From contig NZ_QGNJ01000014.1 in assembly GCF_003336875.1 (NCBI RefSeq), positions 1-64,000 on the forward strand: a stretch of DNA of 64,000 nucleotides, in the 5' to 3' direction. The translations under genes were made by a program, and so were the position numbers. Under the pieces are notes generated by a model. It did not search any database, had not been told where the DNA came from, and saw nothing but the letters and a program-made list of their open reading frames with translations. Below are positions 1 to 64,000 of the stretch, piece by piece; the first letter of the stretch is position 1; each line of letters begins with the position of its first letter. The stretch is from Oleisolibacter albus. Its GTDB lineage: Bacteria; Pseudomonadota; Alphaproteobacteria; Azospirillales; Azospirillaceae.

Positions 1-64
1 TCTCTCCGGCCTCAACCCGCGCCAACGCAGCCAACTTCTCCTCTAAACTACGTCGCTTGCCCAT
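1..64 (-). CDS. N-terminal fragment of a transposase-like protein (IS OrfA type)
   Basis: The frame starts at an ATG (complement of 62-64) preceded by a strong GAGGAGAGGG ribosome site and runs off the left edge. The visible residues begin MGKRRSLEEKLAALARVEAG, a basic helical start like the N-terminal helix-turn-helix of IS3/IS481-type first ORFs. The start codon lies about 40 bases inside a sequence that looks like an IS terminus (103-122), which supports a transposase. Only 21 residues are visible, so the family is inferred and not proven. Confidence 0.5.
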   Translation of the reverse strand, partial: MGKRRSLEEKLAALARVEAGE

Positions 65-102
65 CAGCCCTCTCCTCTCAAGAGAACTGTAGCTTTTCCA
101 GA

Positions 103-122
103 TGTCCCAGTTTAGGGGGGCA
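103..122. repeat. Putative terminal inverted repeat / right boundary of an insertion sequence
   Basis: Read on the minus strand, the sequence starts TGCCCCCCTAAACTGGGACA. It has the TG...CA type of end and C-rich composition typical of IS3-like elements, and it sits just upstream of the transposase-like start. The partner repeat and the target duplication lie outside the window, so the boundary is inferred. Confidence 0.45.
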
Positions 123-136
123 GTCCACACGGGGCA

Positions 137-391
137 ATGAGCGACAAAGCAATGGCTGGCCGCGACCCGGCCAGCACCGCCCTGGCGGCGTTGGTGGATC
201 TGGAGCTGGCGGCGGCGGCCCTGGTCCATACGCTGCGGGAGAACCTGCCGCAGGGCCTGCCACCGGCGGAGCGGGACCAGGCCCTGACCCTGGCCGGCGA
301 CCTGCGCGCGCTGCTGGAGCGGCTGTCAGCCGAGGCCGAGCGGCAGGTGAAACAGGTGCAGGCCGACCAGGGTCTCGCCCCGGATGATTGA
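137..391 (+). CDS. Small hypothetical alpha-helical protein
   Basis: An 84-residue acidic, Ala/Leu/Glu-rich protein with no signal peptide or membrane segment. It is probably a small helical bundle (heptad-like Leu/Ala spacing from about residue 15 to 75). It begins only 15 bases after the putative IS end and has no good ribosome site, so the annotated start may be a truncation product of an older, longer gene whose 5' part was displaced by the insertion. It precedes two small membrane-protein genes on the same strand. I do not recognise the family. Confidence 0.5.
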   Translation: MSDKAMAGRDPASTALAALVDLELAAAALVHTLRENLPQGLPPAERDQALTLAGDLRALLERLSAEAERQVKQVQADQGLAPDD

Positions 392-477
392 CGCCCGCGC
401 CGGCATCGGCGGTTGACGGCGCCTGCGGACATGCTATGTCCCCGCCCACGCGGTCGGTGGCGCAGGAGGCGGTGGAG

Positions 478-759
478 ATGGAGGGTTTGGCGGGCTGGCA
501 GTTGGCCCTGCTGGAGCATGGTCTGTTGACCCTGCTGGCCCTGTGGCCGGCGCAGCACCTGCTGCGGCGGGCCGGGTTGCCGCGGGGATGGGCGCTCACG
601 CTGATCCTGCCGGTGCTGGGCTGGGCGGTGTTCGCCACCGTTCTGGCGTTCCGGCCCTGGCCGACCCTGCCGCCGAAACCGGAAAAGCTGCACCCGCGCG
701 AGCGCCTGCGCCGTGAACGCGAAGCGGCCGCCCGCGCCGCCGCCAGCCAGGGGGAGTAA
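478..759 (+). CDS. Small membrane protein, unknown function
   Basis: I place the start at the ATG at 478 because AGGAGG lies 8 bases upstream; a longer frame opens earlier (388) without a ribosome site. The 93-residue product has two likely hydrophobic helices (about residues 8-25 and 38-58) and a strongly basic, charged tail (residues 68-90, many Arg and Glu) likely to lie in the cytoplasm. It is followed after 5 bases by another small membrane protein, suggesting one transcript. No family recognised. Confidence 0.6.
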   Translation: MEGLAGWQLALLEHGLLTLLALWPAQHLLRRAGLPRGWALTLILPVLGWAVFATVLAFRPWPTLPPKPEKLHPRERLRREREAAARAAASQGE

Positions 760-764
760 GGACC

Positions 765-1004
765 ATGCCGCGCTATAGCGATCTGCTGGAGCTGCTGGGC
801 TTCCTGCCGGGCTGGCTGGGCACGCTGGTGGCCGTGCTGGCCATTACCTGGACGGCCTGCATGGCGGGGCTGGTCCTGGGCAAGACCGGGCGCAATCCGC
901 TCTGGGCCCTCCTGGTGTTCCTGTTCTTCCCCCTGCTGACGCTGGGGCTGTGGCTGCTGGCCCTGGGGCGCTGGCCGCGGCAGGATCAGGTTTCCCGGCC
1001 GTGA
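765..1004 (+). CDS. Small two-helix membrane protein
   Basis: A 79-residue protein with two clear hydrophobic segments (about residues 17-40 and 46-68) separated by the short basic turn GKTGRNP. It resembles PLDc_N/DUF-type small inner-membrane proteins only in general layout. The ribosome site GGGGGAG lies just upstream. Its TGA stop overlaps the GTG start of the phosphodiesterase gene (GTGA), implying translational coupling with that gene. Function unknown. Confidence 0.65.
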   Translation: MPRYSDLLELLGFLPGWLGTLVAVLAITWTACMAGLVLGKTGRNPLWALLVFLFFPLLTLGLWLLALGRWPRQDQVSRP

Positions 1005-1759
1005 GCGGCCGGCATCCCTATCTGGATGTGGTCGGACCGATCGCCTTGGCCCATCGGGGCGGCGGGCTGGAGGCCCCGGAGAACACGCTGGCCAGCTTCG
1101 CGCATGCGGTATCGCTGGGCTACCGCTATATCGAAACCGATCTCCAGGCCACCCGGGACGGGGTGTTGCTGGTTTTCCATGACGACACGCTGCCGCGGCT
1201 GACCGGCTGGCCGGGACGGCCCGGCGACTATGACTGGGCCGAGCTGCGGGCCGCCCGCATCCAGGGCGAGCCGATCCCCCGCTTCGAGGCGGTACTGGCA
1301 AGTTGGCCGGATCTCCGCTTCAACCTGGACCCCAAGACCGATGCGGCGGCGGAGGCCCTGGCGGACGCGCTGCCGCGTCTGGCGCTGTTCGACCGGATCT
1401 GCATCGGCTCTTTTTCCGACGCGCGGTTGCGGCGGCTGCGCCGCCGGTTCGGTGACCGGCTCTGCACCTCGGCCGGCCCGGGCGAGGTTCTGCGCAACCG
1501 CCTGACCGGTCTGGGACTGCCGCTGGCCGGCGGCATCGCCGCCCGCTGCTTCCAAGTGCCGCACCGCCACCGCGGCATTCCCGTGGTGGTGCCGTCCTTC
1601 CTGCGGGCGGCCCATGACCGCGGCCGCCCGGTCCATGTCTGGACCGTGGATGACGAGGCGGAGATGGCGGAATTGCTGGATCTTGGCGTGGATGGGCTGA
1701 TCACCGACCGACCCAGCGTGCTGGCCGCGCTGATGCGCCGCCGTGGCCGCTGGCCCTGA
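1001..1759 (+). CDS. Glycerophosphodiester phosphodiesterase (GDPD family)
   Basis: Hydrolyses glycerophosphodiesters to glycerol-3-phosphate and an alcohol; the bacterial cytosolic form (UgpQ type) has about 250 residues, matching this 252-residue product. The motif ALAHRGGGLEAPENT near residue 15, then ETDLQATRDG and FHDDTLPRLTG, supply the HRG, E-x-D and HD metal/catalytic residues of the TIM-barrel family; NLDPK and the late VWTVDD block are also typical. No signal peptide, so cytoplasmic. The GTG start at 1001 overlaps the preceding stop codon; longer frames start inside that gene. It may supply glycerol phosphate for lipid turnover. Confidence 0.93.
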   Translation: MSGRHPYLDVVGPIALAHRGGGLEAPENTLASFAHAVSLGYRYIETDLQATRDGVLLVFHDDTLPRLTGWPGRPGDYDWAELRAARIQGEPIPRFEAVLASWPDLRFNLDPKTDAAAEALADALPRLALFDRICIGSFSDARLRRLRRRFGDRLCTSAGPGEVLRNRLTGLGLPLAGGIAARCFQVPHRHRGIPVVVPSFLRAAHDRGRPVHVWTVDDEAEMAELLDLGVDGLITDRPSVLAALMRRRGRWP

Positions 1760-1786
1760 CACCGCCGGGGATCGCCACTCCGACCC

Positions 1787-2056
1787 TCAGCGCGAAGGAT
1801 CGTCGTCCGGCCGGTGATGCAGGAACCCGCGATGCACCGAGGCATCATGCCCGCTGCGGTTGCTGAAGAAGACCAGCGCCATCAGGCCGCCGCCAACGGT
1901 CAGGGTGCCCAGGCCACCAAGGGCTAAGGCAATGTAACCATTGACAGAAATGTTCTGCGGCATGTCGCCGGATGTCCAGGAAATGACGGCAAACGTCACG
2001 GCCATGGCCAGGAGAGCCAGCAGGATGGCGATGATAAGCAGGGCGCCGCGGCTCAT
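1787..2056 (-). CDS. Small inner-membrane protein, unknown function
   Basis: An 89-residue protein with two hydrophobic helices (about residues 5-27 and 40-65) joined by a polar loop containing [10 protein letters not shown], and a His/Arg/Asp-rich tail. It is divergently transcribed from argG with about 150 bases between the two starts, so both may share a control region. No recognised enzymatic motif. Confidence 0.7.
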
Positions 2057-2141
2057 TGCGTCAGTCTCCGAACCATACAGGCTCCAACATTACCGGCCCC
2101 CGCGTCGTCACTCAATTCGTCGTTCCGTCGCAGGGGGGTGC

Positions 2142-2170
2142 TGGACAGCTTCTGTCGCGGGCGCTAACGT
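2142..2170 (+). promoter_or_regulatory. Candidate sigma-70 promoter of argG
   Basis: TGGACA (2142-2147) and TAACGT (2165-2170) are separated by 17 bases and would give a leader of about 30 bases before argG. Both boxes are near, but not equal to, the consensus. Confidence 0.45.
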
Positions 2171-2207
2171 CTGCGGCCCGGCTTTTAGAGCTACAGGAAC
2201 ATCCCTC

Positions 2208-3425
2208 ATGAGCAGCGGTGTGAAGAAAGTCGTCCTCGCCTATTCCGGCGGTCTCGACACCTCGGTCATTCTGAAATGGCTGCAGGAAACATACCGATGC
2301 GAGGTGGTGACCTTTACCGCCGACCTGGGCCAGGGCGAGGAACTGGAGCCGGCACGGGCCAAGGCACAGATGCTGGGCATCAAGCCGGAGAACATCTTCA
2401 TCGATGATCTGCGCGAGGAGTTCGTGCGGGACTTCGTCTTCCCGATGTTCCGTGCCAACACCCTCTATGAGGGCACCTATCTGCTGGGCACCTCCATCGC
2501 CCGGCCGCTGATCGCCAAGCGCCAGATCGAGATCGCCAATCAGGTGGGGGCCGATGCCGTGGCCCATGGCGCCACCGGCAAGGGCAACGACCAGGTCCGC
2601 TTCGAACTGGGCTACTACGCCCTGAAGCCCGATGTGCGCGTGATCGCGCCCTGGCGCGAATGGGACCTGAACAGCCGCACGGCCCTGCTGGACTTCGCCG
2701 AGCGCCACCAGATCCCCATCGCCAAGGACAAGCGCGGCGAGGCGCCCTACAGCACCGACGCCAACCTTCTGCACATCTCCTACGAGGGCAAGGCGCTGGA
2801 AGATCCGTGGGTCGAACCCGACGAGGACATGTTCACCCGGACCGTCGCCCCGGAGAAGGCGCCGGACACGCCGGAGTATGTGGAGATCGAGTTCGAGAAG
2901 GGCGACGCCGTTGCCGTCAACGGCAAGCGCCTGACCCCGGCCGCCCTGCTGACCGAGCTGAACACCATCGCCGGCCGCAACGGCGTCGGCCGTCTGGATC
3001 TGGTGGAGAACCGCTTCGTCGGCATGAAGAGCCGCGGTGTCTACGAGACTCCGGGCGGCACCCTGCTCAGCGTCGCTCATCGTGGCATCGAGAGCATCAC
3101 CCTGGACCGCGAGGCCATGCACCTCAAGGACGAGGTCATGCCCCGCTACGCCAAGCTGGTCTATAACGGCTTCTGGTTCAGCCCCGAGCGCGAGGCGCTG
3201 CAGGCCCTGATCGACAAGACCCAGGAGCGGGTCAACGGCATGGTGCGGCTGAAGCTGTTCAAGGGCAGCGTCCGCGTCGTCGGCCGCAAGAGCCCCAACA
3301 GCCTGTACCGGCTGGACTATGTCACTTTCGAGGCCGACAGCGTCTACAACCAGAAGGATGCCGAAGGCTTCATCAAGCTGAACGCCCTGCGGCTGCGCCT
3401 GGGCACCATTGCCAAGGGCAAGTAA
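2208..3425 (+). CDS. argG: Argininosuccinate synthase
   Basis: Condenses citrulline and aspartate with ATP to argininosuccinate, the penultimate step of arginine synthesis, in the cytoplasm. The start [20 protein letters not shown] contains the N-type ATP-pyrophosphatase P-loop [19 protein letters not shown] and the EGKALEDPW region are further family hallmarks. 405 residues is the usual length. I chose ATG 2208 because it has AGGA about 10 bases upstream and because the family begins shortly before KVVLAYSGG; the frame upstream is spurious. A 15-bp hairpin follows the stop, so it is probably monocistronic. Confidence 0.98.
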
Positions 3426-3429
3426 TACC

Positions 3430-3463
3430 CATCTCCCTTGATCGTGACCGATCAAGGGAGATG
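3430..3463 (+). terminator. Hairpin downstream of argG
   Basis: A perfect 15-bp inverted repeat (CATCTCCCTTGATCG and its complement) around the tetraloop TGAC, starting 4 bases after the argG stop. No T-run follows, so it could stabilise the 3' end or act with the next hairpins rather than be a classical intrinsic terminator. Confidence 0.6.
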
Positions 3464-3600
3464 TCAGGTTCCCTCAGTCGCCGGGCGCTGCCTCCGGCAG
3501 CTTGGCTTACGCGCACATGGGTGCGCATGCCGGCGGTCGCCGCCTAAAGGTTAACCGTTAGGCGGGTTGGTATAAGACCTGCGCGGACGGCTGTGCGCCT
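3464..3600. other. Highly structured intergenic stretch
   Basis: No gene. Successive short perfect hairpins occur: GCTGCC/GGCAGC (about 3489-3503), GCGCAC/GTGCGC around ATGG (about 3511-3526), GGCGG/CCGCC (about 3532-3545) and CGCCTAA/TTAGGCG (about 3541-3564). The arrangement looks like a repetitive extragenic element or a structured RNA rather than random high-GC sequence. Confidence 0.4.
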
Positions 3601-3601
3601 G

Positions 3602-3633
3602 AACGGGCGGCGGGAGCGATCCCGCCGCCCGTT
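3602..3633. terminator. Bidirectional terminator hairpin
   Basis: A 14-bp stem (AACGGGCGGCGGGA with its complement, loop GCGA) flanked by short A and T runs, located between the convergent argG region and the NnrU-like gene. It can end transcription from both sides. Confidence 0.65.
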
Positions 3634-3655
3634 TGCTATCGGGGACCGGAGGTCT

Positions 3656-4357
3656 TCAGGTCGGAATGGCCGGGACGCCGAACAGCCAGGGGTGCAGGTG
3701 CAGCAGGGCGCCATACAGCACCACCGTGACTGCCAGCCGCCACAGCCCGAACTCGCCGATGGCCCGGCCCAGGCTCTGTCGCCCGTCGAGGATGGCGGCG
3801 AAGGGCAGGAAGCTGGTGGTCTGCTCGAACCGTTCCCAGTCGAGGCCGCCGCTGGCGCGTTTCTTCGCATCCAGCAGGTTTGCCCCCACCAGTCCCAGGG
3901 CTGCCAGCGTGGCGAAGAAGATCAGACCGGCCAGATCGCCATTGGGCACCAGATGCGCCAGCCCCCACAGGCCGGCGGCCCAGAGGAAGGGATGGCGGGT
4001 GATGCGGACCAGGCCCTGGGCCGGCTCGGCCGCGGTCAGCGCCTTCTCCTGCCCCGCCAGCGTCGGGTTGCGGCCCAACAGCCCGCCCACGGCCAGCAGC
4101 AGGGCCAGCGGCATCAGCACCAGCGGCACCCAGTTCTGCCAGGGCGACCAGGACCAGACCGGTACATAGGGGGCCGTCCGGTAGGCCAGGATCAGCCAGG
4201 CCAGGGCGGCGAAGGCCACCAGTGAATAGAGGCCGCGATACGGCCCCTCGCCCAGCCGGTCCACCAGCACCGGCCGGATGCGCGGCGCTGCCAGCCCGAA
4301 ATGGCTTGCCAGCAAAAAGGCGCCGGCCAGGGCCAGCCCCCAGATCGTGCCCACCAT
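3656..4357 (-). CDS. NnrU-family integral membrane protein
   Basis: A 233-residue, seven-helix-like membrane protein. The segment HFGLAAPRIRPVLVDRLGEG, the following GLYSLVAFAALAW, RITRHPFLWAAGLWGLAHL and WERFEQTTSFLPFAAILDGR are typical of the NnrU family, first named in nitric-oxide/nitrite reductase clusters and related to isoprenylcysteine methyltransferase-like membrane proteins. No denitrification gene lies nearby, so a role in nitrogen oxide metabolism is not supported here. I placed the start at ATG 4357 (MVGTIWGLALAG), because the upstream frame is basic and unlike the family and a purine-rich GAGAGACGGGAC lies just before. Confidence 0.88.
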   Translation of the reverse strand: MVGTIWGLALAGAFLLASHFGLAAPRIRPVLVDRLGEGPYRGLYSLVAFAALAWLILAYRTAPYVPVWSWSPWQNWVPLVLMPLALLLAVGGLLGRNPTLAGQEKALTAAEPAQGLVRITRHPFLWAAGLWGLAHLVPNGDLAGLIFFATLAALGLVGANLLDAKKRASGGLDWERFEQTTSFLPFAAILDGRQSLGRAIGEFGLWRLAVTVVLYGALLHLHPWLFGVPAIPT

Positions 4358-4549
4358 GTCCCGTCTCTCTCTCTCGCTTGCCCGATCCCGGATGCATCCT
4401 GCCGCAAAGGCGCGACACGGGACAGATCCTCTCGGGACCGGAACGGCCGGTCCGCGCCCTCTCCCGTGATCTTCCACCCGTCAACCTGTCAAGAAAGGGC
4501 GCTACTCTGCCGCGCCGACCACGCGCCTGTTCGTCCGGAGACCGTCTGC

Positions 4550-5896
4550 ATGCCCTGGCTGACCCCGCCGCGTCCGGCCCTGCTGGCCGTGTTCCTGCTG
4601 TTGCTCCCCCTGCCCGCCGTCGCCGTGGATGCGCCGCTGCCGGCAGTGCTGGAGGGACACGCGGTGCTGCCGGCCATGACGCGGATCGATCCGCCGGCCG
4701 ATGCGCCGAATCTGGTTCGCAGCAGCGGCAAATTCACCGGCCCCGGCAACAGGCGGGCCGGGGTGGAGGCGGCGCCGGGCAGCCAAGGAGGCACCCTGCC
4801 CGTGCCCGGCCAGCCGCTACAGGGCATCTCCAGCCTGCGGCGGGGACCGGACGGCAGCCTGTGGGGACTCTCCGACAATGGCTTCGGCGCCAAGGCCAAT
4901 TCGGCCGATGCCCTGCTGCCGATCCACCGGCTGCGGCTGAACTGGCAGACCGGTGCCGTCGAACGGCTGCAGACCCTGTGGCTTTCCGATCCCGACCGGC
5001 GTTTCCCTTGGCCGGTCACGCTGGAAGGCAGCGAGACGCGCTATCTCACCGGGGCCGATCTCGATCCGGAAAGTCTGGTCGTGACAGCCGATGGCTTCTG
5101 GGTCGGCGACGAGTTCGGCCCCTGGCTGTTGCGCTTCGACCGGCAGGGTCGCCTCCAGGCCCTGTACGAGACCGAGGTGGACGGACGTGTCGTCCGCTCC
5201 CCGGATCATCCGCAGGTGCGGTTGCCGGCAACGCCGGATCAGCCCGCGATGTTCGAGGTGGGGCGCTCCCGCGGGTTCGAGGGGCTGACGGCCAGCGCCG
5301 ATGGCACCCGGCTCTATGCCCTGCTGGAAGGGCCGGTGTGGAACGAAGGCCAGCCGGAGCGCTGGGCCGATGGCAAGCTGCGCCTGCGCTGGCTGGAGTT
5401 CGATCCCGCCGCCGGGCGCTGGACCGGTCAGGACCGGGTCTATCCGCTGGAGGCCGAGGGCAATGCCATCGGCGAGGCGACACTGCTGCCGGACGGGCGC
5501 CTGCTGGTGCTGGAACGCGACGAGGGCGAAGGCGATGCCGCCCGCGCCTGTGTCCATGGCCAGCCGGCCACCGGCTGCTTCCGCCGCCCGGCCCGGTTCA
5601 AGCGGCTCTATCTGCTGCGGATGGAGGGGGGTGACGGCAGCACCCTGATCAAGCAGGGTCATGTGGATCTGCTGGCCATTCCGGACCCGGAGCGGCGGGC
5701 GCGGCAGGGCGGGGCCGGGGACCGCTTCCGCTTTCCCTTCGCCACCATCGAAAGCGTGGTTTTCCTGGGGGATGGGCGGGTGGTCGTCGCCAACGACAAC
5801 AACCTGCCCTTTTCCGCCGGACGGGCGCCGGACCGGCCCGATGATACGGAGTTCATCCTGCTGCGCATCCCGGCACTGACGGCACCCGTCGAGTGA
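4550..5896 (+). CDS. Exported esterase-like activity of phytase family protein
   Basis: A 448-residue protein with a clear Sec signal (MPWLTPPRPALLAVFLLLLP, cleavage probably after VAVDA). After about residue 85 it shows the repeated beta-strand pattern of the esterase-like-phytase family (GISSLRRGPDGSLWGLSDNG, DPESLVVTADGFWVGDEFGP, GFEGLTASADGTRLYALLEG), ending in SVVFLGDGRVVVANDNNLPFSAGR. Family members are assigned from a Rhizobium/soil phytase fragment with esterase activity; the true substrate is uncertain. Two Cys in ACVHGQPATGCF may form a disulphide. The start at 4550 has GGAG 9 bases upstream. It is transcribed divergently from the NnrU-like gene. Confidence 0.88.
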   Translation: MPWLTPPRPALLAVFLLLLPLPAVAVDAPLPAVLEGHAVLPAMTRIDPPADAPNLVRSSGKFTGPGNRRAGVEAAPGSQGGTLPVPGQPLQGISSLRRGPDGSLWGLSDNGFGAKANSADALLPIHRLRLNWQTGAVERLQTLWLSDPDRRFPWPVTLEGSETRYLTGADLDPESLVVTADGFWVGDEFGPWLLRFDRQGRLQALYETEVDGRVVRSPDHPQVRLPATPDQPAMFEVGRSRGFEGLTASADGTRLYALLEGPVWNEGQPERWADGKLRLRWLEFDPAAGRWTGQDRVYPLEAEGNAIGEATLLPDGRLLVLERDEGEGDAARACVHGQPATGCFRRPARFKRLYLLRMEGGDGSTLIKQGHVDLLAIPDPERRARQGGAGDRFRFPFATIESVVFLGDGRVVVANDNNLPFSAGRAPDRPDDTEFILLRIPALTAPVE

Positions 5897-5944
5897 TCCG
5901 CCCGCCCGGCCGGACCCGATGGGGCAAACCCACCGGGACCTGTC

Positions 5945-6580
5945 TCAGTGCATCCAGCCGGGGAACAGGTTGCGCAGGCCGGTGGCGATGATCTCCACCG
6001 CGATGGCAGCCAGCAGCAGACCGAACAGCCGGTTCATGATGTTCAGCCCGGTTTGGCCCAGCTTGCGGCCGATGGGAACGGCCAGCCGCAGCGCCAGATA
6101 GATGCCGAAGCAGACCAGGGCCACGCTGCCGACGACGATGGCGGCATGTTCCCAGCCGCTCCCGCGCTGCATCTCGATGATGACGGCGGAGATGGAGCCG
6201 GGGCCGGCCAGCAGCGGCATGCCCAGGGGCACCACGCCGATGGCGGTGCGCTGCTCGGCCTCGGCGGCCTCGGCCGGGGTCTGCTTCACCGGCGACACGG
6301 TGGCGTTCAGCAGCGACAGGGCGATCAGCAGCAGCACGATGCCGCCGCCGACGCGGAAGCTGTTGAGGCTGGTGCCGACCACGGCCAGCACGGCGTCACC
6401 CAGGAAGGCCGAGCCGATCAGCACGCTGGCCACTGTCAGCGCCGCGGAGCGGGCGATGCCCGCCCGCTCCCGGTCCGACCGCCCCTCCGTCAGCCCGAGG
6501 AAGATCGGGATGGCGGCAAAAGGCGTCAGGATGGCGAACAGCGAAATCAGGAAGCGGGAATATTCGGGCCAGGGTTCCAT
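5945..6580 (-). CDS. MarC-family integral membrane protein
   Basis: A 211-residue protein with six predicted membrane helices; the motifs FAILTPFAAIPIFLGLTEG, GGGIVLLLIALSLL and PLGMPLLAGPGSISAVI define the MarC/YchE family. Despite the name, members are not established as multiple-antibiotic resistance determinants and their substrate is unknown. Its start lies 1 base after the lysS stop codon, so it is almost certainly co-transcribed and translationally coupled with the tRNA synthetase gene. Confidence 0.92.
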   Translation of the reverse strand: MEPWPEYSRFLISLFAILTPFAAIPIFLGLTEGRSDRERAGIARSAALTVASVLIGSAFLGDAVLAVVGTSLNSFRVGGGIVLLLIALSLLNATVSPVKQTPAEAAEAEQRTAIGVVPLGMPLLAGPGSISAVIIEMQRGSGWEHAAIVVGSVALVCFGIYLALRLAVPIGRKLGQTGLNIMNRLFGLLLAAIAVEIIATGLRNLFPGWMH

Positions 6581-6581
6581 C

Positions 6582-8186
6582 TCAACCCAACCCGCTTTCG
6601 CCTGTGCCCCCCGACAGGGCGGTGTCGATCAGGGCGATCGTCTCCCGCACGCCATAGAGCGCGATGAAGCTGCCCATACGCGGGCCGGTGGTCTGACCCA
6701 GCAGCGTCTCGTACAGGGCGCCGAACCAGGCCCGCAGCTCGGTGAAGCCGTGGCGCTTGCCGACCTCGTAGACCTCGTTCTGGATGGCCTCGGCGGTGGC
6801 GTCGGCCGGCAGGGCGGCCAGCACGGACTTCAGTTCGGTCAGCGCCGCCCGCTCCTGCTCCGTGGGGGCCCGGAACTGCTTGGTCGGCTTCACGAAGTCC
6901 TGGTAGTAGGTGACGGCATAGCCCACCAGCCGGTTGAGGAAGGGGGTGCCCTCCGGCGTGGCGCCCGGCGCATAGCGGCGGATGAAGCCCCACATCACCT
7001 CGGAATTCTCGGCATTGGCGGCGCCGGCCAGATTGAGCAGCAGGCCGAAGGTCAGCCCGGCCGTGCCCTTGACCTCGGCGGGGACGCTGCCGTTGTGGAT
7101 ATGGAAGACCGGGTTCTCCAGACGCTGGGCCGGCTCCTGCCCCTCGAACTTGTCGACGAAGGTCAGGTAATCGTCCACGGCGCGGGGGATGACGTCGAAA
7201 TAGAGCTTCTTGGCCGCGCGCGGCTTGTTGAACATGTAGAGGGCCAAGCTCTGCTCCGGGGCATAGCGCAGCCATTCCTCCATGGTCAGGCCGTTGCCCT
7301 TGGACTTCGAGATCTTCTGGCCCTTCTCGTCCAGGAACAGCTCGTAATTGAAGCCCTCCGGCGGCTGCCCGCCGAGGATGCGCACGATCTTGCCGGCCAG
7401 TTCCACCGACGGGATCAGGTCCTTGCCGGCCATTTCATAGTCCACGCCCAGCGCGAACCAGCGCATGGCCCAGTCGGGCTTCCACTGCAGTTTCACATGT
7501 CCGCCGGTGACCGGAGTCTCGACCGTCTTGCCGTCCTCGTCCTCGAAGACGATGGTGCCGGCATCGAGGTTGCGCTCCAGGATCGGCACCTGCAGCACCT
7601 TGCCGGTGCTGGGGCTGATGGGCAGGAACGGCGAATAGGTGGCCTGCCGCTCCTCGCCCAGGGTGGGCAGCATCACCGCCATGACCTCGTCATAGTGGCG
7701 CAGCACGGCCAGCAGCGCCTGATCGAAGCGGCCGGAGCTGTACCAGTCTGTGGCCGACTGGAACTCGTACTGGAAGCCGAACCGGTCCAGGAAGTCCCGG
7801 AGCATGGCGTTGTTGTGGTGGCCGAAGCTCTCGAACTTGCCGAAGGGATCGGGCACCTTGGTCAGCGGCTTGCCCAGATGCTGGGCCAGCATCTCGCGGT
7901 TCGGCACATTGTCCGGCACCTTGCGCAGGCCGTCCATGTCGTCGGAGAAGGCGAACAGCCGGGTGGGGATGTCCGGGCACATGCGCTCGAACGCCCGGCG
8001 CACCATGGTGGTGCGCGCCACTTCGCCGAAGGTGCCGATATGCGGCAGGCCCGAGGGGCCGTAGCCCGTCTCGAACAGCACATAGCCCTTGGCCGGTTTG
8101 TTCTGGGCATAGCGGGCCGCCAGCTTGCGGGCCTCCTCGAACGGCCACGCCTTCCCTTCCAACGCCAGCTCGCGCTCGCCTGCCAT
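6582..8186 (-). CDS. lysS: Lysyl-tRNA synthetase, class I
   Basis: Charges tRNA-Lys with lysine. This is the class I (archaeal/alphaproteobacterial) enzyme and not the common class II form: the HIGH-type motif is [14 protein letters not shown] near residue 48, and the KMSKS-type motif is KISKSKGNG near residue 300. 534 residues from ATG 8186, which has GGTGG just upstream; a GTG four codons earlier is a weaker alternative. The C-terminal part is the helical anticodon-binding cage. It leads a two-gene unit with the MarC-family gene. Confidence 0.96.
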
Positions 8187-8222
8187 CAGATCCACCACCG
8201 AATAAAGTAGAAAAGGGCGGCA

Positions 8223-8251
8223 AGCCTAGGGCCTGCCCGCAGGGCGGTCAA
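8223..8251 (-). promoter_or_regulatory. Candidate sigma-70 promoter of lysS
   Basis: On the minus strand TTGACC and TAGGCT are separated by exactly 17 bases, giving a leader of about 30 bases before the lysS ATG. A GCCCTGC/GCAGGGC-type partial palindrome lies in the spacer. Confidence 0.6.
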
Positions 8252-8383
8252 CCGGCGGGACATGCAGGGCAGCACGGCCCCGGACGAGCGGTCGCAGACA
8301 CGCGGAAAGGGTGGTGCCGGGCCGGGGCCGACAGGGCCTTGTTCCGGACGGGGACGGGACGAAGCGCCCGTTCCCCCCGGAGA

Positions 8384-8713
8384 TCAGCGATCCTCCGCCA
8401 TGCGTGCCAGCGGCAGGGAGGAGGAGGTGTAGCCATGCCGGTCCAGCAGCGCGGCATAGGCCCGCTCATCCACCGACCCGTCCGGCCGGAAACAGGACTG
8501 GGCCTCGCCATGGAAGTCCAGGGCGGCATCCAGCCCCTGCCGGGCCTGGGCGAAGCAGGCCATGGTGTCCAGCAGATGGCCTTCGATGCTGCGCATATGC
8601 GAACCGAGATCGCCCATGCTGCTGGAGAAGGCGCTCATATCCTGCTGGATCTGACCGGCCAGAGTGTTGATGCGCCGGCTCAGGAACGCGGAATAGGGAA
8701 TGATGGTCGCCAT
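8384..8713 (-). CDS. Hypothetical helical protein
   Basis: A 109-residue cytoplasmic protein with ATG preceded by AGGAG at 6-base spacing. Residues 12-65 are likely an amphipathic coiled helix (RRINTLAGQIQQDMSAFSSS and following). The single Cys residues in MACFAQ and QSCFRP are the only notable side chains. It stands alone between lysS and the smr gene. Not recognised; could be a small structural or phasin-like helical protein, but this is a guess from composition only. Confidence 0.6.
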   Translation of the reverse strand: MATIIPYSAFLSRRINTLAGQIQQDMSAFSSSMGDLGSHMRSIEGHLLDTMACFAQARQGLDAALDFHGEAQSCFRPDGSVDERAYAALLDRHGYTSSSLPLARMAEDR

Positions 8714-8848
8714 GGGCGCTCCTGTCGGGCTGGTCTGCGGAACAACGTTCCATTCAGAAAAGCCCAGTCAAAGCACGGCGTCGTCTGACCAAAGGGATGT
8801 CTAATCTTCCGTATCGGCTTCCGACACCTCCAGATGAGAAAAGGCGGA

Positions 8849-9481
8849 TCATTCCCGCCGGCGCTTGAGATAGACATAGAAGGCGCCGCCTCCGCCATGC
8901 TGGGGCTGAGCCTGGTGAACCGCCAATACCAGGGCACGGAAGGCAGCCTCGTTCAGCCAACGGGGGACGGCGGCGCGCAGCACACCCTCTCCCCGCGGAA
9001 CGCCACCCTTGCCGGTGATGACCAGCAGCAGCCGGCGGCCCTGGGCGTGGCTGCTGCGGACGAAAGACAGCAGCCGGTCATGGGCCTCGGCCTGGGTCAG
9101 CCCGTGCAGGTCGATGCGCCCGTCGATGGGCAACCGGCCGCGGCGCACCTTCTCCTCGGTGCGCTTGTCGATGCCGGCCTTGGCCCCCAGCGGCGATGGG
9201 GCCAGATGCAGCCGCACCGCCGCCTTCTCCTTCACCGGCAGCGTGCCCAGAAGCTGGGCCAGCCGCTCGGCCGGGCCGGGCAGCCGTCCGCCGACGGCGG
9301 AAACCGGGGGGGCAAGGGCGGTCTTGTCCGCAGTCCTGTCGGCAGCCTTGTCCGGCACCGGCGGGGCGGCCGGCTTGGCCGCGGCGGGGCGGCGGGGGCT
9401 GACCAGCGGCTGGGCGTCGCGGGTCACCAGCCGCCACAGCTCAAGCTCGGCGGCCGAGGGGGATCGGCGGCGCTCAACCAT
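8849..9481 (-). CDS. Smr/MutS2 C-terminal domain endonuclease-like protein
   Basis: A 210-residue protein. Residues 1-105 are Ala/Pro/Lys-rich and probably disordered. The C-terminal half carries the Smr domain: RIDLHGLTQAEAHDRLLSFV gives the LDxH-type (here DLHG) motif, and LVITGKGG gives the TGKG motif. Stand-alone Smr proteins are nicking or RNA-cleaving nucleases; bacterial members are linked to rescue of stalled ribosomes. The ATG (9481) lies 8 bases inside the end of lutC, so it is translationally coupled to the lactate genes, although the functional link is unclear. Confidence 0.9.
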   Translation of the reverse strand: MVERRRSPSAAELELWRLVTRDAQPLVSPRRPAAAKPAAPPVPDKAADRTADKTALAPPVSAVGGRLPGPAERLAQLLGTLPVKEKAAVRLHLAPSPLGAKAGIDKRTEEKVRRGRLPIDGRIDLHGLTQAEAHDRLLSFVRSSHAQGRRLLLVITGKGGVPRGEGVLRAAVPRWLNEAAFRALVLAVHQAQPQHGGGGAFYVYLKRRRE

Positions 9482-10196
9482 GGAGGGGCTCGGCTCCATG
9501 GGCCGGAGGGCCGACAAGGATGATGTGCAGCCGGCCGGGGCCATGGGCGTGCAGCAGCGAGGTCTGCTCGATGTCGGCCGTGCGCGACGGCCCGGTCACC
9601 AACGTGACCGCCCGCGGCATGCCCAGGCCACGGTCGGCCTGGCGCCGCCGCAGCCGGTCCCAGGCCTCCTCATAGACACCGACGATGTCGGCGGCGGACA
9701 GCACCACCAGATGGGTGTGGGGCAGGAAGGCCAGGGGGGCCGCATGGTCGGCGCCGCTGGCCAGCAGCAGGCTGCCGGTTTCCGCCACTCCGGCCAGGGC
9801 GGCGGTGACACAGACCGGATCATCGGCCCGGGCCGGGCCGAACCCCACCTCCAGCGTCGGCCGCCGGTCCCAGGGAATGGCCTGCAGGGCGGCATCCGGG
9901 GCCACCCGCACCCGCGCCGGCAGATTGTGGGCCGACAGATAGTCGGCCACGGCATGGGGCACCCGGCCCGGCTCGGCCACCGGCTCCACCGTGGCCGCGA
10001 CCAGCGTGGCCATGCGCTGGAACAGCTCCACCTGCTGCGGTGGCGGCACCTGGCCGCGGGCGGGGATCAGATTGCGCGGCGGCGCCGCCAGCCGTTGCTC
10101 CACGGCGGCGCGGGCGGCGGTCTCGTCGCGCACGGTCGCAACGGCCCGGCGGATTGTGCCCAGGATGGTGTCGCGGGGTGTGTCAGGGGCGGGCAC
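9474..10196 (-). CDS. lutC: Lactate utilisation protein C (LUD domain)
   Basis: A 240-residue YkgG/LutC protein, a component of the LutABC L-lactate oxidase complex. The LUD core shows VCVTAALAGVAETGSLLLAS and HLVVLSAADIVGVYEEAWDR, followed by the TGPSRTADIEQT motif that marks this subfamily. I chose the GTG at 10196, which overlaps the lutB end by 14 bases and has GGGAG 7-8 bases upstream; the longer in-frame extension lies entirely inside lutB. Third gene of a tight lutA-lutB-lutC-smr operon. Confidence 0.92.
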   Translation of the reverse strand: MPAPDTPRDTILGTIRRAVATVRDETAARAAVEQRLAAPPRNLIPARGQVPPPQQVELFQRMATLVAATVEPVAEPGRVPHAVADYLSAHNLPARVRVAPDAALQAIPWDRRPTLEVGFGPARADDPVCVTAALAGVAETGSLLLASGADHAAPLAFLPHTHLVVLSAADIVGVYEEAWDRLRRRQADRGLGMPRAVTLVTGPSRTADIEQTSLLHAHGPGRLHIILVGPPAHGAEPLHG

Positions 10197-11607
10197 GCTG
10201 GCTCTCCCGATACAAATCCTGGAAGGTGCGGCCGGTGGGGGCGGGAAAATCCCGCGCACCGGTCCAGCCCCCGGCCAGCGGCAGATAACGGAAACGGCCG
10301 CGGCGGCCGCCCATCGTGCCCAGCAGCCCCATGCCCAGCCGGGTTGTCAGCCGGTAAAGGCCGGGCCGGCGGGCGAGGAAGGCCCAGAGCCCCAGCCCCC
10401 AGCGCTGCGGCCCGGGGGACAGTCTGGCCGCCGCCTCCTTCTCCCGCCATAGGCGCATCAGCCGGGGCAGGGGGATGCGCACGGGGCAGACGCTCTCGCA
10501 GCGGCCACAGAAGGTACTGGCATTGGGCAGATGCCGCGCCTCCTCCAGCCCGATCAGGGCCGGATCGATGACGGCACCGATGGGGCCAGGATAGACCCAG
10601 CCATAGGCATGGCCGCCGACGGCGTGATAGACGGGGCAATGGTTCATACAGGCGCCGCAGCGGATGCAGCGCAGCGCCTCCTGCATCTCGGTGCCCAACA
10701 GGGCGCTGCGGCCATTGTCCAGCAGCACCACATGGAACTGCTCCGGCCCGTCCAGGTCGTCCGGCCGCCGCGGCCCGGTGCTGAAGGTGGTGTAGGTCGA
10801 CAGTTCCTGCCCCGTGGCCGAGCGGGCCAGCAGCCGCAGCAGAGTGGAGGCGTCCTCCAGCGTCGGCACCACCTTCTCGATGCTGGTCAGCACCACATGC
10901 ACGCGCGGCAGGCTCTGGGTCAGGTCGCCATTGCCCTCGTTGGTGACGATGACGGTGCTGCCGGTTTCCGCGATCAGGAAATTGGCGCCGGTGATGCCCA
11001 CATCGGCGGCCAGGAACTTCTCCCGCAGCAGCACCCGCGCCTCGGTCAGCAGGTCGGAGGGCTCCGACAGCGACCGGGCCGGGTCGAGATGGGTGTGGAC
11101 GCGGCGGAAATCCTCGGCCACCTGCTCCTTCGACAGGTGCAGGGCCGGGGCGATGATGTGGCTGGGCGCCTCCTTGCGGATCTGGATGATGTATTCACCC
11201 AGATCCGTCTCCACCACTTCCAGCCCGGCCTCCTCCAGGGCCGCGTTCAGCCCGACCTCCTCCGACACCATGGATTTGCCCTTGGTGACCATGCGGGCGC
11301 CGGCCGCGCGGCAGATGGAGAGGATGGCGGCGCGGGCCTCGGCCGGTGTGCGGGCCCAATGCACCTGGCCGCCGGCGGCCGTGACCTTGGCCTCGAACCG
11401 CTCCAGATACAGGTCGAGATGAGCCAGGGCATGGTCCTTGATGCGCTTGCCCTCGTCCCGCAGGGCCTCGAACTCCGGCAGGGCCGCCACGGCCTGGGCC
11501 CGCTTCAGCGGGAAGCCGGTCTTGAATTTGGTCAGCGCCCGGGTCAGGTCCGGGTCGGCCATGGCGGCGCGGGCGCGCTCCTTGAAGGCGTGGGAGGCGG
11601 GGATCAA
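10183..11607 (-). CDS. lutB: Lactate utilisation iron-sulfur protein B
   Basis: A 474-residue LutB subunit: an N-terminal LUD domain (residues about 60-290, with SMVSEEVGLNAALEEAGLEV and NFLIAETGSTVIVTNEGNGD) followed by two 4Fe-4S ferredoxin motifs, CIRCGACMNHCP near residue 312 and CGRCESVCPV near residue 363. It passes electrons from lactate oxidation within the cytosolic/membrane-associated Lut complex. The start overlaps the lutA stop (ATGA), so the two are translated in coupled fashion. Confidence 0.95.
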   Translation of the reverse strand: MIPASHAFKERARAAMADPDLTRALTKFKTGFPLKRAQAVAALPEFEALRDEGKRIKDHALAHLDLYLERFEAKVTAAGGQVHWARTPAEARAAILSICRAAGARMVTKGKSMVSEEVGLNAALEEAGLEVVETDLGEYIIQIRKEAPSHIIAPALHLSKEQVAEDFRRVHTHLDPARSLSEPSDLLTEARVLLREKFLAADVGITGANFLIAETGSTVIVTNEGNGDLTQSLPRVHVVLTSIEKVVPTLEDASTLLRLLARSATGQELSTYTTFSTGPRRPDDLDGPEQFHVVLLDNGRSALLGTEMQEALRCIRCGACMNHCPVYHAVGGHAYGWVYPGPIGAVIDPALIGLEEARHLPNASTFCGRCESVCPVRIPLPRLMRLWREKEAAARLSPGPQRWGLGLWAFLARRPGLYRLTTRLGMGLLGTMGGRRGRFRYLPLAGGWTGARDFPAPTGRTFQDLYRESQRARP

Positions 11608-12374
11608 GACTTGCCCCCACCGATGGGCGGAGCGGACAGCTCCCCGGCCAGGATCTCGGCCACATGACGCACCGCCACGGGACTGCCCAGCCGGTGCAGC
11701 CGCCCGGCCATGTTCATCAGGCAGCCCATATCGCCGGCCAGCAGGGTATCGGCCCCGGTGGCGGCCACGGCCGCTGCCTTGTCCGACACCATCTTGGCCG
11801 AGATCTCCGGATATTTGACACAGAAGGTCCCGCCGAAGCCGCAGCAGACCTCCGCCTCCGGCAATTCGGTCAGGCGCAGCCCTTCCACCCCGGCCAGAAG
11901 CCGGCGCGGCTGCTCCTTCACCCCCAGTTCGCGCAGGCCGGAACAGCTGTCGTGATAGGTGACATGGCCGTCATAGCGCGCCTCCACCCGCTCCACCCCC
12001 AGCACATCGACCAGGAAGCTGGTCAGCTCATGGGTGCGGCGGGCCAGATGATGGGCCTTGGGTCCCCATTCCGGGTCATCCTTGAACAACTCGGGATAGT
12101 GCAGCCGGACCATGCCGGCGCAGGAGCCGCTGGGGGCCACCACATAGTCGCAGTCGGCGAAGGCCCGGATCATGGCCTTGGCCAGATCCGCCGCCGCCGC
12201 GCGCTCGCCGCTGTTCCAGGCGGGCTGGCCGCAGCAGGTCTGCTCCGGCACGACGACGGTGCAGCCGGCCTGTTCCAGCAGCCGCACGGTGGCGAAGCCC
12301 ACGGCTGGCCGCATCAGGTCCACCAGACAGGTGACCATAAGCCCCACACGGGGTGATTTGGCATCCACGGGCAT
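11604..12374 (-). CDS. lutA: Lactate utilisation protein A (CCG-domain)
   Basis: A 256-residue heterodisulfide-reductase-like subunit with two CCG repeats: EQTCCGQPAWNSG near residue 47 and EVCCGFGGTF near residue 188, together with conserved Cys in MVTCLVDL, GSCAGMV and HDSCSGL. These bind an iron-sulfur cluster. The ATG at 12374 has GGAG 5 bases upstream; an in-frame ATG 11 codons earlier is possible but less well supported. First gene of the lut operon. No LldR/GntR regulator is seen beside it. Confidence 0.95.
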   Translation of the reverse strand: MPVDAKSPRVGLMVTCLVDLMRPAVGFATVRLLEQAGCTVVVPEQTCCGQPAWNSGERAAAADLAKAMIRAFADCDYVVAPSGSCAGMVRLHYPELFKDDPEWGPKAHHLARRTHELTSFLVDVLGVERVEARYDGHVTYHDSCSGLRELGVKEQPRRLLAGVEGLRLTELPEAEVCCGFGGTFCVKYPEISAKMVSDKAAAVAATGADTLLAGDMGCLMNMAGRLHRLGSPVAVRHVAEILAGELSAPPIGGGKS

Positions 12375-12497
12375 GGCGGCTCCGGGCGAAGGGATAGGCA
12401 TCAGCATGCCGGTGAAACAGTAGGGCGGCCGCCCCGGCTCGGCAATCCGGCGAATATGGGGGGCCGGCGTGCGCCGCCGGGCGGTCTTCCGCCTGGA

Positions 12498-14993
12498 TCA
12501 GGCCGGGACAACCGACCCGCCGCCATGCTGCGGCGGGCCATCCTGCGGCAGGCCGGCCGCCGCGGACGGCGGATGCAGGGGCAGACGGCAGAGCACGGTG
12601 GTGCCCTGGTCGGGATTGCTCTGGATGTCCAGGGTGCCGCCATGCAGTTCGATGAAGCTCTTCACCAGGGCCAGTCCCAGACCGGCACCGGGGGTCCCCG
12701 CCCCGCCCTGCCCTCGCTCGAACCGGTGCAGGACGCGCTCCTGGTCCTGGCGGGGAATGCCGACGCCGGTATCCGAGACCGACAGCAGCACCCCGTCCCC
12801 GTCACGGCAGGCCCCGATGGTGATATGGCCACCGGCTGGCGTGAATTTGATGGCATTGCTGACCAGGTTGAACAGGGCCTGTTTCAGGCGCTTCTCATCG
12901 CCTTCCATCAGTCCGGGGCCGTCGGTGATGGCGACCCGCAGGTCCAGCGCCTGTTTGCGGGCCCAGTCCCGCGTCAACCCGGCCACCGACTGCACCAGCT
13001 GCGCCACATCGACGACATCGCGGTCCAGCACCATATAGCCGGCCTCGATGGTGGCGAGGTCCAGGATGTCGTTGACCAGGACCAGCAGTCGGCGGCTGGC
13101 CTCCAGCACCCCGCGCGCATATTCCAGCTGGCGCGGATTCAGCGCACCGAAATACTGATTATGCAGGATTTCGGCGAAGCCCATGATGGCGTTCAGCGGT
13201 GTGCGCAGCTGATAGCTGACATTGGCGATGAACTCGGACTTCAGGCGGTCCGCAGCCTCCAGCGCCTCATTGCTGGCGCGCAGCGCCTGCTCCACCCGGA
13301 CACTGTCGCTGATGTCCAGGCAGGACAGCAGCACGGCCCCGTCCGGCAGCGGCACCTGGGCATAGCGGATAACGCTGCCATCGGTCAGGATCAGGGTCCC
13401 CCCGACGGGCACCCGCTCCAGCAGGCGCCCGGCCAGAACCTGCCGCTGCTCCTGCCAGTCGCTGCCGTCGTCCAGCAGTGGACGGAAACGGTCGATCAAC
13501 TGGCCGGCATGGGGTTCGCCCCAGAGATCGTCCGGCGGCACCCGCCACAGCCGGGCGAAGGCCGGGTTCGACAGTTTCAGGCGGCCATCGCCGCCGAACA
13601 CGGCCACGCCCTCGGCCAGATTGTCCAGCGTCTCCTGCTGCACGGCCATCAGGGTGTTGTAGGAGGATTCCAGCGCCAGCGTGTGGGTGACATCCTCCAG
13701 CACATACATCAGCCCGCCGAAGGGATGCGGCACCGACAGGGTGCGCAGCGTGCGCCCGTCCGGCAGATGCATCAGATCTTCCATCGGCTCCAGCAGCGAG
13801 GTGAATTCGGCCAGCCGCCGCCGCTTCCACTGGGCGAAATCGACCTCTTCCGTCAGTTTCCGCCGGGCGCGGAGATCCTCCAGGATCTCGCCGTAGAGCG
13901 GCTCGCCGGCCAGCCAGTCCTCATTGAGATCCCAGAGCCGGGCATAGGCCCGGTTGTAGAAGCGCAGGCGCGTATCCGCCCCATAGATGGCGATGGCCGA
14001 TCCCAGCTGTTCCAGCACCTCGCCATGGGCGGCGACATGGCGGTCCAGCTCGTCGCGCAGCTCGCGCTCGCGGGTCCGGTCGACAGCGAACCCCAGCAGC
14101 CCGTCCGGGCCGGGCAGCATGCATTCCGTCAGCTCGAACAGCCGGCGCTCGCCATTGACCACGAGGAAGCGGCTTTCGCTCTGGGCCGTGCCGGATTCGC
14201 GCGCCTGCAGCGCCAGGGCCCGCGGCGGATAGCCGAACCCCGCCGCCGGCAGTTCCAGCTGCCTGTCCACCACCTGCTCGGGCGATGAATCCAGAAGGTG
14301 GGCGAAAGCCTGGTTGCACCAGAGCAGCCGGGTATCGCGCGCCCGGCGCCAGAGCGGCATGGGCAGGGTGTCCAGCATGCGCAGCAAGGCCTGCTGTTCC
14401 GCCTCGATGGCCCGTCGTGCCGCGCTCTGGCTCTGGATCTCGTCTGTTTCCGCGGTGATGTCGCGCAGAACGAGCAGGGGCACCGCCGCATCCTCGCCCG
14501 CCGTCCCGCGCCGGCCCATCGCCTGGAGGGTCCGGCTGCCATCGGCGAGGCGGACCGTGATGGTGAAAGGCTGTCCGGTCCTGCGCAGATGGGCGAACGA
14601 CCCATGCAGGGCGGCGGCATCCGACGGCGCCAGCGCCTGCTCGATCGACTCCAGCCCGCGCAGCCGTTCCCGCCCCAGCAGCGCGGCCAGACCGGCACCG
14701 GCGGCATGGCCCGTTCCGTTCTCCGCTTCGGCGAACCAGATGTCCGGCATGCCATTGACCAGCGCCCGCAGGCGGCGCACCTCCGCCCCTGTCGTCTCCA
14801 ATGCCTGGTGCAGCCGGCGGAAGCGCCGCCACAGGCCCAGCAGGCAGCCGCCAGCCAGAAACGCTGCCCCGGCCAGGACCGGGCCATGCCACATCGGCGT
14901 CGCCGCGCCAGAGGGCGGGAGAAGGTGGCTGCCAGCCAGCGCCAGGACCGCAGTGCCCAGGCCAGCGACATATATCCTGACGTCCGGCTTCAC
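12498..14993 (-). CDS. divL: DivL-like PAS sensor kinase with Tyr in place of the phosphoacceptor His
   Basis: 831 residues: two N-terminal membrane helices (about 8-25 and 36-57), four PAS-like regions (about 68-190, 200-320, 325-440, 445-570), a dimerisation/phosphoacceptor helix, and an HATPase domain with N box (LVSNAIKF), G1 (DTGVGIP) and G2 (GAGLGLAL). The H box reads NVSYQLRTPLNAI: Tyr594 occupies the His position. This is the hallmark of DivL, the essential Caulobacter cell-cycle regulator (769 residues, Tyr550) that acts through CckA and DivK rather than as a normal kinase. It lies downstream of ahcY with a terminator between. The family assignment is inference from the Tyr, the PAS array and length; it could also be a rapidly evolved PAS kinase. 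Confidence 0.75.
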   Translation of the reverse strand: MKPDVRIYVAGLGTAVLALAGSHLLPPSGAATPMWHGPVLAGAAFLAGGCLLGLWRRFRRLHQALETTGAEVRRLRALVNGMPDIWFAEAENGTGHAAGAGLAALLGRERLRGLESIEQALAPSDAAALHGSFAHLRRTGQPFTITVRLADGSRTLQAMGRRGTAGEDAAVPLLVLRDITAETDEIQSQSAARRAIEAEQQALLRMLDTLPMPLWRRARDTRLLWCNQAFAHLLDSSPEQVVDRQLELPAAGFGYPPRALALQARESGTAQSESRFLVVNGERRLFELTECMLPGPDGLLGFAVDRTRERELRDELDRHVAAHGEVLEQLGSAIAIYGADTRLRFYNRAYARLWDLNEDWLAGEPLYGEILEDLRARRKLTEEVDFAQWKRRRLAEFTSLLEPMEDLMHLPDGRTLRTLSVPHPFGGLMYVLEDVTHTLALESSYNTLMAVQQETLDNLAEGVAVFGGDGRLKLSNPAFARLWRVPPDDLWGEPHAGQLIDRFRPLLDDGSDWQEQRQVLAGRLLERVPVGGTLILTDGSVIRYAQVPLPDGAVLLSCLDISDSVRVEQALRASNEALEAADRLKSEFIANVSYQLRTPLNAIMGFAEILHNQYFGALNPRQLEYARGVLEASRRLLVLVNDILDLATIEAGYMVLDRDVVDVAQLVQSVAGLTRDWARKQALDLRVAITDGPGLMEGDEKRLKQALFNLVSNAIKFTPAGGHITIGACRDGDGVLLSVSDTGVGIPRQDQERVLHRFERGQGGAGTPGAGLGLALVKSFIELHGGTLDIQSNPDQGTTVLCRLPLHPPSAAAGLPQDGPPQHGGGSVVPA

Positions 14994-15030
14994 GGGGCGG
15001 AGTGTAGTGAACGGCTACGGAGAAAAGCAA

Positions 15031-15060
15031 GGCAGCGGGCCAGTCCCCTGGCCCGCTGCC
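15031..15060 (-). terminator. Intrinsic terminator of ahcY
   Basis: A perfect 13-bp stem (GGCAGCGGGCCAG and complement) with a 4-base loop; on the minus strand it is followed by TTGCTTTTC. It lies between the ahcY stop and the DivL-like gene, so the two are likely separate transcripts or only partly read through. Confidence 0.8.
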
Positions 15061-15116
15061 GCATTTTCAGCGTCTATGACGGATCGCCTCCAGGGAGGTA
15101 CCGCCGAAGACGAGCA

Positions 15117-16528
<1,412 letters not shown>

Positions 16529-16529
16529 T

Positions 16530-16559
16530 GTGCATCTAACGCCGCGGTGTTAGGTGCAC
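16530..16559. repeat. Imperfect inverted repeat beside the ahcY operator
   Basis: GTGCATCTAAC (16530-16540) and GTTAGGTGCAC (16549-16559) are complementary at 10 of 11 positions with an 8-base GC-rich spacer. It abuts the 18-bp palindrome, so it may be a second protein-binding site or a promoter-proximal structure. Confidence 0.5.
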
Positions 16560-16847
16560 CGATGCACGCCCTGCCTCTCCGCGATCCTTGGACCGCAGCC
16601 CGCTGCCGGATCAAGGGGCGTGGGAGGTCTTTCGGATAGGCTGCACCGGACTGGCACCGGCCAATGCCCGTCGCGCATAGAAGTCTGTCCTGTCCGGGTC
16701 TGCCGCGCATAGTCCGCCGCTTTTGCGCGACGGCTGGCCGGAGAGCATGATCCGTCCGCGGTCGCAGGGACCCCGATGGGGACCGATCCGCACCGTATAT
16801 AGTGTCCGGTTATTCTCCGGGACTGGCAGGGATCTGACAGTTCCGGC
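16560..16847. other. Gene-free intergenic DNA between ahcY and the HD gene
   Basis: No convincing reading frame on either strand and no recognisable RNA. A/T-rich pockets (GTATATAGTG near 16795-16804) could hold a promoter, but no clear -35/-10 pair was found. The control sites of ahcY lie to its left and a hairpin lies to its right. Confidence 0.5.
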
Positions 16848-16908
16848 GGGCGGCCCCGTCAGTACCGGGGGGTGCAGGTCCGGCTAGGCCGGACCGACGG
16901 GCCGCCCC
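16848..16908 (-). terminator. Nested hairpin downstream of the HD-domain gene
   Basis: Outer arms GGGCGGCCCCGTC (16848-16860) and GACGGGCCGCCCC (16896-16908) pair with one bulge and enclose a perfect 7-bp hairpin (GTCCGGC-TAG-GCCGGAC, 16878-16894). It lies about 50 bases past the HD gene stop. No T-run, so it may be a Rho-dependent or processing structure. Confidence 0.45.
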
Positions 16909-16958
16909 ATTCTGTTCATCCGATAGCAAGTCGGCCCGGCTGCCCGTCCAAAGGGCCG

Positions 16959-17543
16959 TTAAAGGGCCGTTCCGAACCAACCATCGCGCTTGGCAGCCTC
17001 CAGCCGCGCTTCCAGATGCGCCCACAGGGTCGGACAGCCGGCCTGGATCGGTGGGCCGACGCGGCGGACCACCTGCTCATGGCGGATGCCGTTCTCGCGC
17101 CAGCTCTGGCCGGCATTGGCGAGGTTCAGCAGCACCGGCATGGCCCGGTCCGCGGCATGGGCGAAGCGCGCCTCCGCCGTCTCTCCTGCCTCGAATTCCT
17201 GCCACAGAGCCAGGAAGGTCTTTCCCTGTTCCGCCGGCAGCAGGCCGAAGATGCGCTCGGCCGCGGCCCGTTCGGCGGCCTTGCGTTCCTCCCAGCCGCC
17301 TTCGGCGTAAACGATGGTATCGCCGGTATCGATCTCCCCCACATCATGGACCAGCAGCAGCTGGACCACCCGGCTCATATCCACCGGCTCCGGCGCATGG
17401 GGTGCCAGGGACAGGGCCAGCAGGGCGATCTGCCAGCTGTGCTCTGCCGAATTCTCGTAGCGGTCCAGCCCCAGCGGCTTGGTCCGGCGGGTCACCCCCT
17501 TCAGCCGGTCCAGTTCAAGGATGAAATCGACGATCTGCTGCAT
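16959..17543 (-). CDS. HD-domain metal-dependent phosphohydrolase (YfbR-like 5'-nucleotidase family)
   Basis: A 194-residue HD protein. ENSAEHSWQIALLAL supplies the first His near residue 35, QLLLVHDVGEIDTGDT supplies the HD pair and the following Glu near residue 66, and HAADRAMPVLLNL supplies the distal Asp: the full H...HD...D set. Such proteins dephosphorylate (deoxy)nucleoside monophosphates. ATG 17543 is followed by MQQIVDFILELDRLKGVTRR, typical of the family. The stop codon lies within an 11-bp tandem duplication (AACGGCCCTTT twice). A Crp-like palindrome is centred about 66 bases upstream of the start. Confidence 0.88.
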   Translation of the reverse strand: MQQIVDFILELDRLKGVTRRTKPLGLDRYENSAEHSWQIALLALSLAPHAPEPVDMSRVVQLLLVHDVGEIDTGDTIVYAEGGWEERKAAERAAAERIFGLLPAEQGKTFLALWQEFEAGETAEARFAHAADRAMPVLLNLANAGQSWRENGIRHEQVVRRVGPPIQAGCPTLWAHLEARLEAAKRDGWFGTAL

Positions 17544-17601
17544 GGGGCACCCTCAACAGCGGGAAAGCCCGGATCTGATGCGCGCCGAACCAGGTTGCTT
17601 C

Positions 17602-17617
17602 TGTGATGTCCATCACA
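17602..17617. promoter_or_regulatory. Crp-type palindrome (TGTGA-N6-TCACA)
   Basis: TGTGATGTCCATCACA exactly matches the two Crp half-sites with 6-base spacing and extends to CTGTGAT/ATCACAG. It lies between the divergent HD gene (start 66 bases to the left of the centre) and the TonB-dependent receptor (about 284 bases to the right). It is more likely to act on the HD gene by distance, but could serve the receptor. Confidence 0.5.
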
Positions 17618-17861
17618 GCCTCGTTCCCTCTGCTGGCCAGGTCGCCTCGAGGGCGGCGAGCAGGTGTCATCACCGTAGCACGATGCTTACCAGCAAAACG
17701 ATCCGGGCTGATGCGTCTCCGCCACAATGCCTATCGGAGCAGCCTATCAAGGGTTTTGGCTGCTTAACGGGAAGCATTTTCGTCATTGCGCAGAACCGTC
17801 ATGCGGGCGTCATCCAAGTTTAATTTTGTTTACGCATGCACGTAACACAGCTCCGGCAAAG
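17618..17861. other. Divergent control region upstream of the TonB receptor
   Basis: No gene. It becomes A/T-rich toward the receptor (AAGTTTAATTTTGTTTACG around 17816-17834), the likely promoter region, but I cannot fix a -35/-10 pair with confidence. Confidence 0.45.
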
Positions 17862-17883
17862 CCCTCCTACCAATCGAGGAGGG
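17862..17883 (+). promoter_or_regulatory. Hairpin sequestering the receptor's Shine-Dalgarno sequence
   Basis: CCCTCCT (17862-17868) pairs perfectly with AGGAGGG (17877-17883), with an 8-base loop. The right arm is the ribosome binding site of the TonB-dependent receptor gene, so folding would block initiation. Confidence 0.55.
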
Positions 17884-17892
17884 GGGTGTCCT

Positions 17893-20733
17893 GTGCGTAT
17901 GCGTCTGCAGAGTGTCCTGTTGTCCGCCACGGCCCTGGCGGCGGGCTTGTCCATCGGTGCGGCCTGGGCGGGCGAGATCACCGGCCGTGTGGCCGCCAAT
18001 GGAGGGAACATCTCCCTGGCCGGCGCCGCGGTGGAACTGGTCGAACTGGGCCGCAAGACCACGACGCAGACCGACGGCAGCTATCGCTTCCCGGAGGTTG
18101 CGGCGGGCACCTATACGCTGCGCACCTCCTATGCCGGCGGGACGTCGGTGGAGCAGAAGGTCCAGGTTCCGGCCACGGGTGCGGTGTCGGCCGATATCGC
18201 CCTGGGCGACGGGGGGACGCTGGAGGAGATCGTCATCATCGGCCAGCGCGCCAATCTGGCCAGCACCGTGTCGCGCCAGCGTGCGGCCGATGGTGTCGTC
18301 AGTGTCGTCACCCGTGACAGCGCTGGCCAGTTCCCCGATCAGAACGTGGCGGAATCGGTGCGCCGTCTGCCCGGCGTCAATGTGCTGAACGATCAGGGCG
18401 AAGGCCGCTTCATCGCTGTCCGCGGCCTTGATCCCAACCTCAACGCCGCCTCCATCAACGGGGTGCGCACGCCGGCGCCGGAGGCGGACATCCGGTCCGT
18501 GGCCCTGGACGTGATCCCGACCGAGCTGGTGGAATCCATCGAGGTCAAGAAGACCCTGACCCCGGACATGGACGCCGACACCATCGGCGCCTCCATCGAG
18601 ATCAACACCACCAGCGCGCTGGAACGGCGCAAGCCCTATATCGGCGCCAAGCTGGAGGGATCGTACAATGACCAGTCCAGCGCCTGGTCGCCCAAGGGCA
18701 GCATCGACTTTTCCGGCATGGCCACCGACCGGCTGGGTGTGGCCGGCGGTTTCTCCTACTACAAACGCAAGTTCGAGACCGACAATGTCGAGGCCGAGGG
18801 CTGGAATGAGGAGAATGGCGCCACCTACGCCGAGAAGATCGAATATCGCGACTATGACGTGACCCGCGAGCGCATCGGCGGCTCGCTGTCCTTCGATTAT
18901 CTGGCGGACGACAACACCACCCTCTATCTGCGCGGCATGTACAGCCAGTTCGACGACCAGGAGTATCGGCGCCGGCTGGCTTTCGACATGGAGGATGCCG
19001 TTCCCAACAGTGGCTCCGACCACACGGCCAATTTCAACAGTGCCGATGGCGAGCGCTTCACCGTCATCCGCGACCTCAAGGACCGCTTCGAGCGCCAGAC
19101 CATCGCCACGGTCACGGCAGGCGGCGAGACCAGGCTCGATGCCTGGGTCTTCGATTATTCCGCTGCCTATTCCAAGGCCAGGGAGAAGGAGGATGGCTCC
19201 ATCGACCCGGCCCGCTTCCGCCAGCGCTTCAGCGGCAGCGGATCCAGCGCCGGCGCCGTCAGCTTTGATTTCAGCGATCTGGGCAAGCCCAGCTATAACG
19301 TTACCACGGGCGGCGCCAATTTCCTCAATGCCAGCCGCTACAGCTTCTATCGCCTGGAAGAGACCGATCTCAGCCTGTCCGAGGATGAGGAATGGTCGGC
19401 CAAGGCGGATGCCACCCGCACCTTCGCCCTGGGACAGGGCACCGTCGATCTGAAGGTTGGCGCCAAGGCCCGGCTGCGTGAGAAGAGCCACGATCTCAAC
19501 ATCAACTATTACGACGGCTATGACGGCAGTCTGACCCTGGCGGACATGCAGGGCCATTCGACCTACGGCATCGCCGCCATCGACCCGGTGCCCGCCAAGA
19601 AGAGCATGGCCGATTTCTTCCATGCCAATCGCGGCAAGTTCAAACTCAGCGATGTGGACACGGCCTATGAGTCCGCCATCGCCGACTATGGCGTCGATGA
19701 GGACATCTATGCCGGCTACCTCATGGGCCGCTATGACGGCGGTCCGCTGCGGCTGATCGGCGGTGTCCGCGTCGAGCGGACACGGGACAAGATGCGGGGC
19801 AGCGAGGTGGAACTGGTGGCCGAAGGGGCCACGCGCAACGGCGTCACGCTGGACGAGGACACCGTGTTTCTGACGCCGGTCGATTTCTCCAAGACCTACA
19901 CGGACTGGCTGCCCAGCCTGTCGCTCCGTTATGAGGCGGCCGACGATGTGGTGCTGCGGGCCGGCGTCTTCCGCAGCGTGGTGCGCCCCAACATGGGTCA
20001 GATCGCGCCGCGCTTCCTGGTGGAGGAGTCCGAGGATGGCGATCGTGAAGGCGAATTCGGCAATCCCGACCTGAAGCCCTACCGGGCCTGGAACTTCGAC
20101 GCCTCGGCCGAATGGTATCTGGCGCGCGAAGCCGTGCTGTCCGGTGGTGTCTTCTACAAGTCGATCAAGGATTACATCGTCACCAGCAAGCGCGAGGACG
20201 GCAGCTTCAACGGCATTGCCTTCGACGAAGCCCTGATCCCCATCAATGGCGACACCGCCAAGGTCAAGGGCTTCGAGGCCAACTACCAGCAATCGCTGCT
20301 GTTCCTGCCGGAACCGCTGGATGGGCTGCTGGTGTCGCTCAACTATACCTACACTGATGCCGATGGCGACGTGCCGCTGGAAGGCGGCGGCACCCGGAAG
20401 ATCCCGCTGCCGGCGTCCTCCAAAAACACCTATACGGCCGTGCTGGGCTACGAGAAGGGGCCGATCAGCCTGCGCGTGGCCGCCACCTACCGCAGCGGCT
20501 ATCTGGACGAGTTGGGGGCCAGCGCCGAGGAGGACCGCTACGTCAAGGATCATCTGCAATGGGATGTAACGGGCAAATACACGCTGACCGACAACATCCA
20601 GCTCTTCGGCGAACTGATCAATCTCGGCAACGAGCCCTATCTGGCCTATCAGAAGGGGCCGAACGGCGACCGGCTGCTGCAGTATGAGGAGTACAGCTGG
20701 ACCGGCAAGATGGGCGTCCGCCTGACCTACTGA
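17893..20733 (+). CDS. TonB-dependent outer-membrane receptor (phytase-linked)
   Basis: 946 residues from GTG 17893 (ATG 17899 is an alternative two codons later). It has a Sec signal (VRMRLQSVLLSATALAAGLS..., cleavage near AAWA-GE), an N-terminal carboxypeptidase-regulatory-like beta domain (residues about 28-110, GRVAANGG to VSADIALGD), a TonB box LEEIVIIGQR near residue 113, a plug (VVTRDSAGQFPDQNVAESVR, VNVLNDQGEGRFIAVRGLDP) and a 22-strand barrel ending in the aromatic terminus GKMGVRLTY. The next gene is a 3-phytase, so an inositol phosphate or other phosphorylated ligand is a plausible, not proven, cargo. Translation is probably controlled by a hairpin over its ribosome site. Confidence 0.93.
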   Translation: MRMRLQSVLLSATALAAGLSIGAAWAGEITGRVAANGGNISLAGAAVELVELGRKTTTQTDGSYRFPEVAAGTYTLRTSYAGGTSVEQKVQVPATGAVSADIALGDGGTLEEIVIIGQRANLASTVSRQRAADGVVSVVTRDSAGQFPDQNVAESVRRLPGVNVLNDQGEGRFIAVRGLDPNLNAASINGVRTPAPEADIRSVALDVIPTELVESIEVKKTLTPDMDADTIGASIEINTTSALERRKPYIGAKLEGSYNDQSSAWSPKGSIDFSGMATDRLGVAGGFSYYKRKFETDNVEAEGWNEENGATYAEKIEYRDYDVTRERIGGSLSFDYLADDNTTLYLRGMYSQFDDQEYRRRLAFDMEDAVPNSGSDHTANFNSADGERFTVIRDLKDRFERQTIATVTAGGETRLDAWVFDYSAAYSKAREKEDGSIDPARFRQRFSGSGSSAGAVSFDFSDLGKPSYNVTTGGANFLNASRYSFYRLEETDLSLSEDEEWSAKADATRTFALGQGTVDLKVGAKARLREKSHDLNINYYDGYDGSLTLADMQGHSTYGIAAIDPVPAKKSMADFFHANRGKFKLSDVDTAYESAIADYGVDEDIYAGYLMGRYDGGPLRLIGGVRVERTRDKMRGSEVELVAEGATRNGVTLDEDTVFLTPVDFSKTYTDWLPSLSLRYEAADDVVLRAGVFRSVVRPNMGQIAPRFLVEESEDGDREGEFGNPDLKPYRAWNFDASAEWYLAREAVLSGGVFYKSIKDYIVTSKREDGSFNGIAFDEALIPINGDTAKVKGFEANYQQSLLFLPEPLDGLLVSLNYTYTDADGDVPLEGGGTRKIPLPASSKNTYTAVLGYEKGPISLRVAATYRSGYLDELGASAEEDRYVKDHLQWDVTGKYTLTDNIQLFGELINLGNEPYLAYQKGPNGDRLLQYEEYSWTGKMGVRLTY

Positions 20734-20757
20734 GTGGAACCCGGCCTGAGTGGAACC
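20731..20757 (+). repeat. Direct repeat at the receptor stop codon
   Basis: TGAGTGGAACC occurs at 20731-20741 and again at 20747-20757 (16-base period). The first copy contains the receptor's TGA. A third identical copy lies upstream of fur at 24095-24105. Confidence 0.6.
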
Positions 20758-20891
20758 GCCAGGGGCCGGCTTGCGCCAGACGGGGACCGGCCCCACCTCC
20801 ACCGGTCGCAGCATCGACCCTTGCCGTGCCCCTCTGCGGTCGGGGGGCCCGGTGCGATCCCTTTCCCGACGAGATGAAAGATACCAGCCCC

Positions 20892-22241
20892 ATGCGTCGC
20901 CTGCTCAGCATTGCCCTTCTGTTGATGGCCCAGCCTGCGCTGTCGGCCCAGGCGGCGCCTGCCGAGATCGTTGCCGTTCCGGTCGCCGCCGAAACCACGC
21001 CGGGTCAGCCGGACTCGCCACAGAAGGGAGATGCCGATGATCCCGCCGTGTGGCTGCATCCCTCGGACCCCGGCCGCAGCCTGATCATCACCACGGCCAA
21101 GGAGGCGGGCCTGCGTGTCTTCGACCTGCAGGGCCGGCTGGTGCAGCGGATCGATGCCGCCGCCAAGGGCGCCGGCACGCCCGGCGGGCGCTACAACAAT
21201 GTCGATGTGGTCTATGGCGTGGCCGGGCCGGACGGCAGCCGCATGGATATCGCCGTGGCCAGCGACCGTGGCCGTGACCGCATCATGGTCTGGCGTATCG
21301 ATGGCGACAGGGCCGAGGCGCCGCTGACCGACATCACCGCCCCCGACCAGCCCCAGATCTTCCCGACGCGGCGCGCGGCCGATGGCAGCGGGGAGATCGC
21401 GAATCCGGTCAAGGAGCAGCACACGGCCTATGGCCTGACCACCTGGCATGACCCGGCCAGCGACGCCGTCTATGCCATCGTCGCCCAGCGCAAGGAGGCC
21501 CGGCTGGCGCAGCACCGGCTGGTGGTGCGCCCGGACGGACTGGTCACCCATGTCCGGACCCGGCAGTGGGATTTTCCCTACAGCCATGCCGGTCAGGATC
21601 TGACGGCCGGCAGCAAGACCGATCCGGATCTCGACTGGTCGCCGCAGTTCGAGGGGCTGGCCGTCGATGCCGAGCGCGGCATCCTGTTCGCCGGTCAGGA
21701 GGATGTCGGCCTGTGGCGGGTGGATCTGCGCAGCGGCACGGCCGAGGCGGCGCCCTTCTACGAGGCGGCCGGCGCGCCCAAGTCCCCCTTCCACCGGCCG
21801 GACAGCCGTCTGGTCCGCGATGTCGAAGGGCTGACCATCTTCTACGGCCCCGATGGCAGCGGTTATCTTCTGGTCTCCAGCCAGGGGGCCGCTCATGGCG
21901 ATCATCCCGGCCCGGATGCCCAGGGCCGTGACGACAGCTTCGCCGTGTTCGAGCGGGCCGCCCCCAACCGCTATCTCGGTTCGTTCCGCCTGACGGCGGC
22001 CGGCAGCATCGACGCCGTCCAGGAATGCGACGGGGCCGATGTCACCAGCATGCCGCTGCCTGGATATCCGGGCGGGCTGCTGATTACCCAGGACGGCTAC
22101 AATGACGATCTCAACGGTCTGTCCGGCAAGCCGGCCGCGACGAATTTCAAGTTCACGGCCTGGGACTCCGTGGCCCGCGCCCTGAACCTGACCGTTCCGT
22201 CCGCTGGCTTCGATCCGCGCAAGCCGGTCGTTCGCCCCTGA
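20892..22241 (+). CDS. Beta-propeller 3-phytase (myo-inositol-hexaphosphate phosphohydrolase), exported
   Basis: 449 residues with a Sec signal (MRRLLSIALLLMAQPALSAQ). The beta-propeller phytase signature begins GDADDPAVWLHPSDPGRSLI near residue 48, followed by the Ca-binding and phosphate-site blocks AGLRVFDLQGRLVQR, GGRYNNVDVVYG, IAVASDRGRDRIMVW, QFEGLAVDAERGILFAGQED and DVEGLTIFYGPDGSGYLLVSSQG. Family members release phosphate from phytate, needing calcium, in the periplasm or outside. An in-frame ATG six codons earlier (20874) is a possible start; neither has a strong ribosome site. It is 158 bases downstream of the TonB receptor on the same strand, a recurring pair. Confidence 0.93.
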   Translation: MRRLLSIALLLMAQPALSAQAAPAEIVAVPVAAETTPGQPDSPQKGDADDPAVWLHPSDPGRSLIITTAKEAGLRVFDLQGRLVQRIDAAAKGAGTPGGRYNNVDVVYGVAGPDGSRMDIAVASDRGRDRIMVWRIDGDRAEAPLTDITAPDQPQIFPTRRAADGSGEIANPVKEQHTAYGLTTWHDPASDAVYAIVAQRKEARLAQHRLVVRPDGLVTHVRTRQWDFPYSHAGQDLTAGSKTDPDLDWSPQFEGLAVDAERGILFAGQEDVGLWRVDLRSGTAEAAPFYEAAGAPKSPFHRPDSRLVRDVEGLTIFYGPDGSGYLLVSSQGAAHGDHPGPDAQGRDDSFAVFERAAPNRYLGSFRLTAAGSIDAVQECDGADVTSMPLPGYPGGLLITQDGYNDDLNGLSGKPAATNFKFTAWDSVARALNLTVPSAGFDPRKPVVRP

Positions 22242-22341
22242 CGGTGTCCTGGTCTTTCGGTGGACCGGGGTGGCTTGACTCCCCCGGCTCCCCCCGATAG
22301 AACGCCCGGCCCTTCCCGATCCCATGCGAAAGGTGCCGGCG

Positions 22342-23598
22342 ATGACGGCCTGCGGTCTCGATTTCGGCACGTCCAACTCGACCCTTGGCGTGGTCGGCCC
22401 GGACGGTTGGGTGCTGGCTCCCCTCGAAGGCGACAGCACCACCCTGCCCAGCGCCATCTTCTTCGATTTTGAAACGCACCAGCCGCGGTTCGGCCGCGAT
22501 GCCATCGCCACCTATGCCGCCGGTGGCGAGGGACGGCTGATGCGTTCGCTGAAAAGCGTGCTCGGCACCGGGCTGATCGATGAGGATACGGCGCTGGACC
22601 GCACCCGGATCGGCTTCCGCGAGGTCATCGGGCTGGTGGTCCGCCATGTCAAGGAAACGGCGGAGCGGGCCACGGGAACGGCGCTGTCGCATGTGGTCCA
22701 TGGCCGGCCCGTGCATTTCGTCGATGGCGATGCCGCAGCCGACCAGCGGGCCGAGGATGCCCTGGCCGACATTGCCCGCGATGCCGGGTTCGGCGAGGTC
22801 TCCTTCCAGTACGAGCCCATCGCCGCGGCGCTGCACTATGAATCCCAGATCGCCGCGGAGGAGATCGCTCTGATCGCCGATATCGGCGGCGGTACATCGG
22901 ACTTCTCCATCGTCCGCATCGGTCCGCGGCGGGCGAAGCGTCCGGACCGCATGGACGACATCCTGGCCAATGACGGCCTGCGCATCGGCGGCACCGATTT
23001 CGACCGGCTGTTGAGCCTGGCCGCCGTGATGCCGCATCTGGGGTACCACGCCCCCTTGCGCACGGCCGGCCTGTCCACCCCCAACGCCTGGTATGTGGAT
23101 CTGGCCACCTGGGCCAAGATCAATTTCCTCTACACGCCGCAGACGCTGGCCGAGGTGCGGCGGGTGACGGCGCAGGCGGTATCGCCCGCCCTGGTCGGGC
23201 GGTTGCTCACGGTGCTGGAGCATCATCTCGGTCATCAGCTGGCCATGCGGGTGGAGGCGGCCAAGATTGCTCTGTCTGGGGATGCTGCCGTCGATGTGGA
23301 TCTGTCGCTGGTGGAGCCGGGACTGGACGCCCCCACCAGCCGCGGGCGCCTGTCCGACGCCATCCAGGACCCGGTGCGGCGACTGGCGGCCATGACCCGC
23401 GACTGTCTGCATCAGGCGGCCCTGCGGCCGGATCAGGTGGATGCGGTGTTCCTGACCGGCGGTTCGACCCTGTTGCCGGCCGTGCGCGCGGCCATCACGG
23501 CGGAATTGCCCCAGGCCCGCATCGTCGAGGGCGACAAGTTCGGGGCGGTCGGGCTTGGCCTGACCATCGAGGCGGAGCGGCGTTATGGCCGCGGCTGA
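22342..23598 (+). CDS. yegD: YegD-type Hsp70-family chaperone
   Basis: A 418-residue actin-fold ATPase lacking the substrate-binding and lid domains of DnaK. ACGLDFGTSNSTLGVVGPDG is the phosphate 1 loop, EYEPIAAALHYE-like FQYEPIAAALHYESQ the connect 1 region, ALIADIGGGTSDFSI the phosphate 2 loop, and AVFLTGGSTLLPAVR the adenosine motif. E. coli YegD is the archetype; its client is unknown. I started at ATG 22342 because AAAGGTG lies 8 bases upstream and the phosphate loop should be near the N-terminus. It stands just before an XRE regulator on the same strand. Confidence 0.9.
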   Translation: MTACGLDFGTSNSTLGVVGPDGWVLAPLEGDSTTLPSAIFFDFETHQPRFGRDAIATYAAGGEGRLMRSLKSVLGTGLIDEDTALDRTRIGFREVIGLVVRHVKETAERATGTALSHVVHGRPVHFVDGDAAADQRAEDALADIARDAGFGEVSFQYEPIAAALHYESQIAAEEIALIADIGGGTSDFSIVRIGPRRAKRPDRMDDILANDGLRIGGTDFDRLLSLAAVMPHLGYHAPLRTAGLSTPNAWYVDLATWAKINFLYTPQTLAEVRRVTAQAVSPALVGRLLTVLEHHLGHQLAMRVEAAKIALSGDAAVDVDLSLVEPGLDAPTSRGRLSDAIQDPVRRLAAMTRDCLHQAALRPDQVDAVFLTGGSTLLPAVRAAITAELPQARIVEGDKFGAVGLGLTIEAERRYGRG

Positions 23599-23662
23599 GG
23601 CCGTTGCCGGAACAGCATCCGCCTGTCTATGGTGATCCCCCGCCTCTTCGCGCCGGACCTCC

Positions 23663-24025
23663 ATGACCCCCTTTGGCGAACGTGTCCGTGAACTCCGTGC
23701 CCGCAAGGGCGTCAGCCTCAAGGAGATGGCGACGGAGCTGGAGATCAGTTCGGCCTACCTGTCCGCCCTGGAGCATGGGCATAAGGGGGTTCCCTCCCCC
23801 ATGCTGCTGCGTCAGATCTGCACCTATTTCGGGCTGATCTGGGACGAGGCGGAGGCGCTGGAGCGCCTCGCCGGACTGTCCGATCCGCGGGTGGTGGTGG
23901 ACACGGCCGGCCTCACACCCGACCACACGCTGGTGGCCAATCTGCTGGCCCGGCGTATTGCCCGGCTGACGCCCGACGCTCTGGCGCAGCTTCTGGACCT
24001 GCTGAAGACCCTACTCAAGGATTGA
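23663..24025 (+). CDS. XRE-family helix-turn-helix transcriptional regulator
   Basis: A 120-residue protein with an HTH_3 domain at residues about 4-62 (FGERVRELRARKGVSLKEMA, ELEISSAYLSALEHG as the recognition helix). The C-terminal part (LTPDHTLVANLLARRIARLT and an amphipathic tail) probably dimerises. The class is close to small XRE proteins that sit next to chaperone or stress genes in alphaproteobacteria; its target is unknown. It lies 64 bases after yegD and upstream of fur. Confidence 0.9.
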   Translation: MTPFGERVRELRARKGVSLKEMATELEISSAYLSALEHGHKGVPSPMLLRQICTYFGLIWDEAEALERLAGLSDPRVVVDTAGLTPDHTLVANLLARRIARLTPDALAQLLDLLKTLLKD

Positions 24026-24096
24026 CGGCGCGGCCCTTATACCCGACAAATTTTCCGCGGTTCCCTCTCGCCTCCGGTCCCGGTATGGTCCATCTG

Positions 24097-24113
24097 AGTG
24101 GAACCATTCTAAA
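24097..24113 (+). promoter_or_regulatory. Possible iron-control element upstream of fur
   Basis: AGTGGAACCATTCTAAA holds one perfect TTCTAAA half-site of an Irr/ICE-like palindrome (TTTAGAA-N-TTCTAAA) and one degenerate half. It lies just upstream of the fur ribosome site, so autoregulation or Irr control is possible. Confidence 0.3.
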
Positions 24114-24133
24114 TTCCTAGTCCGGAGGAACCG

Positions 24134-24574
24134 ATGCCGTCCCGCCTTGAACTTCTCTGCATCGAGAAGGGTCTGAAGATGACGGAGCAGCGGCGCGTGA
24201 TCAGCCGTGTCCTGTCCGACAGCACCGATCATCCCGACGTGGAGCAGGTCTATCGCCGGGCGGTCGAACTGGACCCCAACATCTCCATTGCCACCGTCTA
24301 CCGCACCATGCGGCTGTTCGAAGAGGCCAACGTCATCGAGCGTCTGGACTTCGGCGATGGCCGGGCGCGTTATGAGGAGGCGCGGGATGAACATCACCAT
24401 CATCTGATCGATGTGCAGACGGGTGAGGTGGTCGAGTTCTCCAGCGAGGAGTTGGAGCAGATCAAGGAAAAGATCGCCCACAGCCTGGGCTTCCAACTGA
24501 TCGGTCACCGTCTTGAGCTGTACGGGGTCCGCACGGACCGCGACGGCGTCAGGACCGGGCTGCTGAAGAAATAA
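24134..24574 (+). CDS. fur: Ferric uptake regulator family protein (Fur/Mur type)
   Basis: A 146-residue Fur-family repressor. The DNA-binding domain (residues about 1-82) has KMTEQRRVISRVLSDSTDHP and IATVYRTMRLFEEANVIERL; the metal site is YEEARDEHHHHLIDVQTGEV, and the C-terminal FQLIGHRLELYGV matches the alphaproteobacterial Fur (called Mur when it responds to manganese). It lacks the HxH haem site of Irr. ATG 24134 has GGAGGA at good spacing. It may respond to Fe or Mn; I cannot tell which. Confidence 0.93.
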   Translation: MPSRLELLCIEKGLKMTEQRRVISRVLSDSTDHPDVEQVYRRAVELDPNISIATVYRTMRLFEEANVIERLDFGDGRARYEEARDEHHHHLIDVQTGEVVEFSSEELEQIKEKIAHSLGFQLIGHRLELYGVRTDRDGVRTGLLKK

Positions 24575-24585
24575 GGGGACTGTTC

Positions 24586-24810
24586 ATGCAGCGTTTCGGG
24601 CGGTGCGGCACCCGGGCTGGGGCAGGCAACGGGGATTGCTGCCGGCCCGCTGTGGTCCGGGCCTATCGCGAGATGCATGCCAAGGGGCAGCCCGACCGCT
24701 ATTGCTTCGAAGCGGCCGTGATCGTCTATCTCTGGCACCATCCGGATACACCGCAGCCCGAGGCCATGGACATCGTCGGGTCCTGGGTCTCTGCCGGAAC
24801 CCTGCACTGA
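24586..24810 (+). CDS. Small hypothetical protein co-oriented with fur
   Basis: A 74-residue protein starting 11 bases after fur, with AAGGGG 8 bases upstream, so it is probably in one operon. The second half (QPDRYCFEAAVIVYLWHHPD, then EAMDIVGSWVSAGTLH) is a compact helical sequence with the look of a conserved domain, while the Cys-rich N-terminus is less constrained. No function is apparent; an iron link is only an inference from location. Confidence 0.65.
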   Translation: MQRFGRCGTRAGAGNGDCCRPAVVRAYREMHAKGQPDRYCFEAAVIVYLWHHPDTPQPEAMDIVGSWVSAGTLH

Positions 24811-25087
24811 GGCCCTGTCGCATCGGGGCTGACCCGATCGGTTTGCTCCCGCCTTCCATGCCACGGCTCCGGGCCACGGCTCCGGCGGCCGCATTGCCTG
24901 TGTGCGGGCACAGGAAAAGCGGCAATCCGGCCGCTTCGGCGGGCCGGCGGATGTCGATGCGACGGCATCCGATGCGCTGCGATCCGGTCCGTGTGGCCCA
25001 ATCCGTCCACATGAACGCGTCCGTGCATCGCCTCGGACGCCGAGGCATCAACGCCCCTGCATCCGGCCCCCTGCGAAGGCCGCCGCA
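24811..25087. other. Gene-free stretch with a 13-bp tandem repeat
   Basis: No supported gene. CCACGGCTCCGGG occurs twice in tandem (24861-24873, then 24874-24886 with one change). Otherwise nothing recognisable. Confidence 0.5.
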
Positions 25088-25345
25088 TCAGCAATGGCCG
25101 GCCGGTTTTCCATCCAGCAGCGGATCGAGATCCTGGCTCTTGGCGGCCAGTTGGCGCGCCGAATCCTCGGCCACCATGGCGGCCAGACCGATGAAATGGG
25201 CCAGTTCCGTCATGCGGAACTGACGGGCATCGGCGGCCAGATTGTCCAGGCAGTGCTTGATCGCCAGCGCCATGCGCATCGGCGGCTCGTCTGAACCGTC
25301 CGCGCAGTCGAGATCCGGCACATCCAGTGTGGCTTGTTGCGACAT
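25088..25345 (-). CDS. Small hypothetical protein
   Basis: An 85-residue acidic protein beginning MSQQATLDVPDLDCADGSDE and continuing with two helices (residues 22-70, LAIKHCLDNLAADARQFRMT, ELAHFIGLAAMVAEDSARQL). It ends in HC and carries three Cys. GGGGGGCG lies 11 bases upstream of the ATG. The A/T-rich sequence just upstream (25395-25460) would suit a promoter. Unknown function; may be a stress- or cell-division-related small protein, but nothing shows this. Confidence 0.65.
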   Translation of the reverse strand: MSQQATLDVPDLDCADGSDEPPMRMALAIKHCLDNLAADARQFRMTELAHFIGLAAMVAEDSARQLAAKSQDLDPLLDGKPAGHC

Positions 25346-25626
25346 GATTGATTACGCCCCCCATGCGCGGCGATGCGGGCCGCGACCGCATTCACTCAAG
25401 GCCATAGTACCTAATTCCTTACGGGTAGGAAAAGTCTTAAAGTGATAGATCGAATAGATATACAGATCGAGCCGGCTGGCTAGGCGTCAGGTGCCCCGGC
25501 GGACGGCGTGGATGGCCTACCCCGCCCCCCGCTGCCGCCTGCCGGCGGTGGCATGCCCGGGCCGACCTGCCGCATTTCCGCATGGGCGCCGGAACATCGA
25601 TGCACATCCGCCAACGCAGGCGCCCG
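25346..25626. other. Gene-free region upstream of dnaK
   Basis: A/T-rich at 25395-25470, with TTCCT-TACGGGT-AGGAA (about 25411-25427) as a short inverted repeat, then GC-rich. No credible gene. Probably holds the promoter of the small minus-strand gene on its left. Confidence 0.45.
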
Positions 25627-25654
25627 TTGCAGCCTCGGCGACACCTGCCTATAT
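25627..25654 (+). promoter_or_regulatory. Weak candidate promoter of dnaK
   Basis: TTGCAG and CTATAT are separated by 16 bases about 180 bases before the dnaK ATG. No clear alphaproteobacterial heat-shock (sigma-32) promoter was found, so the assignment is tentative. Confidence 0.3.
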
Positions 25655-25833
25655 CTGCCAGCGAGTGGCAGGGTATTCCCAGAGCCCTGCCCCGTGTCCG
25701 GCCTTGTCCGGCCTCCCCCGGGGGCGTGGCGCCGGATGCGGCAAACCAATGGGAACACGGGCAAAGGGGATCGCGGGCGGTGCCGCGGGGAACAGTGGGC
25801 CGCAGACGATCTGCCGGAAACGAGAGGTCCAGC

Positions 25834-27753
25834 ATGAGCAAGGTCATCGGGATTGATCTGGGCACCACGAATTCGTGCGTGGCCGTTATGGAAGGCGCGC
25901 AGGCGAAGGTCATCGAGAACGCGGAAGGTGCCCGCACGACCCCGTCCATGGTCGCTTTCACCCAGGGGGGAGAGCGCCTCGTCGGCCAGCCGGCCAAGCG
26001 TCAGGCGGTGACGAACCCCGACAACACCCTCTTCGCCATCAAGCGCCTGATCGGGCGCCGTTTCGACGACCCGATGGTGAAGAAGGATATGGGACTGGTG
26101 CCCTACAAGGTCATCGCCGGTTCCAACGGCGACGCCTGGGTCGAGGCCCATGGCGAGAAGTACAGCCCGAGCCAGATCAGCGCCTTCATCCTGCAGAAGA
26201 TGAAGGAGACCGCCGAGGCCTATCTGGGCGAGAAGGTGACGCAGGCCGTCATCACCGTGCCGGCCTATTTCAATGACAGCCAGCGCCAGGCCACCAAGGA
26301 TGCCGGCAAGATCGCCGGTCTGGAAGTGCTGCGCATCATCAACGAGCCGACGGCCGCCGCCCTTGCCTATGGCATGGAAAAGAAGGGCACCGGCACCATC
26401 GCCGTCTACGATCTGGGCGGCGGCACCTTCGACGTGTCGATCCTGGAAATCGGCGACGGCGTGTTCGAGGTGAAGTCCACCAATGGCGACACCTTCCTCG
26501 GCGGTGAGGATTTCGACGGCAAGATCATCGATTATCTGGCCGAGGAGTTCCAGAAGGAGCAGGGCATCGACCTGCGCAAGGACCGTCTGGCCCTGCAGCG
26601 CCTGAAGGAAGCGGCGGAAAAGGCCAAGATCGAGCTGTCCAGCTCGATGCAGACCGAGGTCAACCTGCCCTTCATCACCGCCGATGCCTCGGGTCCGAAG
26701 CATCTCAATATCAAGCTGAGCCGCGCCAAGCTGGAAGCCCTGGTCGAGGATCTGGTCCGCCGCACCGTCGGCCCGTGCCAGGCCGCGCTGAAGGATGCCG
26801 GCCTGAAGGCCAGCGAGGTCGACGAGGTGATCCTGGTCGGTGGCATGACCCGCATGCCCAAGATCATCGAGACCGTGAAGCAGATCTTCGGCAAGGAGCC
26901 GAACCGCGGCGTGAACCCGGACGAGGTGGTCGCCGTCGGCGCCGCCATCCAGGGCGGCGTGCTGAAGGGCGAGGTCAAGGACGTCCTGCTGCTGGACGTG
27001 ACGCCGCTGTCGCTGGGCATCGAGACGCTGGGTGGCGTGTTCACCCGCCTGATCGACCGCAACACCACCATCCCGACCAAGAAGTCCCAGGTCTTCTCCA
27101 CGGCCGAGGACAACCAGTCGGCGGTGACCATCCGCGTGTTCCAGGGTGAGCGCGAGATGGCGGCAGACAACAAGCTGCTTGGCCAGTTCGACCTGATGGG
27201 CATTCCGCCGGCCCCGCGCGGCGTGCCGCAGATCGAGGTGACCTTCGACATCGATGCCAACGGCATCGTCAACGTGTCCGCCAAGGACAAGGCCACCAGC
27301 AAGGAGCAGACCATCCGCATCCAGGCCTCGGGCGGTCTGTCGGACGCCGACATCGACAAGATGGTCAAGGATGCCGAGGCACACGCCGCTGAGGACAAGA
27401 AGCGCAAGGAGCTGGTCGAGGCCAAGAACCATGCCGACGGCCTGATCCACACCACAGAGCGCACCCTGTCGGAGTCCGGCGACAAGATCCCCGCGGGTGA
27501 GAAGTCGGCAGTGGAAGGCGCCATTGCCGAGCTCAAGGCTGTGCTGGGCGGTGACGACGCCGCTGCCATCAAGGCCAAGACCGAGGCCCTGGCCCAGGTC
27601 AGCATGAAGATGGGCGAGGCCCTCTACAAGGCGGGCCAGGAGGCTCCGGGTGCCCAGACCGCCGGTGCGGACGAGCCCGCCAGCGAAGGCGGGGCGGAAA
27701 AGGTGGTCGATGCCGACTTCGAGGAAGTCGACGACGACCGCAAGAAGTCCTGA
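25834..27753 (+). CDS. dnaK: Molecular chaperone DnaK (Hsp70)
   Basis: A 639-residue Hsp70. The ATPase domain shows [52 protein letters not shown] and [12 protein letters not shown]; the linker [20 protein letters not shown] leads to the peptide-binding domain and the helical lid, ending in the acidic [10 protein letters not shown] tail typical of alphaproteobacteria. The start at 25834 has GAGAGG 8 bases upstream. It is followed 198 bases later by dnaJ, with a strong hairpin between, so dnaJ may be less expressed. It carries out folding and repair of stressed proteins. Confidence 0.99.
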
Positions 27754-27785
27754 TCCTGGGCGGGCTCCGTTCCCATGATTGTGCG

Positions 27786-27815
27786 CGGGCCCGTCCGGAC
27801 CTCCGGACGGGCCCG
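27786..27815 (+). terminator. Strong hairpin between dnaK and dnaJ
   Basis: CGGGCCCGTCCGGA and its exact complement are separated by CC: a 14-bp (effectively 12-bp) GC-rich stem. There is no U-run, so it likely attenuates or processes the dnaK-dnaJ transcript rather than stopping all of it. Confidence 0.6.
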
Positions 27816-27950
27816 TCGCATGCGCCCCCCGGCGCGACGGGCCGCGGTATGACAGACCGTGGATGGGAACACGCCGTTGGATGTGATGAATCGAGGCTGC
27901 GTGCACCAGGTCCTGGGCTGGTGCCGCCGGTGGGGGTAGCATAGGCCGCC

Positions 27951-29087
27951 ATGTCAAAGCGCGACTACTACGAGGTGCTGGGCGTCGAGAAGGGCGCCAG
28001 CGCCGACGACCTGAAGAAGGCCTACCGCAAGCTGGCCATGCAGTACCACCCTGACCGCAATCAGGGTGACAAAGCTGCCGAACAGAAATTCAAGGAAATC
28101 AACGAAGCCTATGATGTCCTGAAGGACGAGCAGAAGCGGGGCGCCTACGACCGCTTCGGCCATGCCGCCTTTGAGAACGGGCGCGGACCCGGCGCCGGTG
28201 CTGCCGGCGGCTTCGATTTCGGCTCGGGCTTCGCCGACATCTTCGACGAGATGTTCGGGGAGTTCATGGGCCGGGGCGGCCGCGGCGCCCAGGCCAACAA
28301 CCGCGGCGCCGACCTGCGCTACAATCTGGAGATCACGCTGGAGGAGGCGTTCCAGGGGACCACCACCCAGGTGCGCGTGCCCACCAGCGTGATGTGCGAC
28401 AGCTGCGGCGGTTCCGGTGCTGAAAAGGGCAGCCAGCCCATCACCTGCCCGACCTGCAACGGTGCCGGCAAGGTGCGGGCGCAGCAGGGTTTCTTCACCA
28501 TCGAGCGCACCTGCCCCGGCTGCGGCGGCGCCGGTCGCGTCATCAAGGACCCCTGCCGGGCCTGTGGCGGCCAGGGCCGGGTGCGCAAGGAGAAGACGCT
28601 GCAGGTCAACATCCCGGCCGGTGTCGAGGACGGGACCCGCATCCGTCTGGCCGGGGAGGGCGAGGCGGGGTTGCGTGGCGGCAGCCCGGGTGATCTCTAC
28701 ATCTTCCTCGCCATCGCACCGCACCGCTTCTTCCAGCGCGACGGTGCCAATCTGCATTGCCGCGTCCCCATCCCCATGACCACGGCGGCCCTGGGCGGCA
28801 CCATCGAGGTGCCGACCGTGGAGGGCACCCGGGCCAAGATCACGGTGACGCCCGGCACCCAGTCCGGTCATCAGTTCCGCCTCAAGGGCAAGGGCATGAC
28901 CGTGCTGCGCAGCCCCGCCCGCGGTGACATGTACATCCAGGTGGTGGTGGAGACGCCGGTCAACCTGACCAAGAAGCAGCAGGAGTTGCTGAAGGAGTTC
29001 GAGAAGGCGGGCCAGGAGGGCCACCATCCGGAATCCGAGGGCTTCTTCGCCAAGGTCAAGGAGCTGTGGGCCGACCTCAAGGACTGA
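27951..29087 (+). CDS. dnaJ: Chaperone DnaJ (Hsp40)
   Basis: A 378-residue type I J-protein. The J domain ([20 protein letters not shown], with HPD in [10 protein letters not shown]) covers residues 1-70, followed by a Gly/Phe region (about 75-105), then four zinc-finger repeats [24 protein letters not shown] and CRACGGQG between about residues 147 and 210, and the substrate-binding C-terminal domain. Stimulates DnaK ATPase and delivers clients. All eight zinc-ligand Cys are present. Confidence 0.99.
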
Positions 29088-29114
29088 GGCCGGGGCGCGG
29101 CGTCGGCGATATCC

Positions 29115-29144
29115 GGGCGGCCCTTTGCTTGGAAGCGGCCGCCC
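29115..29144 (+). terminator. Terminator-like hairpin after dnaJ
   Basis: GGGCGGCC (29115-29122) pairs with GGCCGCCC (29137-29144); the 14-base loop contains CTT/AAG that can extend it. About 28 bases after the dnaJ stop. Confidence 0.5.
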
Positions 29145-29262
29145 ATTCCTTGGGCACTGCCCCAGCGGGGGCGTGCCGCTGCCAGTGCCGGCTGGACGCA
29201 TGACGCTACCGGACTATCTTCCGTGCTGCTGAAGTTCTTCCGTTCACCACTGTGTGCCGGTG

Positions 29263-30276
29263 ATGTCCGTCCTCTCCGTTCCCATTGCCATCATTGGAGC
29301 CGGTCTTGCCGGTCTGGCCTGTGCTGACAGGCTGATGCAGGCCGGGCTGGAGGTCCGGCTGTTCGACAAGGGGCGGGGACCCGGGGGGCGGCTGTCCACC
29401 CGGCGCAGTGACCGCTTCCAGTTCGATCATGGCTGCCAGTTCCTGACAGCCCGTGACCCCGACTTTCAGGGCAGGATGGCGCGGTGGCTGGATGATGGCG
29501 TTGCGGCCCGCTGGACCGTCCCCGTGGTCCGGCTGCATCCCGGCGGCCTGGTGGAGGACAGTCCGGGCGAGCGCTTCGTCGGCGTTCCCGGCATGAATGC
29601 CCCGATCCACGCCCTGGCGGATGGATTGCCGGTCCAGTGGGGTCTGCGCGTCGCTGCGGTGGAGCCTGGGCGTGATGGTTGGCGCCTGACCGCAGAGGAC
29701 GGGCGCGACCTCGGCTGTTATCAACAGGTCGTCATCGCGGTGCCGGCACCGCAGGCGGTCCCGCTGCTTGCCGGTGCGCCCGATCTCGCCAGCCGCGCCG
29801 CCATGGCGCACATGGCCCATTGCTGGGCGGTGATGCTGGCCTTTGAGGACCGGATCGATGTGGCCTGGGATGCCGCCTTCGTCGCCGCGGCGGGCGGCGA
29901 GGGACGGCCCCTGTCCTGGCTGGCGCGCAACAGTTCCAAGCCGGGCCGTCCGCCGGCGGAAAGCTGGGTGCTGCATGCCGCGCCCACCTGGTCGGATGTG
30001 CATTCGGAACTGGCTTCGGATGCGGTCCTGGCCCGTCTGTTGCCTGCGTTCCAGACCCTGACCGGGGCCAGGGCGGCACCGGTGCATGCAGTGGCCCATC
30101 GCTGGCGCTATGCCTTGCCGACGGCACCCCTGGGGGATGGCTGCCTGTGGAAACCGCAGGCTGGTCTGGGGGCCTGCGGCGACTGGTGCCTGGAGGCCCG
30201 GGCTGAAGCGGCCTGGGTCAGTGGCCGCCGCTTGGCTCAGGCGATGCTGGCCCCGGCACCGGAGCGCCCGCTATGA
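29263..30276 (+). CDS. Renalase-like NAD(P)/FAD-dependent oxidoreductase
   Basis: A 337-residue flavoprotein. The N-terminal Rossmann motif IAIIGAGLAGLACADRLMQA is followed by the family marker FDKGRGPGGRLSTRR and DHGCQFLTARD, and VVIAVPAPQA lies near residue 165. These match the renalase/YgfP-like amine-oxidase family whose bacterial members oxidise dihydronicotinamide isomers. Start ATG 29263 is chosen over a GTG three codons earlier; neither has a good ribosome site. The stop overlaps the next gene (ATGA), so both are probably co-transcribed. Confidence 0.88.
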   Translation: MSVLSVPIAIIGAGLAGLACADRLMQAGLEVRLFDKGRGPGGRLSTRRSDRFQFDHGCQFLTARDPDFQGRMARWLDDGVAARWTVPVVRLHPGGLVEDSPGERFVGVPGMNAPIHALADGLPVQWGLRVAAVEPGRDGWRLTAEDGRDLGCYQQVVIAVPAPQAVPLLAGAPDLASRAAMAHMAHCWAVMLAFEDRIDVAWDAAFVAAAGGEGRPLSWLARNSSKPGRPPAESWVLHAAPTWSDVHSELASDAVLARLLPAFQTLTGARAAPVHAVAHRWRYALPTAPLGDGCLWKPQAGLGACGDWCLEARAEAAWVSGRRLAQAMLAPAPERPL

Positions 30277-30455
30277 CCCTTCCCGATCCCGACGATTACG
30301 TGCCTAGCCCTTGCGTCCGCATCTGCCGGCTGGACGCCAGGCGCCGTTACTGCGTGGGGTGCCTGCGCACGGTGGAGGAGATTGCCGCCTGGGGTGGCAT
30401 GGGCTCCGACCAGCGCCGGGCCGTGCTGGCGGATCTGGTGGAGCGCAAGCGCTGA
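30273..30455 (+). CDS. DUF1289 Cys-rich small protein
   Basis: A 60-residue protein with the DUF1289 signature SPCVRICRLDARRRYCVGC: four Cys within 20 residues that probably bind a metal or iron-sulfur centre, then RTVEEIAAWGGM typical of the family. It overlaps the preceding oxidoreductase (ATGA). DUF1289 proteins are often encoded beside other genes in Proteobacteria and have no assigned function. Confidence 0.9.
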   Translation: MTLPDPDDYVPSPCVRICRLDARRRYCVGCLRTVEEIAAWGGMGSDQRRAVLADLVERKR

Positions 30456-30483
30456 AGCGCCGCCGACCGACAGCATGCGCCGG

Positions 30484-31125
30484 TCAGTCGAAATCCGTGG
30501 GCAGGTCCGGTCCCTCCCGGTGCGCGAACATGCGGTCGATCTGGAAGGGCAGCACCCGGCCCTGCGACAGCTCCTCCATCGGAACCTCATGCCGGGCGAA
30601 GAAGGCGGCGGCTCCCGTCTCGACCCTGTCGCCGCGGGCCGTCCGCGGGTCGTCCTCGGGATCGCACAGGAAGAACATCTTGTAGATGTGGAAGGGAAAG
30701 GGTGGCTGGTGCGGATGCCGGGCCCGGTCATAGACGGCTGCGAGTTTCCGGGCACGGACGCGCAGTCCGGCTTCCTCCAGCACCTCGCGGACCACGCAGT
30801 CGGCCGCCGACTGGTTGACATCGGCCCAGCCCCCCGGCAGCGTCCAGCGCCCCTGGTCGGCCAGTTCCCTGACCAGAAGAATGCGCCCCCGATCATCGAA
30901 GACAGCGCCACGCACATCCACCTTCGGCGTGGCATAGCCGGACTGCCGCGCGAACAGCGCCTCGATCACGGCGGGATCCCCGGCCGACCGGGCGGCCATC
31001 ATTTCCGCGGCCAGGGCGCGAAGCGCCTCGTAGCGCTCGCGGTCATAGACATCGCGGGTGAAGGTCAGACCCGATTGGGCCAGGGCCTGGATCCGTCGCG
31101 CCCAGCGCAGCCAGTCCGGTTCCAT
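30484..31125 (-). CDS. Nudix hydrolase
   Basis: A 213-residue protein with an N-terminal helical domain (residues 1-60) that marks the ADP-ribose/flavin-nucleotide-type Nudix group, and a Nudix domain (about 62-190). The Nudix box runs from [10 protein letters not shown] to [13 protein letters not shown]. The REVLEE core is intact, but the first conserved Glu of GX5E is Gln (VNQS). The true substrate is unknown. ATG 31125 is used; a TTG lies 7 codons earlier. It starts 28 bases after a MarR-family gene ends, so a MarR-Nudix operon is likely. Confidence 0.88.
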
Positions 31126-31153
31126 ATCAGTCTTTGTCCCTGTCAATGACGGA

Positions 31154-31597
31154 TCAGTCCTTGCCGCCCATCTCGTCCAGGCGGCGGTCCAGCCGGTCGA
31201 TGAGGCTGGCCAACAGCTCCTGGTCGACGGAGGTCAGGCAGTCCAGGAACTGCTGTTCCCAATCCAGGGCCAGGGGGGTGATCTGTTCATAGAGCTGCCG
31301 GCCCTGGGCCGTGAAGGACAGGCGCAGCAGGCGCTGGTCTTCCGGATGCACGGCGCGGGAGAGGAGGCCGCGCTCCACCAGCCCGTTGACGGCCCGGCTG
31401 ACCTTGGCCTTGTCCATCTGCGACCGTTCGACGATGTCGTTGCTGGACAGCGGCTGTTCCCGGCCCAGGATGGCGATGACCCGCCATTCCGGGATGGAGA
31501 TGCCGAATTTGTCCTGATAGCGGCGCGACAGCTCGCGGCTGATGCGCTTCGACAGGACATTGATGCGGTAGGGCAGGAAGCTGTCGAGATGGAGCAT
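31154..31597 (-). CDS. MarR-family transcriptional regulator
   Basis: A 147-residue winged-helix protein: [20 protein letters not shown] leads into [20 protein letters not shown] (recognition helix) and the wing [20 protein letters not shown], with dimerisation helices at both ends. MarR proteins repress operons until a small aromatic or phenolic ligand is bound. ATG 31597 is taken because the extension upstream lacks family features. Neighbours are a Nudix gene (downstream) and an SDR gene (upstream), any of which could be its target. Confidence 0.9.
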
Positions 31598-31690
31598 GGC
31601 AGCACTCAGCGTTACCCGGCCCGACCGGACTTGCAAGGGGCAGATTGGCCACCCCCGGGCCGGCGGAAGGGGCGTCTGGGATAAAGCCGC

Positions 31691-32440
31691 TCAAAGCCCT
31701 CGTAATCCTCCATCGGCGCGGATGATTTCCCCCGTGATCCAGCCGGCCTCGTCGCGGCATAGCCATGCCACCAGGGCGGCGATCTCCTCCGGTGTGCCGA
31801 TGCGGCCCAGGGCGGTCCGGGCCAGGATCTCCGGCACGCGGGACGCGTCCCCACGCTTGAAACGGTCGGTGGCGGTCACACCCGGTGCGACGGCGTTGAC
31901 GCTGATGCCGCGGGGACCCAGCTCCTGCGCCAGCACGCTGGTGAAGGCGTGGAGGGCGCCCTTGCTGGCGGCATAGGTGGCACGCCCCGCCACCGGCCGG
32001 TCGGTGATGACCGAGCCCAGATTGATGATGCGTCCGCCGGCGGGCATGGCGCCGGCCGCGGCGCGGCAGATCAGAATCGGTGCCGTGACATTCACGGCCA
32101 AGACTGTCTGTATCTCCGCCACCGGCAGCTCGGCCAGGGCGGCGAAGCGGCCGATGCCAGCATTGTTGACCAGGATCGCGGGCGCGCCACCCGACAGGGC
32201 GGCGGCTTGGCCGTACAGGCTTTCCGACTGCGCCGCATCGGCCAGATCGGCCTGCAGAAGGCTGGCTCGGCGGCCCAGGGCGCACACATCGGCGGCAACT
32301 CCCTCGGCGGCGGCCGTGTCGTGGCCGTAATGCAGAACCAGATCGGCCCCGTCGGCGGCCAGACGGCGGGCGATGGCGGCGCCGATGCCGCGGGAGGCAC
32401 CGGTGACCAGGGCGGTCTTGCCCAACAGGGGCGGTTGCAT
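31691..32440 (-). CDS. SDR-family short-chain oxidoreductase
   Basis: A 249-residue classical SDR. It has the glycine motif TALVTGASRGIGAAIARRLA, ILVNNAGIGRFAAL, the catalytic Ser in NLGSVITDRP, the YxxxK pair in ATYAASKGALHAFTS, and the IRADGG tail. NADP preference is suggested by a basic SRG residue but is not proven. ATG 32440 has GGGAG 6 bases upstream. It is divergent to maiA with 52 bases between starts, suggesting a shared control region. Confidence 0.92.
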   Translation of the reverse strand: MQPPLLGKTALVTGASRGIGAAIARRLAADGADLVLHYGHDTAAAEGVAADVCALGRRASLLQADLADAAQSESLYGQAAALSGGAPAILVNNAGIGRFAALAELPVAEIQTVLAVNVTAPILICRAAAGAMPAGGRIINLGSVITDRPVAGRATYAASKGALHAFTSVLAQELGPRGISVNAVAPGVTATDRFKRGDASRVPEILARTALGRIGTPEEIAALVAWLCRDEAGWITGEIIRADGGLRGL

Positions 32441-32492
32441 GCAGTCTCCCGTTTCAGAAGAAACGATATCCGACAGCACCGAAGGTGCCACC

Positions 32493-33128
32493 ATGAAGCT
32501 CTACACCTACTACCGGTCCAGCGCCGCCTATCGTGTGCGCATCGCTCTGGCGTTGAAGGGGCTGGGCTATGAACCGGTCCCGGTGCATCTGCTGCGCGAT
32601 GGCGGCCAGCACAACAGCCCCGCTTACCGGGCCGTCAATCCCCAGGGGCTGGTGCCGGCCCTGGAGGATGGGCCGGCCCTGCTGACGCAATCGCTGGCCA
32701 TTGTCGAGTATCTGGAGGAGACGCATCCGGTTCCGGCCCTGCTGCCGCCGGATCCGCTGGCGCGTGCGCGTGTCCGCGCCTTCGCCCATGCCATCGCCTG
32801 CGATATCCATCCCATCAACAATCTGCGGGTGCTGACCTATCTGCGCGGTCCGCTGGCCCAGCCGGAACCAGCCGTGGCCGCCTGGATCCGCACCTGGGTG
32901 GAGACGGGTCTGGCGGCGCTGGAGCGGATGGTGGTATCCGGCGCGCCCTACTGTTTCGGCGAAACGCCGGGCATGGCCGACCTCTGCCTGGTGCCTCAGC
33001 TGTTCAACGCCCGCCGTTTTGGCTGTGACCTGGCGGGCTGCCCGTCGCTGCTGGCGATCGACGCACGCTGCCGGGACCTGCCCGCCTTCCGGCAGGCGGC
33101 CCCGGATGCCCAGCCGGATGCGGGCTGA
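32493..33128 (+). CDS. maiA: Maleylacetoacetate isomerase (glutathione S-transferase zeta)
   Basis: A 211-residue GST zeta. MKLYTYYRSSAAYRVRIALA contains the SSCxxxR-type GSH-binding motif (here SSAAYRVR), then the NPQGLVPALEDGP and LTQSLAIVEYLEETHP blocks. MaiA isomerises maleylacetoacetate to fumarylacetoacetate in tyrosine/homogentisate breakdown; no other homogentisate gene is nearby, so a related detoxification GST is possible. ATG 32493 has AAGGTG 6 bases upstream. Confidence 0.9.
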   Translation: MKLYTYYRSSAAYRVRIALALKGLGYEPVPVHLLRDGGQHNSPAYRAVNPQGLVPALEDGPALLTQSLAIVEYLEETHPVPALLPPDPLARARVRAFAHAIACDIHPINNLRVLTYLRGPLAQPEPAVAAWIRTWVETGLAALERMVVSGAPYCFGETPGMADLCLVPQLFNARRFGCDLAGCPSLLAIDARCRDLPAFRQAAPDAQPDAG

Positions 33129-33136
33129 CGGGGGCC

Positions 33137-33502
33137 TCAGCCCTGACGGAGCAGCAGCGGCCCCAGCGGCCGCCCGGCCAGGATATGCAGGTGGAAGTGG
33201 GGCACGTCCTGATGGCTGTCGCGTCCGTGGTTGCTGATCAGGCGGTAGCCGGTGGCGTCCACGCCGGCCTGCCTGGCGATCAGGCCGGCGGCCCGGAAGA
33301 AGCCGGTGATCTCGTCCGGCGTGGCCCGCTCGGAGAAATCGGCGAAGCTGACATAGGCGCCCTTGGGGATGACCAGGATATGGGTCGGTGCCTGGGGATG
33401 GATGTCGTGGAAGGCCAGCACATGCTGGTCCTCATAGACCTTGTTGCACGGGATCTCGCCACGCAGGATGCGGGCGAAGATGTTGTTGCTGTCATAGGCC
33501 AT
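33137..33502 (-). CDS. HIT-family (HinT-like) purine-nucleotide hydrolase
   Basis: A 121-residue histidine-triad protein: DSNNIFARILRGEIPCNKVY, HPQAPTHILVIPKGAYVSFA, and the triad HFHLHIL near residue 102. HinT proteins hydrolyse adenosine phosphoramidates such as lysyl-AMP. It follows hisE on the same strand (about 60 bases between starts and stops), which suggests membership of the his operon's tail; this order is common in alphaproteobacteria. Confidence 0.93.
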   Translation of the reverse strand: MAYDSNNIFARILRGEIPCNKVYEDQHVLAFHDIHPQAPTHILVIPKGAYVSFADFSERATPDEITGFFRAAGLIARQAGVDATGYRLISNHGRDSHQDVPHFHLHILAGRPLGPLLLRQG

Positions 33503-33562
33503 TGGCTTCCCCCTTGGTCGTTCGGCGGCACCGGCGGAGCGGCGGCGCGCCTGTCATGCCGC

Positions 33563-33919
33563 TCACGATGACGGGCGGCTGCGCTTCTCGGCAATACCGC
33601 TGATGCCGCGGCGTCCGTCCAGAATGGCATAGACGTCGGCCGGCGCCACGCCGGCATCGGCCCACAGCACCAACAGGTGGTACAGCAGATCGGCGGATTC
33701 CTGGGCCAGTTTGGCGGGATCGTCGCGCATGGCCTCGATCACCGTCTCCACCGCCTCCTCGCCCACCTTCTGGGCGATCTTGGCCCGGCCGCGGGCGAAC
33801 AGGCGGGCCGTGTGCGAGGTTTCCGGATCACCGCCCCGGCGCGACTGGATGACGGTATAGAGCGCGTCCAGCACGTCGGGGCCGGCCCCGGTCTGCGGAT
33901 CGGTTTCGGTCTTGCTCAT
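33563..33919 (-). CDS. hisE: Phosphoribosyl-ATP diphosphatase
   Basis: A 118-residue HisE enzyme: LDALYTVIQSRRGGDPETSH, ARLFARGRAKIAQKVGEEAV, ETVIEAMRDDPAKLAQESAD, LLYHLLVLWADAGV. It removes pyrophosphate from phosphoribosyl-ATP in step 2 of histidine synthesis. ATG 33919 is taken because the family starts there and longer extension is in hisF. It begins 4 bases after the hisF stop, so translational coupling is likely. Confidence 0.95.
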   Translation of the reverse strand: MSKTETDPQTGAGPDVLDALYTVIQSRRGGDPETSHTARLFARGRAKIAQKVGEEAVETVIEAMRDDPAKLAQESADLLYHLLVLWADAGVAPADVYAILDGRRGISGIAEKRSRPSS

Positions 33920-33923
33920 GGGA

Positions 33924-34697
33924 TCACCCCCGCACCGGAATGCCGGCGGCAGCCAGATGTGCCTTGGCCTGGCGCACGGTGAAGGTGCCGAAATGGAAGA
34001 TGCTGGCCGCCAGCACGGCCGAGGCATGACCGTCGCGGATGCCGTCGACCAGATGGTCCAGGCTGCCGACACCGCCCGACGCGATCACCGGCACCGGCAC
34101 CGCATCCGAGACGGCGCGGGTCAGGGCCAGATCGAAGCCGGCCTTGGTCCCGTCACGGTCCATGCTGGTCAGCAGGATTTCGCCGGCACCGTACTCCGCC
34201 ATCTGCCGGGTCCAGGATACGGCTTCCAGCCCGGTGGGGTTGCGGCCGCCGTGGGTGAACACCTCCCAGCGCGGGCTGCCGTCCGCATCGGGCGCCACCT
34301 GCTTGGCATCCACCGCCACGACGATGCACTGGGCGCCGAACTTCTGCGCCGCCTCGCGCACGAACTCCGGCCGGTGGACGGCGGCGGTGTTGATCGACAC
34401 CTTGTCGGCGCCGGCCAGCAGCAGCTTGCGGATATCCTCCACCGTGCGGACGCCGCCCCCCACGGTCAGCGGCATGAACACCTGCTCGGCCGTGCGGCGC
34501 ACCACGTCATAGATGGTGTCGCGGTTCTCATGGCTGGCGGTGATGTCCAGGAAGGTCAGTTCGTCGGCACCGGCGGCGTCATAGACCCGGGCCTGTTCCA
34601 CCGGATCGCCGGCATCCACCAGATCGACGAAGTTGACGCCCTTGACCACCCGGCCGTCCTTCACGTCCAGGCAGGGGATGACCCGGCATTTCAGCAT
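33924..34697 (-). CDS. hisF: Imidazole glycerol phosphate synthase, cyclase subunit
   Basis: A 257-residue TIM barrel with [53 protein letters not shown] and VIASGGVG. It joins ammonia from HisH to the PRFAR substrate to give imidazole glycerol phosphate and AICAR. The start (34697) shares a base with the hisA stop (TGATG), so it is coupled to hisA. Confidence 0.97.
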
Positions 34698-35428
34698 CAG
34701 GCCTTTCCTTCCAGAAGGGCCAGCGCCTGGGCGGGATCAATGCGCCCGTCATAGAGGGCGCGTCCACAGATGACGCCGTCGATGCCGGTATTCTCCTCGC
34801 GCTTCAGCGCCTCCAGATCGGCCAGCGAGGAGACACCGCCCGAGGCGATAACCGGCGTGGTCAGATGGCAGGCCAGATCGGCCGTAGCCTCCACATTGAC
34901 GCCGCCCATGGCGCCATCGCGGTTGATGTCGGTGTAGATGATGGCGGCGACGCCGCAATCCTCGAACTTCAGGGCCAGATCCAGAACCCGGACCTCGCTG
35001 GTCTCGGCCCAGCCTTCGACCGCCACATAGCCTTCGCGCGCGTCGATGCCGACGCAGACGCGGCCGGGGAAGGCGCGGCAGGCCTGCTTGACCAGATCCG
35101 GGTCCTTCAGGGCCACTGTGCCCAGGATCACCCGGCGCACGCCGCGGTTCAGCCAGAATTCGACGGTGGCCATGTCGCGGATGCCGCCGCCCAGCTGCAC
35201 CGGGAGGCGTGTGTTCGACAGGATGCGCTCCACCGCTTCGCCATTGACCGGCCGGCCGGCGAAGGCACCGTTGAGATCGACCAGATGCAGCCATTTGAAG
35301 CCCTGGGCCTCGAAATTGACCGCCTGTTTGGCCGGGTCGGAATTGAAGACGGTGGCCTGGGCCATGTCGCCCCGGACCAGGCGCACGGCATTGCCATCCT
35401 TCAGATCAATGGCGGGATACAGGTTCAT
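34697..35428 (-). CDS. hisA: ProFAR isomerase (HisA)
   Basis: A 243-residue beta/alpha barrel with [40 protein letters not shown] and [14 protein letters not shown]. Catalyses the Amadori isomerisation to PRFAR in histidine synthesis. Its start overlaps the GNAT gene's stop (ATGA at 35425-35428). Confidence 0.97.
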
Positions 35429-36012
35429 CGGCTCTCCGTCTCCTTCCCGGCCATGTCCGGCCGCCCCTGAACGGGCCTTTCATCCAGGCCCTTATAGTAA
35501 AAATAGCCGCTGAACACACGCCCGTGGGCCGTTGCATAGCGGGGATGCAGACCCCAGCGGCGATAGCCCAGGCGTTCATACAGGGCGATGGCCGCCGTCT
35601 GGCTGTCGCGGACATCGAGGTTCAGCACCTTGTACCCTTCACGTACCGCGATCTCTTCCACCGCCAGGGTCAGCCTGCGCGCCAGACCATGGCCTCGGGC
35701 CCAGGGCGCGACGAAGGACGTGGTCAGGGAGCAGGCGAAGCTCTGCGCCTCATTGTTGCGTGTCGGCCGCACCAGCTGGGCTGATCCGGCGATGACCCCG
35801 TCCAGCCGTCCGACCACCAGGGTCCGTTCCGGCACGGCCAGGACGCCACGCCAATAGCGCTCCATCACGTCTCGGGGCGGCGGGTCCACCCAGCCGAATC
35901 CGCCGCCATCGATGATGGCGGCATCGGTGGCATCGCAGAGATCATGCAGGTCGCCGCGGCGGAACTCCTGCACCACCTCGACCAGGGTCACGGCCGTCAA
36001 CGCACCTGTCAT
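35425..36012 (-). CDS. GNAT-family N-acetyltransferase inside the his cluster
   Basis: A 195-residue GNAT. The acetyl-CoA site is carried by [20 protein letters not shown] (the V/I-x-x-x-x-R-G-x-G-x-A motif), with [20 protein letters not shown] and YRRWG in the C-terminal half. It is placed between hisH and hisA and coupled to hisA by a 4-base overlap, so it is transcribed as part of the his operon. The acceptor is unknown; the location suggests, but does not prove, a role linked to histidine intermediates. Confidence 0.88.
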
Positions 36013-36045
36013 GGCAAGTCCACCGGGTCGGGGGGAAGGGAGCAG

Positions 36046-36696
36046 TCACGGAGTCCAGCGCAGGAAGTTGGCCAGCAGCCGCAGACCGGCCTCCTGGCTT
36101 TTTTCCGGGTGGAACTGGGTGCCCACAAGATTATCGCGGCCGACCACGGCGGCGAAGGGTCCGCCATAGTCGCATTCGGCCAGGATCAGGGCCGGATCGG
36201 CCGGCCTCATGCAGTAGGAGTGCACGAAATAGGCATGCTGGCCGTTGTCCAGCCCGGCCAGGACGGGATGGGACGGCTGGCGCAGCCGCAACTCGTTCCA
36301 GCCCATATGCGGGATCTTCAGGGCCGGATCGGCCGGGGTCAGCGGCCCGACCTCGGCATCCAGCCAGCCCAGCCCGGCATGGGTTCCATGCTCATGGCCG
36401 ATCCTGGCCATCAGCTGCATGCCGACACAGATGCCCAGGAAGGGGCGTGCGTCGACGATGATGGTGTCATGCAGGGCGGCGGCCAGACCGGGCACGGCCT
36501 GGAGGCCGGCCATGCAGTCGGCGAAGGCGCCGACACCCGGCAGCACCACCCGATCGGCCCGGCGGACGGCATCCGGCTCCGCCGTGACCAGGACCTCGAT
36601 GTCCAGACCGGACTCCAGCGCCGCCCGTTCCACTGCCTTGGCGGCGGAGCGGAGATTGCCGGAGCCGTAATCGATCAGTGCGACGGTTGCAGTCAT
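36046..36696 (-). CDS. hisH: Imidazole glycerol phosphate synthase, glutaminase subunit
   Basis: A 216-residue class I glutamine amidotransferase: [36 protein letters not shown], the nucleophile Cys in [10 protein letters not shown], and the His/Glu pair in [14 protein letters not shown]. Makes ammonia for HisF. ATG 36696 is chosen since an upstream extension is basic and not family-like. About 150 bases separate it from hisB. Confidence 0.96.
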
Positions 36697-36848
36697 TTCA
36701 CGTTCCATATCCGACCCGTCGGCGTACTGCTTGGGTCCAAACATCGTCCCCACTGTGCCAATCCCACTGTGCCAATGACGTCTGATCCGCCCGTTCCCGT
36801 GGCGGGGTCTGCCACGAGCGCCGGATGGATGCTCGCACGGGCCGGCCC

Positions 36849-37472
36849 TTATAAGGACCCGCCAAGCACCCCCTTGGTGGAGGGGACGGCATCCGCCTTG
36901 CGCGGATCGATTTCGATGGCGGAACGAAGCGCCCGGGCCAAGGCCTTGTAGCAGCTTTCGACGATGTGGTGATTGTTCTCGCCGTACAGGTTTTCCAGAT
37001 GCAGCGTGGCCCCGGCGGCCTGGGCGAAGGCCTGGAACCATTCTTTGAACAGCTCCGTATCCATGTCCCCCAGCTTGTCGCGGGTGAATGCCACCTTCCA
37101 GATCAGATAGGGCCGGTTGGACAGGTCGATGGCGCAGCGTGTCAGCGCCTCATCCATGGGGACATAGGCATGGCCGTAGCGCTGGATGCCCTTGCGCTCC
37201 CCCAGCGCCTTGGCCACAGCCTCGCCGATGGCGATGCCGCTGTCCTCGGTGGTGTGGTGGAAATCGATATGGAGGTCGCCCTCCGCCTTCACCGTCAGGT
37301 CAATCAGCGAATGCCGGCTCAGCTGCTCCAGCATGTGATCGAGGAAGCCGATGCCGGTGGAGACGTCATAACGGCCGGTGCCGTCCAGATCGACACTGAC
37401 CTGGATGCGGGTTTCCTTCGTCGTGCGGGCGACGGCGGCGCGGCGGGGCGCGGATGTGTCGGTGCGGTCCAT
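36849..37472 (-). CDS. hisB: Imidazoleglycerol-phosphate dehydratase
   Basis: A 207-residue single-function His[61 protein letters not shown] and [20 protein letters not shown], containing the Mn-binding DHML, HHTTED and HHIVE motifs. It has no fused histidinol phosphatase. The ATG at 37472 (MDRTDTSAP) is used. A frame extending upstream crosses a 16-bp tandem repeat and is probably not translated. Confidence 0.96.
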
Positions 37473-37543
37473 GTCCACTAGGTACAGGTCCCGGTCGCCC
37501 CTGTCCAGACGGGCCGGGGGCCGCCCCGGCGGCATGCCCTTTC

Positions 37544-37575
37544 CCCCATGGGCGCGGACCCCCATGGGCGCGGAC
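37544..37575. repeat. 16-bp tandem repeat upstream of hisB
   Basis: CCCCATGGGCGCGGAC occurs twice in tandem (37544-37559, 37560-37575) between the hisB start and the preceding gene. Each copy contains the CCCATGGG palindrome. Confidence 0.65.
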
Positions 37576-37585
37576 ATCGCGCGAC

Positions 37586-38101
37586 CTAAGGGGGGCAGGC
37601 CGCCGGCGGTGCTTCCCGAACCTGCCAGCGCGGCGCCGTGCTGGCGATGTCCGTATCCAGGCTGTCCAGGGTCTCCCGGCCATCCTGTGCCGGGCCGATG
37701 ACGCCATGGTTGGGTATGGACGGGGTGGGGGCGGGGCGGTAGGTCAGCTTGGCCGGCAGTTCGGCCGTGTCCAGAACCCAGACCCGGACATGGGGGCCGC
37801 CGGTTCCGTTCCAGCCCTTGTCCGCCGGCCGAGAAAAGGCGGGCAGGGTGCAGGGATCGCCAGCGACGACGGAGGTGCCCTGGGGGCTATCGGTTCCGGG
37901 TTCGGTGGTGGGAATGGTCCCGTCCGGCCCCGGGATCACATCGGATGGGCGGACGCCCAGGCCCAGATTGCTGCGGGCCACTTGCGGGCCATTGCCCTGC
38001 GGATCGACCTTCATGCCCCGGTACAGGGGTTCGGCCCCGGCGTCGGCCGTCAGTCCCCAAAGCAGGGCAAGGCCCAGCCCCACACGGATGATCCGGTCCA
38101 T
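37586..38101 (-). CDS. Hypothetical exported protein
   Basis: A 171-residue protein with a Sec signal ([22 protein letters not shown], cleavage near AGAEP). The mature part is Pro/Gly/Thr-rich with two Cys (GDPCTLPAF and the C-terminal AACPP) and motifs such as [11 protein letters not shown], but no known domain was recognised. It precedes hisB on the same strand (113 bases away) and is divergent to a serine-protease lipoprotein gene, so it may start the his transcript or act with that protease in the envelope. Confidence 0.7.
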
Positions 38102-38233
38102 CGATTGCCTGTTCCTATCCTTGCCGTCAGGTGGCCGCCGGTCCCCCGCGATGAACCGGTCCACGATCTTGTCTCGTCGCCAATGGCGCGTTAATTTGGG
38201 GATATACACGCAAAACAAGAATGGGCCAACGCC

Positions 38234-39793
38234 ATGTGGGCTGCGCGGGGGCTGGGTCTGGGGGCTGTGCTGCTGCTGGCCGGCTGTGGCAGCGACCTCG
38301 TGTTCCCGGCGGAAGACCCGGCCGGACCGATCCAGTGGCAGACGGCTGCCGATGCGGGGGCCGTCCTGCCCGCCGGCGGGCAGATGGTCCCCTTGTCCTT
38401 CGACAAGCTGGTCTTCGACATCCCGCGCGGCACCGATGTGGGTGGTTACCCCTTCAGCCTGCTGTGTGCGCCGCCGTTCCAGCGCATCACCTGGGTGACC
38501 CCGCCCCGGGGCCGGGACGCCGTGCTGGAGTCGGTGCATGGCCTGCTGACGGCATTGGGCTATGACGTGGTGGGCGACCCCGCCCGCCTGTTCGAGGTGG
38601 AGGAGGACCGCATGCGGGCCGAGGTTCTGCTGGCGGCCCGCGTTTCCATGGTCCGTTACAGCCTGTGTAATGCCGTCGATCTCTGGACCGGCTGGCCACA
38701 GGGTGTCCAGGGCGAGGCCAGTGTGCGGGTGGACTGGTCGCTCTATTCCCGCCTGGACCGGCGCATGCTGCTGACCCTCAGCACCCAGGGCCGGGGCCGG
38801 GTGGACCAGCCGGGCGCCGATGGCCAGTTCCTGGTCTTGCAGGCTGCCATCGGTGACGCGGCTATGGCTCTGGGCCGCGACGCCCGCTTCCGCGCTGCCC
38901 TCAGCCGCGACCGGTCGGATCCGGACGGCGGCACGGCTCCCATCGGCCGCACGCTGCGGACCCTGCGGGCCGGGACAGGTCAGGATGCGGCGCCCACGCC
39001 TCCGGCCGCCGCCCTGGCCGCTGTGGCGCCCCCTGCGGCGATGGCCGAGGACTCTGCCGGGGTGGTGACGGCCGAAATGGTTCCGGCCGGGTGGATGTCG
39101 GACGACAGCGCCGCGGCCGATCCGCCACCTGTCGATCCGCCATCTGTCGATGCGGCGCGTGGGGAGGGCGGCCTGCCCTGGATCGATCTGCCGGATCTGC
39201 CGCCGTTCAGCGGACCACTGGCCCCGCGGGCGGAACAGGTGGTCCGGGCCGTTGTGCTGGTGGCGGCCGGGGCCGGTCATGGTTCCGGCGTTTTTGTCGA
39301 TGGGGACGGGCTGATCCTCACCAATGCCCATGTGGTCGGCCATGCCGAGCGGGTGCGGGTGGTGCTGTCCGATGGTGTCGCCCTGGTCGGCACGGTGGAG
39401 CGGTTACAGACCCGCCGCGATGTGGCCCTGGTCCGGGTTCCGCACGGGCGTTACACCGCCCTGCCGCTGCGCCTGGACCCGCCCGCCGTCAGCGCGGACA
39501 TCTATGCCCTGGGCGCGCCGCTGTCGGAGCGCAACCAGGGCACCCTGACCCGCGGCATCGTCAGTGCCCATCGCCGGGACCAGCGCAGCGGCTATCCGCT
39601 GATCCAGGGGGATGTGACGGTGCAGCCGGGCAGCAGCGGCGGACCCTTGCTGGATGCGTCAGGCAATCTCATCGGTGTGACGGTGGCCGGCGTCGGCGAC
39701 CTCAGCACCGGTCTGAACTATTTCATCCCCATCGCCGATGCGCTGGAGCGGCTGGCGATTCGACCGGCCGGAGCACACGCAAAAACAGAATAA
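38234..39793 (+). CDS. Trypsin-like serine-protease lipoprotein
   Basis: 519 residues. The N-terminus ends in a lipobox (GAVLLLAGCGSD), so it is likely anchored in the envelope. Residues about 25-230 form an uncharacterised domain; about 235-320 are Pro/Ala-rich linker; the C-terminal trypsin/HtrA-like domain starts near residue 335. The triad is seen: His366 (LTNAHVVGH), Asp396 (RRDVALVRV), Ser468 (QPGSSGGPLL). It has no PDZ domain. Role unknown; could process envelope proteins under stress. The next gene encodes a membrane protein on the same strand. Confidence 0.87.
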   Translation: MWAARGLGLGAVLLLAGCGSDLVFPAEDPAGPIQWQTAADAGAVLPAGGQMVPLSFDKLVFDIPRGTDVGGYPFSLLCAPPFQRITWVTPPRGRDAVLESVHGLLTALGYDVVGDPARLFEVEEDRMRAEVLLAARVSMVRYSLCNAVDLWTGWPQGVQGEASVRVDWSLYSRLDRRMLLTLSTQGRGRVDQPGADGQFLVLQAAIGDAAMALGRDARFRAALSRDRSDPDGGTAPIGRTLRTLRAGTGQDAAPTPPAAALAAVAPPAAMAEDSAGVVTAEMVPAGWMSDDSAAADPPPVDPPSVDAARGEGGLPWIDLPDLPPFSGPLAPRAEQVVRAVVLVAAGAGHGSGVFVDGDGLILTNAHVVGHAERVRVVLSDGVALVGTVERLQTRRDVALVRVPHGRYTALPLRLDPPAVSADIYALGAPLSERNQGTLTRGIVSAHRRDQRSGYPLIQGDVTVQPGSSGGPLLDASGNLIGVTVAGVGDLSTGLNYFIPIADALERLAIRPAGAHAKTE

Positions 39794-39864
39794 TCCTTTC
39801 GATGTTTCCACTTATGATGAATGATCGATGCCTCTCACAATCTCCGGAGCAGAGGAGAGGGCGG

Positions 39865-40884
39865 ATGGATGGTTCGGACGTGGCTGCGGGAGCCGCCCAG
39901 GCGGGTCTCCAGGCGGACCCCCAGGCGGGCATGGATGCGGGCGCCTCCGTTTTGCCTCCGGCCATCGGTGACAGGGCCACGGTGCTGTCTCCGCTTCCGC
40001 AGCAAGATCCGGCCGCCAGCAATGAGAACGCCCCGGCCCGTCCGGATACCGCAGCGGGGACGGTCGGCGGCGCCGGGACCGGTGGTGCGGTCGAGTCCGG
40101 CAGTGCTGATCCCACCAGCACCCAGGGGGACGGCACCTATCGCGCGGCTGATCTCCTGGCCTTCCAGGCCCGCTATGAACAGTTGCTGCAGATGGCGATC
40201 GCCCGGGAGCCGGCGGCTGATGAAAGCAAGGGGGAGTGGGAACGCGCCCTGGCCCTCTACACGACCCTGCAATTCAGCCTGTCGCGGCGGGACAATCTGG
40301 CCTTCTATCCCATGGCCTGTTCCGGCCTGTCGGGTCTGATGGCTGGAAAGACAGAACTGGCCGCGACCATCGCCCGGGAACTGGCCCATCGCACCTCGAC
40401 CACCAGCGCCCTGTCGGAGGTGATGCGCGGACTGTTGATCTCGCTTCTGGGGATGACCGGTGGTCTTTACGCCCTGACGCTGGTGGCGGCGCTGGCCGGG
40501 GTCGGGCTGATGGACCGGCTCGCCGCCTTGGCGCTGGAGCATACGGATGTCACACTGGCCGCTCTTGCCGGCTTCGCCGGTGGTGTGGCCAGCCTGCTGC
40601 TGCGTCTGGCGGAATTCGAGGCGCTGAAGGGGCGCTCCCGCCATTTCCTGATGTTCACCGGCTTGCTGCAGCCGATCCTGGGCATGCTGTTCGCCTGCGT
40701 CATCGCGGCCATCTTCCTGTCCGGAATCGTCAACCTGGCGCCTGAGACCCGATCCTCCACCAGCTATTTCTTCATTGTCATCGGTTTCCTCTCCGGATTC
40801 AGCGAGCGCTTCGCCAAAGGCATCATCGGCCGGACAGAGGACAACATCCTCGATCTGCGGCCGCCGGCTGCGACCAAGCCCTGA
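39865..40884 (+). CDS. Multi-spanning membrane protein with disordered N-terminus
   Basis: 339 residues. Residues 1-90 are Ala/Gly/Pro/Asp-rich, likely disordered and cytoplasmic; 95-170 form a helical part (QARYEQLLQMAIAREPAADE); then about four membrane helices, e.g. LLISLLGMTGGLYALTLVAA, LAALAGFAGGVASLLLRLAE, FTGLLQPILGMLFACVIAAI, and a final FFIVIGFLSGFSERFAKGII. The ATG has AGAGGAGAGG just upstream. I do not recognise the family. It lies 71 bases after the serine-protease gene. Confidence 0.75.
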   Translation: MDGSDVAAGAAQAGLQADPQAGMDAGASVLPPAIGDRATVLSPLPQQDPAASNENAPARPDTAAGTVGGAGTGGAVESGSADPTSTQGDGTYRAADLLAFQARYEQLLQMAIAREPAADESKGEWERALALYTTLQFSLSRRDNLAFYPMACSGLSGLMAGKTELAATIARELAHRTSTTSALSEVMRGLLISLLGMTGGLYALTLVAALAGVGLMDRLAALALEHTDVTLAALAGFAGGVASLLLRLAEFEALKGRSRHFLMFTGLLQPILGMLFACVIAAIFLSGIVNLAPETRSSTSYFFIVIGFLSGFSERFAKGIIGRTEDNILDLRPPAATKP

Positions 40885-40887
40885 TAC

Positions 40888-40913
40888 CCCGGCAGGGGAA
40901 GCCGCCTGCCGGG
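40888..40913 (+). terminator. Hairpin after the membrane-protein gene
   Basis: CCCGGCAGG pairs exactly with CCTGCCGGG across an 8-base loop; no T-run follows. It separates the envelope gene from hslV. Confidence 0.55.
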
Positions 40914-41007
40914 CCGCGGCATCCGGCCCTGTCCCGCGCGTGCGGCTTGACCGGCGGGCGGGTCTGCCCACATAGCAGGGCAGTGTTTCCCGACCGCAAG
41001 GGCCGCG

Positions 41008-41568
41008 ATGAGCCAGTCCGCTTCCCCCCACGATCCCATTCAATGGCACGGCACCACCATCCTCAGCGTCCGCAAGGGCGGCCGGGTGGTGATCGCCGGT
41101 GACGGCCAGGTCTCCGTGGGCCAGACCGTGATGAAATCCAATGCGCGCAAGGTGCGCTGGCTGGCCAACGGCACGGTCATGGCCGGTTTCGCCGGGGCCA
41201 CGGCGGACGCCTTCGCCCTGTTCGAGCGGCTGGAAGCCAAGCTGGAGCAGCATCCGGGGCAATTGACCCGGGCGGCGGTGGAAATGGCCAAGGACTGGCG
41301 CACCGACCGCTATCTGCGCCGGCTGGAGGCGATGATGGCGGTGGCCGACCGCGACGTGTCGCTGGTCATCACCGGCAATGGCGACGTGCTGGAGCCGGAG
41401 GACGGTCTGATCGGCATCGGTTCAGGGGGCAGCTACGCCCTAGCCGCGGCCAGGGCCCTGATCGACCTGCCGGATCTGGATGCGGAAAGCATCGCCCGCA
41501 AGGCCATGCGCATTGCCGGCGACATCTGTGTCTATACCAACCACAACGTCACGCTGGAAAAGCTCTAA
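41008..41568 (+). CDS. hslV: ATP-dependent protease subunit HslV
   Basis: A 186-residue N-terminal-threonine peptidase, related to the proteasome beta subunit. After a 15-residue propeptide (ending IQWHG) the catalytic Thr16 begins [35 protein letters not shown] and [15 protein letters not shown] are typical. It forms the double ring degrading proteins fed by HslU. Its stop is 4 bases before hslU. Confidence 0.98.
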
Positions 41569-41572
41569 AGCC

Positions 41573-42886
41573 ATGACGGCCTTCTCCCCCCGCGAGATCG
41601 TTTCCGAACTCGACCGCTTCATCGTCGGCCAGGCCGAAGCCAAGCGCGCTGTCGCCATCGCGCTGCGCAACCGCTGGCGCCGCCAGCAGCTGCACAGCCC
41701 GCTGAAGGAAGAGGTGCTGCCGAAGAACATCCTGATGATCGGGCCCACCGGCGTCGGCAAGACCGAGATCGCCCGCCGTCTGGCCAAGCTGGCCGGGGCG
41801 CCCTTCCTCAAGGTGGAGGCGACGAAGTTCACCGAGGTCGGTTATGTCGGCCGCGATGTGGAGCAGATCGTCCGCGATCTGATGGAAATCGCCATCGGCC
41901 TGACCAAGGAGAAGCTGCGCAAGGAGGTGGCGTCCAAGGCCGAGTTGCGGGCCGAGGACCGGGTCCTGGATGCGCTGGTCGGTACCTCCGCCTCACCGGA
42001 GACACGGCAGAAATTCCGCAAGATGCTGCGCGAGGGGGACCTGAACGACAAGGAGATCGAGATCCAGGTGGCCGACAATGCCGTGCCCGGCCTGCCCACC
42101 TTCGATATCCCCGGCATGCCCGGCAGCCAGATGGGCATGGTCAATCTGGGCGACCTGTTCGGCAAGGCCTTCGGCGGCCGCACCAAGACCCGGCGCATGA
42201 GCGTGTCGGAGAGCTATGCGGTGCTGATGGCGGAGGAATCCGACAAGCTGCTGGACCAGGAGAAGGTCACGGCCGAGGCCATTCATGCCACCGAGCAGAC
42301 CGGCATCGTCTTCATCGACGAGATCGACAAGATCACCGCCCGGTCCGAGACCCGCGGCGGTGCCGATGTCTCCCGCGAGGGGGTGCAGCGCGACCTGCTG
42401 CCCCTGATCGAGGGGACCACGGTCAATACCAAGCACGGGCCGGTGAAGACCGACCATATCCTGTTCATTGCCTCCGGCGCCTTCCACATCGCCAAGCCCA
42501 GCGATCTGTTGCCGGAGCTGCAGGGACGCCTGCCGATCCGCGTCAATTTGCAGCCGCTGAGCCGTGACGATTTCCGCCGCATCCTGACCGAGCCGGAAGC
42601 CAGCCTGATCAAGCAGTATGTGGCGCTGCTGAAGACGGAGGAGGTGGAGCTGGTCTTCACCGACGACGCCATTGATGCGCTGGCCAATCTGGCGGCGGAG
42701 ATCAACCGCACGGTGGAGAATATCGGCGCCCGCCGGCTGCACACGGTCCTGGAGCGGCTGCTGGAGGAGATCAGCTTCACGGCGACGGAGAAGGGCGGCC
42801 AGACCATCACCATCGATGCCGCCTATGTGCAGGGGCAGTTGCAGGGGCTGGCCCAGAACACCGACCTCAGCAAATTCATCCTGTGA
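41573..42886 (+). CDS. hslU: ATP-dependent protease ATPase subunit HslU
   Basis: A 437-residue AAA+ unfoldase. [20 protein letters not shown], the Walker [18 protein letters not shown], Walker [12 protein letters not shown], the I domain between residues about 110 and 240, and the C-terminal [14 protein letters not shown] that docks into HslV are all present. ATG 41573 is 4 bases after the hslV stop. Confidence 0.98.
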
Positions 42887-42893
42887 AACCGAA

Positions 42894-42924
42894 GGCCCCG
42901 GGGCGGCGGTCCGCCCCCGGGGCC
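42894..42924. terminator. Bidirectional terminator between hslU and the molybdoenzyme gene
   Basis: GGCCCCGGGG-CGG pairs with CCGCCCCCGGGGCC with one bulge around the loop CGGT. It lies between convergent genes. Confidence 0.65.
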
Positions 42925-42932
42925 GGTCCGGC

Positions 42933-43604
42933 TCAGCCGGAATAGCGCTCCTCGTTCCAGGGGTCGCCGTCATTGTGGTAGCCGCGCAGCTCCCAGAAGC
43001 CGGGCTGGTCGGCGGACAGGAACTCGATCCGCTTCACCCATTTGGCGGACTTCCAGAAATAGAATTTCGGGATGATGACCCGCACCGGGCCGCCATGCTC
43101 CACGGTCAGGGGCTTGCCTTCCCAGCTGTGGGCCAGCAGCACGTCGTCATCGGCGAAAACCGACAGTTTGACGTTGGTGGTGTAGGTGTCGAAGGAGTGG
43201 AAGACGATGTGGGTCGCTTCCGGTTTCGGCTTCACCACCGACAGCAGATGGCGGGCCGACACGCCTTCCCAGTGGTTGTCGTAGCGCGACCAGGCGGTGA
43301 CGCAGTGGATGTCGGACACCTGCTGTTCCTGGGGCTGGGCCTTGAACTCCTCCCAGCCCCAGGTCACGGGATTCTCCACCAGCCCGTCGATCCGCAGCTT
43401 CCACATGTCCAGCGGGATTTCCGGCTGCACGCCCAGATCCAGCACCGGCCAATTCTTCACCTCGCGCTGGCCGGGTGGCAGGCGCTGTTCGGGGGGGCGG
43501 GCGGCACCGGTCAGCAGGCGCCCCTCTTCGGCCCATTTCTGCTTGCTCTCTACCAGCTTGGCATTGGGCAGGTCGGCATCGGAACGGCGGTCATCCCCGG
43601 CCAT
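42933..43604 (-). CDS. Sulfite-oxidase-like molybdopterin-dependent oxidoreductase
   Basis: A 223-residue protein of the oxidoreductase molybdopterin-binding fold (YedY/MsrP-like, short form). The Mo-ligand Cys is in SDIHCVTAWSRYDNHWEGVS; VFHSFDTYTTNVKLSV, LLAHSWEGKPLTVEHGGPVR and FYFWKSAKWVKRIEFLSADQ are family blocks. No Tat or Sec signal is seen, so it is likely cytoplasmic. Substrate unknown. ATG 43604 (MAGDDRRSD) is taken. The mscS gene is divergent on its right. Confidence 0.87.
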   Translation of the reverse strand: MAGDDRRSDADLPNAKLVESKQKWAEEGRLLTGAARPPEQRLPPGQREVKNWPVLDLGVQPEIPLDMWKLRIDGLVENPVTWGWEEFKAQPQEQQVSDIHCVTAWSRYDNHWEGVSARHLLSVVKPKPEATHIVFHSFDTYTTNVKLSVFADDDVLLAHSWEGKPLTVEHGGPVRVIIPKFYFWKSAKWVKRIEFLSADQPGFWELRGYHNDGDPWNEERYSG

Positions 43605-43811
43605 GGCGTGCGTCCATCCTGAAAAATCAAAAGCAAGGCGACAACATAGCGGCCCACCCCGCGTTCGGCGAGGGGTGACCGCATGTGAAATGCCGACCAC
43701 TCCCCCCGCTTTGGAGGTAGTTTTCGGTGCGATCGGGCACGCGGGTTGGCAGCATCCCGTGCTCCGGCTAGTCTGCCTTCCTCCGTCCGCACCACAAGAT
43801 TGCTGTTCCGC

Positions 43812-46166
43812 ATGGTCCGCACCGTCCGCTTGTTTTCCCCCCTGCTTTGGCTGTTCCTGCTGGTCGCCGGCCTGCCGGCCCACGGACAGGGCATTCCGGG
43901 CCTGTCCAAGCCGGCGGCATCGGCGCAGGACGAGGCCAGGGTCGATCCGGCGGAAGCCGAGAAGCTGATCCGCACGCTGGAGGACCCTGCCGCCCGCGAG
44001 GCGCTGGTCAAGCAGTTGCGGACACTGTCGCAGGTGGAGAAGCAGCAGCAGGCAGAGACGCCGCCGGAGACCTTCGGGACCCGGGTGCTGAACAGCCTGT
44101 CCGACCGCGTGGAGGAAATCAGTCTGCAGATCGCCGCGGCCGGCCGGGCCCTGGTGGATACGCCGCGGGCCTTGCGCTGGCTGCAGCAGCAGGTCGGCAC
44201 TCCGGACCTGCGGGCGACCTGGGCCAGGCTGGCCTTCGAACTGGTGGTGGTGGTGGCCGCCGGCTATGTGGCGCGCTGGCTGATGCTGTGGCTGCTGAAG
44301 CGGCCCCGTGGTGCGCTGGGCGACCGTCCGGCGGCGGGGGCACTGGCCAAGGTGCCGCTGCTGCTGGCGCGGACGCTGCTGGACCTGCTCCCGGTGGCCG
44401 CCTTCGCCTTCGCCGGCTATGGCGTGCTGTCGGTGACCGATCCGCCGCGGGCCGTGCGTCTGGCCGCCCTGGCCTTCTTGAATTCCAGCCTGTTCGTCCA
44501 GGTGGTGATCCTGCTGTCACGCGCGCTGCTGTCGCCGGCGACGCCGAATCTGCGGCTGATCCCGGTGGAAAGCGAGACCGCCCATTATCTGGTGATCTGG
44601 ATCCGGCGCATCGTGGTGGTCGCCGTCTATGGCTTCTTCATCGCCCATGCGGCCCTGTTGCTGGGGCTGCCGGTCCGCCCCTACGCCGCCATCCTGAAGC
44701 TGGTGGGGCTGGTGGTGGCGGCCATGCTGGTGGTGCTGGTGATGCAGAACCGGGCCGTAGTCCGGGCCTGGCTGCGCGGAGAGCGGTCCCTGCGTGCCGA
44801 CGGGCGCGACGCCGGCGATGCCGCCCTGCAGGCCCTGGCCGCCGGGGAGATCGGCGAGGCGCAGGCGGAGGCCCAGCTCGCCGAGGCTCGCCCCCCGCGC
44901 GAGGCGGCCCGGGCCTGGGCGGCGGCCCGGCGGCGTGTGGCCGACATCTGGCATGTCCTGACCATCGTCTATGTCGTCGTGATCTTCGGCATCTGGGCGC
45001 TGGAGATCCAGGGCGGTTTCGAGTTCGTCCTGCGGGGCACACTGGTCACGCTGGTCACCCTGGTGGTGGCCCGTCTGCTGGGCCGCGGGGTGGACGCGCT
45101 GATCCGCCGGGGCTTCACCATCGCCCCCGATGTGCGGCAGGAGCATCCGGGGCTGGAAGCGCGGGCCAATCGCTATCTGCCGATCCTGCACCGGATCCTC
45201 AAGGCGGCGGTCTGGGTCCTGGCGGCCCTGGTGGTGCTGCAGGCCTGGGGCGCGGACAGCCTGGGCTGGCTCGCCTCCGCCGCCGGTCAGCGTGTCAGCG
45301 CGTCCATCGTTTCCATCCTGTTGATCCTGACCCTGGCCGTCGTCGCCTGGGAGGTGGTCAGCGCCGGGATCGAGCGCTATCTCACGGCAACCGACACCAG
45401 CGGCCAGGTGGTGCAGCGCAGCGCCCGCATCCGCACGTTGCTGCCCTTGCTGCGCAATGCCTTCCTGGTGTTGCTGGTCACCATCGTCAGCCTCACCGTT
45501 CTGTCGGAACTGGGGCTCAACATCGCCCCGCTGCTGGCCGGTGCCGGTGTCGTCGGTCTGGCCATCGGTTTCGGCGCCCAGACGCTGGTCAAGGACGTCA
45601 TCACCGGGCTGTTCATCCTGTTCGAGGACACCATCGCCGTGGGCGATGTCGTCAATGTCGGCGGGATGGGCGGATCGGTGGAGGGCATCACCATCCGCAC
45701 CATCCGGCTGCGCGGCTATGACGGCACGGTCTACACCGTGCCTTTCAGCTCGGTGACAACGGTCAGCAACCTGACCAAGGATTTCAGCTTCGCCGTGTTC
45801 GATGTGGGCGTGGATTACCGCGAGGATACGGACCGTGTCTGCACGGTGCTGACCGAACTGGGCGAGGAGATGCAGCAGGATCCGAAATATGCCCCTCTGA
45901 TCCTGGCGCCCCTGGAAATCGCCGGTGTCGATGCGCTTGAGGATTCCGCCGTGGTCATCAAGGCCCGGTTCAAGACCCGCCCCATCCAGCAATGGACCGT
46001 GGCGCGCGAGTTCCGCCGCCGTATGAAGAAGCGGTTCGACGAGGCGGGAATCAACATTCCCTTCCCGCAAAGGGTGGTGCATGTGGCGGCTGATGGGCCG
46101 TTCTCCGAGCCGAAACCGCCGTCACCGCCCGCGGCTGCGGCTGCGGCTGCGGCGGGTGGGGGCTGA
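43812..46166 (+). CDS. MscS-family mechanosensitive channel with large N-terminal membrane region
   Basis: 784 residues. A signal-like start (MVRTVRLFSPLLWLFLLVAG), an N-terminal periplasmic helical part (residues about 30-150), then around ten membrane helices and the MscS core: LNIAPLLAGAGVVGLAIGFG (TM3-like, Gly/Ala-rich), AQTLVKDVITGLFILFEDT, and the beta domain VGDVVNVGGMGGSVEGITIR. The layout matches YbiO-type channels more than small MscS. The C-terminus ends in an Ala-rich tail encoded by a GCGGCT repeat (46131-46154). It releases solutes on osmotic downshift. Confidence 0.9.
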   Translation: MVRTVRLFSPLLWLFLLVAGLPAHGQGIPGLSKPAASAQDEARVDPAEAEKLIRTLEDPAAREALVKQLRTLSQVEKQQQAETPPETFGTRVLNSLSDRVEEISLQIAAAGRALVDTPRALRWLQQQVGTPDLRATWARLAFELVVVVAAGYVARWLMLWLLKRPRGALGDRPAAGALAKVPLLLARTLLDLLPVAAFAFAGYGVLSVTDPPRAVRLAALAFLNSSLFVQVVILLSRALLSPATPNLRLIPVESETAHYLVIWIRRIVVVAVYGFFIAHAALLLGLPVRPYAAILKLVGLVVAAMLVVLVMQNRAVVRAWLRGERSLRADGRDAGDAALQALAAGEIGEAQAEAQLAEARPPREAARAWAAARRRVADIWHVLTIVYVVVIFGIWALEIQGGFEFVLRGTLVTLVTLVVARLLGRGVDALIRRGFTIAPDVRQEHPGLEARANRYLPILHRILKAAVWVLAALVVLQAWGADSLGWLASAAGQRVSASIVSILLILTLAVVAWEVVSAGIERYLTATDTSGQVVQRSARIRTLLPLLRNAFLVLLVTIVSLTVLSELGLNIAPLLAGAGVVGLAIGFGAQTLVKDVITGLFILFEDTIAVGDVVNVGGMGGSVEGITIRTIRLRGYDGTVYTVPFSSVTTVSNLTKDFSFAVFDVGVDYREDTDRVCTVLTELGEEMQQDPKYAPLILAPLEIAGVDALEDSAVVIKARFKTRPIQQWTVAREFRRRMKKRFDEAGINIPFPQRVVHVAADGPFSEPKPPSPPAAAAAAAAGGG
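46131..46154 (+). repeat. Hexanucleotide repeat at the end of the MscS gene
   Basis: Three GCGGCT units and one GCGGCG (46131-46154) code for the poly-Ala tail. Length change by replication slippage would only alter the Ala number, not the frame. Confidence 0.6.
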
Positions 46167-46173
46167 CCCGCTC

Positions 46174-48234
46174 TCAGGTCCGGGGCCGGCAGGCGTCCAG
46201 CACCGCCAGGAGATCACCTGGCTTCACCGGTTTGCGCAGGAAGTGGACGCCCAGGGCGCGGGCTTTCTGCTCCACATCCTCGGTCACGTCGCCGGTGATG
46301 AGCGTGGCCGGCAGGCTTCGCCCCAGGGCGGCGCGGATCTGTTCGATCGCCGTCAGGCCGTCGGTCCCCCCCGGCAGCCGGTAATCCGCCAGGATCAGGT
46401 CGGGACTGTCGGCTCCGGGCAGGCTGGACAGGGCTGCCGCCGCTGTCTGGGCCACAAGAACGCGGTAGCCCTGATCCTCCAGCAGCATGCGGGTGGCGAT
46501 CTGGATCAGCGGATCGTCTTCCAGCAACAGAACGGTGGCGCCGCGTTGCGGGATGGCACCGGTCGGGGCCTGCGGCGGTCCGCTTCCGGCCGCAGCCGGC
46601 GCGGATGACAGGGGCAGTTCCACCGAGAAGCGCGAGCCATGCCCCAGGCGGGATCGGACCTCGATACGGTGTCCCAGCGACTGTGCCGCCCGGCGGACGA
46701 TGGCCAGGCCCAGGCCATGGCCGCCGCTGCGTTCCCGTGCCTCATTCTGCAGCTGCTGGAACTCCAGGAAGATCTCTTCCAGGCGCTCATCGGGGATGCC
46801 CTGGCCGCTGTCGATGACGTCAAGACGCAGGCCGCCTCCCCGGTGCCGGGCCGCGATCAGGATACCGCCCCTGTCGGTGTAGCGGACGGCGTTGGCGACC
46901 AGATTGCGGACAATCCGTTCCAGCAGGGTGGCATCGGTCAGGCAGAAAGCGCCGCTGGAGCGGATCCGCAGCCGCAGCCCTTTGGCCCTGGCCTGGGGCG
47001 AGAAGTCCTGCGCGATCCGCGACAGCATGGTCGACAGGCAGACGGGGCGGATATCCAATTCCACCACCCCGGACTCCAGCTTGGACAGGTCGAGCAGTGT
47101 TTCGAACAGTTCGATCATGCCGTCCAGTGAGCCCTCGATCTGGCGGATGATGTCGTGCGCTTCGGGTTCCGCTGTGCGGCCCCGCAGTGTGCCCAACAGC
47201 AGGCTGATGGCATTCAGCGGCTGGCGCAGATCATGGCTGGCCGCTGCCAGGAAGCGGGATTTCGACCGGTTTGCACGTTCCGCCGTGTCCCGCGCCGCGC
47301 CCAGCGCCAGTTGCACCTGCTTTTCCGCGTCGATGTCGGTGGCGGTCCCGAACCATTTCACGATCCGGCCATGACGGTCGTACATCGGCCAGCCCCGGGA
47401 CAGCATCCAACGCCAGCCCCCGTCGCTGCGGCGGATCCGGTGCTCGATCTCATAGGCGCAGCCGGTGTTCACCGCCTGTGCCCAGGCCGCGGCCGTGCGG
47501 TCGGAATCATCGGGATGCAGACAGTCGGGCCATTCCCCCCGCACCGCGTCGGTCACCCGCAGTCCGGTATAGTCGGTCCAACGGCGATTATAGTAATCGA
47601 CCTGTCCATTGGGATCGGCGGTCCAGACGATGTGGGGGATCAGTTCCGTCATCTGGCGGTAGCGTTGCTCACTGTCACGTAATTCACCGAGCAGGGCGTC
47701 ACGCTCCGCCTCCACCTCCAGCCGGTGGATGGCGGCGCCGGTCAGGGTCGACAGCGAGTCCAGCAGATCGAGATCGGTCGCGTCGAACTGATGCGGATGA
47801 GGTCCGGCGACCAGCAGCACGCCCACGGCATCGCCATCGCTGCGGATCGGCGTGGCCGCGATGCAGCGCAGCCCGTGTGCCGCGAACAACGCCCGGTCGG
47901 GATGATGCGGTTCCAGTGTCAGATCGGCGAACAGAACCGGCTGGCCGGAAAGGCTGGCCCGGCCTGCCGGACCGTCGGGGTGGGCCGTGAGAACGGTGCG
48001 GTCCAGTATGCCCGGCGCCCAGCCCCGCCCTGCCACAGCAAGGAAATCCACCTGTCCGGCACGATAGCGTCCAATCATGCTGTGCGTTGCCGCCAGGGCC
48101 TGGGCTGCCTGGTGGGCGGCCACCTCCAGAAGCGTCTGGCGATCATCGCAGGTCAGGGCGAAGGCTCCGAGGTCCGCCAGAGCACGCTGGCGTGACAGTT
48201 CGCGGTCGGGCCTGGAAAGGATCGTCATGGACAT
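46174..48234 (-). CDS. Hybrid sensor histidine kinase (GAF-PAS-HisKA-HATPase-REC)
   Basis: 686 residues, soluble. GAF domain (about 18-180), PAS (about 195-320: YRQMTELIPHIVWTADPNGQ, YNRRWTDYTGL), then HisKA with His334 (AAASHDLRQPLNAI), HATPase (about 440-555; LVANAVRY, DSGQGIPDERL, GHGLGLAIVRRAAQ) and a C-terminal receiver (about 570-680, phosphoacceptor Asp617 in LILADYRLPGG). A phosphorelay between its own domains and a separate Hpt or response regulator is implied; none is nearby. ATG 48234 is used; ATG 48228 is an alternative. Unlike the DivL-like protein, it has a normal His. Confidence 0.93.
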   Translation of the reverse strand: MSMTILSRPDRELSRQRALADLGAFALTCDDRQTLLEVAAHQAAQALAATHSMIGRYRAGQVDFLAVAGRGWAPGILDRTVLTAHPDGPAGRASLSGQPVLFADLTLEPHHPDRALFAAHGLRCIAATPIRSDGDAVGVLLVAGPHPHQFDATDLDLLDSLSTLTGAAIHRLEVEAERDALLGELRDSEQRYRQMTELIPHIVWTADPNGQVDYYNRRWTDYTGLRVTDAVRGEWPDCLHPDDSDRTAAAWAQAVNTGCAYEIEHRIRRSDGGWRWMLSRGWPMYDRHGRIVKWFGTATDIDAEKQVQLALGAARDTAERANRSKSRFLAAASHDLRQPLNAISLLLGTLRGRTAEPEAHDIIRQIEGSLDGMIELFETLLDLSKLESGVVELDIRPVCLSTMLSRIAQDFSPQARAKGLRLRIRSSGAFCLTDATLLERIVRNLVANAVRYTDRGGILIAARHRGGGLRLDVIDSGQGIPDERLEEIFLEFQQLQNEARERSGGHGLGLAIVRRAAQSLGHRIEVRSRLGHGSRFSVELPLSSAPAAAGSGPPQAPTGAIPQRGATVLLLEDDPLIQIATRMLLEDQGYRVLVAQTAAAALSSLPGADSPDLILADYRLPGGTDGLTAIEQIRAALGRSLPATLITGDVTEDVEQKARALGVHFLRKPVKPGDLLAVLDACRPRT

Positions 48235-48360
48235 TGCGGACGGGTCCCCCTGGACCGGACAGCCCAATCAGCCTAGCCGATCGTCGGATCAGCCCGAAGA
48301 GAACCTAAAGCCCACTCTCGTTCGCGCGCTACCGCCAAGGTGAAGACTTATCCTTCATTG

Positions 48361-48978
48361 TCACGACCGGACGTGGCCGGGATCGTCGATCAGCGCATCC
48401 GCATCGTCGGCATCAATGACCCGGCGGGCCGTGTCCAGATCGAAGCCGGCCCGGGCCAGGGCCGCCACGTCCTTGTCCCGACGGGCCGTCCGCTCTTCGC
48501 CGGTGCCGTCCCGGTCCGCGCGGAACGGACCGAGACGCCGCCGCCGGGCATAGGCCAGGGCCGCCCTCAGATCCGCGGTTCCGGCGTCCATTCCCTCCAA
48601 CGCTCCCAGGGCCACCTCCACATGCGCCTCATCCACACCCTTGGCCATCAGGGTCTGGCGGATGCGCCGGGTCGAGCCACCACGCCGCTGCAATCCCGTC
48701 GCCTTGGCTTCTGCATAGAGCGCATCGTTCAGCAGCCCGCTGCGCTGATAGCGCTCGATCAGCGCATCCACCCAGCGGGTTCCTTCTGCCGGGTCGGTTC
48801 CATGCTGTTGCGCCGAGCGCTGGACCTTGCCCAGCAGTACCCGCCGCAGATTGGCCGACGAGCTGGCGAAGCGTTCCAGATAGTGCAGCGCCGCCCGCTC
48901 GAGGTAGTCGGGCGTCACCAGCCGGGCTGACTTTGGCCCGCCCTTGTTCCGCCCGCCGGTACGGTTCTCCCCGTCCAT
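48361..48978 (-). CDS. recX: RecX-family regulatory protein
   Basis: A 205-residue RecX-like protein: LERAALHYLERFASSSANLR, RRVLLGKVQRS, WVDALIERYQRSGLLNDALY, and GGSTRRIRQTLMAKGVDEAH are the tandem helical repeats of the family. RecX curbs RecA filaments. recA is not adjacent, as is usual in many alphaproteobacteria. Weak sequence conservation makes RecX assignments less certain than most. Confidence 0.82.
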   Translation of the reverse strand: MDGENRTGGRNKGGPKSARLVTPDYLERAALHYLERFASSSANLRRVLLGKVQRSAQQHGTDPAEGTRWVDALIERYQRSGLLNDALYAEAKATGLQRRGGSTRRIRQTLMAKGVDEAHVEVALGALEGMDAGTADLRAALAYARRRRLGPFRADRDGTGEERTARRDKDVAALARAGFDLDTARRVIDADDADALIDDPGHVRS

Positions 48979-49078
48979 CCGTCCGTCCCCGTTGTTCCCG
49001 TGCTGTGCGCCGCGTTACTGTGCCGGCGCCGTAACCAGTCTAGACCGGCAGCCATCATTTCGCACAGGACCGGGTGAC

Positions 49079-49882
49079 ATGAGTCAAACCTCCTCCCCCA
49101 TGCCGCGGCAGGTGGGCGCCGTGAACTGGATCGGCCTCGCCACCATGATCCGGCGCGAGATCCACCGGTTCCTGAAGGTCTGGGTGCAGACCATTGCCGC
49201 CCCGGTGGTGACCACTCTGCTGTTCTACGCCGTCTTCGCCCTGGCCCTGGGCGGGGTCGTGCGCATGGTCGGTGACATCCCCTTCCTGCAGTTCCTGGCG
49301 CCGGGCCTGGTGATGATGGCCATCACCCAGAACGCCTTCGCCAACACCAGCTCCTCCGTCCTGGTCAGCAAGGTCCAGGGCAACATCGTCGATGTGCTGA
49401 TGCCGCCCATCGCGGCGTGGGAACTGACCCTGGCCTATGTGGTCGGCGGTATCGTCCGTGGCCTGCTGGTGGGGCTGGTGACGGCGCTGGCCATTGCCGT
49501 GGTGGTGCCGCTGCCGCTGGCGCATCCCGGCTACATCCTGTTCCATGCCGTGATGGCGGCGGGGCTGCTGTCGCTGCTGGGACTGATCGGCGGTATCTGG
49601 GCCGACAAGTTCGACCATATGGCCGCCGTCACCAACTTCGTGGTGACGCCGCTGTCGTTCCTGTCCGGCACCTTCTATTCCATCAACAGCGTGCCGCCCC
49701 TGTTCCATTTCCTGGCGCACCTCAATCCGTTCTTCTATTTCATCGACGGGTTCCGCTACGGCTTCATTGGCCAGACCGATGGCACGCTGGGCACCGGCAT
49801 CGCCGTGATGCTGGGCACCAACGCCGTGCTGGCGCTGACGGCCTGGCGCATGCTGTCCACCGGCTACAAGATCAAGGCCTGA
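49079..49882 (+). CDS. ABC-2 type transporter permease
   Basis: A 267-residue permease with six predicted helices. RREIHRFLKVWVQTIAAPVV, FLQFLAPGLVMMAITQNAFA, KVQGNIVDVLMPPIAAWELT and NFVVTPLSFLSGTFYSINSV are ABC-2 family blocks, seen in exporters of polysaccharide, drugs or lipids. The ATG at 49079 is preceded by AGGACCGGGTGAC. The next gene encodes a second related permease (4 bases later). No ATPase gene lies near, unlike most ABC-2 systems. Confidence 0.9.
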   Translation: MSQTSSPMPRQVGAVNWIGLATMIRREIHRFLKVWVQTIAAPVVTTLLFYAVFALALGGVVRMVGDIPFLQFLAPGLVMMAITQNAFANTSSSVLVSKVQGNIVDVLMPPIAAWELTLAYVVGGIVRGLLVGLVTALAIAVVVPLPLAHPGYILFHAVMAAGLLSLLGLIGGIWADKFDHMAAVTNFVVTPLSFLSGTFYSINSVPPLFHFLAHLNPFFYFIDGFRYGFIGQTDGTLGTGIAVMLGTNAVLALTAWRMLSTGYKIKA

Positions 49883-49886
49883 TCGC

Positions 49887-50723
49887 ATGACGGCCCCGCA
49901 GCAGTCCCCGTTCCCGCCGGCCGGCGCCTTCCGGCCCGAATTGGACCGCCGCATCGGCGTATTCCACCGGCTGGGGTTTCAGACCCTGCTGCAGCGTGAG
50001 ATGCGGCGGCTGTGGCGCATGGCGGCCATGGTGGTGGTGGCGCCGGCGGTCATGGCCATGATCTATTTCGCCTGCTTCCTGTTCGGGCTGGGACCCCAGC
50101 GCGGCACGCCGGAGGGGGACGCGGTGCTGACCTTCCTGGTGCCGGGTCTGATCATGCTGTCGGTGGTGCTGCGCTCGGCGGAGAACACCGGCTTCTCGCT
50201 GCTGTTCGCCAAGATCGAGGGCATGCTGGTGGACCAGCTGATGGCCCCGGTCGGTGCGCGCGAGGTGGTCCTGGCCTATGCCCTGGGCGGCGTGGTGGCC
50301 GGCGTGGTCAGCGGCTTGGCCGTCTGGCTGGGCTCATTGGTGCTGTGGCCGCTGCCGGTGGCCCATCCCCTGGCGGCGCTGGGCTTCGCCACCGCCGGTG
50401 CGCTGATGATGGCGCTGGCCGGCCTGCTGACGGGGATCGCCAGCACCAAATGGGACCATATGAGCGCCTGGTTCACCTTCCTGTTCGTGCCGGTCAGCTT
50501 CCTATCCGGCCTGTTCGCCCCCATCAGCGGTATGCCGCCGGCCTGGCAGGCCGTGGTGCAGGCCAATCCCATCTTCCATGCCATCGACGGATTCCGTTGG
50601 GCCATGCTGGGCAGCAGCCACCAGGACCCCGGCCGGTCCGCCCTGATCGTGCTGGGCGTCTGCGCCCTGCTCTATGCGCTGGCGGCCCGGCTCTATTCCA
50701 TCGGCTGGAAGATGAAGGCCTGA
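49887..50723 (+). CDS. ABC-2 type transporter permease (second subunit)
   Basis: A 278-residue permease paralogous to the preceding one: FLVPGLIMLSVVLRSAENTG, FAKIEGMLVDQLMAPVGARE, FTFLFVPVSFLSGLFAPISG, ANPIFHAIDGFRWAML. The N-terminus is longer, with a Pro-rich cytoplasmic segment. The pair probably forms one heterodimeric membrane channel; the ATPase must come from elsewhere or be lost. Confidence 0.9.
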   Translation: MTAPQQSPFPPAGAFRPELDRRIGVFHRLGFQTLLQREMRRLWRMAAMVVVAPAVMAMIYFACFLFGLGPQRGTPEGDAVLTFLVPGLIMLSVVLRSAENTGFSLLFAKIEGMLVDQLMAPVGAREVVLAYALGGVVAGVVSGLAVWLGSLVLWPLPVAHPLAALGFATAGALMMALAGLLTGIASTKWDHMSAWFTFLFVPVSFLSGLFAPISGMPPAWQAVVQANPIFHAIDGFRWAMLGSSHQDPGRSALIVLGVCALLYALAARLYSIGWKMKA

Positions 50724-50745
50724 GGCCGTCCATCGGCGGTGCCGA

Positions 50746-51228
50746 TCAACGGTCGCCGGTGTCATCAGCGGGCGGGGGCATCTGCTCCGCCACGCGCATG
50801 AGGCGTTGGTGGGCGGCCAGTCCCACCAGCATCAGCACGGTCACGGCCAGCAGCAGGGCCGGATAGACCAGGGTGGTGACATCGTCCTTGCCGAAATCGA
50901 AGATGAAGACCAGCGCTTCCAGGCTGATGGCGATGATCAGGATGCTGAGGAACTTGGTCAGGGTACGTCGGGCTTCGGTGGCGGAGCGCAGTTCCCTGTC
51001 GCGGACCAGCTCTTCCTCCCACAGGAATTTTGCCACGTCGAAAACGGCCAGGGCCACCACCAGCAGGCCGATGGAGCGCAGCAGCACCTGGGTCACCTCG
51101 CCCCCGTCCAGGGCCGTGCGGCCGACATTGATCCAGGCGGACAGGACGAAGGCGAGCGAGGACAGCATCAGCGTTCCCGTGACCAGCCCGTAGATCAGAA
51201 GGGACAAGCGCTCGAACAGCCGCATCAT
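50746..51228 (-). CDS. Inner-membrane protein, unknown function
   Basis: A 160-residue protein with four probable membrane helices (about 8-33, 45-66, 88-110, 117-140) and short charged loops (LWEEELVRDRELRSATEARR). It starts at ATG 51228 (an adjacent ATG follows), with AAAGG 8-9 bases upstream. It is divergently transcribed from a DUF2807-like envelope protein gene, 220 bases apart. No recognised family. Confidence 0.72.
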   Translation of the reverse strand: MMRLFERLSLLIYGLVTGTLMLSSLAFVLSAWINVGRTALDGGEVTQVLLRSIGLLVVALAVFDVAKFLWEEELVRDRELRSATEARRTLTKFLSILIIAISLEALVFIFDFGKDDVTTLVYPALLLAVTVLMLVGLAAHQRLMRVAEQMPPPADDTGDR

Positions 51229-51448
51229 CGGGGATGCCTTTCTTTCACACCGGGGACGGCGGGATAACAGCCGATGGGCGGACCCGGCTCCGGGGAGCGG
51301 CCGTTGCGTCATCAGCCGGGGCGGGCGATGATGGTCCCGCGTAACGGGCCGGTGAAAAGTGTAACGCTCGTGCAACGGCGAAGGACAGCCGGTGTCCTTC
51401 GTTCCATAGTCCAAGTCGATGAGATCGCCCATGCGCAGGACCCGAACC

Positions 51449-52612
51449 ATGGATGCCTCCCTGTCCAACCGCCCCCGCCTCCAGCCTGGCATCCCGGCCG
51501 GGGGGATTGCGGCCATCGTCGTCACGCTGGCTGCCATGAGCTGGGGGCTGTTTTCCGACCGCCCGACGGACACCCATGGTCCCCGGTTCACCTTTGCCGT
51601 AGGGGATGGGATGGTTCCGCCCGCGCCTCCGGCCCCGCCGGCGGCGCCACGCGCGCCGCAGGTGCAGGTCGATGCAGAGGGTATCCGCAGTGCCGTGCGT
51701 GAGGCCATGCGCAGCCTGGATGTCGAGGCCATCCGCCGGGCGGCGGAGCAGGGGCGGGCTGCTGCCGAACGGGTACGGGAGGCATCCCGGGCGGGCGGAT
51801 CGATGGACTCAGCGGCGCTGGCCGATGTCGGGGGAACGTTCAGCGCCAGTTTCGATGCCCCCCGTGGGGTGAGTCTGGTCGATCTGACCGCCGATATCAC
51901 GGTGGATATGTCCCGCCGGGCCGACAAGGTCCGGCTGGAGGTGGAGGGCGGCGGCGCCCGGCTGCGCACCAGCGTCCAGGACGGGGCGCTGACGCTGATC
52001 GGCACCAATGCCGACGCGCCCGTCACCATCCGCCTGACCCTGCCGACCCAGGCGGATCTGGTCCTGGCCAATGTGGCCGGTGATCTCACCATCTCCGGCC
52101 GGTCGGAAGGGGCGCTGAAGGCGGATCTCCGTCGCGGCGACATCACGGCGGAGCGGGTCGGGTCCGCCGCGATCGTCGTGCGGGAAGCCGGCAGCATCAG
52201 CATCGGCCGTGTCGAAGGCCGGCTTGACTTCGCCAGCCATGGGGCAGCGGACCTGTCGGTCGAGCGGACCGGTGTGGCCAGCCTGACCGTCAACGGCCAT
52301 TCCGACGTGCAGATCGGCCGGGTCGAGGATGGCCTGACCCTGGCAATTCCCGGCCACGCCGACGTCAGCATCGACCGGGTCGACGGTCCGGTGAAGACCG
52401 ATTTCGCCGGCGCCGGCAGCGTGTCGATCAGCGAGGGGGAGGCCTCGTCGCTGCAGGTGGCGGTCACCGGCGCCGGTGAGTTCCGCTTCGATGGTCTGGC
52501 CCATGACCCCGTCGTGCTGGCCTCGGGGGTGGGGTCCGTGCATATCGCGCGGCATGAGGGCCGCTCGCGGGTCCAGAACACCGGACAGGGGACCGCCTAT
52601 GTCGGGGACTGA
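51449..52612 (+). CDS. DUF2807-type (GIN domain) anchored exported protein
   Basis: 387 residues. One membrane helix near the N-terminus (residues about 17-38, PAGGIAAIVVTLAAMSWGLF), a Pro/Ala-rich stretch, a helical segment (AVREAMRSLDVEAIRRAAEQ), and then a long right-handed beta-helix-like region (residues about 130-385) built of short repeats such as ADVSIDRVDGPVKTDFAGAG and GAGEFRFDGL, as in the auto-transporter adhesin head-like DUF2807 family. ATG 51449 has AGGA 9 bases upstream; two in-frame ATGs lie upstream. Likely periplasmic; role unknown. The next gene overlaps its end. Confidence 0.8.
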   Translation: MDASLSNRPRLQPGIPAGGIAAIVVTLAAMSWGLFSDRPTDTHGPRFTFAVGDGMVPPAPPAPPAAPRAPQVQVDAEGIRSAVREAMRSLDVEAIRRAAEQGRAAAERVREASRAGGSMDSAALADVGGTFSASFDAPRGVSLVDLTADITVDMSRRADKVRLEVEGGGARLRTSVQDGALTLIGTNADAPVTIRLTLPTQADLVLANVAGDLTISGRSEGALKADLRRGDITAERVGSAAIVVREAGSISIGRVEGRLDFASHGAADLSVERTGVASLTVNGHSDVQIGRVEDGLTLAIPGHADVSIDRVDGPVKTDFAGAGSVSISEGEASSLQVAVTGAGEFRFDGLAHDPVVLASGVGSVHIARHEGRSRVQNTGQGTAYVGD

Positions 52613-52805
52613 TGGCAAGGGCGGGTCGCGTCATGCGGCGTCGCCCAAGCCGTCGTCACCCCGAGCCCTGGCCGGGCGCGCGATGAACGAGCGCGTCCTG
52701 GCGGAGAGGGTGCAGAAGCTGGCCCAGGATCGGGCCGGTGCGCAGGGCGGTGATCCCTATGCCCTGCTGGCGGATGCTATCCGGCAGATCATGCGTCGGG
52801 ATTGA
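52599..52805 (+). CDS. Small hypothetical protein, overlapping the DUF2807 gene
   Basis: A 68-residue basic protein that begins with ATG 14 bases before the DUF2807 gene ends, with AGGGGA 8 bases upstream. The C-terminal half (MNERVLAERVQKLAQDRAGA, GDPYALLADAIRQIMRRD) is an amphipathic helix pair. The overlap and spacing favour real, coupled translation, but no family is recognised. Confidence 0.55.
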   Translation: MSGTDGKGGSRHAASPKPSSPRALAGRAMNERVLAERVQKLAQDRAGAQGGDPYALLADAIRQIMRRD

Positions 52806-52814
52806 TCTGCCGGG

Positions 52815-53693
52815 TCAGGCCGGGCTGGGAACGTGGCTGACGACGCGGTTGCGCCCCTGTCGTTTGGCGTCGTAAAGCGCTTGGTCGCACCGGTCCAGCA
52901 ACTGCGTCAAGGACAGGTCAAGCCGGGCTTCGGCCAAGCCGAAGCTGCCGGTGACATGCAGGGTCCTGCCGTCGGCCAGATGAATCGGCAGGGCGGCGAT
53001 GTCGGTGCGCAGGCGCTCCAGCACCTGGCGGCCTTCCGTCAGATTGGCATCCTTCAACAGGATCAGGATTTCCTCGCCGCCCATGCGGAAGGCTTCGTCG
53101 AAATTGCGGATGCCCTGGCTGATGACACCCGACACGGCCACCAGCACGCGGTCGCCGCTGTCATGGCCATAGGTATCGTTGACGGCTTTGAAGCGATCCA
53201 GGTCACAGATGGCCACGCAGAAGGGCTTGCCCATGCGCCTGAAGCGGTTCAGTTCCCGCTCCAGTTCCTCATGCAGGCCGGTGCGGTTGCGCAGGCCGGT
53301 CAGCGGATCGATGCCGCTGCCGGCCATGCTGAACGCCTTTTCGAAGCGGCGGCACTGCTGGATGAATTCCTCGAACTTTTCCACGACCGATTCATAGGCG
53401 GCATAGCTGCACGGCGCGCCCTCGGCCACCCGCATCAGCACCAGACGGGCCATGCGGTGCAACTGCTCATGCAGTGAAACCAGCCTGTCGACGGCCGGCT
53501 GGTCGGTGAGATCGCTGTCCTTGACCTGCCGGACCCAGAAGGCAAAGGCCAGTGGCATGGGGGCGCTGTCCGGCCCCTCCAGCCCGCTTTCCGTCGGAAA
53601 GAACACTGCCCGGTGCCAGCGTGACAACCAGCGCAGATGTTCGTCGACCACCACTGTCAGGCCGGACGACGGGGAAATCGCGCTGTTGGACAT
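52815..53693 (-). CDS. DgcZ-like diguanylate cyclase (CZB-like N-terminus, GGDEF)
   Basis: 292 residues. The N-terminal ~130 residues resemble the chemoreceptor zinc-binding domain of E. coli DgcZ (VVDEHLRWLSRWHRAVF, SLHEQLHRMARLVLMRV), with the His ligands present, but the Cys ligand position (in PMPLAFAFWV) holds no Cys. The C-terminal GGDEF domain has DPLTGLRNR, CDLDRFKAVNDTYGHDSGD, the catalytic loop MGGEEIL (GGEEI, close to GGEEF), and the RNFD inhibitory site 5 residues before it. It makes c-di-GMP; the sensor may respond to something other than zinc. ATG 53693 is used, a TTG lies one codon upstream. Confidence 0.88.
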   Translation of the reverse strand: MSNSAISPSSGLTVVVDEHLRWLSRWHRAVFFPTESGLEGPDSAPMPLAFAFWVRQVKDSDLTDQPAVDRLVSLHEQLHRMARLVLMRVAEGAPCSYAAYESVVEKFEEFIQQCRRFEKAFSMAGSGIDPLTGLRNRTGLHEELERELNRFRRMGKPFCVAICDLDRFKAVNDTYGHDSGDRVLVAVSGVISQGIRNFDEAFRMGGEEILILLKDANLTEGRQVLERLRTDIAALPIHLADGRTLHVTGSFGLAEARLDLSLTQLLDRCDQALYDAKRQGRNRVVSHVPSPA

Positions 53694-53823
53694 CAATCAG
53701 GGTAGTCCTTCGCCAAGCGGGCGATACTTACCCCAAAGATATAACGCTTTTTAACGAAATCCACACCTATCCGGATGCGCACCCCCCGGCCGCGTTCCGC
53801 ACAAGGCCGAGCGGGTGCTGCGG

Positions 53824-55050
53824 TCAGGCGTCCGGCGCCGGGGCAGGCTCCTGCTGTTCATGGACCCAGCGAGCCCGTGTCTCGGCCAGGGTATCGGTCC
53901 GGATGGCGGCCCGGATGTCGCGCATCAACCGGTTCATGGTGTGGATGTTGTGCAGCGACAGCAATTGCAGCGCCAGCATCTCCTCCGCCTTCAGCAGGTG
54001 GTGGATATAGGCGCGGCTGAAGTGGCGGCAGGCATAGCAGCCGCAGGCGGAATCGATGGGCTCGGGGTCCTGGCGGAAGCGGCCGTTGCGCATGTTCAGC
54101 CGCTCGCCCTTGACCCCCGGCACCAGGGCCCAGCCATGACGGGCGATGCGGGTGGGGCTGACGCAGTCGAAGGTGTCGATGCCCAGGGCGACGCCGTTGA
54201 AGATATCGACGATGCCGCCGATGCCCAGCAGATGCACCGGCCGGTCGGGATGCACATGGGCCATGGCCATGGCCACCACCTCATGCATCTGCTCGCGGGT
54301 GGAGCCCAGGCAGCCGCCGACGGCGGTGGCGAAGAAGGGGCGGTCCTTGGTGTAGTCGGCGCTTTCCTTGCGCAGATCCGGGTACACGCCGCCCTGGACG
54401 ATGCCGTACATGGCCTGGGGCAGGCCGTTGGCGGACAGGCCGCCGCCACGCTCGAACTCGGCCAGCGAGCGGTCACCCCAGCGGTGACTCATGCGCATGG
54501 AGCGTGCGGTGTAGGTGCGGTCCACATGGAAGGGCGTGCATTCGTCCAACTGCACGATCAGGTCGGCCCCCAGCTTGCGCTGGATGTCCACCGACATTTC
54601 CGGCGTCAGCAGGATCATGCGGCCATCGGTGTAGCTGCGGAACTTGGCGCCCTGCTCATTGATCTTCAGCAGGGTCTTCTCGCGGGTGTTGCTGCGCCGT
54701 CCCTTGACCTCGTCCGCCACGCTGCCATGGCCCATGGCGAAGATCTGGTAGCCGCCGCTGTCCGTCAGCATCGGCCCGTCCCAGCGCATGAACTTGTGCA
54801 GGCCCCCCATGGCCGCCACCGTGTCGGCGCCGGGTTGGATCATCAGGTGATAGGTGTTGGACAGGATGATGTCCGTCTGCTCCTCGCGGAGCTGCGCCGG
54901 CGTCACCGCCTTCACCGTGGCCTTGGTGCCGCAGAAGATGAAGTTCGGCGTCTCGATGGTTCCATGCGGCGTGGTCAGTCGCCCGATCCGCGCCTTGCTG
55001 GCGGGGTCGCGATGCAGGATGTCGAAGGCGAAGCCGGGATAACGGGACAT
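53824..55050 (-). CDS. tgt: tRNA-guanine(34) transglycosylase
   Basis: A 408-residue Tgt enzyme that replaces G34 with the queuosine precursor preQ1 in tRNA. PNFIFCGTKATVKAVTP, LSNTYHLMIQPG, LTDSGGYQIFAMG (catalytic Asp), QLDECTPFHVDR and the zinc site CGCYACRHFSRAYIHHL are present. It precedes a YhhQ-type queuosine-precursor transporter gene on the same strand, 127 bases apart, suggesting salvage of preQ0 or preQ1. Confidence 0.98.
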   Translation of the reverse strand: MSRYPGFAFDILHRDPASKARIGRLTTPHGTIETPNFIFCGTKATVKAVTPAQLREEQTDIILSNTYHLMIQPGADTVAAMGGLHKFMRWDGPMLTDSGGYQIFAMGHGSVADEVKGRRSNTREKTLLKINEQGAKFRSYTDGRMILLTPEMSVDIQRKLGADLIVQLDECTPFHVDRTYTARSMRMSHRWGDRSLAEFERGGGLSANGLPQAMYGIVQGGVYPDLRKESADYTKDRPFFATAVGGCLGSTREQMHEVVAMAMAHVHPDRPVHLLGIGGIVDIFNGVALGIDTFDCVSPTRIARHGWALVPGVKGERLNMRNGRFRQDPEPIDSACGCYACRHFSRAYIHHLLKAEEMLALQLLSLHNIHTMNRLMRDIRAAIRTDTLAETRARWVHEQQEPAPAPDA

Positions 55051-55177
55051 GGCGGGACACTCAAACCGAACGGGGGACGCGCCGATATGGGCGAAAGCGG
55101 CGGGCTTGTCCAGCGTGCCGGATGGCGGTGGCGCCGACGGAAGCCCGATGATCGGTCACGACCACCGGGACGAGGGA

Positions 55178-55966
55178 TCAGGCTGCCGCCCGGTCCGGCA
55201 GATGCGGGGCCAGGGCCCGGCGGGACAGATACATGAAGGGGGTGTCCAGCAGGCTCAGGGCCACGCGCAGCAGATAGGTGCCCAGGATGTAGGTGTGCAG
55301 CAGCGCGTCCCAGCCCACCGGCTCCGGCGCGAACACCACCCAGGCCAGCACCGAGAACAGGCAATTGTCGACGAAGGACGACAGCATGGTGCTGCCATTG
55401 TTGCGCAGCCAGAGATGCTTCTGGCCGGTGATGCCGCGGATGCGCTGATAGACCCAGACGTCGAACAGCTGGCTGATCAGGTACGAGGTCATGCCGGCGG
55501 CGAACAGGGCCGGCGCCGGCGTGAACAGGGCGGCGATATGCTCCTGCATGGGCAGGGCCCACTGCATGTCCGTCCCGGCCTGCGCCGCCGTCATCGGCCG
55601 GAACCCCAGGGTCAGCAGCATCAGCCCGGTGAACAGCAGATAGCCGGCGAAGCTCAGGAACACGGCCCGCCGGGCCGCCTGACGCCCGTAATGCTCGGTC
55701 AGGATGTCGGTGGCCAGATATGTGGAGCCGAACAGCACCGTGCCCATGGCCACGGGATGGTCGTAGAAGCCGAACTGCACCGCCTTCAGCACCTCCACAT
55801 TGGCACCGATGACGGCGATCAGGATATAGAGATACAGCCCCGGCTCCCCGAACAGCCGGGCCATCAGCAGGATGGCACCGAAACAGATCAGCGCCTGCAG
55901 CAGCAGCAGCAGTTCCGGCGGAACGGCATGGAGGGCTTCGATCAGGGCGGCGGGGGACAGGGACAT
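55178..55966 (-). CDS. Queuosine precursor transporter (YhhQ/QPTR family)
   Basis: A 262-residue membrane protein with six or seven helices. ATDILTEHYGRQAARRAVFL, SYLISQLFDVWVYQRIRGIT, LWLRNNGSTMLSSFVDNCLF and LDTPFMYLSRRAL are family signatures. E. coli YhhQ imports preQ0/preQ1. Its place just upstream of tgt on the same strand supports a queuosine salvage role. Confidence 0.92.
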   Translation of the reverse strand: MSLSPAALIEALHAVPPELLLLLQALICFGAILLMARLFGEPGLYLYILIAVIGANVEVLKAVQFGFYDHPVAMGTVLFGSTYLATDILTEHYGRQAARRAVFLSFAGYLLFTGLMLLTLGFRPMTAAQAGTDMQWALPMQEHIAALFTPAPALFAAGMTSYLISQLFDVWVYQRIRGITGQKHLWLRNNGSTMLSSFVDNCLFSVLAWVVFAPEPVGWDALLHTYILGTYLLRVALSLLDTPFMYLSRRALAPHLPDRAAA

Positions 55967-56142
55967 GGAGCATCAGGTCCGGGGCAGGGCCGTGGTCCGG
56001 CGCGTGACCGACGTTGTCGGTCTGGCGCAGGCCTGGCGGGAAACGCCAACGGCCCCGCAGACCATGTCCCGAGGGACCGTCGGCGGGGCCGTGTACGGCA
56101 GCAGCGCGGAAAAACGGCGGCTATTCAGGCCGCCGTGGCGCC

Positions 56143-56442
56143 TCAGGCGGCGGCGGCCTTGGAGGCCAGCGCCTTCTGGATCTGCTTCTTCACCTTGCGG
56201 GCATCGGCGTCCAGCTTGGCATCGGCGATGTCCAGCAGGGCGGCGTCCAGGCCACCCTTGTGCTCGATCGTGCGGATGCCGTTGGTGGACAGGCGCAGGC
56301 GGACCATGCGGCCCAGCGCGTCGGACAGGAGCGAAGTCTCCTGCAGGTTCGGCAGGAAGCGCCGGCGGGACTTGTTGTTGGCGTGAGAGACGTTGTTACC
56401 GGTCTGCACACCCTTGCCGGTCACGGCGCACTTGCGGGACAT
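56143..56442 (-). CDS. rpmB: 50S ribosomal protein L28
   Basis: A 99-residue L28: [60 protein letters not shown]. Alphaproteobacterial L28 is longer than E. coli L28 because of the C-terminal Lys/Ala tail. I chose ATG 56442 (AAGGGTG upstream) since the longer frame is not L28-like. A strong promoter lies at 56551-56579. Confidence 0.97.
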
Positions 56443-56550
56443 CGGAACACCCTTGTAGCTGCTGGCGACATCAGCCGCAGGGGCTGGAGAGGTCGCGTTA
56501 CCCATAGAAAACGGTTACGCCGGACACAGGGGCATCCGGCGGAGCCGCGG

Positions 56551-56579
56551 TAATAGCCGAAGCCGGGGCGCAGAGTCAA
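56551..56579 (-). promoter_or_regulatory. Strong sigma-70 promoter of rpmB
   Basis: On the minus strand TTGACT and CTATTA are separated by 17 bases, close to consensus, about 110 bases before the L28 start. The leader between contains a CCGGATGCCCC/CCGGCG-rich patch of unclear role. Confidence 0.7.
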
Positions 56580-56641
56580 GCGGTGCGCGGCACGGACCGT
56601 TCATTGGCGTCCGCGCCCGGCACATAGGTCGCCACGACAGC

Positions 56642-56670
56642 TTGGCAACACAAGATCTGGTGTCTCTATA
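56642..56670 (+). promoter_or_regulatory. Candidate promoter of the copper/silver efflux operon
   Basis: TTGGCA and TCTATA are separated by 17 bases, about 90 bases before the first gene. No MerR/CueR palindrome was recognised in the spacer (ACACAAGATCTGGTGTC is a partial inverted repeat: ACACAAG.../...GTGTC). Confidence 0.45.
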
Positions 56671-56765
56671 GCATCCGGTGGCGGATCATGCCGCACAGTT
56701 GTTCACGTCCACCGGCCCCGATGCGCTTCCCAAGGCGCGGCGCGCCGTGTAGGCTTGACGGCATC

Positions 56766-57221
56766 ATGACCAGACCGTCCCTTCCCAGCCGATGGAACCG
56801 CAGGAGCATCCGCTCCGCGCAGCGGACGGTCGTCATCATGGCCCTGGCTGCCCTGGTCCTGTCCCAGCTCCTTCTCGGTCTGGGGTCCGGGACAGCCCGG
56901 GCCGCGGCCCCGCTGCCGCCCTGCCATCTCGGCATGGAGATGCCGGCCATGGAGCCGGCGTCGGTCGGCGTCCATGACCATCATGCCGTTGCCCAGGCCG
57001 CGGGGGCGCAGAAGACGGAAAGCCAGAAGACGGGCGGAGCGGACCTGCCGCACTGCCCGATGATGGTGGGGGCGGTCTGTCTCAGCCTCTGTGCCACCGG
57101 GCCGGCCCTTCCGCCTGTTCTGCTGCCGCCGCAGCCGGTCACGGTCTATGGGCCGCTGCCGCAGGCCCAGCTGGCTTCCCGCACCGACGCGCCGCCGCTG
57201 CCACCGCCCCGAACCCTCTGA
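56766..57221 (+). CDS. Exported Cys/His-rich protein, first gene of the cus operon
   Basis: A 151-residue protein with an N-terminal basic region and one hydrophobic helix (VVIMALAALVLSQLLLGLGS) that may be a signal or anchor. The mature part has metal-like motifs: CHLGMEMPAME, HDHHAVAQ, LPHCPMMVGAVCLSLCATG, then a Pro-rich end. Similar small proteins (DUF2946-like) accompany heavy-metal efflux genes. It is 98 bases upstream of cusB on the same strand. Function in copper/silver handling is inferred from location and composition. Confidence 0.72.
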   Translation: MTRPSLPSRWNRRSIRSAQRTVVIMALAALVLSQLLLGLGSGTARAAAPLPPCHLGMEMPAMEPASVGVHDHHAVAQAAGAQKTESQKTGGADLPHCPMMVGAVCLSLCATGPALPPVLLPPQPVTVYGPLPQAQLASRTDAPPLPPPRTL

Positions 57222-57318
57222 GCATCCGTCCGAGTCCGTAGGCCGATGGCTGCCGATCCCCCCGCGGGGACAGGCTTCCGTCGCCCTCTCTCCATGCTCC
57301 GTTCAGAGGTTTCCACGC

Positions 57319-58773
57319 ATGAGGCCCCAGGCCCTTGTGGCTGTCCTGGCCGTCCTGTCCGCCGGTATCGGCGGCGGCGTCCTGCTGGACCGCCATGTCC
57401 TGTCCGCATCCTCCCAACCGCCCGCCGGCCGCACGATCCTGTACTGGTGGGACCCGATGATGCCCGATTTCAAAAGCCCCACGCCCGGCAAGTCGCCCAT
57501 GGGCATGGACATGGTTCCCGTCTATGCCGGGGAGGAACCGGCGGCCGATCCCGGCACCGTGACCGTGACCGCGGGCATGGTGCAGATGCTGGGCGTGCGC
57601 AGCGTCCCGGTCGAGTCGGGCGCCCTGGCCCCGGTGCTGGAGACGTTCGGCAGCATCGCTTTCGATGAAAGCCGCACCGCCCATGTCCATGTGCGGGCGC
57701 CGGGCTGGATCGAGCGTCTGAACCGCCGCAGCGTCGGCGAGACCGTGGCGCGCGGCGAGGTGCTGTTCGAGTTCTTCTCGCCGAACCTGGCCAGCGCCGC
57801 CTTCGAATATGTGCGGGAGCTGGAGCGGCCCGGCGGCCCCGGCCTGGAGGGGGCGCGGCGCAAGCTTGCCGCCCTGGGGGTGGATGATCGCCAGGTGGAG
57901 GAGATCCGCAGCCGCCGCACCGTCCCCGACCGGGTCAAGGTCTATGCGCCCCAGTCCGGGGCCATCGTCGCCCTGGATGCGGCCGAGGGCATGTATGTGG
58001 AGCCGGGCATGACCCTGCTGTCCCTCACCGACACCGCGTCCGTCTGGGTCACGGCGGAGGTGACGGAGGGGCAGGCGGCCTTCGTCCGTCCGGGGCTGAC
58101 GGCCCAGGTGGAGGTCAAGGGCCTGCCGGACCGTCGCTGGTCGGCGACGGTGGAGTATGTCTATCCCGATCTCCGGCCGGAGACGCGGACCCTGCGTCTG
58201 CGCCTGCGTCTGGACAATCCCGACGGGGTCCTGCGCCCCGGCATGTTCGCCAGCGTGCATCTGGCGGCGTCCGCCCGCCCCGCGGTGCCGACCGTGCCGG
58301 CGGACGCCGTGATCCGCACCGGCCGGGACGACCGGGTGGTGCTGGATCTGGGCCAGGGGCGCTTCCGCCCGGTGCCGGTCCGCACCGGCCTGACAGTGGG
58401 GGACAGGACCGAGGTGACGGAAGGGCTGCGGGTGGGGGACCGCGTGGTCACCGCCGCCCAGTTCCTGCTGGACAGCGAGGCCAACCTGTCCGGCGGGCTG
58501 GCCCGTCTGGCGGCCGCCGCCCCGGAGCCGGCGCCGGCCGGCCCGATCTGGACCCGGGCCGTGGTGGTGGCGCCGCTGGCCGACGGCATGGTGACGCTGC
58601 GCCATGATCCCATCCCCGCGATCGGCTGGCCGGCGATGACCATGGGCTTCGCCGTCGATCCGGCCGTGACCGCCCGGATGCCGGAGGGGAGCACGCTGCG
58701 GGTGGCATTGGAGAAGACCCCGGAGGGGGCCTACCGCATCGTCGCGGTGGAGCCGGCGGGAGACCGTCCATGA
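57319..58773 (+). CDS. cusB: RND efflux periplasmic adaptor CusB-type with C-terminal CusF domain
   Basis: 484 residues. After an N-terminal helix (MRPQALVAVLAVLSAGIGGG) comes a heavy-metal-binding segment YWWDPMMPDFKSPTPGKSPM with MGMDMVPVY. The membrane-fusion core follows (about 80-400), with lipoyl half-motif VRAPGWIERL and VYAPQSGAIVALDAAEGMY. The C-terminus (about 410-484) is a CusF-like domain: VTLRHDPIPAIGWPAMTMGF. Metals Cu(I)/Ag(I) are indicated by this His-Trp-Met-x-Met site. ATG 57319 has AGAGG about 9 bases upstream. Stop overlaps cusA (ATGA). Confidence 0.92.
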   Translation: MRPQALVAVLAVLSAGIGGGVLLDRHVLSASSQPPAGRTILYWWDPMMPDFKSPTPGKSPMGMDMVPVYAGEEPAADPGTVTVTAGMVQMLGVRSVPVESGALAPVLETFGSIAFDESRTAHVHVRAPGWIERLNRRSVGETVARGEVLFEFFSPNLASAAFEYVRELERPGGPGLEGARRKLAALGVDDRQVEEIRSRRTVPDRVKVYAPQSGAIVALDAAEGMYVEPGMTLLSLTDTASVWVTAEVTEGQAAFVRPGLTAQVEVKGLPDRRWSATVEYVYPDLRPETRTLRLRLRLDNPDGVLRPGMFASVHLAASARPAVPTVPADAVIRTGRDDRVVLDLGQGRFRPVPVRTGLTVGDRTEVTEGLRVGDRVVTAAQFLLDSEANLSGGLARLAAAAPEPAPAGPIWTRAVVVAPLADGMVTLRHDPIPAIGWPAMTMGFAVDPAVTARMPEGSTLRVALEKTPEGAYRIVAVEPAGDRP

Positions 58774-61700
58774 TCGCCCGCCTGATCCATTGGTCGGTGG
58801 CCAACCGGGCCATCGTCGTGCTGCTGGCCCTGCTGCTGGCGGGGGGCGGCCTCTGGGCCGTGCGTGCCACCCCCGTGGATGCCCTGCCCGACCTGTCCGA
58901 CGTGCAGGTCATCATCAAGACCAGCTGGGAAGGCCAGTCGCCCCAGGTGGTGGAGGACCAGATCACCTATCCCCTGTCCACGGCGCTGCTGGCCGTGCCG
59001 GGGGCGACCACCGTCCGCGGCTATTCCATGTTCGGCGACAGCTACGTCTATGTGCTGTTCGAGGAAGGAACGGATCTCTACTGGGCCCGGTCGCGGGTGC
59101 TGGAATATCTCAGCCAGATCACGCCCCGGCTGCCGGCCGGGGCCACCCCGGCGCTGGGACCGGATGCCACCGGGGTCGGCTGGATCTACCAGTATGCCCT
59201 GGTCGACCGCAGCGGCCGCCATGACCTGTCGGACCTGCGGGCGCTGCAGGACTGGTTCCTGAAGTTCGAGCTGCAGGCCGTTCCCGGCGTGGCCGAGGTC
59301 GCCCCCATCGGCGGCATGGTCCGCCAGTATCAGGTGGTGGTCGATCCCATCGCGCTGCGGGCGCAGAACCTGCCGCTGGACATGGTGCGCGAGGCCATCG
59401 ACAACGCCAACCGCTCCAGCGGCGGTTCCGTGCTGGAGATGGCGGAAGCGGAATACATGGTCCGGGCCGCCGGCTATATCCGCTCCATCGCCGATCTGGA
59501 GGCGATCCCGCTGACGCTGGGGCCGGGGGGAACGCCGGTGCTGCTGCGCGATGTCGCCACGGTCCGCTCAGGACCCGAACTCCGCCGTGGCGTGGCCGAC
59601 CTCAACGGCGAGGGGGAGGTGGCGGGAGCCGTCATCATCCTGCGCCAGGGCGGCAATGCCCGTGCCGCCATCCAGGCGGTGGAGGCGAAGCTGCAGGATC
59701 TCCGCCGCAGCCTGCCGGATGGGGTGGAGGTGGTGACCACCTATGACCGCTCCGCCCTGATCGACCGGGCGGTGGAGACGCTCTGGCACAAGCTGGGCGA
59801 AGAGGCGCTGGTGGTGGTTCTGGTCTGCGCCGCCTTCTTGCTGCATCTGCGCTCGGCCCTGGTCGTGGTGGTGACGCTGCCCCTGGGTATCCTGGCCGCC
59901 TTCATCGTCATGCATCTGCAGGGTGTGAACGCCAACATCATGTCGCTGGGCGGGATCGCCATCGCCATCGGCGCCATGGTGGATGCCGCCATCGTCATGG
60001 TGGAAAGCCTGCACCGCCGCATCGAGGACGAAGCGCTGACGGCGGAAAACCGCTGGCGGCTGGTGGCGGAAACGGCCGCCGAGGTGGGGCCGGCCCTGTT
60101 CGCCTCGCTGATCATCATCACGCTCAGCTTCCTGCCGGTCTTCGCGCTGGAGGCGCAGGAAGGGCGGCTGTTCAAGCCCCTGGCCTTCACCAAGACCTAT
60201 GCCATGGCCGCATCGGCCATCCTGTCGGTGACGCTGGTGCCGGTGCTGATGGGCTGGTTCGTGCGCGGCCATATCCGGGCCGAGGCGCGCAATCCGGTGA
60301 ACACGATCCTGATCCGGGCCTATCGGCCATTGCTGGCCGCGGCGTTGCAGGCACCCTGGCTGACCATTCTCGGGGCCCTGGTCCTGGTGGCCAGCATGGC
60401 CTATCCGCTGTCGCGCATCGGCAGCGAGTTCATGCCGACCCTGGACGAGGGCGACCTGCTCTACATGCCCAGCCTGCTGCCCGATGTCTCCATCGCCAAG
60501 GCGGGCGAGCTGCTGCAACTGACCGACCGGCTGATCAAGACGGTGCCGGAGGTCGACAGCGTGCATGGCAAGGCCGGGCGCGCCGAGTCGGCCACCGATC
60601 CGGCCCCGGTGTCGATGATCGAGACCACGGTGCGGCTGAAACCGCGCGACCAGTGGCGCCCCGGCCTGACCATCGAGGATATCCGGGCCGAACTGGACCG
60701 GCTGGTGCGGGTGCCGGGCATGCCCAACAGCTGGACCATGCCGATCAAGAACCGGCTGGACATGCTGGCCACCGGCGTGAAGACCCCGGTGGGCATCAAG
60801 ATCTCCGGCCCCGACCTGGACAGGTTGGAGCGGCTGGCGACGGCGGTGGAGACGGCGCTGAAATCCGTGCCGGGCACCACCTCCGCCTATGCCGAACGCC
60901 CGGCCGGCGGGCGCTACATCGATGCCGACGTGGACCGGATGGCGGCGGCCCGCTACGGGCTCAGCGTTGCCCAGATCCAGCAGGTGGTGCGCACGGCCGT
61001 CGGCGGCGAGGCCGTGACCCAGACCGTGGAAGGCACGCGGCGCTTCCCCGTCAATCTGCGCTATCCCCAGCCCTGGCGCGACAGCCCGGACGCCTTGGCG
61101 GCCCTGCCTCTCGTCACCCCGTCCGGGGTGCATATCACCCTGGGCGACGTGGCGCGGGTGCGCGTCAGCGACGGACCGGCCATGTTGCGCAGCGAGAATG
61201 CCCGGCCCACGGCCTGGGTCTTCGTCGACATCGCCGGCCGCGACCTGGGCGGCTATGTCAGGGAGGCCAAGCAGCGGGTGGCCGACGCGGTCAGCCTGCC
61301 GCCGGGCTATGCCCTGGCCTGGACGGGACAGTTCGAATCCCTGGCCCGGGTCGAGGCGCGCATGACCGCCATCGTGCCGCTGACCGTGGCCCTGATCGCC
61401 CTGATGCTATGGCTGACCCTGCGCGAGGGCGTAGAGGTGCTGATGGTGCTGGCATCCCTGCCGGTGGCGCTGGCGGGTGGCGTCTGGCTGCTCTGGGGCC
61501 TGGATTTCCACCTGTCGGTGGCCGTGGGCGTGGGCTTCATCGCGCTCGCCGGCGTGGCGGTGGAGACGGCGGTCATCATGCTGGTCTATCTGACGCTGGC
61601 GCTGAAGCGCCATGCCGCCCTGGCCGCGGCGGCCGGGCGGGCCATGACCGTGGACGATCTGCGCGCCGCCATCGTCGAGGGGGCACTGCTGCGGCTGCGT

Positions 61701-61943
61701 CCCAAGGCCATGACCGTGGTCACCATCTTCGCCGGCCTGCTGCCGATCATGCTGGGCGGCGGGACGGGGGCGGAGGTGATGCGGCGCATCGCGGCCCCGA
61801 TGGTCGGCGGCATGGTCACGGCCACGCTGCTGACGCTGCTGGTGATCCCGGCCCTGTATCTCCTCTGGCAGCGTGCCCGCTTGCGGCGCCGGGCCGGAGC
61901 CGCCTTCCCTGTTCCCCCTCATGAACCAATGGAGACTGTATGA
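58770..61943 (+). CDS. cusA: RND heavy-metal efflux pump CusA/CzcA family
   Basis: 1057 residues, with the usual 12-helix duplicated topology. VANRAIVVLLALLLAGGGLW, VDALPDLSDVQVIIKTSWEG, WTAEVTEGQ-type neighbours and NIMSLGGIAIAIGAMVDAAI (TM4 region with the HME Asp) are visible, and IGSEFMPTLDEGDLLYMPS lies after TM6. HME-RND pumps expel Cu/Ag or divalent cations by proton exchange. The CusB/CusF partners point to Cu(I)/Ag(I). Its start overlaps cusB and its end overlaps cusF. Confidence 0.95.
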   Translation: MIARLIHWSVANRAIVVLLALLLAGGGLWAVRATPVDALPDLSDVQVIIKTSWEGQSPQVVEDQITYPLSTALLAVPGATTVRGYSMFGDSYVYVLFEEGTDLYWARSRVLEYLSQITPRLPAGATPALGPDATGVGWIYQYALVDRSGRHDLSDLRALQDWFLKFELQAVPGVAEVAPIGGMVRQYQVVVDPIALRAQNLPLDMVREAIDNANRSSGGSVLEMAEAEYMVRAAGYIRSIADLEAIPLTLGPGGTPVLLRDVATVRSGPELRRGVADLNGEGEVAGAVIILRQGGNARAAIQAVEAKLQDLRRSLPDGVEVVTTYDRSALIDRAVETLWHKLGEEALVVVLVCAAFLLHLRSALVVVVTLPLGILAAFIVMHLQGVNANIMSLGGIAIAIGAMVDAAIVMVESLHRRIEDEALTAENRWRLVAETAAEVGPALFASLIIITLSFLPVFALEAQEGRLFKPLAFTKTYAMAASAILSVTLVPVLMGWFVRGHIRAEARNPVNTILIRAYRPLLAAALQAPWLTILGALVLVASMAYPLSRIGSEFMPTLDEGDLLYMPSLLPDVSIAKAGELLQLTDRLIKTVPEVDSVHGKAGRAESATDPAPVSMIETTVRLKPRDQWRPGLTIEDIRAELDRLVRVPGMPNSWTMPIKNRLDMLATGVKTPVGIKISGPDLDRLERLATAVETALKSVPGTTSAYAERPAGGRYIDADVDRMAAARYGLSVAQIQQVVRTAVGGEAVTQTVEGTRRFPVNLRYPQPWRDSPDALAALPLVTPSGVHITLGDVARVRVSDGPAMLRSENARPTAWVFVDIAGRDLGGYVREAKQRVADAVSLPPGYALAWTGQFESLARVEARMTAIVPLTVALIALMLWLTLREGVEVLMVLASLPVALAGGVWLLWGLDFHLSVAVGVGFIALAGVAVETAVIMLVYLTLALKRHAALAAAAGRAMTVDDLRAAIVEGALLRLRPKAMTVVTIFAGLLPIMLGGGTGAEVMRRIAAPMVGGMVTATLLTLLVIPALYLLWQRARLRRRAGAAFPVPPHEPMETV

Positions 61944-62275
61944 TGCGCAAGAGCTTTGCCCTGCTCCTCGCCCTGCCGCTGCTGCTGCCGGCAAGCCCCG
62001 GTCTGGCCCAGCACGACCATCACGGCACCGCCGCGCCGTCCGGAGCGTCGCAGCCGGCGGCGGTCACCGGCACCGGTACCGTCCGCAAGGTGGATGCGGC
62101 CAAGCGGCTGGTGACGCTCGACCATGCCCCCATCCCCGCCCTGGGCTGGCCGGCCATGGTCATGGATTTCAAGGTGGCCGCCGCCGTGGACCTGACCGCC
62201 ATCGCCACCGGCCAGCCGGTGGAGTTCACCCTGGACGGGACCCAGACGATCACGGCACTGCGGCCAAAGCGGTAA
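61940..62275 (+). CDS. cusF: Periplasmic copper/silver chaperone CusF
   Basis: A 111-residue protein with signal MMRKSFALLLALPLLLPASP (cleavage near LAQ-HD), an N-terminal HDHHG metal tag, and the CusF OB-fold: VTLDHAPIPALGWPAMVMDF supplies His, Trp, Met and Met ligands. It hands Cu(I)/Ag(I) to CusB. It overlaps cusA by 4 bases (ATGA) and ends the operon before a strong terminator. Confidence 0.95.
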   Translation: MMRKSFALLLALPLLLPASPGLAQHDHHGTAAPSGASQPAAVTGTGTVRKVDAAKRLVTLDHAPIPALGWPAMVMDFKVAAAVDLTAIATGQPVEFTLDGTQTITALRPKR

Positions 62276-62282
62276 GGGACTT

Positions 62283-62315
62283 GGCTGCGGGCGGTGCGCC
62301 GCACCGCCCGCAGCC
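62283..62315. terminator. Bidirectional terminator between cusF and mgtE
   Basis: A perfect 14-bp stem (GGCTGCGGGCGGTG and complement, loop CGCCG) between convergent genes. Confidence 0.8.
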
Positions 62316-62318
62316 GGG

Positions 62319-63713
62319 TTACAGCAGCGTTCCCCGCAGGATGACCAGGGCGATGCTGAAATAGATGACCAGCCCGGTGACATCGACCAGCGTCGCCACG
62401 AAGGGGGCCGATGCCGTGGCCGGATCGAAGCCGATCCGCCGCAGCAGGAAGGGCAGCATGGCCCCGACCATGGAGCCGAAGGTGACGATGCCCACCAGCG
62501 TGGCGCCGACCGTCGCCGCCACCAGCAGCCAGTGATCGCCGTAATTGTACAGGCCGGTTTCCTGCCACAGCAGAATCCGGGTCATGCCCACCAGTCCCAG
62601 AATGGCGCCCAGGGTGATGCCGGCCGGCAGTTCGCGCAGGGCCACCCGCCACCAGTCCCGGACCTGGACCTGCCCGAGGGCCAGGGCACGGATCAGCAGC
62701 GAGGTGGCCTGGGAGCCGGAGTTGCCGCCGGAACTCATGATCAGCGGAATGAACAGGGTCAGGACGACGGCCTTTTCAAGCTCGCCCTCGAAGCCCTGCA
62801 TGGCGCTGGCCGTCAGCATCTCCGAGAGGAACAGGGCGCAGAGCCAGCCGGCGCGTTTGCGCACCATCTGCCAGAACGGGATGCCCATATAGGGTTCGTC
62901 CAGCGCGTCCATGCCGCCGAAGCGCTGCACCTGCTCGGTCTGGCGCTGGACCATGGTGTCGATGACGTCATCGACGGTGACGATGCCGATCACCTGCTCA
63001 CGGGCATCGACCACCGGCACGGCCAGCAGATCGTATTTGGAAATAAGCCGCACCGCCTCATCCCGCGGTGCCGTGGCCCGGATGGTGACCGGGCGCCGCG
63101 GTGGCGCCGCGTCCAGCACATTGGCATCGGGATCGGCGGAGACCAGGCCGCGCAGCGACACCGCCCGCATCAGCCCCTGGGTGGCGGGGTCCAGCACATA
63201 GACGGCATAGACGGTTTCCCGCGTGCGCTCCACCTGCCGGATATGCTGCAGGGTGCGGGCCACGCTCCAGCTCGCGGGGACGGAGACGAACTCCGTCGTC
63301 ATCATGGCGCCGGCGCTGTCATCGGGATAGGCCAGCAGCCGTTCCAGATCCGTGCGGATGGCGGGGTCGAGGCAGGCCAGCAGGCTGTCGCGCTGGTCTT
63401 CCTCCAACGCGCCAAGAAGGTCGGCGGCGCGGTCGGCGGACATGCCGGCCAGCAGAGGGGCGACCCGCTCCTCCGGCAGGGCCAGCAGGATCTCGGCCCC
63501 GTGCTCAAGGCCGGTATGGTCGAGCACCTCGACGGCGCGGTCCTGCGGCAGCCCCGCGATCAGACGGGCCGCTTCCTCGGGCGCGCGGCAGTTCAGCCCT
63601 TCGACGATGTCGGCGGTCCGCTCGTCGGCCAGACAGGGGACAAGGCTGTGGGCAATGGGGAAGAGCATGGCCGCGTCGGCATGCGCGGCCGGGTGGACGA
63701 TTGTCGTCTTCAT
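62319..63713 (-). CDS. mgtE: Magnesium transporter MgtE
   Basis: 464 residues: N domain (about 20-130; RIEAAARLIAGLPQ-type repeats such as EEAARLIAGLPQDRAVEVLD and ADRAADLLGALEEDQRDSLL), two CBS domains (about 135-255; MMTTEFVSVPASWSVARTLQ, ISKYDLLAVPVVDAREQVIG) and five helices with the selectivity signature PLIMSSGGNSGSQATSLLIR. Cytoplasmic CBS/N domains sense Mg and gate the channel. ATG 63713 has GAGGTGAGCC before it. No ykoK (M-box) riboswitch was found upstream. Confidence 0.97.
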   Translation of the reverse strand: MKTTIVHPAAHADAAMLFPIAHSLVPCLADERTADIVEGLNCRAPEEAARLIAGLPQDRAVEVLDHTGLEHGAEILLALPEERVAPLLAGMSADRAADLLGALEEDQRDSLLACLDPAIRTDLERLLAYPDDSAGAMMTTEFVSVPASWSVARTLQHIRQVERTRETVYAVYVLDPATQGLMRAVSLRGLVSADPDANVLDAAPPRRPVTIRATAPRDEAVRLISKYDLLAVPVVDAREQVIGIVTVDDVIDTMVQRQTEQVQRFGGMDALDEPYMGIPFWQMVRKRAGWLCALFLSEMLTASAMQGFEGELEKAVVLTLFIPLIMSSGGNSGSQATSLLIRALALGQVQVRDWWRVALRELPAGITLGAILGLVGMTRILLWQETGLYNYGDHWLLVAATVGATLVGIVTFGSMVGAMLPFLLRRIGFDPATASAPFVATLVDVTGLVIYFSIALVILRGTLL

Positions 63714-63886
63714 GGCTCACCTCTGGGTCGACCGCCGCCGGCGGCTCCCAGGGCAAGCTGATCGGACCCGATCAGGCCAGGGTGGGCGCTGCCGACGGCA
63801 GGGACGGTCGACTATGACTGTCGCTGGACATTGGGTTTCGGGATCCTGTTTGGTGACCGGCGACCCGTGGTTCGCCGGATTTCGTG

Positions 63887-63915
63887 CAGATGCCACCGGA
63901 TCGGTGGCGGGTCAA
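63887..63915 (-). promoter_or_regulatory. mgtE promoter with a palindrome filling the spacer
   Basis: On the minus strand TTGACC and CATCTG are 17 bases apart. The spacer and edges (63892-63908) form the perfect inverted repeat GCCACCG-GAT-CGGTGGC, ideally placed for a repressor or activator. The transcript would have a leader of about 165 bases before mgtE. Confidence 0.5.
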
Positions 63916-63955
63916 GCGCCGACGCCGGTGCCGGCAGCAGGGCTGCTCTACCGCC

Positions 63956-64000
63956 TCAGCGGCCCCGGAACAGCGTCAACAGCCGGCGGGCGGCGGCACC
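63956..64000 (-). CDS. Possible C-terminal end of a gene continuing beyond the window
   Basis: On the minus strand the edge reads in one frame as GAAARRLLTLFRGR followed by TGA, a plausible basic C-terminus. Too short to name; the true frame and reality depend on sequence outside the window. Confidence 0.3.
   Translation of the reverse strand, partial: GAAARRLLTLFRGR

Follow-up and report, generated by a model that had tools for sequence, protein, structure and literature searches.

A DivL orthologue of Oleisolibacter albus with tyrosine at the phospho-acceptor position, and relatives in which the residue is histidine

The DNA analysed here is a 64,000-nucleotide stretch of the Oleisolibacter albus genome (the window), and positions 12498–14993 of its minus strand hold a reading frame of 831 amino acids that starts with GTG, is open throughout (0 internal stops) and, by full-length matches and its place in a tree, is a divL orthologue. 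The N terminus of the product carries two hydrophobic stretches recognised by hydropathy, residues 7–25 (14919..14975, minus strand, as are all features of this gene) and 36–56 (14826..14888). The first coincides with low-confidence helices and the second with a helix at residues 37–80 in an AlphaFold model built on 29 aligned DivLs (mean pLDDT 74.5, pTM 0.40), in agreement with the two membrane helices of a preliminary description of this sequence; membrane insertion is predicted. Several PAS domains follow. The four PAS-like regions of that description hold, one of them with reserve. The three clear ones are PAS 2 (residues 205–305; 14079..14381), matched by Pfam PAS_4/PAS_8 at about 205–310; PAS 3 (residues 327–439; 13677..14015), matched by PAS_7; and PAS 4 (residues about 457–566; 13296..13625), a second PAS_7 stretch whose limits were placed from the model. 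The model shows PAS-like folds for these at about 205–305, 327–434 and 457–560. The remaining region, PAS-like region 1 (residues 85–177; 14463..14741), is a doubtful, low-confidence fold taken from AlphaFold secondary structure only, and Pfam has no match over these residues.

The PAS region leads into a HisKA or DHp domain (residues 585–652; 13038..13241; Pfam 66.7 bits, cut-off 26.9) and a HATPase_c or CA domain (residues 698–807; 12573..12902; Pfam 102.8 bits), and both the DHp hairpin and the CA domain are present in the model. The H box reads FIANVSYQLRTPLNAIMGF, and its acceptor position is occupied by Tyr594 (codon TAT, 13212..13214); the phospho-acceptor histidine of canonical HisKA kinases of the PleC/DivJ type is absent. 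The ATP motifs are intact, with Asn713 in the N box, DTGVGI at 741 (G1) and GAGLGL at 769 (G2), so that the preliminary reading of a Tyr-bearing H box among otherwise unbroken HisKA/HATPase motifs is confirmed.

The preliminary description also placed the gene beside ahcY, and here too it was right: adenosylhomocysteinase (15117..16427, minus strand; TIGR00936 655 bits, over cut-off; also supported by synteny) is on the same strand, 123 bp upstream of divL. The arrangement is widespread in the class. With >60% identity to the window's ahcY as the threshold, ahcY was found upstream of divL on the same strand at 73 of 121 class-level loci and downstream at 2; it was not found at 37 that had at least 1.2 kb of upstream sequence, and 9 had too little sequence. 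Of 80 loci retrieved with the Caulobacter DivL query, 7 had ahcY downstream on the same strand and the other 73 showed none. In Brucella, ahcY is described upstream of divL in the bvrRS operon (PMC9491525). Beyond divL in the window are three genes (9474–12407, minus strand): a LutA-like gene, whose best NCBIfam matches are below cut-off, precedes one for a LutB/LldF-type iron-sulfur protein (TIGR00273, over cut-off), and a 261-amino-acid protein without an NCBIfam match, which we read as LutC-like, comes last. On the plus strand, 17836–20733 encodes a TonB-dependent receptor of the TonB-Xanth-Caul subfamily (TIGR01782, 613 bits).

Several comparisons place the gene in the DivL family. Against the HisKA proteins of C. 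vibrioides DSM 9893, of which 30 of 43 HisKA places were covered, the best full-length match of the window protein was DivL at 404 bits, the next reaching 176. In the reverse search, Caulobacter DivL was compared with the window protein and with 28 of its genome's 42 other HisKA places; it matched the window protein best, at 404 bits, and the next kinase of that genome reached 116. The kinase domain alone, by contrast, matched DivJ and PleC (174 bits) better than DivL (152 bits), and a tree was therefore built. It compared 106 HisKA-HATPase domains (tree A; MAFFT alignment, a quick method with SH-aLRT support and no bootstrap, leaving out L291, the same gene as L108, and the weak rows L296, L297, L308 and L313), and in it all 53 DivL rows, Caulobacter's included, formed a single clade (SH-aLRT 99). 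PleC, DivJ and three of the O. albus kinases joined this clade as its nearest relatives (SH-aLRT 88), and all 26 other O. albus kinases in the tree, these three among them, fell outside the DivL clade; the DivJ row (L269) scored 1072 bits against an NCBIfam cut-off of 1000, and the PleC label (L274) was assigned from length and similarity. The HisKA-HATPase phylogeny that the preliminary description had proposed as a check on its DivL assignment thus nests the gene within DivL, and the reciprocal best match agrees. The orthology rests on the tree together with the PAS region, and the gene is an ordinary new DivL orthologue, a member of a known family.

Structural comparison points the same way. 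Searched by sequence, the PDB returned Caulobacter DivL (4q20, itself NVSYELRTPL) as top match, and in a fold search with the DHp-CA part of the model 4q20 ranked 4 and 5. Among the 25 listed of 85 NCBIfam models that match the window protein, none is named for DivL. At E 1e-60 or better, 58 of 59 genomes of the family and 159 of 289 of the class have a DivL match, and at E 1e-55 so do 81 of 82 of the order.

We compared the acceptor residue across these relatives. The 82 genomes of the order divide into 35 with Tyr, 45 with His, one with Ala and one without a match. A class-level tree (tree B) comprises 149 DivL rows and 4 outgroup rows, after the exclusion of 27 duplicate or near-duplicate loci, another 10 loci from Azospirillaceae and 74 of the 80 Caulobacter-query loci; its DivL rows carry Tyr in 115 cases, His in 18 and another residue in 13, and 3 are without the region. 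Loci added later (L326–L365) are outside tree B and the ATP-site table; 21 of them enter the Azospirillum table, 14 the synteny count, and L347, L348 and L355 the residue comparison. The Caulobacter-query loci, mostly from Caulobacteraceae, have Tyr in 80 of 80. Since Tyr is present in 35 of the 81 gene-bearing genomes of the order, the window's included, the Tyr594 codon is not an error. The same count, together with Tyr in 115 of 146 tree rows, weighs against the gene being an ordinary PAS histidine kinase, not DivL, that recently acquired Tyr by a point change; such an origin would fit the intact state of the other kinase motifs and the single base that separates TAT from CAT, but the tree and the reciprocal best matches put the protein in DivL, and we rejected chance Tyr in an ordinary kinase as scarcely credible.

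Tyrosine is nonetheless not fixed, nor is it diagnostic of DivL, as the preliminary description had taken it to be: only 115 of the 146 rows carry it, and all 45 sampled Azospirillum genomes have His. That description had also taken His in relatives of the gene as grounds for refuting a DivL assignment. Such relatives exist, but they branch from within DivL and have lost Tyr secondarily: on the best class tree His arises by 4 changes, at least 3 of them forced by starred branches, all within Tyr lineages. The 2014 structure paper (PMC4211667) holds that all DivL homologues keep Tyr apart from that of M. magneticum, which has Ala, a statement that needs amending to admit the natural His forms as exceptions. 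In the open-access literature (subscription papers were mostly beyond reach) we found no report of a natural His-form DivL. In another genus of the family (g7) the DivL gene (L043 of genome G006, 4031–6523) has Ala at the acceptor position of a badly eroded H box (GIAAQLRMALVAI), with an eroded ATP site, and recalls the Ala reported for Magnetospirillum.

The preliminary description suggested that, given orthology, the CckA/DivK cell-cycle wiring would extend to this lineage. The partners bear this out: among 59 family genomes, DivK (70–81% identity) and CckA were matched in 59, CtrA in 58 and ChpT (PF10090) in 57, and the genome of the window itself has a match for all four. The DivK, CckA and CtrA queries were Caulobacter sequences, with matches counted by similarity, and a PF10090 control over 14 genomes matched in Caulobacter only. 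The extension is not new: for Magnetospirillum and Rhodospirillum, PleC-DivK and the phosphorelay were already described in a 2010 survey (PMC2877005). In a 2021 survey (PMC8116508), chpT, cckA and divL were detected in only 27–36% of the Rhodospirillales genomes, and divergent forms were suspected to have been overlooked; judged by sequence similarity, all three are nearly universal in the Azospirillaceae sampled here. The ctrA and chpT genes of the window's genome are about 7–8 kb apart (G000:C44:56735-57421 and 64771-65124), and a similar spacing in other members of the Azospirillaceae, G049 and G035 among them, marks a possible conserved neighbourhood.

How DivL works has been described in Caulobacter (PMC4211667), where the protein has neither kinase nor phosphatase activity and binds DivK~P, the Y550H form is a DivK~P-stimulated autokinase that causes growth and shape defects, and T557N breaks DivK~P binding. 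The window protein is an orthologue with the same domain order, Tyr594 and intact ATP motifs in a genome that holds all the partners, and by analogy it likely binds DivK~P, controls CckA and has a cell-cycle or motility output. We consider it highly probable that it is a membrane-anchored, multi-PAS pseudo-histidine-kinase with a Caulobacter-like DivK~P-CckA role. With Tyr594 in place of His, the DHp/CA module would be unable to accept phosphate and would instead bind phosphorylated DivK as a sensor; the PAS region would relay the DivK~P state to CckA, and CckA-ChpT-CtrA phosphorylation would be raised or lowered as a result. Across the family, Tyr would be the lock that stops an otherwise ATP-competent module from phosphorylating, a lock that appears to have been replaced several times; in Azospirillum, His took its place and it was the ATP site that was destroyed.

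Five Caulobacter positions are known at which mutants disturbed DivK~P binding or fitness. The window protein retains two of them, R553 and A601; in the other three, T557 is replaced by Asn, Y562 by Phe and H579 by Tyr. As T557N breaks binding in Caulobacter (PMC4211667), DivK binding is not simply transferable to the window protein. Asn is the rule at this position in the family (88 of 115 Tyr rows), and is therefore no sign of a changed partner. The three differing positions are one reason to consider that the protein is DivL by descent yet does not act through DivK and CckA, for instance through Tyr phosphorylation or another response regulator. A second reason is the conservation of ATP motifs that a pure docking platform would not obviously need, and a third the title of a 1999 paper, listed among the references of PMC3577659, which calls DivL a bacterial tyrosine kinase. 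We judge this reading improbable: nearly every family genome searched retains DivK, CckA, ChpT and CtrA, autophosphorylation of Caulobacter DivL was not observed (PMC4211667), and Asn at the T557 position is usual in the family.

DivL is a well-studied bacterial pseudokinase that keeps Tyr alongside a conserved ATP site. We tabulated the state of six ATP-site residues for the rows of tree B; all six are canonical in 99 of the 115 rows with Tyr, 2 of the 18 with His and 4 of the 13 with another residue (6 of 31 non-Tyr rows together), with the states of weak rows, as read from MAFFT alignments, possibly off. The association between Tyr and an intact site has a Fisher p of 3.5e-12 when relatedness is ignored. 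Corrected for relatedness it reduces to 8 independent pairs, of which on average 3.9 agree, 0.0 oppose and 4.0 show no difference (median p 0.125). There are 16 rows with Tyr and a broken site, among them the family genera g6, g9 and g11, and 6 non-Tyr rows with an intact one. Outside the family, four His-bearing proteins, L093 (family f93) and L235, L347 and L348 (three genomes of one f42 genus), combine His and an acidic H+1 residue with six intact ATP-site residues, and by these motifs look like real kinases; L251, also of f93, has His with a broken ATP site. The pattern, not significant after the relatedness correction, is suggestive of Tyr as a lock that matters chiefly where the ATP site is functional, an idea that fits the DivK~P-stimulated autokinase activity and cellular harm of Caulobacter Y550H (PMC4211667).

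The other kind of His form is that of Azospirillum, a group (g12) named on the basis of a 10-kb region of G049 that matches a plasmid of Azospirillum sp. TSH58 at 100% identity. All 45 sampled genomes have His at the acceptor position, and in all 45 the N-box Asn, which ATP binding requires, has given way to Gly, Ala, Ser, Thr or Val. In most, G1 is shortened or replaced and G2 altered, least so in L044. Against the 102.8 bits of the window protein, HATPase_c scores 63.9, 43.9 and 19.5 bits in three Azospirillum proteins, and since the first two exceed the cut-off of 26.4 the CA fold is probably kept. No PF10090 match was listed for these three DivL proteins in the Pfam scan. The sampled Azospirillum genomes keep the rest of the CtrA pathway. 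On an Azospirillaceae tree built without the H box and CA domain, used to order ATP-site erosion against the Tyr-to-His change, the eroded rows form three groups, and a single clade of eroded rows is neither rejected (p-AU 0.167) nor shown; the tree does not establish that erosion preceded the change to His.

One account of the Azospirillum His is plain drift at a site freed from selection once ATP binding was lost. Broken-site rows elsewhere carry Ala, Ser, Leu, Lys, Gln, Thr, Arg, Glu or Phe, which speaks for drift, and the CA domain is clearly decaying, with a mean identity of 0.52 in 11 thinned Azospirillum rows (0.64 in 9 intact Tyr rows). But DHp identity holds at 0.78 in the same Azospirillum rows (0.84 in the Tyr rows), and His is invariant together with H595, L596, R597, P599 and L600 (45 of 45). 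We regard drift as plausible though somewhat doubtful.

The surroundings of the gene differ as well. At none of the 22 Azospirillum divL loci with wider flanks was ahcY seen, and at 19 of these 22 (drawn from the 45 genomes) a hybrid kinase lies directly upstream of divL on the same strand. Its domains are PAS, HisKA, HATPase, two REC stretches and Hpt, with HAMP below cut-off, and a TorS sensor domain is listed in one of the two that were scanned. The other three loci comprise one at a contig edge, one with a 41% match to the first 319 residues (G041) and one with no match (G056). A tie between the hybrid kinase and His is not established: G041 and G056 have His with no hybrid kinase in place, and the matches listed in a search of these two genomes were partial and confined to the kinase core. 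At 15 loci of other genera (one of them without upstream sequence) and in the window, there was either no match or a partial kinase-core match. At most, this placement suggests the hybrid kinase as a phosphate source for the restored His. Tentatively, and as a reading we hold to be unlikely as a whole, DivL would have two interchangeable locks: most DivLs would block phosphorylation with Tyr and retain a working ATP site, in the Azospirillum stem the ATP site would have been broken and the acceptor His restored, giving an ATP-independent phospho-His carrier or phosphatase that might exchange phosphate with DivK or with the upstream TorS-type REC-REC-Hpt hybrid kinase, and the His forms with intact ATP motifs (three genomes of one f42 genus and L093 of f93) would be active kinases again.

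We also asked how the acceptor residue relates to the presence of DivK. Among 50 hand-picked genomes, uncorrected for relatedness, a DivK of at least 60% identity is carried by 27 of the 28 whose DivL has Tyr, all 5 with His (none of them Azospirillum), 4 of the 14 with some other residue and 2 of the 3 whose DivL is kinase-less. By this similarity count, residues other than Tyr and His go with missing DivK and the return of His does not. The idea that His returns where DivK is absent was rejected, as DivK is present at 73% identity or more in all 5 non-Azospirillum His genomes. The kinase-less genes (L263, L264 and L265) encode the PAS part only, in open frames of 593–648 amino acids, and adjoin ahcY. 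Such a form is said to accompany the absence of DivK (PMC2877005); against this rule, two of the three genomes have DivK at 70–72% identity.

Together, these relatives form a natural series of Tyr with a live site, Tyr with an eroding site, His or Ala with a dead site and His with a live site, which makes the purpose of the DivL tyrosine testable. To explain the natural His forms the tree requires three or more separate changes, and a single one of these accounts for all sampled Azospirillum. They are natural counterparts of the harmful Caulobacter Y550H, which opens the role of the substitution to allele-swap tests.

Among known systems, Caulobacter DivL (4q20; PMC4211667) resembles the window protein in its Tyr H box, PAS-rich N terminus and intact N, G1 and G2 motifs, with 38% identity over residues 206–805; the two differ in the place of ahcY, which is upstream in the window and downstream at 7 of the 80 Caulobacter-query loci. 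The S. meliloti protein (L372) is 38% identical over 688 aligned positions and shares both the Tyr H box (HHVSYELRSPL) and an ahcY gene just upstream; it differs in what follows divL, which is tsaE in S. meliloti and the LutA-like/LutB pair in the window. PleC and DivJ, unlike the window DivL, have His in the H box. ChpT combines a DHp domain that carries phospho-His with a CA fold that no longer uses ATP, and it is this protein that Azospirillum DivL recalls in logic, with a His at the acceptor position beside a dead ATP site, a likeness that does not imply descent.
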